37,212 bases of DNA from Deltaproteobacteria bacterium. GTDB taxonomy: Bacteria > Desulfobacterota > Syntrophia > Syntrophales > UBA2210. Below the pieces are notes generated by a model. That model was not told where the DNA came from, made no database searches, and saw only the letters and a program-made list of their open reading frames with translations. The stretch's first letter is position 1. Each line of letters starts with the position of its first letter. Position numbers and translations under genes: made by a program. Positions 1 through 37,212 of the stretch are shown here, piece by piece. The stretch covers positions 1 through 37,212 of the forward strand of contig JAFGGB010000051.1 of NCBI GenBank assembly GCA_016930775.1, read 5' to 3'.

Positions 1-23
1 AAGATGCCAGAAAAGCGTCATGA
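1..23 (+). CDS. 3' end of an upstream gene (partial)
   Basis: The window opens in a reading frame that ends in TGA at 21-23, giving the last residues DARKAS. This stop overlaps the ATG at 20-22 of the next gene as ATGA, the translational-coupling arrangement seen repeatedly elsewhere in the window. Only about seven codons are visible, so no function can be given. The other two frames are also open for a short way, so the frame choice rests on the overlap alone. Confidence 0.4.
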
Positions 24-967
24 AGCGTCTCCGCCTCGATAAAAGGTTTTTTTTCGCCGTTTCGACGGCCTTGCTGGTAATGGCAGGCGCCGTTGCCCTT
101 CATGCAGGAGATAATGAAAACTGTCTCGAACAATTCAACTTCGCAGAGAATCTCTTTAAGGAAGGAGATTATTACAGGGCTATAACCGAATATAAGAGAT
201 TCATCTTTTCCTGCACTCAGGACGGAACGGAAGCCTCCCGGGAGAAAGCAGCCTTCATGATTGGAGTGAGCGCCCTCTGGGCGAGGCAATGGAACGACGC
301 GACACAAGCTTTTAACGATTTCATTCAGAAGCATCCAGGGAGTTTCATGGCCTCTGATGCTCTCTTCCTTAAAGGAAAGAGCGAGCAGGAAGCTAGGCGA
401 TACAGCGCTTCTCTTGACACCTTCCATCGTCTTTATGCTTCTTCCACTGACGATGAAACTCGATCCAAGGCATCATATCATAGCGGTCTCGTCTATCTCG
501 ACCTTGAAGAGTGGCACAGAGCTAAGGACATGTTCGCCCTCGTTTCAGAATATTCTTCACTTTTTCCGGCTGCTCAGACATACTCCAGCGGACTTGAAGC
601 CGTGGATAATCTGCCTCGTAAAAACCCTTCAACGGCCGGACTGCTGGCCGCTGTTGCGCCGGGAGCAGGTCATCTTTATACGGAAAGACCGCGGGATGCC
701 CTTGTGGCATTTCTTCTCAATGCATCGTTTATTTGGGCGGCAGTTGAACTTTTCAATGATGAAAATTATGTCGCCGGGGGCGTTGTAACGTTTTTTGAAC
801 TGGGATGGTACGGAGGCAATATTTACAGCGCTGTCAGCAGCGCACATAAATACAACAAACGGGTAACAAAAGAATTCATCGAAAAGTTGAAAGACCGCAG
901 TAAATTATCTTTGTATCACGATCCGGCAAGAGGGAACAATTACCTGCTGTATTCTCTCGCTTTTTAG
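20..967 (+). CDS. TPR-repeat protein with C-terminal membrane segment
   Basis: A 315-residue protein with an N-terminal signal-like segment (about residues 9-29: hydrophobic, then LHAGD). Residues about 33-195 are tetratricopeptide-like helical repeats of the outer-membrane lipoprotein/BamD kind (AENLFKEGDYYRAITEYKRF, then three further A/Y-rich repeats). After residue 205 comes a hydrophobic part that begins GLLAAVAPGAGHLYTERP, a P-G-x-G-x-x-Y pattern typical of small membrane domains of the TM2/DUF5683 type, with two membrane-spanning stretches. It likely sits in the inner membrane with its TPR region in the periplasm. It is six bases upstream of the YidD-like gene and probably co-transcribed with it. 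The exact role is unknown; a part in envelope protein assembly is an inference from the neighbour. Confidence 0.7.
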   Translation: MKRLRLDKRFFFAVSTALLVMAGAVALHAGDNENCLEQFNFAENLFKEGDYYRAITEYKRFIFSCTQDGTEASREKAAFMIGVSALWARQWNDATQAFNDFIQKHPGSFMASDALFLKGKSEQEARRYSASLDTFHRLYASSTDDETRSKASYHSGLVYLDLEEWHRAKDMFALVSEYSSLFPAAQTYSSGLEAVDNLPRKNPSTAGLLAAVAPGAGHLYTERPRDALVAFLLNASFIWAAVELFNDENYVAGGVVTFFELGWYGGNIYSAVSSAHKYNKRVTKEFIEKLKDRSKLSLYHDPARGNNYLLYSLAF

Positions 968-973
968 AAAATC

Positions 974-1417
974 ATGAAGAAGCATCTGTTAATAAAAGTT
1001 GTCGTTGGATTGCTGTTGTATGGTTTAGTCCTTACCGATTTATGCTCATACGCGGGAGATGTCGATCCTTGGATGTATAATCGCGGCATAAAGCCGATGC
1101 CCACGGAGGGAATCTCGTCGTCCTTAACTAACGATGCATCGTTTGCCGAATCTTTACTTGCCGGTGCGCTTCACATTTTTATTTCTACTATTTCCGAGGT
1201 GGACGGCGAACGATGTCCCATGTATCCTACGTGCTCATCCTACGCACTTCAGGCTGTGAGAAAACATGGCCCCGTGATCGGATTCTTCATGACCGCTGAC
1301 CGTCTCATCCATGAAAGCGATGAAATGAATCAGGCGCCTCTCATTCGCAGTGGCGAAACGACGAGGTTTTTCGATCCCGTTGAAGCGAACGATTTCTGGT
1401 GGAACAGCAGAAAATAA
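974..1417 (+). CDS. YidD-like protein with N-terminal export signal
   Basis: A 147-residue protein. Residues 81-105 carry the YidD hallmark: Cys81-P-M-Y-P-T-Cys87-S-x-Y-A, followed by AVRKHGPVIGFFMTADRLIHE, matching the family pattern of a Cys pair and a KHG-P-x-x-G helix. YidD proteins assist YidC-dependent insertion of inner-membrane proteins and are usually about 70-90 residues and cytoplasmic-face peripheral. This one has about 70 extra N-terminal residues, starting with a hydrophobic signal peptide or anchor (residues 5-27). It is also not beside rnpA or yidC as usual, but between a TPR membrane protein and a DnaJ-type chaperone. It is best called YidD-domain, with a possibly different cellular location. 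Its C terminus ends NDFWWNSRK. Confidence 0.8.
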   Translation: MKKHLLIKVVVGLLLYGLVLTDLCSYAGDVDPWMYNRGIKPMPTEGISSSLTNDASFAESLLAGALHIFISTISEVDGERCPMYPTCSSYALQAVRKHGPVIGFFMTADRLIHESDEMNQAPLIRSGETTRFFDPVEANDFWWNSRK

Positions 1418-1464
1418 CTGAATTTTGATACTGCTGGCAGAAAGGACATTCCATAGACGAAGCC

Positions 1465-2412
1465 ATGGCTGACGATTATTATACAATCCTTGGCATTGAC
1501 CAACGGGCCTCTCAGGATGACATAAAGAAGGCCTATCGGAAGCTTGCCCTAAAATATCATCCTGATCGCAATCCCGGGAACAAACAGGCAGAAGAAACAT
1601 TTAAAAAAATTAACGAGGCCTATGCGGTATTGTCCGATTTGGAAAAACGAAAGAAATTCGATACGTTCGGATCAAAGGCTTTCAGTCAGCAGTTCTCTCA
1701 GGAAGATATTTTCAGAAACTTCGATTTTAACGAAATTCTAAGGGAATTCGGTTTCCGAGATCAAAAAAGCAACGGTTTCTTCAAATCATTTGGCTCTCGG
1801 AGTCAGCAACAGTTTCAAAGAAGGGAAGGGGATTTCTTTACCTCATATTTTGGCGACGCAGGGCAGCAGCGGCCGAGGCGCCAGCCCCAAAAAGGACAGG
1901 ATCTTGATTACAGCCTGACCATTACCCTTGAAGAGGCTTATGAAGGAATCGAAAAAAATATTTCACTCAGGAGGGGGCAGGCACAGGACACCCTAAAGGT
2001 AAAAATTCCCCGTGGAATCACCGAGGGCAAACGTCTTCGGCTTTCCGGAAAAGGGATGCCCGGAGTAAATGGCGGTCCCCCAGGCGATATTTTCATTACC
2101 ATCTGCGTTGCTCCGCATGGACAGTTCACGAGGAACGGCGATGACATAATTATTCAAAAGACCATTACCTTTACAGAAGCCGCCCTCGGAACAAGCATCG
2201 AGGCGACTACGCTGGGTGGTGAACGTAAACGTCTTAAGGTGCCACAGGGAACTCAAAATAATACAAAACTTCGAATGAAAGGACTGGGCATGCCTCACAT
2301 GGGACGTTCCGGCCGTGGTGACGCATATGTCCTGATTACCGTCGACATTCCACGAAATCTTACCGAACGCCAAAAAGAACTCATTTACGGCTTAGCGAAA
2401 GAGGGGCTCTAG
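1465..2412 (+). CDS. DnaJ-type co-chaperone (CbpA/class B)
   Basis: A 315-residue J-domain protein. Residues 1-70 form the J domain with the HPD motif ([10 protein letters not shown]) that stimulates DnaK ATPase. A Gly/Phe/Gln-rich linker follows (about 75-145). The C-terminal half has the two DnaJ substrate-binding beta domains ([45 protein letters not shown]). The CxxCxGxG zinc finger of class A DnaJ is absent, so this is a CbpA-like class B member and not the main DnaJ. It follows the YidD-like gene by 47 bases on the same strand. A curved-DNA-binding activity, known for E. coli CbpA, cannot be told from the sequence. Confidence 0.9.
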
Positions 2413-2485
2413 ATGTTTGCTTGATCGATAAAGAATACATTAACGATAATGTCTGATAAGATATGTTATGTAAACTTATTATTTG

Positions 2486-2513
2486 AAAAGCATCTGCTTT
2501 TGGTTTATTTTTT
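2486..2513 (+). terminator. Possible weak intrinsic terminator after the DnaJ-type gene
   Basis: A 6-base stem AAAAGC / GCTTTT (2486-2491 with 2496-2501) and a four-base loop is followed by GGTTTATTTTTT. It lies between two convergent genes, where a terminator is expected, and reaches into the last codons of the minus-strand UPF0280 gene. The stem is AT-rich and would be weak. Confidence 0.4.
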
Positions 2514-3278
2514 AAATTCCACCTCCCCCCAGGCGCCGAGACAGTCGTCGACTATTATCACGATCCCGCGAACACCTTCAATTTTAGCTCCATCCCTAAG
2601 TGATCGCTTTATAGAGGATTTGTCCTTTATGGCATTCCCTATGGCCGTAGCAGCTGCATCGGCCAAAGCAGCCTTTGTTGCGATGACGCAAACGGCATCG
2701 GCATGACCGTAACTTTTGGAATGCCCTACAGTGCCTGAAGATGTACAGATTCCCAAAGGCGTCTGCTCAGGCCTGATCTTGATATGCACCTTATTGCTCA
2801 GCGGTGAATCTCCGGCGAAGATGGATACAGTCAAAGGGTCAGCGGCGGCGAATTTCATAAAAATATCGCCTCCATTTTCCACAATCACATTGTCTGAATG
2901 AGCTAGCAGGTCTCTGCCAACACACTCCGCTACGGCGCCCGCAACGGCGGCCATCGGTCCTACTCCGGCCTGTCTCGATGCCCGGATCATGGAGCGGACC
3001 ACTTCCGGCGCCATGGACTCAAAGGCTTTGCTAAAATCCAAAGGCGCCAATGATGAAAGGAAAGTTCCATTTTGTTTAATTATATCTGTAAGATATTGGC
3101 GGTTACGATAAACGGAATCATAGGCAGCCGCCGAGAGATCGCAATCGGCAAGAATCAGCAGGTCTGTCTCTTCAACGGAAACGATGAAAGAACATAGGTC
3201 CGAATGGTCGATTTGTTGGCGATAGGTACGTTCCCTAAATCGGATTGAATCCTTTTTGATATTCATTGCAAGAGACAT
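2505..3278 (-). CDS. UPF0280 family protein (ApbE-like fold)
   Basis: About 257 residues. Family features seen are an N-terminal RFRERTYRQQI stretch, SVEETDLLILAD, a glycine-rich core with QAGVGPMAAVAGAVAECVG, IVENGGDIFM, and the C-terminal SGTVGHSKSYGHADAVCVIA with an ATAIGNAI helix. UPF0280 proteins resemble ApbE-type flavin transferases, but their reaction is not established. The chosen ATG at 3278 overlaps the dnaE stop as TGATG, suggesting translational coupling; a GTG at 3281 and an ATG at 3266 are alternatives. It is the last gene of the long minus-strand run. Its gene context with dnaE gives no clue to function. Confidence 0.8.
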   Translation of the reverse strand: MSLAMNIKKDSIRFRERTYRQQIDHSDLCSFIVSVEETDLLILADCDLSAAAYDSVYRNRQYLTDIIKQNGTFLSSLAPLDFSKAFESMAPEVVRSMIRASRQAGVGPMAAVAGAVAECVGRDLLAHSDNVIVENGGDIFMKFAAADPLTVSIFAGDSPLSNKVHIKIRPEQTPLGICTSSGTVGHSKSYGHADAVCVIATKAALADAAATAIGNAIKDKSSIKRSLRDGAKIEGVRGIVIIVDDCLGAWGEVEFKK

Positions 3279-6200
3279 CACACGAATTGGGTGGCGCCGC
3301 TGCCGAAAAGATCGTCCACTCGTTTTTTCAGCTCTTCCGATATATCAATCTTAAGCATTCCGAGACTGATGATTGTTTCCGTATCGTTATCTCCTAAGAG
3401 ATGTATAAATGAAGGATAGTTGCCCCTGTGCCTATGAAGTATTTCTTTTAGAATTTCTATGTCCTCGGCCTTAGATGAAGCCGTATTGATCATAAAACGA
3501 ACTGACGTAAAAGGCGTTTCCATAGCCTCATCGAGACAGAGAATTTCCGTGGAGATTATCTTTGACTCCTCGTCGCCGGCATCGACCTTTCCTCTGACCA
3601 AGAGCGGCTTTCCTCCCTGTATTGCAGCAAAGGAATTCCGGTAGAGTTCGGGGAAAACGATTACGGTAACGAGTCCTTTCATGTCGTCAATGGTCAGATA
3701 GGCCATCGTTTCTTTCCGTTTCGTGGCAATCTCTCGAATATTGCTTACAACTCCTCCCAGGGAGACCGTTTGTCCGTCCTTCTTTTCCCGTATATTGTCA
3801 GATGAAACGTTGACGATGAGAGGCAGGCTTTTTGAGAACTGCAAAAGCGGATGGCCTGTAACATAAAAGCCGAGCATCTCTTTCTCGTAAGCCAGGAGTT
3901 CCTGGTCTTTCCAAGGATCAACGGCTGGCAGGGCCGGTTCCATCGCTTCTCCGATATCGGACGTCTGGAAGAGGCTAAATTGACCATTGAGACGCTCCTG
4001 CTGCCGTCGTTGAGCCGTCTCCATAGCCACTTCCAGGCCTTCCATTATCATGGCTCGATTCTTTTCAAAAGAGTCAAGGGCGCCGCATTTGATGAGACTT
4101 TCCAACACTTTTTTATTGATTTTTCTCATGTCGACACGATGAAGAAAATCAAATAGCGAAGTAACAGCGCCTTCCTTCTCACGGTTTTCAATAATGGCAT
4201 CTACGGCGCCTTCACCGACATTCTTCACAGCAGCCAGACCGAATCTGATGCTTTCGCCGGCGACGCTGAAATCACGCTGAGATTCGTTGATGTCGGGAGG
4301 AAGAACCTTTATGCCCATGTCACGGCATTCGGCTATGTATTTTACGATGTTATCGCGGTTGTTCTTTTCGCTCGTGAGAAGCGCGGCCATGAATTCAATG
4401 GGAAAATGTGCCTTGAGATAGGCGGTCTGAAAAGAAATCATGGCATAAGCGGTGCTGTGAGACTTATTAAAACCGTATTGGCCGAAGGTCTCCATGTTAA
4501 CCCAGATCCGCTCCGCCTTCGCTTCGGGAATACGATTTTTCTTTGCCCCTTCAATAAACTTGGGCTTTTCCCGCTCCATTTCGCCGACTTTTTTCTTGCT
4601 CATGGCGCGGCGGAGATTGTCGGCTTCGGCCATAGTGTAATTAGCAATATTGCTTGCTATTTGCATGACCTGTTCCTGATAGAGAATGACGCCGTAGGTT
4701 TCTTTAAGGATATTTTCAAGGGCCGGCACTTCATAGGAGATCTTGATTTTCCCCTGTTTTCTACCAATGAACTCGGGAACCATGCTCATGGGACCCGGAC
4801 GATAGAGGGCAATGAGGGCAATGATATCCTCGATGCAGTCCGGCTTGAGGGCAACGAGAATATCCTTCATGCCTGCGCTTTCGAGCTGGAAGACACCGTT
4901 CGTATGACCCTTGACAAGGAGCTGATAGGTCTTCGGATCACCGAGAGGGAGATTATCGACATCGATCGCCACCCCCCTTCCCTGCATAATAAATTTAAGC
5001 GTATGATTGATGACAGTCAGCGTCCGCAGACCAAGAAAATCGAATTTCGTCAAGCCCACGGCCTGAAGGTCGTTCATCGAAAACTGAGTGACTACATCAT
5101 TATTAGGACTCTTGCAGAGGGGAACACGTTCCACGAGGGGTATATCCGATATGACGACACCGGCGGCATGTGTAGAGGAATGGCGATTCAATCCTTCTAG
5201 GGACTTTGACAAACGTAAAAGCTTTTCCACAGCTCCGTTTGACGATTCTTCCTGACGCAGACGCGGTTCCTGCTTAATCGCTTCTTCAAGTTTAATGTTA
5301 AGGATGTTGGGAATCATCTTGGCAATACGGTCAACTTCCGCGTAGGACATATTAAGGGCCCGGCCAACATCGCGGACAACCGCTTTAGCCTGCATTTTCC
5401 CGAAGGTGATAATCTGAGCGACTCTATCGGGGCCGTATTTTTCCGTTACATACCGAATGATTTCGTCCCTTCCTTCCATGCAAAAGTCCGTATCTATATC
5501 AGGCATACTTTTGCGGTCAGGGTTCAGAAAACGCTCGAAATAAAGGCGATAACGTATGGGGTCGATGTTTGTAATGCCAAGAGCGTAGGCCACGAGGCTT
5601 CCAGCAGCAGAACCGCGACCTGGCCCAACGGGTATTTTGCGTTCTTTGGCGTAGTTGATAAAGTCGGCAACAATAAGAAAATATCCGGGGAAACCCATGG
5701 AAGAAATAATATCAAGCTCAGAGGCGAGACGGTCCCGGTATATTTGTCTCGATTCATCACCATTGCTCCATTCCATCTGAGAAAGAATGTTATCCAGTCC
5801 CTCTTGAGCTACGCGCCTGAGATGAGCATCGGGACTGCTGCCGTCTTCGATATTGAATTTCGGCAGATAGATCTGATTAAGGTCAATCGCGACATTGCAT
5901 CTTTCCGCTATTAACAAAGTATTTTTAATAGCATCGGAACAATAATTAAAGCTATCCTTCATCTCTTCGGGAGACTTAAAATAAAAATGGTCCGTAGGGA
6001 GTCGCATTCGATCGGCATCGTCAATTGTTTTTCCTGTTTGAATGCAGAGCAGAATCTCATGGGCTTCGGCGTCGCTCCGGGCAAGATAGTGACAGTCGTT
6101 TGTTGCTACCAGGGGCAGCGAAAGCTCACCGCTGAGTTCGATAAGCTGTTCGTTCACTGTCTTCTGCTGTTCCATGCCGTTTTCCATAAGTTCCAGAAAG

Positions 6201-6715
6201 AAATTATCTGCGCCGAAGACTTCTCTGTAGAATCCGGCGGCCTTTACAGCTTCGGGTCTATTGCCTGCCGCCAGATTCGCACTTATTTCTCCGTTAAGGC
6301 AGGCGCTCAGGCCAATGAGTCCCTTTGAGCACTCTGCCAGCAGTTCCCTATCTATTCGTGGGCGGTAGTAAAACCCCTCCAGATAACCCATTGATGTAAG
6401 TTTAACGAGGTTATCATACCCTTCTCGGTTCTTTGCGAGAATTACCAGATGATAGGGCCCCGGTGATGATGAATGCCGGTCGAAACGTCCGCGGGGCGCC
6501 ATGTATAATTCGCAGCCTATAATAGGCTTTATGCCGCACTTGTAGGCCCTTTGGTAAAAATCGACAGCGCCAAACATGTTGCCGTGATCAGTCATGGCAA
6601 CGGCGCTCATTTTGTATTCGCGGGCCTTGGACAATAGATCGTCAATGCGAATGGCCCCATCAAGAAGACTATATTCGGTATGTACATGCAGATGAACGAA
6701 ATCAGTGTGCTTCAT
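3278..6715 (-). CDS. dnaE: DNA polymerase III alpha subunit
   Basis: A 1145-residue replicative polymerase catalytic subunit, close to the usual length of about 1160. Domains in order: an N-terminal PHP domain (HLHVHTEYSLLDGAIRIDDL near residue 8), the palm with the catalytic PDIDTDF motif (Asp406 and Asp408) and a further Asp in KFDFLGL, fingers (LYRPGPMSMVPEF, ILYQEQVMQIA), the tandem helix-hairpin-helix region, and a C-terminal OB fold (SLGGVVSNIREIATKRKETM). The sequence QFSLF at residues 912-916 fits a beta-clamp binding motif. It acts at the fork with the clamp and clamp loader, none of which is in this window. It lies 36 bases after guaB and overlaps the UPF0280 gene. No strong Shine-Dalgarno is visible near the ATG. 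Confidence 0.97.
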   Translation of the reverse strand: MKHTDFVHLHVHTEYSLLDGAIRIDDLLSKAREYKMSAVAMTDHGNMFGAVDFYQRAYKCGIKPIIGCELYMAPRGRFDRHSSSPGPYHLVILAKNREGYDNLVKLTSMGYLEGFYYRPRIDRELLAECSKGLIGLSACLNGEISANLAAGNRPEAVKAAGFYREVFGADNFFLELMENGMEQQKTVNEQLIELSGELSLPLVATNDCHYLARSDAEAHEILLCIQTGKTIDDADRMRLPTDHFYFKSPEEMKDSFNYCSDAIKNTLLIAERCNVAIDLNQIYLPKFNIEDGSSPDAHLRRVAQEGLDNILSQMEWSNGDESRQIYRDRLASELDIISSMGFPGYFLIVADFINYAKERKIPVGPGRGSAAGSLVAYALGITNIDPIRYRLYFERFLNPDRKSMPDIDTDFCMEGRDEIIRYVTEKYGPDRVAQIITFGKMQAKAVVRDVGRALNMSYAEVDRIAKMIPNILNIKLEEAIKQEPRLRQEESSNGAVEKLLRLSKSLEGLNRHSSTHAAGVVISDIPLVERVPLCKSPNNDVVTQFSMNDLQAVGLTKFDFLGLRTLTVINHTLKFIMQGRGVAIDVDNLPLGDPKTYQLLVKGHTNGVFQLESAGMKDILVALKPDCIEDIIALIALYRPGPMSMVPEFIGRKQGKIKISYEVPALENILKETYGVILYQEQVMQIASNIANYTMAEADNLRRAMSKKKVGEMEREKPKFIEGAKKNRIPEAKAERIWVNMETFGQYGFNKSHSTAYAMISFQTAYLKAHFPIEFMAALLTSEKNNRDNIVKYIAECRDMGIKVLPPDINESQRDFSVAGESIRFGLAAVKNVGEGAVDAIIENREKEGAVTSLFDFLHRVDMRKINKKVLESLIKCGALDSFEKNRAMIMEGLEVAMETAQRRQQERLNGQFSLFQTSDIGEAMEPALPAVDPWKDQELLAYEKEMLGFYVTGHPLLQFSKSLPLIVNVSSDNIREKKDGQTVSLGGVVSNIREIATKRKETMAYLTIDDMKGLVTVIVFPELYRNSFAAIQGGKPLLVRGKVDAGDEESKIISTEILCLDEAMETPFTSVRFMINTASSKAEDIEILKEILHRHRGNYPSFIHLLGDNDTETIISLGMLKIDISEELKKRVDDLFGSGATQFV

Positions 6716-6751
6716 TTATCAGTGTCAGTGCCTCTCTGAAAGGGAACCCGC

Positions 6752-8669
<1,918 letters not shown>

Positions 8670-8673
<4 letters not shown>

Positions 8674-9131
8674 GTGGCGGTTCCCCTGACTGGCGGTTGC
8701 TCTATTAAAAAGGTCGCCGGCCCTTGATTGACCAGGTGGACGGACATGGCTGCTTGAAATATGCCCATTTCCACCCTGGATATATAGCTCCTCAAAGTCT
8801 TAACGAAATGCATATAAAGCCCTTGGGCTGGCAAAGGATCGCAGGCATTGGTAAAGGAAGGCCGCCTGCCCTTTCGCGTATCGGCGCAGAGAGTAAACTG
8901 TGATATCACCAAGGCGGACCCGCCGATATCGATAACCGAAAGATTCATTTTCTCATCGTCGTCTTCAAAGATTCTCAAGTGGGCGACCTTACCGGCGAGC
9001 AATTCAGCCCCTAGCTGGCCATCGCCCTTCTCTACTCCGAGAAAAATCAGTATCCCGGTATCGATGCGACTGACGGTTGCGCCGGCTGCCTGAACTTCAG
9101 CCCGGGCGACCCGCTGAATGAGAGCCTTCAT
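8670..9131 (-). CDS. dtd: D-aminoacyl-tRNA deacylase
   Basis: A 153-residue protein matching the compact DTD family, which removes D-amino acids (and glycine from tRNA-Ala) from mischarged tRNA. It starts MKALIQRVARAEVQ. The signature SQFTLCADTRKGRRPSF lies mid-protein, and near the C terminus NQGPATFLIE carries the Gly-Pro motif that forms the chiral-proofreading pocket (more often written GPVTF, so Ala replaces Val here). Length is normal. An AAGGA Shine-Dalgarno lies nine bases before the ATG. It sits 12 bases after the UDP-sugar dehydrogenase stop and overlaps the next gene by four bases. Confidence 0.93.
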
Positions 9132-9143
9132 ACCGCCGGGTCC

Positions 9144-10478
9144 TTAAGCTTTGATAATCTTCTCGCGGTTGTTCGTCAAGTTTCTCGTGGCGTTTCGCGT
9201 GTCGATTACAAGCGGCGCCTGCTGGACAATCCATTTGTAGTCGTAATCGTCATGATCTGTAATAATTATAACGGCATCGATAGAGGCCAACAGCTGTGCC
9301 GACAAGGGAATCGATTCCATCGTAAAGTTGTGTTTCCGGGTCGGTTTGAGGTTTGGTATCCATGGGTCGTTGTACATAACCGCTGCGCCGGCGTCAATCA
9401 GCATCTTCATGACGACATATCCCGGCGATTCCCTGTCATCGTCAACATTTTTTTTATACGCCATTCCGAGAATCAGGAGGCTGCTTCCCTTTAAGCTTAG
9501 TTGGCGATTGTTTAGCGCTTCTTGAGTCCGTTGAACGACATATGTCGGCATGGATACATTGATTTCACCGGCCAGCTGTATGAAACGCGTGGCAAAGTCA
9601 TATTCTCGAGCTTTCCAAGAGAGATAGAAAGGATCGATCGGTATGCAATGCCCGCCGAGACCCGGACCGGGATAAAAGGGAGTATACCCGAATGGTTTCG
9701 TAGCTGCCGCCTCGATAACTTCGAATATATCGATGCCCATTTTATGGGCAAGCACCTTCAACTCGTTAACAAGTGCTATATTGACGGAACGGAAAGTATT
9801 TTCCAAAAGCTTGGTTAGTTCCGCCGCCCTCGTCGTCGATACGGGGACCACACGCGTAATCGTGCTGTAGAGCTCCGAGGCTGCTTCCAGACAGTTCGGC
9901 GTAACCCCGCCTACTATTTTTGGCGTGTTTCCTGCATTGAATTTTGTATTGCCGGGGTCCTCGCGTTCCGGTGAAAACGCAAGAAAAAAGTCCCTTCCTG
10001 CACGCCTTCCGTCAACGGCAAGACGAGGCAGGAGCAATTCTTCCGTTGTCCCGGGATATGTTGTGCTTTCGAGTACGATGAGCTGACCTTGACGGACATG
10101 GGCAGCTGCCGTATCAGCCGTCTGGATTAAGTACTTCAGATCTGGATCGAGGGTCTCCGTGAGAGGCGTGGGGACGCATATGACAATGCAGTCAGCTGCC
10201 GCAAGCCTGCTGAAGTCTTCCGTAGCATCAAATCGCGCCTCACTCATGGCTTTTGTGAGAGGTTCAATGGAAACATGCTTGATGTAGGATGTTCCGCGGT
10301 GAAGCTTGTCGATTTTATTGCCGTCGAGGTCAAACCCCACAACGGGAAATCCCTTTCCGACAAAATGTATCGCCAGGGGCAGCCCCACATATCCCAAGCC
10401 TATTATGGCAACCACGGCAGTCCTGTTCTCGATCTTTGCAAGGAGTTTTTCTTTCAAATTATCAATGTGTTCTTCCAT
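9144..10478 (-). CDS. Nucleotide sugar dehydrogenase (UDP-HexNAc/UDP-glucose 6-dehydrogenase family)
   Basis: A 444-residue NAD-dependent dehydrogenase that oxidises the C6 hydroxyl of a UDP-sugar to a carboxylate in two steps, for uronic-acid sugars of surface polysaccharide. An N-terminal Rossmann motif GLGYVG (27-32) is followed by the catalytic Cys278 in GGHCIPIDPFYL and a C-terminal UDP-binding domain (GMAYKKNVDDDRESPG). The GHCIPIDPFYL form is nearer to the WecC/WbpA/TviB branch (UDP-HexNAc) than to plain UDP-glucose dehydrogenases, but the substrate is not certain. I start at ATG 10478 because GGGAGG stands nine bases ahead; the open frame extends 14 codons further. No other polysaccharide gene is nearby, which is unusual. 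Confidence 0.88.
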   Translation of the reverse strand: MEEHIDNLKEKLLAKIENRTAVVAIIGLGYVGLPLAIHFVGKGFPVVGFDLDGNKIDKLHRGTSYIKHVSIEPLTKAMSEARFDATEDFSRLAAADCIVICVPTPLTETLDPDLKYLIQTADTAAAHVRQGQLIVLESTTYPGTTEELLLPRLAVDGRRAGRDFFLAFSPEREDPGNTKFNAGNTPKIVGGVTPNCLEAASELYSTITRVVPVSTTRAAELTKLLENTFRSVNIALVNELKVLAHKMGIDIFEVIEAAATKPFGYTPFYPGPGLGGHCIPIDPFYLSWKAREYDFATRFIQLAGEINVSMPTYVVQRTQEALNNRQLSLKGSSLLILGMAYKKNVDDDRESPGYVVMKMLIDAGAAVMYNDPWIPNLKPTRKHNFTMESIPLSAQLLASIDAVIIITDHDDYDYKWIVQQAPLVIDTRNATRNLTNNREKIIKA

Positions 10479-10587
10479 CGTGACGTTCCTCCCTGGACAA
10501 TGACTCTGCGTACGATCCAAGTTGTTCAGCTTCCTCCATATCGACCATATATAAATTGACTGCTAGTATCACAGCCTGCTTGCGATG

Positions 10588-12300
10588 TCATTTTCTTTTC
10601 ATAATATTTGACAGGACCCGATGCTTTTCGAAAAGGTTTTTTTCAACAGATTCCGAATAATTCTTAGCGTTCATAAGACTGCTTCTGTATCGATCGAGTA
10701 GCGATTCTTCGATTTTACAAAGACGACGTCGAGCTTCCTTCGCTGCTTTGATACGGAATCTTCCGTAAAAAAAATATCCTGCAATAAAGGAAAGGATGCC
10801 AAGGGTTCCGAGAGCCGAAAAACCGCGGGGACTAAAGAGCCGTTCCATCAGAGCGATTAACCCCCGGCTTAAAGATAAAATGCTCGGTTCGTTTGCGATA
10901 GAGAGCATCAAATCGCTGCCAGCGATTGCTGCGATGGCGAACAATGCCAGCAATCCATAAATTAAATACTGGCAGAGTCTGAAAAACAGCCATCTTGATC
11001 TTTCCGGGACAGAATCATGGTTGCCGCGAAGTTCTGAGGACCATATTTCAACATCGATTGTTTCTTCCGGTTGCATCTGCATAGAGAGCTCATCGACAAA
11101 GGAACCGCTCAACCCTTTCTTTAACAGCATCGTGGCAAGGCGCCCTATGGCTGCCTTCTGTTCGCGAAGAAAGATTTCATCCACAGCAGGAACGAGATCA
11201 TCGATTGCCTCTTTAATGCTGGTTGAATTTGTGGGGCCGTCGCCGACGATTCTATAGATGCCGTACGCTGGGCCGATTAAGTTGTGGGAGTCTTTCAAGG
11301 ATACCTGAATAGGTCCAAGCAACTTCTCCCTTAACAGGAACGAGAGTTTTTCATGAACCCGTTTTTCCGACTGTTTTGCTTCCTTATCCCATGTCTTACG
11401 TGCTATTCGCAGGCTGTCGCCGGCAATGGCAAGACGTTCATAAAGACCGGCAAGTGAATTCACGAGATCGTTTACCTCTTTATCCACATTCGCCGCTTTT
11501 ATGGTCGAAACTGCTTTTAAATCTCGATAGTGAAAAATCTCTCTTCTGAGAGCGGGAAACTGATTCCAAAGGTTCGGATGAGCGTTTTCGAGAATGTCCC
11601 GTGCCGAAATGATAAAGACCCGAGGATCGGGATCACCGGTGATATCAGTAACTCTTTCTCTGTATTGGCCTTCTATTGCTTCAAGATCGGCAAGACCTGC
11701 TTCAGCATGACTCGCCTGGAAAAGCAGATCAATTTTGTTGAGTATGTAAAAAAAATTTGTGGAAGCTTTCGGGGCCTTCCTCATAAGGTTGTAAAATCGT
11801 CCGTCCCCATATTTTTCCAGTGAGGCAACCCAGAGCAGCATGTCAAGATGCTGCATGAAAGAGCTAACCCTTGCCAGATGTTCGTCTTCAATGCTGTCGA
11901 AATCGGGCAGATCGCAGAGTATTATCTGCGAAACGAGAGGGATGTCATGTTGATGAAAATGATGCGGGAGATCTTCTTTAAGGAGAATTTTCGGCAATGA
12001 AGCATTTTTATAGTGATAGACGATAATGTCATCGGTATGGGGGCGCCGGTGACTCGCAGAAGAGATTTCCGCTCCCGCAAGGGCGTTCATTAACGTTGAT
12101 TTGCCTACGCCGGTGCCTCCGAGCAGACCGACAAGCAAATACGTCTCGGCAAGGTTGTCGATTGTTGCGATGAGCCGACGCGCTTCACTGGTCAACCGAA
12201 GCCTTTCCGCTTCCGGCATGTCAAGGAGGCGCCCGCCGGTGGAGAGAAATCTCTCGATGTCACTCGCCCTATTCCGTACGGCATCACTTTCCTTAGTCAT
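10588..12300 (-). CDS. Membrane-anchored GTPase, dynamin/Era-like (second of a pair)
   Basis: A 570-residue predicted GTPase. Motifs: G1 GGTGVGKST (61-69), a G2 Thr in RRPHTDD (about 89), G3 DLPDFDS (130-136) and G4 NKID (188-191). Helical, charged segments follow the G domain. Near residues 430-515 are two hydrophobic stretches (QYLIYGLLALFAIAAIAG; LGTLGILSFIAGYFFYG), then a basic helical tail. This order (G domain, helical bundle, paired membrane segment, helix) recalls bacterial dynamin-like proteins, but the match is by architecture only. Three ATGs in a row allow several starts; the third has GGAGA six bases ahead. It overlaps the upstream paralogue by eight bases. Confidence 0.7.
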   Translation of the reverse strand: MTKESDAVRNRASDIERFLSTGGRLLDMPEAERLRLTSEARRLIATIDNLAETYLLVGLLGGTGVGKSTLMNALAGAEISSASHRRPHTDDIIVYHYKNASLPKILLKEDLPHHFHQHDIPLVSQIILCDLPDFDSIEDEHLARVSSFMQHLDMLLWVASLEKYGDGRFYNLMRKAPKASTNFFYILNKIDLLFQASHAEAGLADLEAIEGQYRERVTDITGDPDPRVFIISARDILENAHPNLWNQFPALRREIFHYRDLKAVSTIKAANVDKEVNDLVNSLAGLYERLAIAGDSLRIARKTWDKEAKQSEKRVHEKLSFLLREKLLGPIQVSLKDSHNLIGPAYGIYRIVGDGPTNSTSIKEAIDDLVPAVDEIFLREQKAAIGRLATMLLKKGLSGSFVDELSMQMQPEETIDVEIWSSELRGNHDSVPERSRWLFFRLCQYLIYGLLALFAIAAIAGSDLMLSIANEPSILSLSRGLIALMERLFSPRGFSALGTLGILSFIAGYFFYGRFRIKAAKEARRRLCKIEESLLDRYRSSLMNAKNYSESVEKNLFEKHRVLSNIMKRK

Positions 12301-14026
12301 CATCATTCTCCAGAACCTTCATGCTGTTTCGAAGGGCAGAAACAACCTCAGTCTGTGTGAGCACTGAATGGATACACTGTTCATATCGCTTTATCTGGAG
12401 GTCTACAATTTCCGTCAGGACCTCCCGATATCGTTCGTTAAGTCTCCTGAGGGTAGTTTTTACTTCTCCATAGGCAAATACATTTACAGATCCGCTGCTT
12501 ATGACCGGGGCGAGAAATGTGTCAAGAAGAACCTCAAGCACGGTGATTCCCCCTCCCAGAATTACTTCGAAAGATAGTATGATTACAGCCCCAATGAACG
12601 ATGTCGTATATATGCCGATTTCCTTGGTCTTCGAAATGCCCCGGGTTAGCTCTTTGATTGATTCCGCAAGCCAAGAGGCCAGTTCTTCCTGACGATCGAT
12701 CATGAACTGCCGCACTTCCCCATCGCTGAGAGAGCGCAATGGTTCTCTCAGCGCCGAATAGAGAGGCGCTTCGGAATCCTTGGGCGAAAGTTGAGACAGT
12801 ACAGAGCGCTGTAAAGCATTGACCGCCGTGCAGACCGGCGTAACATCGATATGTTTAGGAACCTCTTGGAGGGCATCCAGGGGATTTTCTTTGTCTTGGC
12901 TTCGAAGTAAGCCGAAAAAGGTCAGGGGGAACGTAACAATTCTCCTCAGATAACGACGGGGACGGGCAAGAAAATCATAGCGCTGATAGATTCGCCTGAT
13001 TGCGCGGCTTACCTGTTCTTCATGCCTCCGGTCAAATCGTGACTCCCATGCGTCCACGAGGGATCGGCCCGCGATATCTCCAAGAGAGTGCAGTTCGTCA
13101 ATCCAACTCTCGGCGGCAATCCTCTCTTCGTTGAGAAGGTCATTGAGAATGGTGCAATCACGGATCAGCGACATTTTCTGTCGGCGTCTGTTTTTACTCA
13201 ATTCTACAGCGGTTCTGCTTGGACTCAATTCTCTTTGGATTAAACGGCTAAACCGCCTGAATTCCTCTGTTTTTTCAATTGATTCCGGAGTCATAGGAAC
13301 GATATAAGGAATCACGAAGAGTCGCGTTCCGGCAGCCGGAATTCCTTTGGTTTCGAGAATCGCCTCGCAATCTGTGGAATTGGCTCTCGGGTCTGTCTTG
13401 TTGAAAAGAACGTACCAGGGAATTTTTTCGGCAGCAATATTTGCGAGATAATTCAGTGGTTCAGCATCGGCGTATTTCTCCTGACTGGTTACGAATACGA
13501 CGGCATCTGCCATAAGGGCCAGTTTTTCCGTTATACTTTTGTGATGCTTCACGAGGCTGTCCACGTCGGGAGTATCGATTAATGCAAGATGACGGAAATC
13601 CTGGCGTTCATGCTCTATGACGGACCAGCCGCCGTTCTCTCTGTTTGACGTGTCATTGGTCGCCAAAATCGCCGGTGTAAAGACGGCCGGAATGTCAAAA
13701 GGACGAGTTTCAATGAATCCCGCAATCCGGTGCGCATAGACGACAGGCGCCGATGTGGTTGGACGGGCGGACCCCGCCGCACTGAGGACAGTGCCGCAGA
13801 GGGCGTTGAAAAGCGTCGATTTCCCCGTACCCGTACCTCCGGCAAATATAATCACGAGATATGATCTTTTTATCCTGTGTGCGTAAGCGGCCGCTTTTGC
13901 GAGGAGGTTCTCGGCGAGAAGGGGAATGGTTCCGCAAGAGGGGATGAGGCCCGCGGTTCGCACTCCCCGCAAAAGGTCGCTCAATCCACGTATCCTTTCA
14001 AGTCTATCGCCTGTTGAACCAGTCAT
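12293..14026 (-). CDS. Membrane-anchored GTPase, dynamin/Era-like (first of a pair)
   Basis: A 577-residue predicted GTPase, paralogous in layout to the next gene. Motifs: G1 GGTGTGKST (63-71), G2 RPTTSAP (Thr 90 or 91), G3 DTPDVDS (151-157), G4 NKTD (209-212). A long helical region follows, and a hydrophobic stretch near residues 485-520 (FIGAVIILSFEVILGGG, VLLDTFLAPVIS) suggests membrane insertion. The C-terminal tail is helical. The frame can be extended to a TTG at 14062, but the ATG at 14026 is preferred; a TATAAT lies at 14042-14047 just upstream. It is the first gene of the long minus-strand run. Role unknown; membrane remodelling is only an inference from architecture. Confidence 0.7.
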   Translation of the reverse strand: MTGSTGDRLERIRGLSDLLRGVRTAGLIPSCGTIPLLAENLLAKAAAYAHRIKRSYLVIIFAGGTGTGKSTLFNALCGTVLSAAGSARPTTSAPVVYAHRIAGFIETRPFDIPAVFTPAILATNDTSNRENGGWSVIEHERQDFRHLALIDTPDVDSLVKHHKSITEKLALMADAVVFVTSQEKYADAEPLNYLANIAAEKIPWYVLFNKTDPRANSTDCEAILETKGIPAAGTRLFVIPYIVPMTPESIEKTEEFRRFSRLIQRELSPSRTAVELSKNRRRQKMSLIRDCTILNDLLNEERIAAESWIDELHSLGDIAGRSLVDAWESRFDRRHEEQVSRAIRRIYQRYDFLARPRRYLRRIVTFPLTFFGLLRSQDKENPLDALQEVPKHIDVTPVCTAVNALQRSVLSQLSPKDSEAPLYSALREPLRSLSDGEVRQFMIDRQEELASWLAESIKELTRGISKTKEIGIYTTSFIGAVIILSFEVILGGGITVLEVLLDTFLAPVISSGSVNVFAYGEVKTTLRRLNERYREVLTEIVDLQIKRYEQCIHSVLTQTEVVSALRNSMKVLENDDD

Positions 14027-14041
14027 CGCCGTGCACTTTCC

Positions 14042-14047
14042 ATTATA
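14042..14047 (-). promoter_or_regulatory. Possible -10 box for the GTPase-led minus-strand run
   Basis: A perfect TATAAT lies 15 bases before the ATG at 14026, in the divergent gap facing the radical SAM gene. The upstream -35 region is poor (TTCAAG at 18 bases). If used, the leader would be only about eight bases. Confidence 0.35.
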
Positions 14048-14122
14048 GATCGTATCATGCAATTACTTGAAAATTGAAACAATTGAAGAAATACCATTTA
14101 GACGTCATTACCAGATGGCACG

Positions 14123-14148
14123 AAAAACATCAACGAAGTTGTGTTTTT
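14123..14148 (+). promoter_or_regulatory. Hairpin in the leader of the radical SAM gene
   Basis: AAAAACA (14123-14129) pairs with TGTTTTT (14142-14148), and CAAC (14131-14134) pairs with GTTG (14138-14141), around a GAA loop, with one bulged T. The descending arm ends in six Ts. Outside it, AGACG-CATT (14100-14109) can pair with AATGCGTCT (14152-14160). It could be a weak terminator or attenuator 50 bases before the ATG at 14197, or a folded leader. Confidence 0.4.
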
Positions 14149-14196
14149 TAAAATGCGTCTTGATTTCCGTTAAGCTCTGCGTTAGAGCGTACATCC

Positions 14197-15585
14197 ATGA
14201 AGAAAGGTTTCATCCTTGTCGTTAATCCCTGGATCCACGATTTCGCCGCCTACGATCTTTGGTCGGCGCCGCTGGGACTCCTCACTATAGCTGCTGTGCT
14301 TCGAAAGAACGGCTTCACCCTGAGGTATATCGATTGTCTCGATTCCTCTCACCCGGACTTGAAAGGAGAAGCTTCTCTGCGCCTGCCGCAGCGCAAGCTT
14401 GACGGGCGGGGTAAATTTCCTAATGCAATCATTAAAAAGCCTGAGGCGCTGAAGTCCATCCCCCGCAATTATCGCCGCTATGGAATCTCGCCACGGCTCT
14501 TTCGTGAAGACCTTGGACAGGGCGAACAACCCGATTTGGTGATGGTTACGTCATTAATGACATATTGGTATAAAGGCGTTGCTGAGACAATCTCAGCAGT
14601 TCGGAGTGTTTATCCCTCTGTTCCCGTAGTCCTCGGCGGCATTTATCCCACTCTATGTCCCGATCATGCCGCTCGTTATTCCGGCGCCGATATCATTGTA
14701 ACGGGTCATAATTTCGACAGTATCGGCGCTGTTCTCAAAGAATGCTGCGGCAGAAGTCTCGAAAGTGCTCCCAATCCCAATGATCTCGATTCCATGCCCT
14801 ATCCCGCTCTTGATCTTATGCGCAGTCCTTCTTTTCTGCCGCTGCTCACCTCGCGAGGCTGCCCCTATAGCTGCACCTATTGCGCATCATCGTTCCTCTG
14901 TGAAAAATTTCTCGTTCGCGATCCCCTTAAGATTATGGAGGAAGTCATCTATTGGCACTCGGAAAAAGATATTGCCAATGTTTGTATTTACGATGACGCT
15001 TTTCTTGCCGATTCGGCATATCGGGCAATTCCCTTCATGAGGGCAATTCTCCAGGCGAACCTGCCTATAAATTTTCATTGCCCAAATGGGCTTCACCTCC
15101 GTGAAATTACCGGCGAGATTGCCAATCTGCTTTTTCGATGCAGATTTTCCACCATTCGTTTCGGATTTGAATCAGCACTCGGGAAACGACAGGCAGCCAC
15201 AGGGGGCAAGGTGAGTACCGAAGAACTCAAAGAAGCCGTGGCCGCACTGAAACGAGCCGGTTATGAAGGACAAGCTATCGGAGTTTATCTTCTTTGCGGG
15301 CTTCCCGGTCAAGAAGCCGAAGAAATCAAAGAGGGCATCCTGCTTATTCAGAGGCTGGGCGCCCGTCCGATACTAGCCGAATATTCTCCCATACCCCATA
15401 CACGACTCTGGGATGAGGCGATCAAAGCTTCCGTATACAATCTTCAAGATGAACCGCTTCATCACAACAACAGCCTTTTGCCCTGTAGAAGTGAGTCGTT
15501 GAGCTTGGAAACATACCAACATCTCAAGATGTTAACAAGAGAGCCGATGAACACTTGCGCTACGGCCGGTGAATCGGTAGACTGA
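14197..15585 (+). CDS. Radical SAM protein with N-terminal B12-binding-type domain
   Basis: A 462-residue enzyme. Residues 1-190 look like a cobalamin-binding Rossmann-type domain of the B12-radical SAM class (SAPLGLLTIAAVLRKNGF, DLVMVTSLMTYW, PVVLGGIYPTLCPDHAARY), although the classic DxHxxG cobalamin motif is not visible. The radical SAM core starts at residue 222 with Cys222-x3-Cys226-x2-Cys229 (GCPYSCTYC), which binds the 4Fe-4S cluster. The region continues with IYDDAFL and FGFESA. Substrate and product are unknown. It is the first gene of the plus-strand group that includes the M16 pair, and its start has no strong Shine-Dalgarno. A stem GCTCT/AGAGC (14174-14188) sits just before the ATG. 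Confidence 0.85.
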   Translation: MKKGFILVVNPWIHDFAAYDLWSAPLGLLTIAAVLRKNGFTLRYIDCLDSSHPDLKGEASLRLPQRKLDGRGKFPNAIIKKPEALKSIPRNYRRYGISPRLFREDLGQGEQPDLVMVTSLMTYWYKGVAETISAVRSVYPSVPVVLGGIYPTLCPDHAARYSGADIIVTGHNFDSIGAVLKECCGRSLESAPNPNDLDSMPYPALDLMRSPSFLPLLTSRGCPYSCTYCASSFLCEKFLVRDPLKIMEEVIYWHSEKDIANVCIYDDAFLADSAYRAIPFMRAILQANLPINFHCPNGLHLREITGEIANLLFRCRFSTIRFGFESALGKRQAATGGKVSTEELKEAVAALKRAGYEGQAIGVYLLCGLPGQEAEEIKEGILLIQRLGARPILAEYSPIPHTRLWDEAIKASVYNLQDEPLHHNNSLLPCRSESLSLETYQHLKMLTREPMNTCATAGESVD

Positions 15586-15599
15586 ATTGAAGTATTGCG

Positions 15600-15872
15600 A
15601 TGGAAAACTTAAAGTCCAGGACGGCCACGGATAGAGGGATCAATTCACCTGTAATGAGGATTGTCGTTGGAGTCCTTTCTCTTTTTTTCCTTATCTTCGG
15701 TATAGATCGTCTCATCGCATCCTACGAAGTGACAAACCCCCATTTTTTCATAATGTATTTTTTTTCATCCAATTTGATGATCCTCGTGAGCATTGTTGGG
15801 ATTATTTTCAGCTGTATCGGTCTGGCCAGGCGGAAAAATAGCGAAGTTGACGAATCAGATGAGGATGCATAG
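15600..15872 (+). CDS. Small two-TM membrane protein, unknown
   Basis: A 90-residue protein with two hydrophobic segments: about 18-38 (MRIVVGVLSLFFLIFGIDRL) and about 49-75 (FIMYFFSSNLMILVSIVGIIFSCIGLA), and an acidic tail (EVDESDEDA). I do not recognise the family. It lies 14 bases after the radical SAM gene and overlaps the first M16 gene by 14 bases, so it probably belongs to this transcription unit. The start has only a weak Shine-Dalgarno (GAAG). Confidence 0.55.
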   Translation: MENLKSRTATDRGINSPVMRIVVGVLSLFFLIFGIDRLIASYEVTNPHFFIMYFFSSNLMILVSIVGIIFSCIGLARRKNSEVDESDEDA

Positions 15873-17370
15873 CTTTGCGAGACGCTGCCTCGTCGCAGCA
15901 ATGTTTTTTACGATGCTCGCGGGTTCCCTGTGCGAAGGACGCGACTTCAATCTGGAAGACCGCGTAGAAAAATTTCTTCTACCAAATGGTCTTACCTTCC
16001 TTGTCCTTCAACGACATTTCAGTCCCACCGTCGCCTTTTCCATAGCTTATCGTGTCGGCGCCGTCGAAGAAGAAAGCGGGCGCACAGGCACAGCCCATTT
16101 TCTAGAACATATGCTTTTCAAAGGCACCGAAACAATCGGCACAAAAGATTATCAGGCTGAGCGACTGATTCTGAAGGAAATTGACCAAATAGGTTCGTTT
16201 TTCGATGAGGAACGTCGCCGGAATCCCCGGCCGGACAACCGACGAACGGCCGAGCTTGAAGAACGTCTTAAAAAATTGGAAGCAAAAGCGAAAAGTTTTA
16301 TTGTAGAAAGCGAGATCGATCGACTGTACACGGAAAACGGCGGCGTTGATCTCAATGCAGGAACAGGACATGACATCACGACCTATTATGTGAGTCTCCC
16401 ATCGAACAAGGTTGAACTCTGGGCTCGCATTGAATCTGATCGAATGGCGAAACCTGTGTTTCGCGAGTTTTACACAGAAAGAAAGGTAGTCCAAGAAGAA
16501 CGGCTTCAATCTATTGAATCGAATCCCCATCGCCTGCTCATGGAACAATTTTTTGCCGCAGCCTTCAGTGCACATCCCTATCGCCGTCCCGTCATCGGCT
16601 GGCCATCGGACATAAAATACCTGAATAAAAGATATGTATCGCATTTTTACGATACATATTACGGACCTTCGAACACCGTTATCGCCATTGTGGGAGACGT
16701 GAAGACGAAGGAGATACGAGAAATAGTCGCACGGTATTTTGGATCAATAGCCACCCGCAATGCGCCTGCCAGGGACATAACCGAGGAATCTCCCCAACGA
16801 GGACCGCGAAGGGTAGAAATTCTCTTCGATGCAGAACCTGAAATTGCGATCGGATATCACAAACCGAATCTGCCCCATGCCGACGACTACGTCTTCGATT
16901 TGATTGATAATATTCTATCAGACGGTCGTTCCTCCCGTCTTTACCGCGAACTTGTTGAGCGCCAAGGCATAGCTTCCAGCGTGAACGGCGCGAACGGCCT
17001 TCCCGGTTCGCGCTTTCCCAATCTCTTTTGTCTTTTTGCTAAGCCGCGGGCGCCTCATGGCATTGCCGAGGTAGAATCGGCCCTCCTTCATGAATTGAAT
17101 CGTTTGAGAGAAGACAAAGTGTCGGACCGGGAACTGGAGAAGGCAAAGAACGCAATCAGAAATGACTTTATCAAAGGTCTCAGCTCAAATTCCGGCATCG
17201 CAGGCATGCTCACCTACTTTGAAGTTGTGGCGGGAGATTACCGTTACATCAGCAAGCACTATGATCGGATCGAATCTTTGAATGCCGATGATATCATGCG
17301 CGTGGCACGTCAGTACTTCAATAACATTAACCGTACAACGGCCGTTCTCATGAAGGATGTCAGGTCATGA
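15859..17370 (+). CDS. M16 family zinc peptidase, active subunit
   Basis: A 503-residue secreted peptidase from ATG 15859 (a frame upstream to 15793 is open, but the signal peptide MRMHSFARRCLVAAMFFTML supports this start). The inverted zinc motif HFLEH gives His80, Glu83 as catalytic base, and His84, with the distal Glu expected in YTERKVVQEER. Between HFLEH and the NGGVDLNAGTGHD segment lies an extra charged, helical insertion of about 50-60 residues. The domain pair of M16 proteins (GPSNTVIAIVGDV and a weakly conserved second half) follows. It degrades peptides in the periplasm, working with the next gene as a two-subunit enzyme, as is common in this family. It overlaps the next ORF by four bases (ATGA). 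Confidence 0.9.
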   Translation: MRMHSFARRCLVAAMFFTMLAGSLCEGRDFNLEDRVEKFLLPNGLTFLVLQRHFSPTVAFSIAYRVGAVEEESGRTGTAHFLEHMLFKGTETIGTKDYQAERLILKEIDQIGSFFDEERRRNPRPDNRRTAELEERLKKLEAKAKSFIVESEIDRLYTENGGVDLNAGTGHDITTYYVSLPSNKVELWARIESDRMAKPVFREFYTERKVVQEERLQSIESNPHRLLMEQFFAAAFSAHPYRRPVIGWPSDIKYLNKRYVSHFYDTYYGPSNTVIAIVGDVKTKEIREIVARYFGSIATRNAPARDITEESPQRGPRRVEILFDAEPEIAIGYHKPNLPHADDYVFDLIDNILSDGRSSRLYRELVERQGIASSVNGANGLPGSRFPNLFCLFAKPRAPHGIAEVESALLHELNRLREDKVSDRELEKAKNAIRNDFIKGLSSNSGIAGMLTYFEVVAGDYRYISKHYDRIESLNADDIMRVARQYFNNINRTTAVLMKDVRS

Positions 17371-18791
17371 AGCAGAGTGAACGGCGTCTTCTGTCCGCAA
17401 TTGCCATAATCGCCTGCATTGCCTTTGGAGCATGCCATCAGCAGCCACGGATGATCGATCCCAGCGACATCTCCTATCCTCCCCTCTCTTTTCAGCCGCC
17501 GCCCACGTCGCGAAGTGTTCTCGAAAACGGCATGGTACTGCACTTCCTCGAGGATTCTGAACTGCCCATGGTGAATCTCACAATTGCCGTTCATACGGGA
17601 TCAGCTTTTGACCCTTCGGAAAAGGAGGGTTTGGCTGAACTCACGGGAACCGTCATGCGTACAGGAGGCGCAGGCGTACAGTCGGGCGGTGAAATCGATG
17701 AAGAAATTGATTTCATGGCCGCCGATCTCACGGTATCCGTTAACAGGGAAATAACGAGTTTCAGATTGTCGGTCAATGTGAAGGATCTCAATCGCAGCCT
17801 TGCCATCTTGTCCGACATCATCCGACATCCACGCTTCGAGAACGACAAGTTCTCCACGGCTCAGGCCCTGAAGATCGAAGGATTGAAGCGCATTATCGAC
17901 AATTCTCAAAAACTGGCCTTTCGAGAATTCATTCGCCGAATATACGATAACGATCCGAGAGGAAGAATCCCAACCATCGCCAGCATTCAAAAAATCACAC
18001 CTGAAGATTGCCGTGTTTTTCACAGGGATTTTTTCCGTCCAGGCAATATGATGGTATCCTTCAGTGGTCCTTTGAACATGGTGCAAGCTTTAGCCTCTCT
18101 GAATCACGCCTTTGGGAAATGGAAGAATAGCGTAGTCCCCGAAAATAAACTCCCGGCGCCCCAACCACACAGGGAACGCCGTATCTATTTTATTCCAAAA
18201 AGTTCACCGCAATCCGTGATCGTCGTCGGCTGGATTGTTCCGGGCAAAAACGACGTTGAACACCATGCCATAGAAACGCTTGATTTTACATATGGAAGCG
18301 GGGGATTTCGTTCACGCATCTTCAGCGAAATACGCAATCGCCGCGGTCTTGCGTACAGCGCCGGCAGTTTTTATTCCGCACGAAGCGATTTTGGCGTCAT
18401 TGCCGCTTATGCCATGACGAACCCGGCAGCCACAACGGAGGTTCTTTCCCTTATTCTGTCTATCGGCGAGGATCTCCGGAATGGAACCATCACGTCCGAG
18501 GAAATCGTCTGGACGAGGAAATCTCTTGTAAATAGTTTCATCTTTTCTTTCAACACGCCGGAGACATCTGTTTATCAGGAAATGCTTCTTGAATTTGAAG
18601 GAATTAGAAAAGATTACCTGCGTGGGTACACATCAAAAATCGATCTGGTTGCCGGCGACGCCGTTACAGCAGCGGCTCGCAGATATATTGATCCTTCTGT
18701 TGCAACGATTCTTGTTCTCGGCCCCGGTGAGAAAATTGAACGGAGTCTATCCGGTTTCGGGCAAGTTGTCACTGTGAATATCACGAATTAA
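17367..18791 (+). CDS. M16 family protein, catalytically inactive partner, lipoprotein
   Basis: A 474-residue protein with a lipoprotein signal peptide: a hydrophobic stretch ending in FGAC, with Cys23 as the likely lipidation site. It has the M16 fold (ENGMVLHFLEDSELPMVNLTI; GSAFDPSEKEGLAELTGTVM; GFRSRIFSEIRNRRGLAYSA), but where zinc peptidases have HxxEH it reads LAELT, so the zinc ligands are missing. Such inactive halves pair with an active M16 subunit, here the gene upstream that overlaps by ATGA. The C-terminal substrate-binding half with R/Y residues (RNRRGLAYSAG) is intact. It probably sits on the inner face of the outer membrane or on the inner membrane. Confidence 0.9.
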   Translation: MKQSERRLLSAIAIIACIAFGACHQQPRMIDPSDISYPPLSFQPPPTSRSVLENGMVLHFLEDSELPMVNLTIAVHTGSAFDPSEKEGLAELTGTVMRTGGAGVQSGGEIDEEIDFMAADLTVSVNREITSFRLSVNVKDLNRSLAILSDIIRHPRFENDKFSTAQALKIEGLKRIIDNSQKLAFREFIRRIYDNDPRGRIPTIASIQKITPEDCRVFHRDFFRPGNMMVSFSGPLNMVQALASLNHAFGKWKNSVVPENKLPAPQPHRERRIYFIPKSSPQSVIVVGWIVPGKNDVEHHAIETLDFTYGSGGFRSRIFSEIRNRRGLAYSAGSFYSARSDFGVIAAYAMTNPAATTEVLSLILSIGEDLRNGTITSEEIVWTRKSLVNSFIFSFNTPETSVYQEMLLEFEGIRKDYLRGYTSKIDLVAGDAVTAAARRYIDPSVATILVLGPGEKIERSLSGFGQVVTVNITN

Positions 18792-18815
18792 CTTCGACGA
18801 TTAAGGAGTTTCCCA

Positions 18816-20069
18816 ATGGATCTCAGTTCTGTTTTACACCGCTTAGATAAACGCATCGAGGGTTATCGTGATGAAATGATTAACCTCCAAACAATCCTTA
18901 CTTCCTTGCCGGCGCTTGCACCGGAAAACGGCGGTGTCGGAGAAGCAGAGAAGGCGAAATGTATAGCTGGTTACTGCCGCAAGCATGGCCTGACGGACAT
19001 AAGAAACTTTGATGCCCCTGATCCCCGCGCCTTGGGAGGCGTCCGGCCGAATCTTGTCGTATCAGTGCCGGGACGCAATCGCCTTCGGTCTCTCTGGATA
19101 ATTTCCCACATGGATATCGTTCCTCCTGGCGAACCGGAATTCTGGAAATACGATCCCTTTACCGCAGTTGTAACGTCTGACAGAATAATCGGTCGGGGCA
19201 CTGAGGATAATCAGCAGGATCTCGTGGCTTCAATTTTTGCCGCATTGGCTCTTCGGTCCGAAAAGCTGACGCCAGTGTTGGAACTTAGACTTGCCTTCGT
19301 GGCTGACGAGGAGACTGGCAGCGCCAAGGGAATGGTTCATTTGGCGAACGCGGCTGGGCGCCTCTTCAACAGAGACGATTTCATAGTCGTGCCAGACTTC
19401 GGCTCGGAAGACGGTTCTTCAATAGAAATTGCTGAAAAAAGCACTCTATGGCTTCGCCTCGCAGTGCATGGCAAGCAGTGCCACGCAAGTACGCCTGCTT
19501 TGGGTGTAAATGCCATGAGGGCTGCATCTCATCTGGTAGTGTCTCTTGACAAGCTCCCTGCACGCTTCGACCGTCAAGACAACATTTACATGCCGCAGGA
19601 GAGCACATTTGAACCGACGAAACGCGAGGCAAACGTACCCAACATCAACACAATCCCTGGTGAAGATGTTTTCTATCTAGATTGCAGGGTTCTCCCGGTT
19701 TACGATCTTGAGGAAATCATTGGGAGCGTGAGAGAACAAGCCGCGGAAATTGAACACCGTTTTGGGGTCACTGTCAAAATATCGACTGTTCAAAAAATGC
19801 AGGCCCCACCTCCAACGAGAGAAACAGCCCCTGTTGTTGGAGCACTTTCCAAGGCGATTTCAGCCGTTTACGGCGTTGATCCTAAACCTCTGGGAATAGG
19901 GGGCGGCACCGTGGCGGCTCATCTGAGACAAAGGGGTCTCAATGTTGCCGTTTGGTCCCGCCAGGCCAAAACAGCCCATCAGCCGAACGAATTCTGTTTG
20001 ATAGACAACATGGTAGGGAATGCAAAGGTTTTCGCCCGGCTATCGCTTCTTGAATCGGAGAAACAATAG
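18816..20069 (+). CDS. M20 family metallo-hydrolase
   Basis: A 417-residue zinc hydrolase of the ArgE/DapE/peptidase V group. Metal-binding segments seen are SHMDIVPPGEPEFW (His and Asp), GRGTEDNQQ (bridging Asp), and DEETGSAKG (catalytic Glu and metal Glu). The mid-protein dimerisation domain is present (AVHGKQCHASTPALGVNAM). The C terminus carries the final metal His in KTAHQPNEFCLIDN. No signal peptide is seen, so it is cytoplasmic. It likely cleaves a small peptide or N-acyl amino acid; the substrate is unknown. An AAGGAG Shine-Dalgarno lies six bases before the ATG. It follows the M16 pair by 24 bases, so it may finish peptides those peptidases release, but this is inference. Confidence 0.88.
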   Translation: MDLSSVLHRLDKRIEGYRDEMINLQTILTSLPALAPENGGVGEAEKAKCIAGYCRKHGLTDIRNFDAPDPRALGGVRPNLVVSVPGRNRLRSLWIISHMDIVPPGEPEFWKYDPFTAVVTSDRIIGRGTEDNQQDLVASIFAALALRSEKLTPVLELRLAFVADEETGSAKGMVHLANAAGRLFNRDDFIVVPDFGSEDGSSIEIAEKSTLWLRLAVHGKQCHASTPALGVNAMRAASHLVVSLDKLPARFDRQDNIYMPQESTFEPTKREANVPNINTIPGEDVFYLDCRVLPVYDLEEIIGSVREQAAEIEHRFGVTVKISTVQKMQAPPPTRETAPVVGALSKAISAVYGVDPKPLGIGGGTVAAHLRQRGLNVAVWSRQAKTAHQPNEFCLIDNMVGNAKVFARLSLLESEKQ

Positions 20070-20198
20070 CTGTTGCAATGGGTCCGTTGAAGTGTTAGCA
20101 TCATTCCCTTTTCGTTTAACCTGTGCCGTAATTGACTGTCCTCAACTGGAATGGAGGATATAGGCTTAGACGGTATATCAATGTTCAGAAACTAAGAC

Positions 20199-21215
20199 AT
20201 GATACAAGGCTATTTCAAGAAAATAAACGGAGAAAATGTTTCTGTCAAAACGTTACGATTAACCAATCACCTGACGATGACTCAGATTCTCGGGGATTGT
20301 GACAGAAATTTAAAGCGTATTGAAAAGGCGGAAAATCTTTCCATGACGTTGCGCGGCAATGAGCTTTCCATTGCCGGTGAAAGTTACCGGGTCGATTTAG
20401 TCTACAATCTGTTCACCCAGTTGGACGCTATTGTTCAAAAGGGCTATCCTCTGTATGACACCGATGTGGAATACGCCCACCGAATCCTTTCCGATAATGC
20501 AAAGGCAGATCTAGAGAGCATTTTTTTGGACACGGTCTTTATCTCATCGAAAAAAAAGATTATAACCCCTAAAAGTCTTATTCAGAAAAGGTACATAGAC
20601 TCCATTCGCGATCATGACATTGTATTCGGCATAGGGCCGGCAGGTACGGGAAAAACCTACCTTGCAATGGCCATGGCCGTCTCCTATCTCCTGGATAAAA
20701 AAGTTAATCGAATCATTCTGACCAGACCGGCCGTTGAGGCCGGTGAAAAATTAGGATTCCTTCCGGGTGATTTAGCTGAGAAGGTAAACCCTTATCTTCG
20801 CCCCGTTTACGATGCCATGTACGACATGATAGATTTTGAACGCGCCTCTGCCCTCATCCATAAAGGAATTATTGAGGTAGCGCCGTTGGCCTTTATGCGA
20901 GGCAGAACACTGAACGATGCATTCGTAATTCTCGATGAGGCCCAAAATACAACGTCTGAACAGATGAAGATGTTCTTAACACGCCTTGGTTTCGGTTCCA
21001 AAGCCGTTATCACCGGTGATGTGACACAGACGGATCTACCGCCGGATAAAAAATCGGGACTCAAAGAAGTTGAGGGAATCCTTATCAATACTGAAGGAAT
21101 AAAGTTTATTTACTTCAGCGATATAGACGTTGTTCGCCACCCCATAGTCCAGGAAATTATTCGAGCATACAACCATCTGGATAAAACGAAGGAATCTAAA
21201 GGCAAATCCAACTGA
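20199..21215 (+). CDS. PhoH family ATPase
   Basis: A 338-residue protein. The N-terminal half (about 1-120) is the KH/ATP-linked domain of the PhoH/PhoL type. The C-terminal P-loop domain carries Walker A GPAGTGKT (146-153) and Walker B FVILDEAQNTT, then LTRLGFGSKAVITGDVTQTDLP. PhoH proteins are RNA-related ATPases. In many bacteria the gene lies directly ahead of a 7TM-HD gene and ybeY, exactly as here (14 bases to the next gene). ybeY processes ribosomal RNA, so a role in rRNA maturation is suggested by context. The Shine-Dalgarno is weak (CTAAGAC). No recognised promoter stands in the 129-base gap upstream. Confidence 0.92.
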   Translation: MIQGYFKKINGENVSVKTLRLTNHLTMTQILGDCDRNLKRIEKAENLSMTLRGNELSIAGESYRVDLVYNLFTQLDAIVQKGYPLYDTDVEYAHRILSDNAKADLESIFLDTVFISSKKKIITPKSLIQKRYIDSIRDHDIVFGIGPAGTGKTYLAMAMAVSYLLDKKVNRIILTRPAVEAGEKLGFLPGDLAEKVNPYLRPVYDAMYDMIDFERASALIHKGIIEVAPLAFMRGRTLNDAFVILDEAQNTTSEQMKMFLTRLGFGSKAVITGDVTQTDLPPDKKSGLKEVEGILINTEGIKFIYFSDIDVVRHPIVQEIIRAYNHLDKTKESKGKSN

Positions 21216-21228
21216 TCGAGATTATGTC

Positions 21229-23580
21229 ATGATCACCCTCACTACCTTCCTTAGGACCATAAGTAACGGTTCAGACCGGATAATTCTGATAACGAAATCC
21301 ATCAAGGATGTTCTCGTTCAAAAGTGGCTTATAGCCCTTGTTATGACCCTTGCCCTGACATTCATACTGTCGCCCCAAGGATATCTCGTTCCTGCAACAT
21401 ACAGGGAAGGCGCCATTGCAGGCAAGAATATCAAGGCAGACAGGGAGTTCCTTGTGGAAGACGTTGTATCGACGGAACAGCGCCGTCAAAAAGCTCTTTT
21501 AAATGCCCAGGAAGTATATGATCTTGACAGGGGCATATCGTCAACTGTTGGTAAAAGTCTTTCTCAGACATTCCCGCTGATTGCAGAATCGATTGCCAAG
21601 ACGTCGATACAGGAAACGGCGGGAGAAAAAGCCTTGCAGCTTAAAAAGATTCGAGTGGATATGGAAGCCTCTCTGGGGGTGACTCTCAGCGAAAAAGAAT
21701 GGACTTTTCTCGCGAAACGCGGTTTTCCGTCCGAAGCGGCCGACCTTGCAGCTGCTATTTTAGCAATAGCCTACGAAGGCAAATATGTTCTTGCCGGGGA
21801 ACTGTCTCCCCATGCCAGAGAGATAGGGATATTGCTCCGTGATATTACAACCCAGGAATTAAAGGAATTAACCGATTTTAAACAAGTCAAAACAGTTGAA
21901 GTAGTGCGACGATCTATTGAAGCAGAAAAAGACCGCATACCCGGCGACCGCGACAAAGAAATAGTCGATGTGGCTCTCTCTCTGGCAAAAAAGCTTGTAC
22001 GCCCGAACATTACCTTTGCAAAAAATGCAACGGAACAGAATAAAATCGCAATCCTTGAAGGAATCAAGGCAGTTTTTTACAAGGTCCAAAAGAATGAAAT
22101 GATAGTTCGTGAAGGGGAAAAAATCACTAAAGCAGACATCGACAAACTCGATGCGCTCTTCGAAGGACAAGGCGACTCATGGTTCCTCCGCAGCACTGCC
22201 TTTCTTGGAATGTTCCTGACTATTCTCACCTTCTCCCTTGTTCTCTATCCGTTGCCTCGCTATTTTCTTAAAACTTTCGAAAATACTAATATCGATATGC
22301 TCTTTCTGGCTTTGACTGCTGTTTTTCAGGTATTTTTTCTCAAAGCCGGTCTTTTCGTTTGCGAGTCCATCCACACATCATTCCCTTCGCTGAGTTCGGA
22401 GTCGTGTCTTAACGCCATTCCCTTCACCATGGGCGCTATTCTTGTTACTGTTCTTATCAACCGAAATGTGGGTCTTGTATTCGCAATTTTTGTGTCAACC
22501 CTTACATTTTTTCTCTTCGAGGATAAGGTATCTGTATTTCTTTATTCTCTCATGGGAAACTTCGTTGCAGCCTATCATATTGCCCGTTGCCGCCAGAGAT
22601 CGATGTTCTTCAAAACGGGCGCTCTCGTGGGACTCGTCAATATAACCGTAACCATTTGCATTGCCCTTCTGCATGGACAGTTTTCAGATCCTCAGTTGCC
22701 GGTGAAACTTTTGATGGGACTTTTAGGCGGTCTTATAGCCGGAGTATTCGTATCAGGTCTTATTCCCCTTTTTGAATTTCTTTTTGGTTACATTACGGAC
22801 ATCCGTCTCCTGGAACATGCAAACCTTAACCAGTCGATCTTTCAGGAAATGATCATCGCAGCTCCAGGAACGTATCATCACAGCGTAATCGTAGCTTCCA
22901 TGTCTGAAGCTGCGGCTGAGGCTATCGGGGCGAACTCTTTACTTGCGAAAGTTAGCGCCTATTATCATGACATCGGGAAAATGAAAAAGCCCATCTATTT
23001 CATAGAAAACCAGCATGGCTGGGAAAACAAGCACGACTCGCTGACTCCCAAGATGAGCAGCCTCGTCATTATTTCTCATGTAAAGGATGGCATTGAACTG
23101 GCTCGAAAGCATAAGCTGGGCAGAGCTATAACTGATATCATCAGACAGCATCACGGCGCCAGGATCGTCAACTTTTTTTACGAAAAAGCCAAAAAAGAAG
23201 CGAAGACGAACGGACAAAAAATTCTCGAGAGCGATTTTCGCTACCCTGGTCCCAGGCCCCAAACAAAGGAGGCCGGAATAGTTCTTCTAGCCGATGTCAT
23301 TGAGGCAACGGCAAGAACACTAAAGGACGCTGCGCCTTCACGAATTAAAAATCTCGTGGAAGAGAGAGTTCGTCTCATCGTCAATGAGGGCGAACTTGAC
23401 GAGTCTGATCTCACATTCAGAGATTTAAGCAAGATTATGGAGAGTTTTACGAGGATACTTACAGGTATTTTTCATCATCGCATTGATTATCCTGAACAAC
23501 CGGGCAATGGATCTGTCGAAGCGGTTGTTACGGCCTTAAAACATGGAAGTTCTCGTAAAAAATCAGCAACGCACAGTTAG
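21229..23580 (+). CDS. 7TM-HD (PgpH-like) HDIG protein, cyclic-di-AMP phosphodiesterase candidate
   Basis: A 783-residue membrane protein. Residues 34-52 form a first membrane segment, followed by a large extracytoplasmic 7TM-7TMR-HD domain (about 55-320), then about seven membrane segments between 330 and 520, and a cytoplasmic HD domain. HD features: LNQSIFQEMIIAAPGTYHHS (the N-terminal His pair), YYHDIGK with the signature His580-Asp581, LVIISHVKDG, and DIIRQHHGA. Known relatives such as PgpH hydrolyse cyclic-di-AMP. It overlaps ybeY by 38 bases and sits between phoH and ybeY, the usual gene order. Whether this organism makes cyclic-di-AMP cannot be shown from the window. Confidence 0.88.
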   Translation: MITLTTFLRTISNGSDRIILITKSIKDVLVQKWLIALVMTLALTFILSPQGYLVPATYREGAIAGKNIKADREFLVEDVVSTEQRRQKALLNAQEVYDLDRGISSTVGKSLSQTFPLIAESIAKTSIQETAGEKALQLKKIRVDMEASLGVTLSEKEWTFLAKRGFPSEAADLAAAILAIAYEGKYVLAGELSPHAREIGILLRDITTQELKELTDFKQVKTVEVVRRSIEAEKDRIPGDRDKEIVDVALSLAKKLVRPNITFAKNATEQNKIAILEGIKAVFYKVQKNEMIVREGEKITKADIDKLDALFEGQGDSWFLRSTAFLGMFLTILTFSLVLYPLPRYFLKTFENTNIDMLFLALTAVFQVFFLKAGLFVCESIHTSFPSLSSESCLNAIPFTMGAILVTVLINRNVGLVFAIFVSTLTFFLFEDKVSVFLYSLMGNFVAAYHIARCRQRSMFFKTGALVGLVNITVTICIALLHGQFSDPQLPVKLLMGLLGGLIAGVFVSGLIPLFEFLFGYITDIRLLEHANLNQSIFQEMIIAAPGTYHHSVIVASMSEAAAEAIGANSLLAKVSAYYHDIGKMKKPIYFIENQHGWENKHDSLTPKMSSLVIISHVKDGIELARKHKLGRAITDIIRQHHGARIVNFFYEKAKKEAKTNGQKILESDFRYPGPRPQTKEAGIVLLADVIEATARTLKDAAPSRIKNLVEERVRLIVNEGELDESDLTFRDLSKIMESFTRILTGIFHHRIDYPEQPGNGSVEAVVTALKHGSSRKKSATHS

Positions 23581-23992
23581 GATAGACCGAAAGCGCATTG
23601 CTGCAGTCTGTCGCACCCTCCTTTCCTGGATTGCTCCCGAGGAATGCGAGTTAAGCATCCTTATCGTAAGCGATTCAGGAATCAGGAAAATCAATAAGAA
23701 GTATCTGGGACGCGATTGCGCTACAAATGTCATCTCTTTTGCCATGAGTGAAGGAGACTTCGGAGATATTAACCCGCATCTGCTCGGAGATATTGTTATA
23801 TCGAGCGAAACGGCAAAACGACAGTCCGAAGAGACAGGCATTTCCTTAGATGATTCAATAGACTATCTAATAATTCATGGCATTCTTCACTTGATGGGAT
23901 ATGATCACGAACGTCCCGGAAGCGATGCAGCCCTTATGGAAAAGAAAGAAAAAGAATTCTTCTTCAGGTTGAGGGGCTATTATATCGACTGA
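23543..23992 (+). CDS. ybeY: rRNA maturation endoribonuclease YbeY
   Basis: A 149-residue zinc-dependent RNase involved in the 3'-end maturation of 16S rRNA and ribosome quality control. The diagnostic HGILHLMGYDHE motif places the zinc ligands at His112, His116 and His122. The N-terminal part includes SDSGIRKINKKYLGRDCATNVISF, typical of the family. Length is normal (about 150). Its 5' end overlaps the HDIG gene by 38 bases and its 3' end converges with ispF, overlapping by 13 bases. There is therefore no room for a standard terminator between the two operons. Confidence 0.95.
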   Translation: MEVLVKNQQRTVRIDRKRIAAVCRTLLSWIAPEECELSILIVSDSGIRKINKKYLGRDCATNVISFAMSEGDFGDINPHLLGDIVISSETAKRQSEETGISLDDSIDYLIIHGILHLMGYDHERPGSDAALMEKKEKEFFFRLRGYYID

Positions 23993-24477
23993 TTGTTCTG
24001 ATCCATTTCAAGTGTCGCTATAGCCAGTGCAGCAATCCCTTTGCCCCGTCCGATCCAGCCCATTCCCTCATTAGTTTTTGCCTTGACGCTGACATCGCTA
24101 AGGGGGATTCCACAGCAAGCCGCAATAATATTTTTTATTGCAGCGATATAAGGTTGGATCTTAGGGTGCTCACAGATCAATGTAGAGTCAATGTTGCCGA
24201 TTGAATAACCACAGCTATAAATGATTTCAACCGTTTTTTGCAGAAGAAGCGTGCTGGCTATTCCCTCGTAAACCGGATCTGTATCGGGAAAATGACAACC
24301 AATGTCCCCTTCGCCTGCCGCTCCGAGGAGTGCATCTACAATTGCATGTATAAGCACATCGGCATCTGAGTGGCCCTTCAGTCCCCTGTCGGAGGGTATT
24401 AAAGTCCCTCCCAGGATAAGAGGACGGCCCTCTTCAAACCGGTGGCTGTCGTAACCTATGCCAGTTCTTATCCTCAT
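23980..24477 (-). CDS. ispF: 2-C-methyl-D-erythritol 2,4-cyclodiphosphate synthase
   Basis: A 165-residue enzyme of the MEP isoprenoid pathway, converting CDP-ME 2-phosphate to MEcPP. Signature: RTGIGYDSHRFEEG with metal ligands Asp10 and His12, HSDADVLIHAIVDALLGA, GDIGCHFPDTDP, and the C-terminal AKTNEGMGWIGRGKGIAALA. Start chosen at ATG 24477, with GGAGG ten bases before it; the frame reaches a TTG 18 bases upstream. It overlaps the end of ispD by 44 bases, a compact arrangement. It is the last gene of the carD to ispF run. Confidence 0.96.
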   Translation of the reverse strand: MRIRTGIGYDSHRFEEGRPLILGGTLIPSDRGLKGHSDADVLIHAIVDALLGAAGEGDIGCHFPDTDPVYEGIASTLLLQKTVEIIYSCGYSIGNIDSTLICEHPKIQPYIAAIKNIIAACCGIPLSDVSVKAKTNEGMGWIGRGKGIAALAIATLEMDQNNQSI

Positions 24478-25153
24478 CAATGAACATGCCTCCAAAACGA
24501 AGATCCTCCGGCGTGGTCACCTTTATGTTTCCCTGAAATCCCGGAACCAATCTGACTTTAAAGCCGAGACGCTCTACGAGCATCGCATCGTCCGTACCGA
24601 CGAAACCCTCTGCATACGCATTATGATAGGCGTTCTCTATTACTTCTCGTTGAAATCCCTGAGGCGTCTGCACAAGCCAAAGATCCTTCCGGTCAATCGT
24701 CGCTTCTACCAGATGTGAGGCATTGATTTTTTTTACGGTTTCTTTCATGGGAATGCCCGGCACGGCTGCCCCATACATCATGGCAGCTGAAATGATATCC
24801 TCTATTAATTCCACTGTTACAAAGGGACGGACGCCGTCATGAATAATGATTAAGGAAGCGAGGGGGTCAACCGCAGAGATGCCCCGCAATACGGAATCCT
24901 GTCTTTCCATGCCACCGGCGACAACGGCCTTCACCTTTGTTAAACTGAAGGCATCGACAATGTCTCTTTTAACATATTCGATATAATTTTCTAAGGTAAC
25001 GATAACGATACTTTGCAGCGAAGGGGCTTTTTCAAAAGGCAAAATCGCCCGCGCCAGAATCGGCACGCCCGAGATCGCGAGAAACTGCTTCGGTGACGCC
25101 GCTCCCATACGAAGCCCATGACCGGCGGCAACGATAATTGCACTGGTCGTCAC
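24434..25153 (-). CDS. ispD: 2-C-methyl-D-erythritol 4-phosphate cytidylyltransferase
   Basis: A 239-residue cytidylyltransferase of the MEP pathway, forming CDP-ME from MEP and CTP. N-terminal nucleotide motif IIVAAGHGLRMGAASPKQF (Gly-rich loop, Arg15, Lys22), VVAGGMERQDSVLRG, IHDGVRPFVTVE, QTPQGFQ and DDAMLVERLGFKV are all as in the family. The start is GTG with AAAGGA five bases ahead. It overlaps ispF and follows the PIN-TRAM gene by 76 bases. The carD-ispD-ispF linkage is also seen in mycobacteria, with a PIN protein added here. Confidence 0.96.
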   Translation of the reverse strand: MTTSAIIVAAGHGLRMGAASPKQFLAISGVPILARAILPFEKAPSLQSIVIVTLENYIEYVKRDIVDAFSLTKVKAVVAGGMERQDSVLRGISAVDPLASLIIIHDGVRPFVTVELIEDIISAAMMYGAAVPGIPMKETVKKINASHLVEATIDRKDLWLVQTPQGFQREVIENAYHNAYAEGFVGTDDAMLVERLGFKVRLVPGFQGNIKVTTPEDLRFGGMFIDEDKNWHRLRQPPV

Positions 25154-25229
25154 GGAATCCTTTCGATGATGAAGTTGGTGGAAATCAAAAGAAGGTGTTT
25201 ATCCTTCACTAAAATTGCCAGTCCTCACG

Positions 25230-26273
25230 TTAATGATGGTGATCTTCAGTTCTCCGTGAATTGCCTCCCTCCTCCTTGATGCTTGCAAATATCATTCTGC
25301 CGGCAGCCGTCTGCAAGACGCTCGTTACAACGACTTGAAGAGTCTCACCCATGTGTCTGCTTCCATGGTCTACAATGACCATTGTCCCATCGTCGAGATA
25401 GGCAACACCTTGACCGTACTCTTTGCCTTCCTTTATCACTCTAACGGCTATCTCCTCGCCGGGAAGCACGAGGGGCTTAAGGGCATTGGCCAGCTCATTT
25501 ATATTCAATATTTTAATTCCCTGGAGTTCAGCCACCTTGTTGAGATTGTAATCGTTCGTAACAATCTTGCCAGTTTTTTTCTTTGCAAGTGCGATGAGCT
25601 TCTCGTCAACTCCCTTGAGCTTCGGAAAATCATTGTCAACAATATCGATTCTAATACCGTCGCTCTTCTGCATTCGGTTCAGAATATCGAGACCGCGCCT
25701 GCCGCGGGATCGCTTCATCGGATCGGATGAATCGGCTATTTGTTGCAATTCAGCGAGCACAAATCGTGGAACGATCCAATTGCCCTCTAGAAATCCGGTG
25801 TCGCAAATGTCGGCTATACGACCGTCGATAACGACACTCGTATCGAGAATGCGGTAATCCACTGTTCCTCGTCCATTCTTATGCTGCGACGAGGAAAAAC
25901 CAGATACCGTGAATTCTTCGCTCTTTTTTGAGCCTAAAACAAGACCGAGGTAACCGAGACTAAATGTCAACAGGGCATAGACATAGTCCCACGGCAGTGT
26001 CTTTTGATTTTCCAGGCCGGGAATGAACTTTAGACCACATGCAAAAAGATACGCAATCAGGAGTCCAACAATGAGGCCGATTACACCGCCAAATATTATT
26101 TTCAGTGAAAGTTTCCGGATAGCCTCTTCTGCTTTAATAACAAAGAATGCTACTAGTAAGCCTACTACTATTCCTAACAATGAAAGCGGAAAGGCATGAT
26201 TTTGGGAAGCTATGAAATATCCGGAAACGGAACATGCGACAATAAGTAATAATTTCAAAGTAAATTGAAACAT
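25230..26273 (-). CDS. Membrane-anchored PIN-TRAM protein (YacL-like)
   Basis: A 347-residue protein. Residues 1-125 hold four predicted membrane helices. Residues about 142-260 are a PIN nuclease-like domain starting ILDTSVVIDGRIADI, with acidic residues for metal binding (the Asp in LDTS, EL in VLAELQ, NDYNLN). A C-terminal TRAM domain (about 275-335; GEEIAVRVIKEGKEYGQGVAYLDDGTMVIVD) fits RNA binding. It is likely an inner-membrane RNA-related protein; its target is unknown. Shine-Dalgarno AGGGGGAG is close before the ATG. A 10-base palindrome CCTTATAAGG (26281-26290) lies immediately upstream. It lies between carD and ispD. Confidence 0.88.
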   Translation of the reverse strand: MFQFTLKLLLIVACSVSGYFIASQNHAFPLSLLGIVVGLLVAFFVIKAEEAIRKLSLKIIFGGVIGLIVGLLIAYLFACGLKFIPGLENQKTLPWDYVYALLTFSLGYLGLVLGSKKSEEFTVSGFSSSQHKNGRGTVDYRILDTSVVIDGRIADICDTGFLEGNWIVPRFVLAELQQIADSSDPMKRSRGRRGLDILNRMQKSDGIRIDIVDNDFPKLKGVDEKLIALAKKKTGKIVTNDYNLNKVAELQGIKILNINELANALKPLVLPGEEIAVRVIKEGKEYGQGVAYLDDGTMVIVDHGSRHMGETLQVVVTSVLQTAAGRMIFASIKEEGGNSRRTEDHHH

Positions 26274-26442
26274 TTCTCCCCCTTATAAGGTAAAATTCTT
26301 CTATCAAAGAACAAAACCGCTTCTACCGGATTATCACCTTTTCAATAACGCAGCCTATAGTCATCTTGCGTATTATAATATGAAATGTTTGGAATTAAAA
26401 GATTCCGTTTATTCTCGAGTGATACATTTTTTTACAAGAGCA

Positions 26443-26925
26443 TTATGCGGTAAAAATGGAATCGAGTTCACTCTCTATTGCGCACTCATCGCATCTTCGT
26501 GCCACCGACATCTCCTTTATCAGCAGAGAAAGAGCCGTATCCATCATCTTCCGCTCACCAAAGGAAAGTTCCTTATCATGTTTGAGCATCACAAGATCGC
26601 GAACGACTGTTGCTATTTCAAAAACTGATCCCGTTTTGATCTTTTCCCAGTATTCCTTATAACGTTTGTTCCATGTCTGCCGGTCGATTACGATTTTTTT
26701 TTCTTTGAGTATTTCAAAAATTTTTGGTATTTGATCAACAGAGATGACTTCTCTCAATCCAACTGAGGTAGCGCCGTTTTTCGGGATCATGATTGTTGCA
26801 TCGTTCGCAAGGATTTTCATAATATAAAAAGGCTGTTCCTCGCCCATAATATCTTTGAGTTCAATAGCTTTTATGATCCCTACTCCATGAGCGGGATAAA
26901 CGGCTAAATCGCCTACCTTAAACAT
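26443..26925 (-). CDS. CarD family transcription regulator (CdnL-like)
   Basis: A 160-residue protein. Residues 1-60 form the RNA-polymerase-interacting Tudor-like domain, FKVGDLAVYPAHGVGIIKAI, followed by a helical domain (KIKTGSVFEIATVVRDLVMLKHDKELSFGERKMMD). This matches CarD/CdnL proteins that bind RNA polymerase beta and stabilise open promoter complexes, mainly at rRNA promoters. Start at ATG 26925, with a G-rich Shine-Dalgarno; a GTG 12 bases upstream is possible. The promoter at 26961-26989 drives it. A 169-base gap separates it from the PIN-TRAM gene. Confidence 0.95.
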   Translation of the reverse strand: MFKVGDLAVYPAHGVGIIKAIELKDIMGEEQPFYIMKILANDATIMIPKNGATSVGLREVISVDQIPKIFEILKEKKIVIDRQTWNKRYKEYWEKIKTGSVFEIATVVRDLVMLKHDKELSFGERKMMDTALSLLIKEMSVARRCDECAIESELDSIFTA

Positions 26926-27337
26926 TAAAGTACACACCCCTACCCAAATTTTAAACGTGAATTATATCATAGACAGCTTCTTGCGTCAATTGTAAGGCAT
27001 GCAAACGGTAGGCATCAGCTTTTCTGTCCCGGGAAAGGAAGGAGACGCATATCCTGTGAGCTTGTCACAACCATAAAATTGAAAGGATAGGTCACATGGA
27101 GCAGGTGATTCGGAGTTTGCTGCAAGAATAGGGACAATCCATATAAACGAATATATTCTAGGATGTAATATCTGAATGCCTTCTTTGCCCATACATAGAA
27201 AATTTATAACGAAAACCAATGACTACTTTTATCCCCCTTTACTTTGCCGCATGCAAGAAAATATCTTGACTTGATTGAAGCGATTAGGCTAAACAACCCA
27301 TCTTGCTAGAATAATGAGGGTATGGAAAGGAGTTCCC
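26926..27337. other. Gene-poor divergent region between carD and the EF-G gene
   Basis: This 412-base stretch has no convincing protein gene. It contains the carD promoter (26961-26989, minus), a perfect inverted repeat TGTGA-GCTTG-TCACA at 27055-27069, and an 11-codon plus-strand ORF at 27096-27131 with AAAGGA eight bases before its ATG. A TTGACT at 27266-27271 could be the -35 of the EF-G gene, but the -10 (CTAAAC) is poor. A TAGAAT at 27307-27312 is another -10 candidate. No tRNA or known small RNA was recognised. Confidence 0.6.
26961..26989 (-). promoter_or_regulatory. Sigma-70 type promoter of the carD operon
   Basis: On the minus strand a -35 TTGACG (26984-26989) and a -10 TATAAT (26961-26966) are separated by exactly 17 bases, an almost perfect housekeeping promoter. 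The -10 ends 35 bases before the carD ATG at 26925, leaving a leader of about 30 bases that holds the Shine-Dalgarno. Confidence 0.8.
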
Positions 27338-29419
27338 ATGGCAAAATATGAATCTTCGTCGCTGAGAAACGTTGTTTTCATCGGACATGGTGGGACAGGG
27401 AAGACATCCCTTTGTGAGACCCTCCTTTTTGTCAGTGGTAAGACCGAAAAACTCGGCCGTGTGGACGATGGTTCATCAAGTCTCGATTTCGAGCCGGAGG
27501 AACAGAAGCGCAAAATATCTATTAGCTCGACCATTACGTTCTGCCCTTGGGAAAAACATAAAATAAATTTGCTCGATACGCCCGGCGACGCCAATTTTGC
27601 CTTTGATACACGCAACAGCATTCGCGTGGCTGATGCTGCAGTGGTGCTCGTTGATGCCGTTGGCGGCGTTGAATTTCAGACTCAAAAAGTGTGGTCTTTT
27701 TGCGACGACATCTCCTTGCCCCGGATGATTTATGTCAGCAGAATGGACCGTGAACGAGCCGATTTCAAAAAGGCAATCCAAAGCATCAGCGATAAGCTTG
27801 GACAAAAGACAACTGTTATCGCCATGCCTATGGGCAACGAGGCATCATTCATGGGGGTCGCTGATCTCATTTCAATGAAAATGCTTACCTTTGATGAAAG
27901 CAAGAAAAAAACAATGAAGGAGGAAATACCGTCCGAATTTATCAACGATGCGAAAAAGCTTCGGGAAACGCTCATAGAAGACATCGCAGAATGTGATGAA
28001 ACTCTGATGGAGAAGTATCTCGATGCGGGCGAGCTTTCCAATGACGACATCACGGCTGGCCTTCGCAGAGGCATTCTCAGTGGCGATATCATCCCAGTAA
28101 CTTGTGGAGCAGCTGCGAAAAACATAGGGACAGCATTACTGCTGAACCTTATTGTTGATTACCTTCCCTCGCCTCACGATCGCGGCGCCAGCAGGGGGAA
28201 AAATCCTAAAACCGGAGAGCCGGAAGAACGTCTGCCGCTGGAAGACGCGCCATTCTCCGCTATGGTCTTCAAGACAATTGCGGACCCCTATGCAGGAAAG
28301 CTTACCCTATTCAGGGTCTACTCCGGAACATTGAAATCAGATTTCACCTTTTACAATTCAGTAAAGGACTCAAGCGAACGATGCGGCAATATTTTCTTTC
28401 TGGAAGGCAAGACCCAGAGACCTTCCGAGCAACTTGTGCCCGGCGATATTGCAGCAATGGCAAAACTCAAAGAGGTATCGACGGGGGACACGATTTGCGA
28501 CGGTAAAAACCCGATTATTTACGAGAGAGTCACACCCTTGCACGCTCTGATATCTTACGCCGTTCAACCCAAAGCAAAAGGCGATGAAGAAAAGATCGCC
28601 TCCTCGCTTCAGCGTCTCATAGAAGAGGATCCGACTATTACACTCAAACGTGACGAACAGACGAGAGAGTTTATCCTCTCGGGGGTCGGACAGGTGCACG
28701 TCGATGTCACTGTTGAAAAGCTGAGACGTAAATTCAGTGTGGAAGTTGAACTGAAACTGCCTAAGGTTCCCTACAAGGAAACAATTAAGGGAAGAACCAC
28801 TATTCAGGGGAGGTACAAGAAACAGTCAGGTGGACGAGGCCAGTTTGGAGATACCTGGCTCGAAATTGAACCCCTTCCCCGCGGAGGTGGTTTCGTATAC
28901 GAGGACCGGATTGTCGGAGGTGTGGTTCCGAGGCAGTATATACCGGCTGTAGAGAAAGGCATAGTCGAAGCCATGGTTGAGGGTGTGATAGCCGGATACC
29001 CGATGGTCGATATCAAGGTTGGCCTCTATGACGGTTCGTATCACACTGTTGATTCCTCTGAAATGGCTTTCAAAATAGCCGGTTCCCTTGGCTTTAAAAA
29101 GGGAGTCCTCCTGTGCCAGCCTACGCTCTTGGAACCTATAGCGAATATAGCCATCGAAATCCCGGATGAATACATGGGTGACGTAATCGGCGATCTGAAC
29201 AGCCGGCGCGGTCGTGTGCTTGGCATGGATAAAGTTGGTCCGAATCAACTCATCAAGGGTCAGGTGCCTTTGTCTGAAATCCTTTCATATGCCCAAGACC
29301 TCACCTCTATAACGAGCGGCCGGGGAACATTCTCATACGAGATTTCTCATTACGATGAGGTTCCGGCACACCTCCAGGAAAAAATTGCTTTAGCAGCTCA
29401 GAAGGCAAAGGAGGAATAG
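27338..29419 (+). CDS. Elongation factor G-like GTPase (type II EF-G)
   Basis: A 693-residue translation GTPase from ATG 27338, with AGGAG five bases ahead. The domain order is that of EF-G: G domain (1-about 285), domain II, III, IV (GRYKKQSGGRGQFGD) and V. G1 is GHGGTGKT (16-23), typical of type II EF-G rather than the AHIDAGKT of the main factor. G3 is DTPGDANF (80-87). G4 is SRMD (134-137) where the family has NKxD, the odd feature of this protein. Type II EF-Gs act beside or in place of the main EF-G, for example in ribosome recycling. The main rpsL-rpsG-fusA-tuf locus is not here, so this is a second copy. Downstream mogA-type gene follows by 10 bases. Confidence 0.9.
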   Translation: MAKYESSSLRNVVFIGHGGTGKTSLCETLLFVSGKTEKLGRVDDGSSSLDFEPEEQKRKISISSTITFCPWEKHKINLLDTPGDANFAFDTRNSIRVADAAVVLVDAVGGVEFQTQKVWSFCDDISLPRMIYVSRMDRERADFKKAIQSISDKLGQKTTVIAMPMGNEASFMGVADLISMKMLTFDESKKKTMKEEIPSEFINDAKKLRETLIEDIAECDETLMEKYLDAGELSNDDITAGLRRGILSGDIIPVTCGAAAKNIGTALLLNLIVDYLPSPHDRGASRGKNPKTGEPEERLPLEDAPFSAMVFKTIADPYAGKLTLFRVYSGTLKSDFTFYNSVKDSSERCGNIFFLEGKTQRPSEQLVPGDIAAMAKLKEVSTGDTICDGKNPIIYERVTPLHALISYAVQPKAKGDEEKIASSLQRLIEEDPTITLKRDEQTREFILSGVGQVHVDVTVEKLRRKFSVEVELKLPKVPYKETIKGRTTIQGRYKKQSGGRGQFGDTWLEIEPLPRGGGFVYEDRIVGGVVPRQYIPAVEKGIVEAMVEGVIAGYPMVDIKVGLYDGSYHTVDSSEMAFKIAGSLGFKKGVLLCQPTLLEPIANIAIEIPDEYMGDVIGDLNSRRGRVLGMDKVGPNQLIKGQVPLSEILSYAQDLTSITSGRGTFSYEISHYDEVPAHLQEKIALAAQKAKEE

Positions 29420-29429
29420 CAACTCCATT

Positions 29430-29921
29430 GTGATCACTGTCGGTGTTCTTACGATCAGCGATAAAGGCGCCCGTGGCGAGCGTGAAGACGTGAGCGGTCG
29501 GGAAGTAATAAAATTGCTTAAGGAACTTGCCGCAACAATTGCGGTTTATGAGATTGTGCCTGACGAACGCAATGTTATAGCCGAGAAGCTTTCTGCTTAT
29601 GCAGATCTAAGAAAGCTGGATCTTGTTGTCACGACAGGAGGTACCGGCGTCTCGCCACGTGACGTTACCCCCGAGGCGACAAAGGATATAATCGATCGAG
29701 AGTTGCCCGGTTTTTCAGAGGCGATGCGATCGGAAAGCCTGAAAAAAACTCCTCATGCTATGTTATCTCGATCTATCGCAGGCATCCGTAAGCGAACCCT
29801 TATCATTAATCTTCCGGGAAGTCCCCGGGGCGCCCGAGAAAACCTTGCGGTTGTGATGCCGGCCATTAAACACGCCATTGAAAAGATACAGGGGGATCAG
29901 TCAGATTGCGGCGGTGATTGA
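29430..29921 (+). CDS. MogA/MoaB family molybdenum cofactor protein
   Basis: A 163-residue protein with the MPT-binding motif TTGGTGVSPRDVTPEAT and the upstream ISDKGARGEREDVSG. MogA adenylates molybdopterin with ATP before molybdate insertion; MoaB shares the fold, and the two cannot be told apart here. The C-terminal INLPGSPRGARENL is a family signature. It starts at GTG 29430, 10 bases after the EF-G gene, with an AAGGAGG-like stretch inside the end of that gene. It converges with the Mut7-C gene, overlapping by 21 bases. Confidence 0.92.
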   Translation: MITVGVLTISDKGARGEREDVSGREVIKLLKELAATIAVYEIVPDERNVIAEKLSAYADLRKLDLVVTTGGTGVSPRDVTPEATKDIIDRELPGFSEAMRSESLKKTPHAMLSRSIAGIRKRTLIINLPGSPRGARENLAVVMPAIKHAIEKIQGDQSDCGGD

Positions 29922-30382
29922 TGATAAAAAGGCTCTTGCTCGTTCTCTGTGGCTGCCTCCCCAATAGATCCTGCGGCACTTCTCGCAGGCAGTAAATTGT
30001 TGCTGAGTCTGCAAAACATACAACGGCAGCGCATCCTTTCTGAACGATTCTACAGAAACCGCTACGAGAAGATCATTACAGATAAGACATCGCGAAAAAA
30101 ACTTTTTTTCTTGGATAACGATAACCTCCAGCTCCAGCAGTTCCTGGAGTTGTTCGCGAATTCGATCAGCGCCTATTATGATCAATCGGCCTGTAAAGCT
30201 CCGCTTCGCCATGTCCCGTCGACGGGTAGGACGATTCTTCTTTCCCGAACACCTTCCCTGAGAAAAGTTCGATCGATCGGACCGTCATATGAAACAGTGT
30301 CGTAACCTAGAATTCTAAGCCATTTTGTGAGCTTGCCTAGCGTTTGGTCTGTTAAAAACCTTATCTCAGTCTCCTGTTTCAT
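29901..30382 (-). pseudogene. Mut7-C RNase domain gene, split by a frameshift
   Basis: Two adjacent minus-strand frames together make one Mut7-C protein (PIN-like RNase with a C-terminal zinc finger). The first (30382-30182) reads RFLTDQTLGKLTKWLRILGYDTV, the family's N-terminal start, through ERRIVLPVDGT, then runs off family in WRSGALQAD. The second frame (from ATG 30212) starts MAKRSF and continues to CLICNDLL and CEKCRRIYWGGSHRERA, the two zinc pairs and the closing Trp-Gly-Ser-His motif. The join is near 30213-30220, where one missing base would restore a single frame of about 160 codons. It may be a mutation, an assembly error or two separate chains; no classic slippery site is seen. 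The start overlaps the LapA-like gene by 17 bases. Confidence 0.75.
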
Positions 30383-30695
30383 GGGCCGCCGGGTGCTCCT
30401 CATATACCGCCGGTACTGTCCGTGGAAGCATCTGGACTTTCTCTAAGGATCGGATTTGTTTTTCAAGACGGGATACTTTTCTTACAAGTCGGAATCTTTC
30501 TACAATTCCGAGGAGTCCGGCGAAAATTACACCGACGCCAAAAGATATGAATATGATCAAATAGAGGGGCACCGGTGGAATCTTCCCCTCAATGAAACCA
30601 TAGTATTCAAGTTGTATGGGAATGGTATTCTTCAGCGAAAAAGTAATAATGAAGAGTATCACCAAGGTTCCCAGAATAGTGTATATCAGTTTCAT
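30366..30695 (-). CDS. LapA domain (DUF1049) membrane protein
   Basis: A 109-residue protein with two membrane helices (about 3-21 and 44-65) and a C-terminal coiled-coil-like segment (RFRLVRKVSRLEKQIRSLEKVQ). The sequence IIFISFGVGVIFAGLLGI and the first helix followed by FSLKNTIPIQLEYYGF match LapA/DUF1049 proteins, which have been linked to lipopolysaccharide assembly in Enterobacteria. Its ATG has GGAGG six bases ahead and begins one base after the HIT gene stop. It overlaps the Mut7-C start. The link to LPS is known for relatives only and is not shown here. Confidence 0.85.
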   Translation of the reverse strand: MKLIYTILGTLVILFIITFSLKNTIPIQLEYYGFIEGKIPPVPLYLIIFISFGVGVIFAGLLGIVERFRLVRKVSRLEKQIRSLEKVQMLPRTVPAVYEEHPAAHETGD

Positions 30696-30696
30696 T

Positions 30697-31176
30697 TTAA
30701 ACCTCCATCTTCTCGAAATGGGGCCTCATCCTTTTCTGCGCCTCATCAAGCCCCTGGGGAATAATCCTGACACCTCCAATGACGGTGGAAAAATTCGTAT
30801 CACCGGGCCATCGAGGAACTATATGCATGTGCAGATGACAGTCGATGCCGGCACCCGCTGCTTTACCAACGTTCATACCTATGTTGAAGCCTCCCGGTTT
30901 ATAGACCTCTTTAATGACTTCAACTGAACGGACCGTCAATCGGACCATTTCTAACCATTCTTCCAATTGCATATCTTCAGGAGTGCAGATATGACGGTAC
31001 GGCACGATCATGACATGGCCGGAAGTATAGGGAAATTTGTTCAGAATTACGAAACAATACTTTCCATCATAGAGAACGAGATCCTCCTCCCGTCCGGAAT
31101 TAGGGCAGAAGATGCACTGTTCCCCCTTTTTTTCCGTTATATACTTCATTCTGTCAGGTGCGAACAGGTGATCCAT
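30697..31176 (-). CDS. HIT family nucleotide hydrolase/transferase
   Basis: A 159-residue protein with the histidine triad H114-L-H116-M-H118-I-V, plus an N-terminal zinc-binding pair (CIFCPNSGREED) as in the Ap4A phosphorylase-like branch. The usual HIT folding elements precede (FCFVILNKFPYTSGHVMIVPYRH). It likely cleaves or transfers nucleotidyl groups; the substrate is unknown. I prefer the ATG at 31176, with AGAGGC eight bases before it, over upstream codons. It overlaps the phosphoesterase gene by 23 bases and is followed by the LapA-like gene after one base. Confidence 0.92.
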   Translation of the reverse strand: MDHLFAPDRMKYITEKKGEQCIFCPNSGREEDLVLYDGKYCFVILNKFPYTSGHVMIVPYRHICTPEDMQLEEWLEMVRLTVRSVEVIKEVYKPGGFNIGMNVGKAAGAGIDCHLHMHIVPRWPGDTNFSTVIGGVRIIPQGLDEAQKRMRPHFEKMEV

Positions 31177-31672
31177 GCCAACGCCTCTCATCAACTATTC
31201 TGATCTCTCCCTTTATCGTATCGTCAACGTGCAAAAGACCCACGGAGTTAAAGGGTGCATAGCGTCGGTCCGTAGGCGATCCTGGATTGAAACATAGCAC
31301 GTCATCGACAATACCATTGAATGGGCAGTGGGTATGGCCGAATACGAGACAATCAATGCCTGCGCCTAGGAACTCTTCCAACAATTGACGCTCGACGGTC
31401 TGTGGTCCTCCTAACCCATGGATCAATCCGAAACGTTTGCCTGCTACATCAACAACCAACCGGGTCGGAAGCGCTTTTTTCACTTCCTCAGTGTCCATAT
31501 TGCCGCTCACTGCATATACCTTTTTCCCATCGAAAAGATTGAACGCCTCAAGTCCGACGAAGTCTCCTGTGTGAAATATCGCATCGACATCATTGAAATG
31601 AGCCTTTACGATATATTCCAACCAGGGAATCGGCTGGAGAACATGTGTATCTGAGATTACGCCGATCTTCAT
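31154..31672 (-). CDS. Metallophosphoesterase (YfcE/MJ0936 family)
   Basis: A 172-residue calcineurin-like phosphoesterase. The metal-binding motifs in order are ISDTHV (Asp8, His10), HTGDFVG, SGNMD, IHGLGG and GHTH. Length and order fit the YfcE/MJ0936 family of small phosphodiesterases with relaxed in vitro substrates. I start at ATG 31672 because the preceding open frame is uninformative and the family begins with MKIGVISDTH. A TATAAT at 31685-31690 with TTGTTT 16 bases before it could be its promoter, with a very short leader. The gene leads the phosphoesterase to Mut7-C group. Confidence 0.85.
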   Translation of the reverse strand: MKIGVISDTHVLQPIPWLEYIVKAHFNDVDAIFHTGDFVGLEAFNLFDGKKVYAVSGNMDTEEVKKALPTRLVVDVAGKRFGLIHGLGGPQTVERQLLEEFLGAGIDCLVFGHTHCPFNGIVDDVLCFNPGSPTDRRYAPFNSVGLLHVDDTIKGEIRIVDERRWHGSPVRT

Positions 31673-31684
31673 AAGACTTACTGA

Positions 31685-31712
31685 ATTATAACGATATGCC
31701 CTTAAAAAACAA
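31685..31712 (-). promoter_or_regulatory. Possible promoter of the phosphoesterase group
   Basis: On the minus strand a perfect TATAAT (31685-31690) is preceded at 16 bases by TTGTTT. The -10 ends only 12 bases before the ATG at 31672, so the leader would be very short. Confidence 0.35.
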
Positions 31713-31735
31713 GGTTTATTTCGGAACCTTTCGAT

Positions 31736-31764
31736 TTGACTTTTTTGCTGTTCTTGAATAGTGT
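31736..31764 (+). promoter_or_regulatory. Possible promoter upstream of the small gene and ligA
   Basis: TTGACT (31736-31741) and TAGTGT (31759-31764) are 17 bases apart on the plus strand. The -10 is poor. A short palindrome CTCCG-T-CGGAG (31776-31786) follows it, just before the ATG at 31799. Confidence 0.3.
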
Positions 31765-31798
31765 TCTTTAATAAACTCCGTCGGAGCATGCTTTAAAG

Positions 31799-34391
<2,593 letters not shown>

Positions 34392-34402
34392 GACTGATTA
34401 TG

Positions 34403-34420
34403 TTATGCAATGTTGCATAA
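34403..34420. promoter_or_regulatory. 18-base inverted repeat (possible operator) before the thioesterase gene
   Basis: TTATGCAA (34403-34410) and TTGCATAA (34413-34420) form a perfect inverted repeat with a two-base centre. A further half-like TTGCATTG lies at 34428-34435. It overlaps a weak -35 candidate (TTGCAT at 34413) with GATTAT 16 bases on. There is no T-run after it, so it is not a terminator. It is the kind of site bound by a dimeric repressor such as a TetR-type protein; no such regulator gene is in the window. Confidence 0.55.
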
Positions 34421-34481
34421 TGCTGTTTTGCATTGATTATTTGCCTTGAAGACAAGCACCCAGGGAAGGACCGAACGAACC

Positions 34482-34913
34482 GTGAATGACTATCTTAATG
34501 AATACCCTATAATCGTTGAACAGCCGGTGGACTGGGGCGACATGGACGCCAATAGTCATGTGAACGCTACTATATATTTCAGGTACATGGAGAATGCCCG
34601 CATTGTTTTTTATGAAAGAATAGGAAAATATGAATATGAAGCACGAACGGGCGTGAGTTTTGTCGTGGCTTCCACATCCTGTACTCTACGACATCCTTTA
34701 GTGTATCCGGATCGACTGCTGGTGGGAACTAGGGTCGAAAATATCTCGGGGTCCCGAATCTTCATGAAATATCGGATCGTGAGCACAAAGCACGGCCTTG
34801 TAGCGGCTGACGGAGAGGCAATCATAGCAACTCATCATTATGTCGAAAATAAAAACATTCCTTTTCCCGATGAATTGCGGCACAATATTGAAACACTTCA
34901 GGGGAGATTGTGA
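34482..34913 (+). CDS. Acyl-CoA thioesterase, 4HBT hotdog family
   Basis: A 143-residue hotdog-fold thioesterase of the YbgC/FadM kind (DWGDMDANSHVNATIYFRYMENAR; then FVVASTSCTLRHPLVYPDRL). The Asp-rich N-terminal motif is typical of the 4-hydroxybenzoyl-CoA/acyl-CoA thioesterase group. I start at GTG 34482, with GGAAGGA ahead; an open frame extends to TTG at 34446. The substrate is unknown. It is followed by the FMN-binding protein gene after six bases. Confidence 0.85.
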   Translation: MNDYLNEYPIIVEQPVDWGDMDANSHVNATIYFRYMENARIVFYERIGKYEYEARTGVSFVVASTSCTLRHPLVYPDRLLVGTRVENISGSRIFMKYRIVSTKHGLVAADGEAIIATHHYVENKNIPFPDELRHNIETLQGRL

Positions 34914-34919
34914 ACGCCT

Positions 34920-35381
34920 ATGCGTCGTCAGGAAAGAGAAATCAAGGACATTAAGATAATGGAGGATATCATCGAGAAGGCGTATTTTTGCCGTCTGGGC
35001 CTCAGCGACAGCGGACGTCCATATATAGTTCCCTTGTGCTTCGGATACCGCGATGGCGTCTTTTATTTCCATAGCGCTCTCGAGGGTAAAAAAATAGAAA
35101 TAATCAAGAGGAACAACCATGTCTGCATTGAGCTGGACACAGATTCTAAATTGATTCCCGGACCAAAGGCCTGCAGTTTTGCTCTGGCCTACAGAAGTAT
35201 CATGGCGTTCGGGCAGGCATCATTAATTACCGAAGCCGAAGAAAAGCAGCGAGCCCTCGATATAATCATGGAGCACTATACGGACGGCGCCTGGTCCTAT
35301 GACGATTCTGTCGTAGAACGGACTGCCGTCGTTAAAGTAGAAATAGACTCTATGACGGGAAAACAGTCGCGCATCTCCTAG
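34920..35381 (+). CDS. Pyridoxamine 5'-phosphate oxidase-like FMN-binding protein
   Basis: A 153-residue split-barrel protein resembling the NimA/PPOx-like group: FCRLGLSDSGRPYIVPLCFGYRDGVFYFHSALEGKKIEII, NNHVCIELD, and SIMAFGQASLITEAEEKQRAL. Such proteins bind FMN or F420 and often reduce nitro or quinone compounds, or have haem-linked roles; the exact activity is unknown. It lies between the thioesterase and the unknown membrane protein and is probably co-transcribed. Confidence 0.85.
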   Translation: MRRQEREIKDIKIMEDIIEKAYFCRLGLSDSGRPYIVPLCFGYRDGVFYFHSALEGKKIEIIKRNNHVCIELDTDSKLIPGPKACSFALAYRSIMAFGQASLITEAEEKQRALDIIMEHYTDGAWSYDDSVVERTAVVKVEIDSMTGKQSRIS

Positions 35382-35403
35382 TATGCGCTCGGGAGATACA
35401 TCC

Positions 35404-36459
35404 ATGAAAGGAAGACGCACTACAGCACGATTAACGGTCATCTTTCTCTTGATAGCAGCCTGCCTTCTGGCTTCTACGGGATACATGGACCGGTATATCG
35501 GTCTGGCGGGTAAAGGCGCCCTTGCCCGCCACAACGATCAATTTTTATCAAAGACATTTGAAAGAGCGCTCCACGGTTTTCTCATCCTGTCGGGGATCAA
35601 GATGGTCGTTGCGGTTATCGAGGGGAGCGAGGTTGGCGTTGGATTCAGCCTCCAGGTGGGCGATGTGTCTCAACCCGCCTATGATTATGTTGACATCGCC
35701 TGGCGCACCGTTCTCACTGGTTCGGTGGTTCTCCTGATGACAGGCTATTTCATTGATACGGCTTCTCTTATAGGACCTTGGTTTCTCACGGGGACCTTTG
35801 CATTACTCCTGCTATTTCTGCTCATTGCCTGGTACATCTCATTTCTACAGCGCATTGCCTATATTGTAAGAGGGCTTCTCGCCGTTACCCTAATCATTAC
35901 GACGGCCTTGTACTTGATTTTCCCGATCTCGGTCGCCGGCGGCGCCTATCTCTCTGAAAAGATTACCCAGCGCTCGGTGGATGAAGCTCAGAATGAACTG
36001 GATCAGGTACGGGTCCATCTCCTGGGGAACAGCGGCGTTAAAAACTATGATATCCTTCCGTTTGAATCTTTTCAGGAAAAGCTTTCGCCAGCCGGGCCGT
36101 CGATAACCAAGAGGATTCCACCGCGTCCCGGCGAGAAGCAAGAGGGCCAACAATCCACCGGAGAAGAGGGTGTATTTAACAAGGCAAAATCATTCAAGGA
36201 ACGAATTGATTATATTGTGCGCTATATAACCGATCAATCGCGGGAACTGACGATCTGGGTAATAAGACTGATCGCCGGATACATTTTCGACTGTATCGTT
36301 TTCCCCTACTCCATATTCATAATTATGCTCTTCTTCGTAAGATCGGCCATTCGCTATCTCCTTGGCTACCGCGAACGCCTGACGTTCCGTGAGGAATTAG
36401 AGCGTCTTGCCCGAAAGTATCTCCAGATAAAGGAACCTCTTGCGACATCCGACCGATAA
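35404..36459 (+). CDS. Multi-pass membrane protein, unknown
   Basis: A 351-residue protein. Hydrophobic stretches are at about 9-27, 57-80 (weaker), 102-120, 125-150, 155-182 and 292-320 when numbered from ATG 35404, which is chosen because GGGAG stands nine bases ahead. A hydrophilic region of about 100 residues separates the last membrane segment from the others (QNELDQVRVHL to IDYIVRYITDQSREL), with a proline/glutamate-rich part. I do not recognise the family. The location suggests a link with the FMN protein and the DUF5706 gene, which starts 27 bases later. Confidence 0.7.
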   Translation: MKGRRTTARLTVIFLLIAACLLASTGYMDRYIGLAGKGALARHNDQFLSKTFERALHGFLILSGIKMVVAVIEGSEVGVGFSLQVGDVSQPAYDYVDIAWRTVLTGSVVLLMTGYFIDTASLIGPWFLTGTFALLLLFLLIAWYISFLQRIAYIVRGLLAVTLIITTALYLIFPISVAGGAYLSEKITQRSVDEAQNELDQVRVHLLGNSGVKNYDILPFESFQEKLSPAGPSITKRIPPRPGEKQEGQQSTGEEGVFNKAKSFKERIDYIVRYITDQSRELTIWVIRLIAGYIFDCIVFPYSIFIIMLFFVRSAIRYLLGYRERLTFREELERLARKYLQIKEPLATSDR

Positions 36460-36486
36460 ATTCTCCTCTTTGAAAGGCAATCACGA

Positions 36487-37023
36487 ATGAAAATCAATCA
36501 GCCAAGCGTTCATATCGACCATATGATGGTCGCTACAAGGATGCACCACATCCAGCTGAGTTCCATGGCGGACCTCAAGGCAAATATACTTTTGACCGTC
36601 TCTTCCGTAACGCTGACTCTCTCCATGCCTTATATAGTAAGGCCCGTTCTTCGCTGGCCCGCCATTACACTGATCTTTTTCTGCTTTTTAACTGTGATTC
36701 TTGCTATTTACGCCGTCATGCCCAAGACGCCCCTTACGATCAAGAGATCCGGCCCTTGCGACACGTCGCATCCCTTTTTCAACCTTCTCTATTTCGGCAA
36801 TTTCGTCTATCTCAGTCATGAGGAATTTGAAAAGGCCATGGAAGATGTGATGAACGATACGGACAAAGCTTATGCAACCATGATCAAAGAAATATACACG
36901 CTCGGCTGTTTCCTCGCCATGAAGAAGTACCGTTACCTGAGACTTGCCTACCTGTCTTTTATTGCGGGATTCGTCTCCAGCGGAATCGTTCTAGCCTGGA
37001 CCCTTTTTTTTCCAAAAGTATGA
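36487..37023 (+). CDS. DUF5706/Pycsar-effector-like membrane protein
   Basis: A 178-residue protein. Near the N terminus it reads LSSMADLKANILLTVSSVTLTLS, the strongly conserved MADxKAxxLLT stretch of the DUF5706 (Pycsar effector, PycTM-like) domain. Two membrane helices (about 33-52 and 55-78) and a C-terminal membrane helix (about 152-174) surround a soluble middle part. In Pycsar antiphage systems a nucleotide cyclase makes cCMP or cUMP, which activates such an effector to damage the membrane. No cyclase gene is in the window, so this may be an orphan or a non-defence relative. The next gene, a cupin, begins 35 bases later. Confidence 0.7.
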   Translation: MKINQPSVHIDHMMVATRMHHIQLSSMADLKANILLTVSSVTLTLSMPYIVRPVLRWPAITLIFFCFLTVILAIYAVMPKTPLTIKRSGPCDTSHPFFNLLYFGNFVYLSHEEFEKAMEDVMNDTDKAYATMIKEIYTLGCFLAMKKYRYLRLAYLSFIAGFVSSGIVLAWTLFFPKV

Positions 37024-37057
37024 ATAAACTGTCATTTTTTGAAAGACTAATAAGACA

Positions 37058-37212
37058 ATGCCTATCAAAAGCATATACAATGCCCTGAAACCTTACCAGA
37101 CAAAGGACGGATCGCTCATCAGGGAATTAATGCACCCAACTCATTACGGCAATTGGGGACAAAGTCTTGCGGAAGCAACAATAGCGGCCGGGACATCGAC
37201 CACCCCTCACCG
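37058..37212 (+). CDS. Cupin domain protein (5' part only)
   Basis: About 51 codons before the window ends: MPIKSIYNALKPYQTKDGSL, then IRELMHPTHYGNWGQSLAEATIAAGTSTTPHR. The pattern DGSxIRELMHP...QSLAEATxxxGxxTxxHR is that of small single-cupin proteins, in which the last His is a metal ligand. Its complete length and function cannot be seen. Confidence 0.75.
   Translation, partial: MPIKSIYNALKPYQTKDGSLIRELMHPTHYGNWGQSLAEATIAAGTSTTPH

Follow-up and report, generated by a model that had tools for sequence, protein, structure and literature searches.

A conserved tandem pair of dynamin-like GTPases with a variant G3 motif in Desulfobacterota

Introduction

To our knowledge, only a small number of bacterial dynamins have an established role, and for most of them a partner is thought to be necessary. 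In Streptomyces, the dynamin-like proteins (DLPs) DynA and DynB stabilize Z-rings, and SepF is one of the DynAB partners. The mitofusins are mitochondrial fusion proteins in which the trunk ends in a membrane hairpin. Most bacterial DLPs are encoded as operon pairs for which the need of a partner is either known or suspected, and heterotypic pairing matters (PMC6104087), so that a tandem pair as such is already known. Here, we describe the adjacent genes A and B in a stretch of 37,212 nucleotides from a Deltaproteobacteria bacterium (contig JAFGGB010000051.1), which is referred to as the window. They form a real and ancient DLP pair that carries distinctive motifs (DxPDxDS and KYAD).

Results

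Two Adjacent Genes Encode Paralogous Dynamin-Like Proteins

Genes A and B are paralogous DLPs encoded in tandem (Table 1). The N-terminal GTPase domains of both proteins score above the Pfam cut-offs for Dynamin_N and MMR_HSR1; by the same cut-offs, Dynamin_N matches all 43 relatives of A and 37 of the 39 relatives of B, and MMR_HSR1 matches 42/43 and 39/39, respectively. Outside the GTPase domain, no Pfam or NCBIfam model matched either protein above its cut-off. An hhalign comparison of the two families (probability 99.9, E 9e-35) shows A and B to be homologous over the GTPase domain and the initial helices of the trunk. We infer that the 14-bp overlap couples the translation of the two genes.

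The sequence-only reading had interpreted this locus as a tandem of paralogous GTPases with bacterial dynamin-like architecture, and had proposed searches against dynamin, Era, septin, and DUF697/YfjP families. The gene limits and the kinship of the two genes hold, and the tandem is real and not due to chance; the proposed architecture agrees with the family searches, with the predicted structures and the comparison of their folds, and with the order and co-occurrence of the genes. Dynamin_N is thus above cut-off in both proteins, and neither of them matches the other three families over a curated cut-off: the Era models reach 24-35 bits (cut-off 237), the septin model 11.8 bits (cut-off 26.2), and DUF697 (YfjP-type) is absent among the Pfam matches listed for A and B. 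The HydF model also remained far under its cut-off. PDB searches with the single A and B sequences returned mostly P-loop matches, with IniA matched by A alone (E 0.098).

Table 1. Features of the A/B locus, in positions of the window.
Feature	Residues	Position	Strand	Remark
Gene A		12293-14026	minus	577 aa dynamin-like protein, first of the pair; ATG at 14026, start agrees with relatives
A, G1/P-loop GGTGTGKS	63-70	13817-13840	minus	GKS, with the GT before it, invariant across 43 relatives
A, variant G3 DTPDVDS	151-157	13556-13576	minus	Asp154 replaces Gly, 43/43
A, SQEKYAD	181-187	13466-13486	minus	E183, K184, Y185, and D187 invariant, 43/43
A, G4 NKTD	209-212	13391-13402	minus	Asp in only 7/43 relatives
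A, conserved hydrophobic trunk tip	476-511	12494-12601	minus	hydropathy over 43 relatives; low pLDDT
A/B overlap		12293-12306	minus	14 bp
Gene B		10588-12306	minus	572 aa dynamin-like protein with predicted membrane hairpin, second of the pair
B, G1/P-loop GGTGVGKS	63-70	12097-12120	minus	positions invariant in 39 relatives
B, variant G3 DLPDFDS	132-138	11893-11913	minus	Asp135 replaces Gly, 39/39
B, EKYGD	164-168	11803-11817	minus	K165, Y166, and D168 invariant, 39/39
B, G4 NKID	190-193	11728-11739	minus	N, K, and D invariant, 39/39
B, first predicted membrane helix	about 444-466	10909-10977	minus	hydropathy over 39 relatives; model helix 440-472
B, second predicted membrane helix	about 495-513	10768-10824	minus	opens the long return helix; hydropathy over 39 relatives and model
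UDP-glucose/GDP-mannose dehydrogenase		9144-10520	minus	between B and dtd

The GTPase Motifs Share a Variant G3 and Differ in G4

The P-loop and the G2 threonine are invariant in the A and B families alike. The G3 motif reads DxPDxDS in all 43 relatives of A and all 39 relatives of B, with an aspartate where GTPases usually carry a glycine, so the canonical form DxxG is found in neither family. For comparison, DSPG occupies this position in mitofusin-2, the PDB protein best matched by profile search. A further motif after G3, ending in KYAD (KYGD in some proteins), is common to both families. The G4 motif NKxD is complete in both proteins of the window, and its aspartate is kept in 39/39 relatives of B versus 7/43 relatives of A. 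A full set of G1-G4 motifs had been ascribed to both proteins; this stands for G1, G2, and the G4 of the window, but not for G3, which is DxPD, nor for the G4 aspartate, mostly lost among the relatives of A.

Since glycine is missing from the G3 of both A and B, hydrolysis may be slow or absent. To judge by their motifs, B would be the more regular GTPase, and A would have a relaxed choice of nucleotide.

Predicted Structures Consist of a GTPase Head and a Long Helical Trunk

A and B were modeled with AlphaFold2 as single chains using alignments of 39-43 sequences (pLDDT 84.9 for B and 79.5 for A). Both models comprise a GTPase head and a long helical trunk. In B, two N-terminal helices are followed by the GTPase domain and a 52-residue helix (286-337); the chain then forms a hydrophobic hairpin and returns in a helix of 78 residues (493-570). 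In A, the GTPase domain is followed by an 81-residue helix (269-349) and a hydrophobic tip modeled at low confidence, from which helices return; pLDDT falls below 50 at residues 351-358, 374-379, 468-472, and 492-513. Hydropathy averaged over relatives distinguishes two hydrophobic helices in B, whereas A has a single conserved stretch of ~36 residues, within which Glu487 is invariant. The trunk tip of A, which falls in a low-confidence region of the model, may be a membrane paddle. The helical segments and hydrophobic anchors earlier noted in both proteins are supported by the models and by hydropathy, and the helical trunk sought by structure prediction is seen in both models, together with a two-helix hairpin in B.

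The top Foldseek matches were BDLP, IniA, mitofusin, Cj-DLP1/2, and LeoA for B, and BDLP, DRP1, IniA, mitofusin, and Fzo1 for A. Comparison by VIA aligned B with Mfn1 (5gnt; Z 21.4, rmsd 6.8, 305 aligned) and A with Fzo1 (9kfd_B; Z 21.5, rmsd 5.1, 326 aligned). The whole-chain TM-scores against known DLPs are low (~0.2-0.4), so that the fold class of A and B is supported and their conformation is not.

The Pair Is Patchily Distributed and Kept Together

A total of 54 A-encoding loci were found among the named genome contigs, the informatively named ones being Syntrophales, Syntrophobacteraceae, Desulfobacterales, Desulfacinum, and Desulfomonile-type records. Among the 49 main-group A loci, 44 were long enough for gene order to be read, and in 41 of these B is the next gene after A and has the same orientation, an overlap of 4 bp being the most frequent arrangement. 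At two loci (L083 and L093) there is room beside A and B does not adjoin it; in the case of L083, B is found elsewhere in the genome, on other contigs.

In a survey of 395 genomes of the phylum (full-length matches at E<=1e-50), A was found in 33 genomes, B in 34, and both in 33 (hypergeometric 2e-47, relatedness ignored). In five genomes (G159, G364, G382, G436, and G329), A and B lie inside separate contigs, i.e., they are unlinked, and both are kept. Within the window's own family both genes occur in 7 of 18 other genomes, a patchy distribution. The conservation of the pair across Desulfobacterota, earlier named as a check, is thus borne out for the genomes that have it. As A and B stay together across distantly related bacteria, they probably form one two-part machine that bends or holds membranes.

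Several loci depart from the common arrangement. One genome (G048) has two complete A-B pairs (L082 and L095), each upstream of dtd-DUF1285-guaB-dnaE. At the Desulfomonile-type loci L130-L133, the genes after A encode not B but an M16 peptidase with two domains and HflX, and in four Desulfomonile-type genomes B is on another contig than A. At L128 (717-2419), A is split into three reading frames and B is intact, which reflects either a sequencing error or decay.

Gene Neighborhoods Differ between Clades

In the window, A and B are followed by genes for a UDP-sugar dehydrogenase, dtd, guaB, and dnaE. The UDP-sugar dehydrogenase gene is a local insertion: it is specific to the window and missing from this position in nine related loci that have dtd downstream of the pair. 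In the window's clade, a radical SAM/M16/M16/M20 block on the opposite strand occupies one flank and dtd-DUF1285-guaB-dnaE lies downstream, the gap to dtd in the closest relatives being 100-150 bp. Other clades have the arrangements DUF4126-A-B-PpiD/SurA-like and PgsA-type-A-B. The sequence-only reading had the pair leading a housekeeping run; the order of genes in that run is correct, but the run is clade-specific and its dehydrogenase is found in the window only. Because the neighbors differ between clades, assignment of a function from the UDP-sugar dehydrogenase, dnaE, or guaB was dropped. The scan for promoters and terminators gave weak consensus matches alone.

At L084 (8953-9939) and similar Syntrophobacteraceae-type loci, a gene for a DUF4126 membrane protein overlaps or abuts A. 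In this clade, the DUF4126 protein is possibly a third partner.

A and B Form Sister Clades with an Actinobacterial Member in Each

A search of a plasmid collection yielded one relative each of A and B, adjacent and in the same order in a single Nonomuraea gerenzanensis record of 11.85 Mb. The first gene scores 113 bits with the A profile versus 48 with the B profile, and the second 91 bits with the B profile versus 75 with the A profile; the two overlap by 4 bp, and their hydrophobic segments align with those of A and B. The record (L141, NZ_LT559118.1) is named 'plasmid I', a label that is probably wrong, as its size is that of a chromosome.

The tree was built from GTPase domains, leaving out Era, the inclusion of which blurred the B clade. 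A and B are sister clades (99/96 and 97/85) with one Nonomuraea protein in each, the actinobacterial side being a single record on long branches. This topology implies that either the A/B duplication predates the split of the lineages or the two genes moved jointly.

Two more DLPs are encoded in the window's own genome, on contigs C104 (L135, 1309-3018) and C169 (L136, 992-2671). They belong to the dynamin family and are similar to A and B in length, but are canonical, with DTPG at G3, fall outside the A/B clades, and are each a single gene within the stretch read. A transposase-like ORF lies alongside L136. Another single DLP lineage (L176, 342-2186; L177, 401-2200) has DTPDTDS at G3 and no KYAD, and falls just outside the A/B clades.

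Discussion

Two matched lineages that are found together over the phylum even when unlinked, and also in an actinomycete, make it likely that the unit of function is the pair itself. We consider it probable (about 0.75) that A and B work at the inner membrane as a heterotypic dynamin-like machine with two subunits. B, which keeps the G1, G2, and G4 residues and has the predicted hairpin, would be the anchored GTPase of the pair, held in the membrane by this two-helix element at the trunk end. A would bind nucleotide through its relaxed G4. The DxPDxDS/KYAD face that both GTPase domains have in common would let A dock head-to-head on B, and the conserved hydrophobic tip of the A trunk would insert into the membrane. 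Nucleotide-driven cycles of head pairing and trunk movement would then hold, tether, or curve the membrane. What the data show is the pair with its conservation and variant motifs, together with predicted heads, trunks, and hydrophobic segments; we infer that A and B associate physically, as well as the interface between their heads, the membrane insertion of A, and the remodeling activity. A membrane role fits the modeled anatomy of the pair. The residues by which it could be tested are the G3 aspartate, the KYAD motif, and the G4 aspartate lost in one partner alone, and since cultured hosts exist (Desulfacinum hydrothermale and Desulfoferrobacter suflitae), the question is open to experiment.

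As to the work done by such a machine, A/B could be the Desulfobacterota counterpart of DynA/DynB, stabilizing the FtsZ ring or the septal membrane, which we regard as possible but short of probable. The gene order is the same as that of Streptomyces dynA (vnz_12110) and dynB (vnz_12105), which form one operon (PMC6428758), and DynB has two transmembrane segments and interacts with DynA at the membrane, as proposed here for B and A (PMC8748795, PMC5827413). DynB is present in many actinobacteria besides Streptomyces (PMC8748795), and a homologous pair with the anatomy of A/B occurs in the actinomycete Nonomuraea. However, SepF (PF04472), a partner of DynAB, was above cut-off in 0/395 genomes of the phylum, with control genomes positive, and none of the loci examined had division genes beside the pair. 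The patchy distribution (33/395 genomes) further argues that A/B is not general division machinery.

Alternatively, A/B could be a membrane-surveillance or repair machine, similar to B. subtilis DynA or to the role proposed for Cj-DLP1/2, a reading that we likewise hold only tentatively. The structural similarity to IniA and to Cj-DLP1/2 and the accessory, patchy distribution are in line with it, as are the membrane-linked neighbors in other clades (the DUF4126 membrane protein, the PpiD/SurA-like chaperone, and the PgsA-type enzyme); these neighbors vary, and thus the evidence they give is weak, and the window's own clade has no stress-linked or export neighbors. For A/B, we give roughly the same likelihood to work at the division site and to maintenance of the inner membrane.

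Anti-phage defense of the LeoA/LeoBC (Eleos) kind is very improbable: PADLOC gave weak matches to LeoBC and LeoA (16-30 bits), limited to the GTPase region and never full-length, the pair lies among housekeeping genes with clade-level synteny, and 142 pattern matches in viral contigs included 0 confirmed relatives. The PADLOC defense identity was rejected on account of these weak, GTPase-restricted matches. Lastly, the MMR_HSR1 and Era models do match both GTPase domains, but the idea of unrelated Era/ribosome-biogenesis P-loop GTPases adjoining by chance can hardly be entertained, being contradicted by the near-perfect co-occurrence and order, the sister clades, the long trunk and membrane helices of the predicted structures, and Era and HydF scores far below cut-offs.

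Comparison with Known Systems

The two-subunit machine proposed for A/B has counterparts of several kinds among described DLPs. Nostoc BDLP and mycobacterial IniA share the GTPase head, neck, and trunk and are top Foldseek matches, but their sequence similarity is low, and the DxPD G3 and KYAD belong to A/B. The mitofusins and Fzo1 are the best VIA matches, and the predicted hairpin of B resembles that of the mitofusins in its place at the trunk end, whereas these proteins are eukaryotic and mitochondrial, and the G3 of mitofusin-2 is of the glycine-containing form. Cj-DLP1/Cj-DLP2 are an adjacent heterotypic DLP pair (PMC6104087) with which the predicted folds of A and B align; unlike in fold, they have no sequence match to A/B in the PDB profile search, and the larger Campylobacter jejuni chain has ~700 residues versus 577 for A and 572 for B.

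Streptomyces DynA/DynB share with A/B an operon arrangement, an A-type gene in first place, and a second protein with two membrane helices, predicted in the case of B; they differ by the SepF partner, missing in this phylum, and by the host, a sporulating actinomycete versus one of the Desulfobacterota type. It is conceivable, though less likely than not, that A/B is in full a DynA/DynB-type pair with a shared variant G3, in which a GTPase anchored in the membrane is joined by a partner with relaxed nucleotide choice. Such a pair would be older than the divergence of actinobacteria from Desulfobacterota, and in sulfate reducers and syntrophs it would work without SepF, either at the inner membrane or where the cell divides. 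Because SepF had no match in the 395 genomes and the likeness was drawn from features other than the DynA/DynB sequences, A/B is better said to work like DynA/DynB than to be DynA/DynB, a pair that it resembles in its predicted anatomy and gene order.
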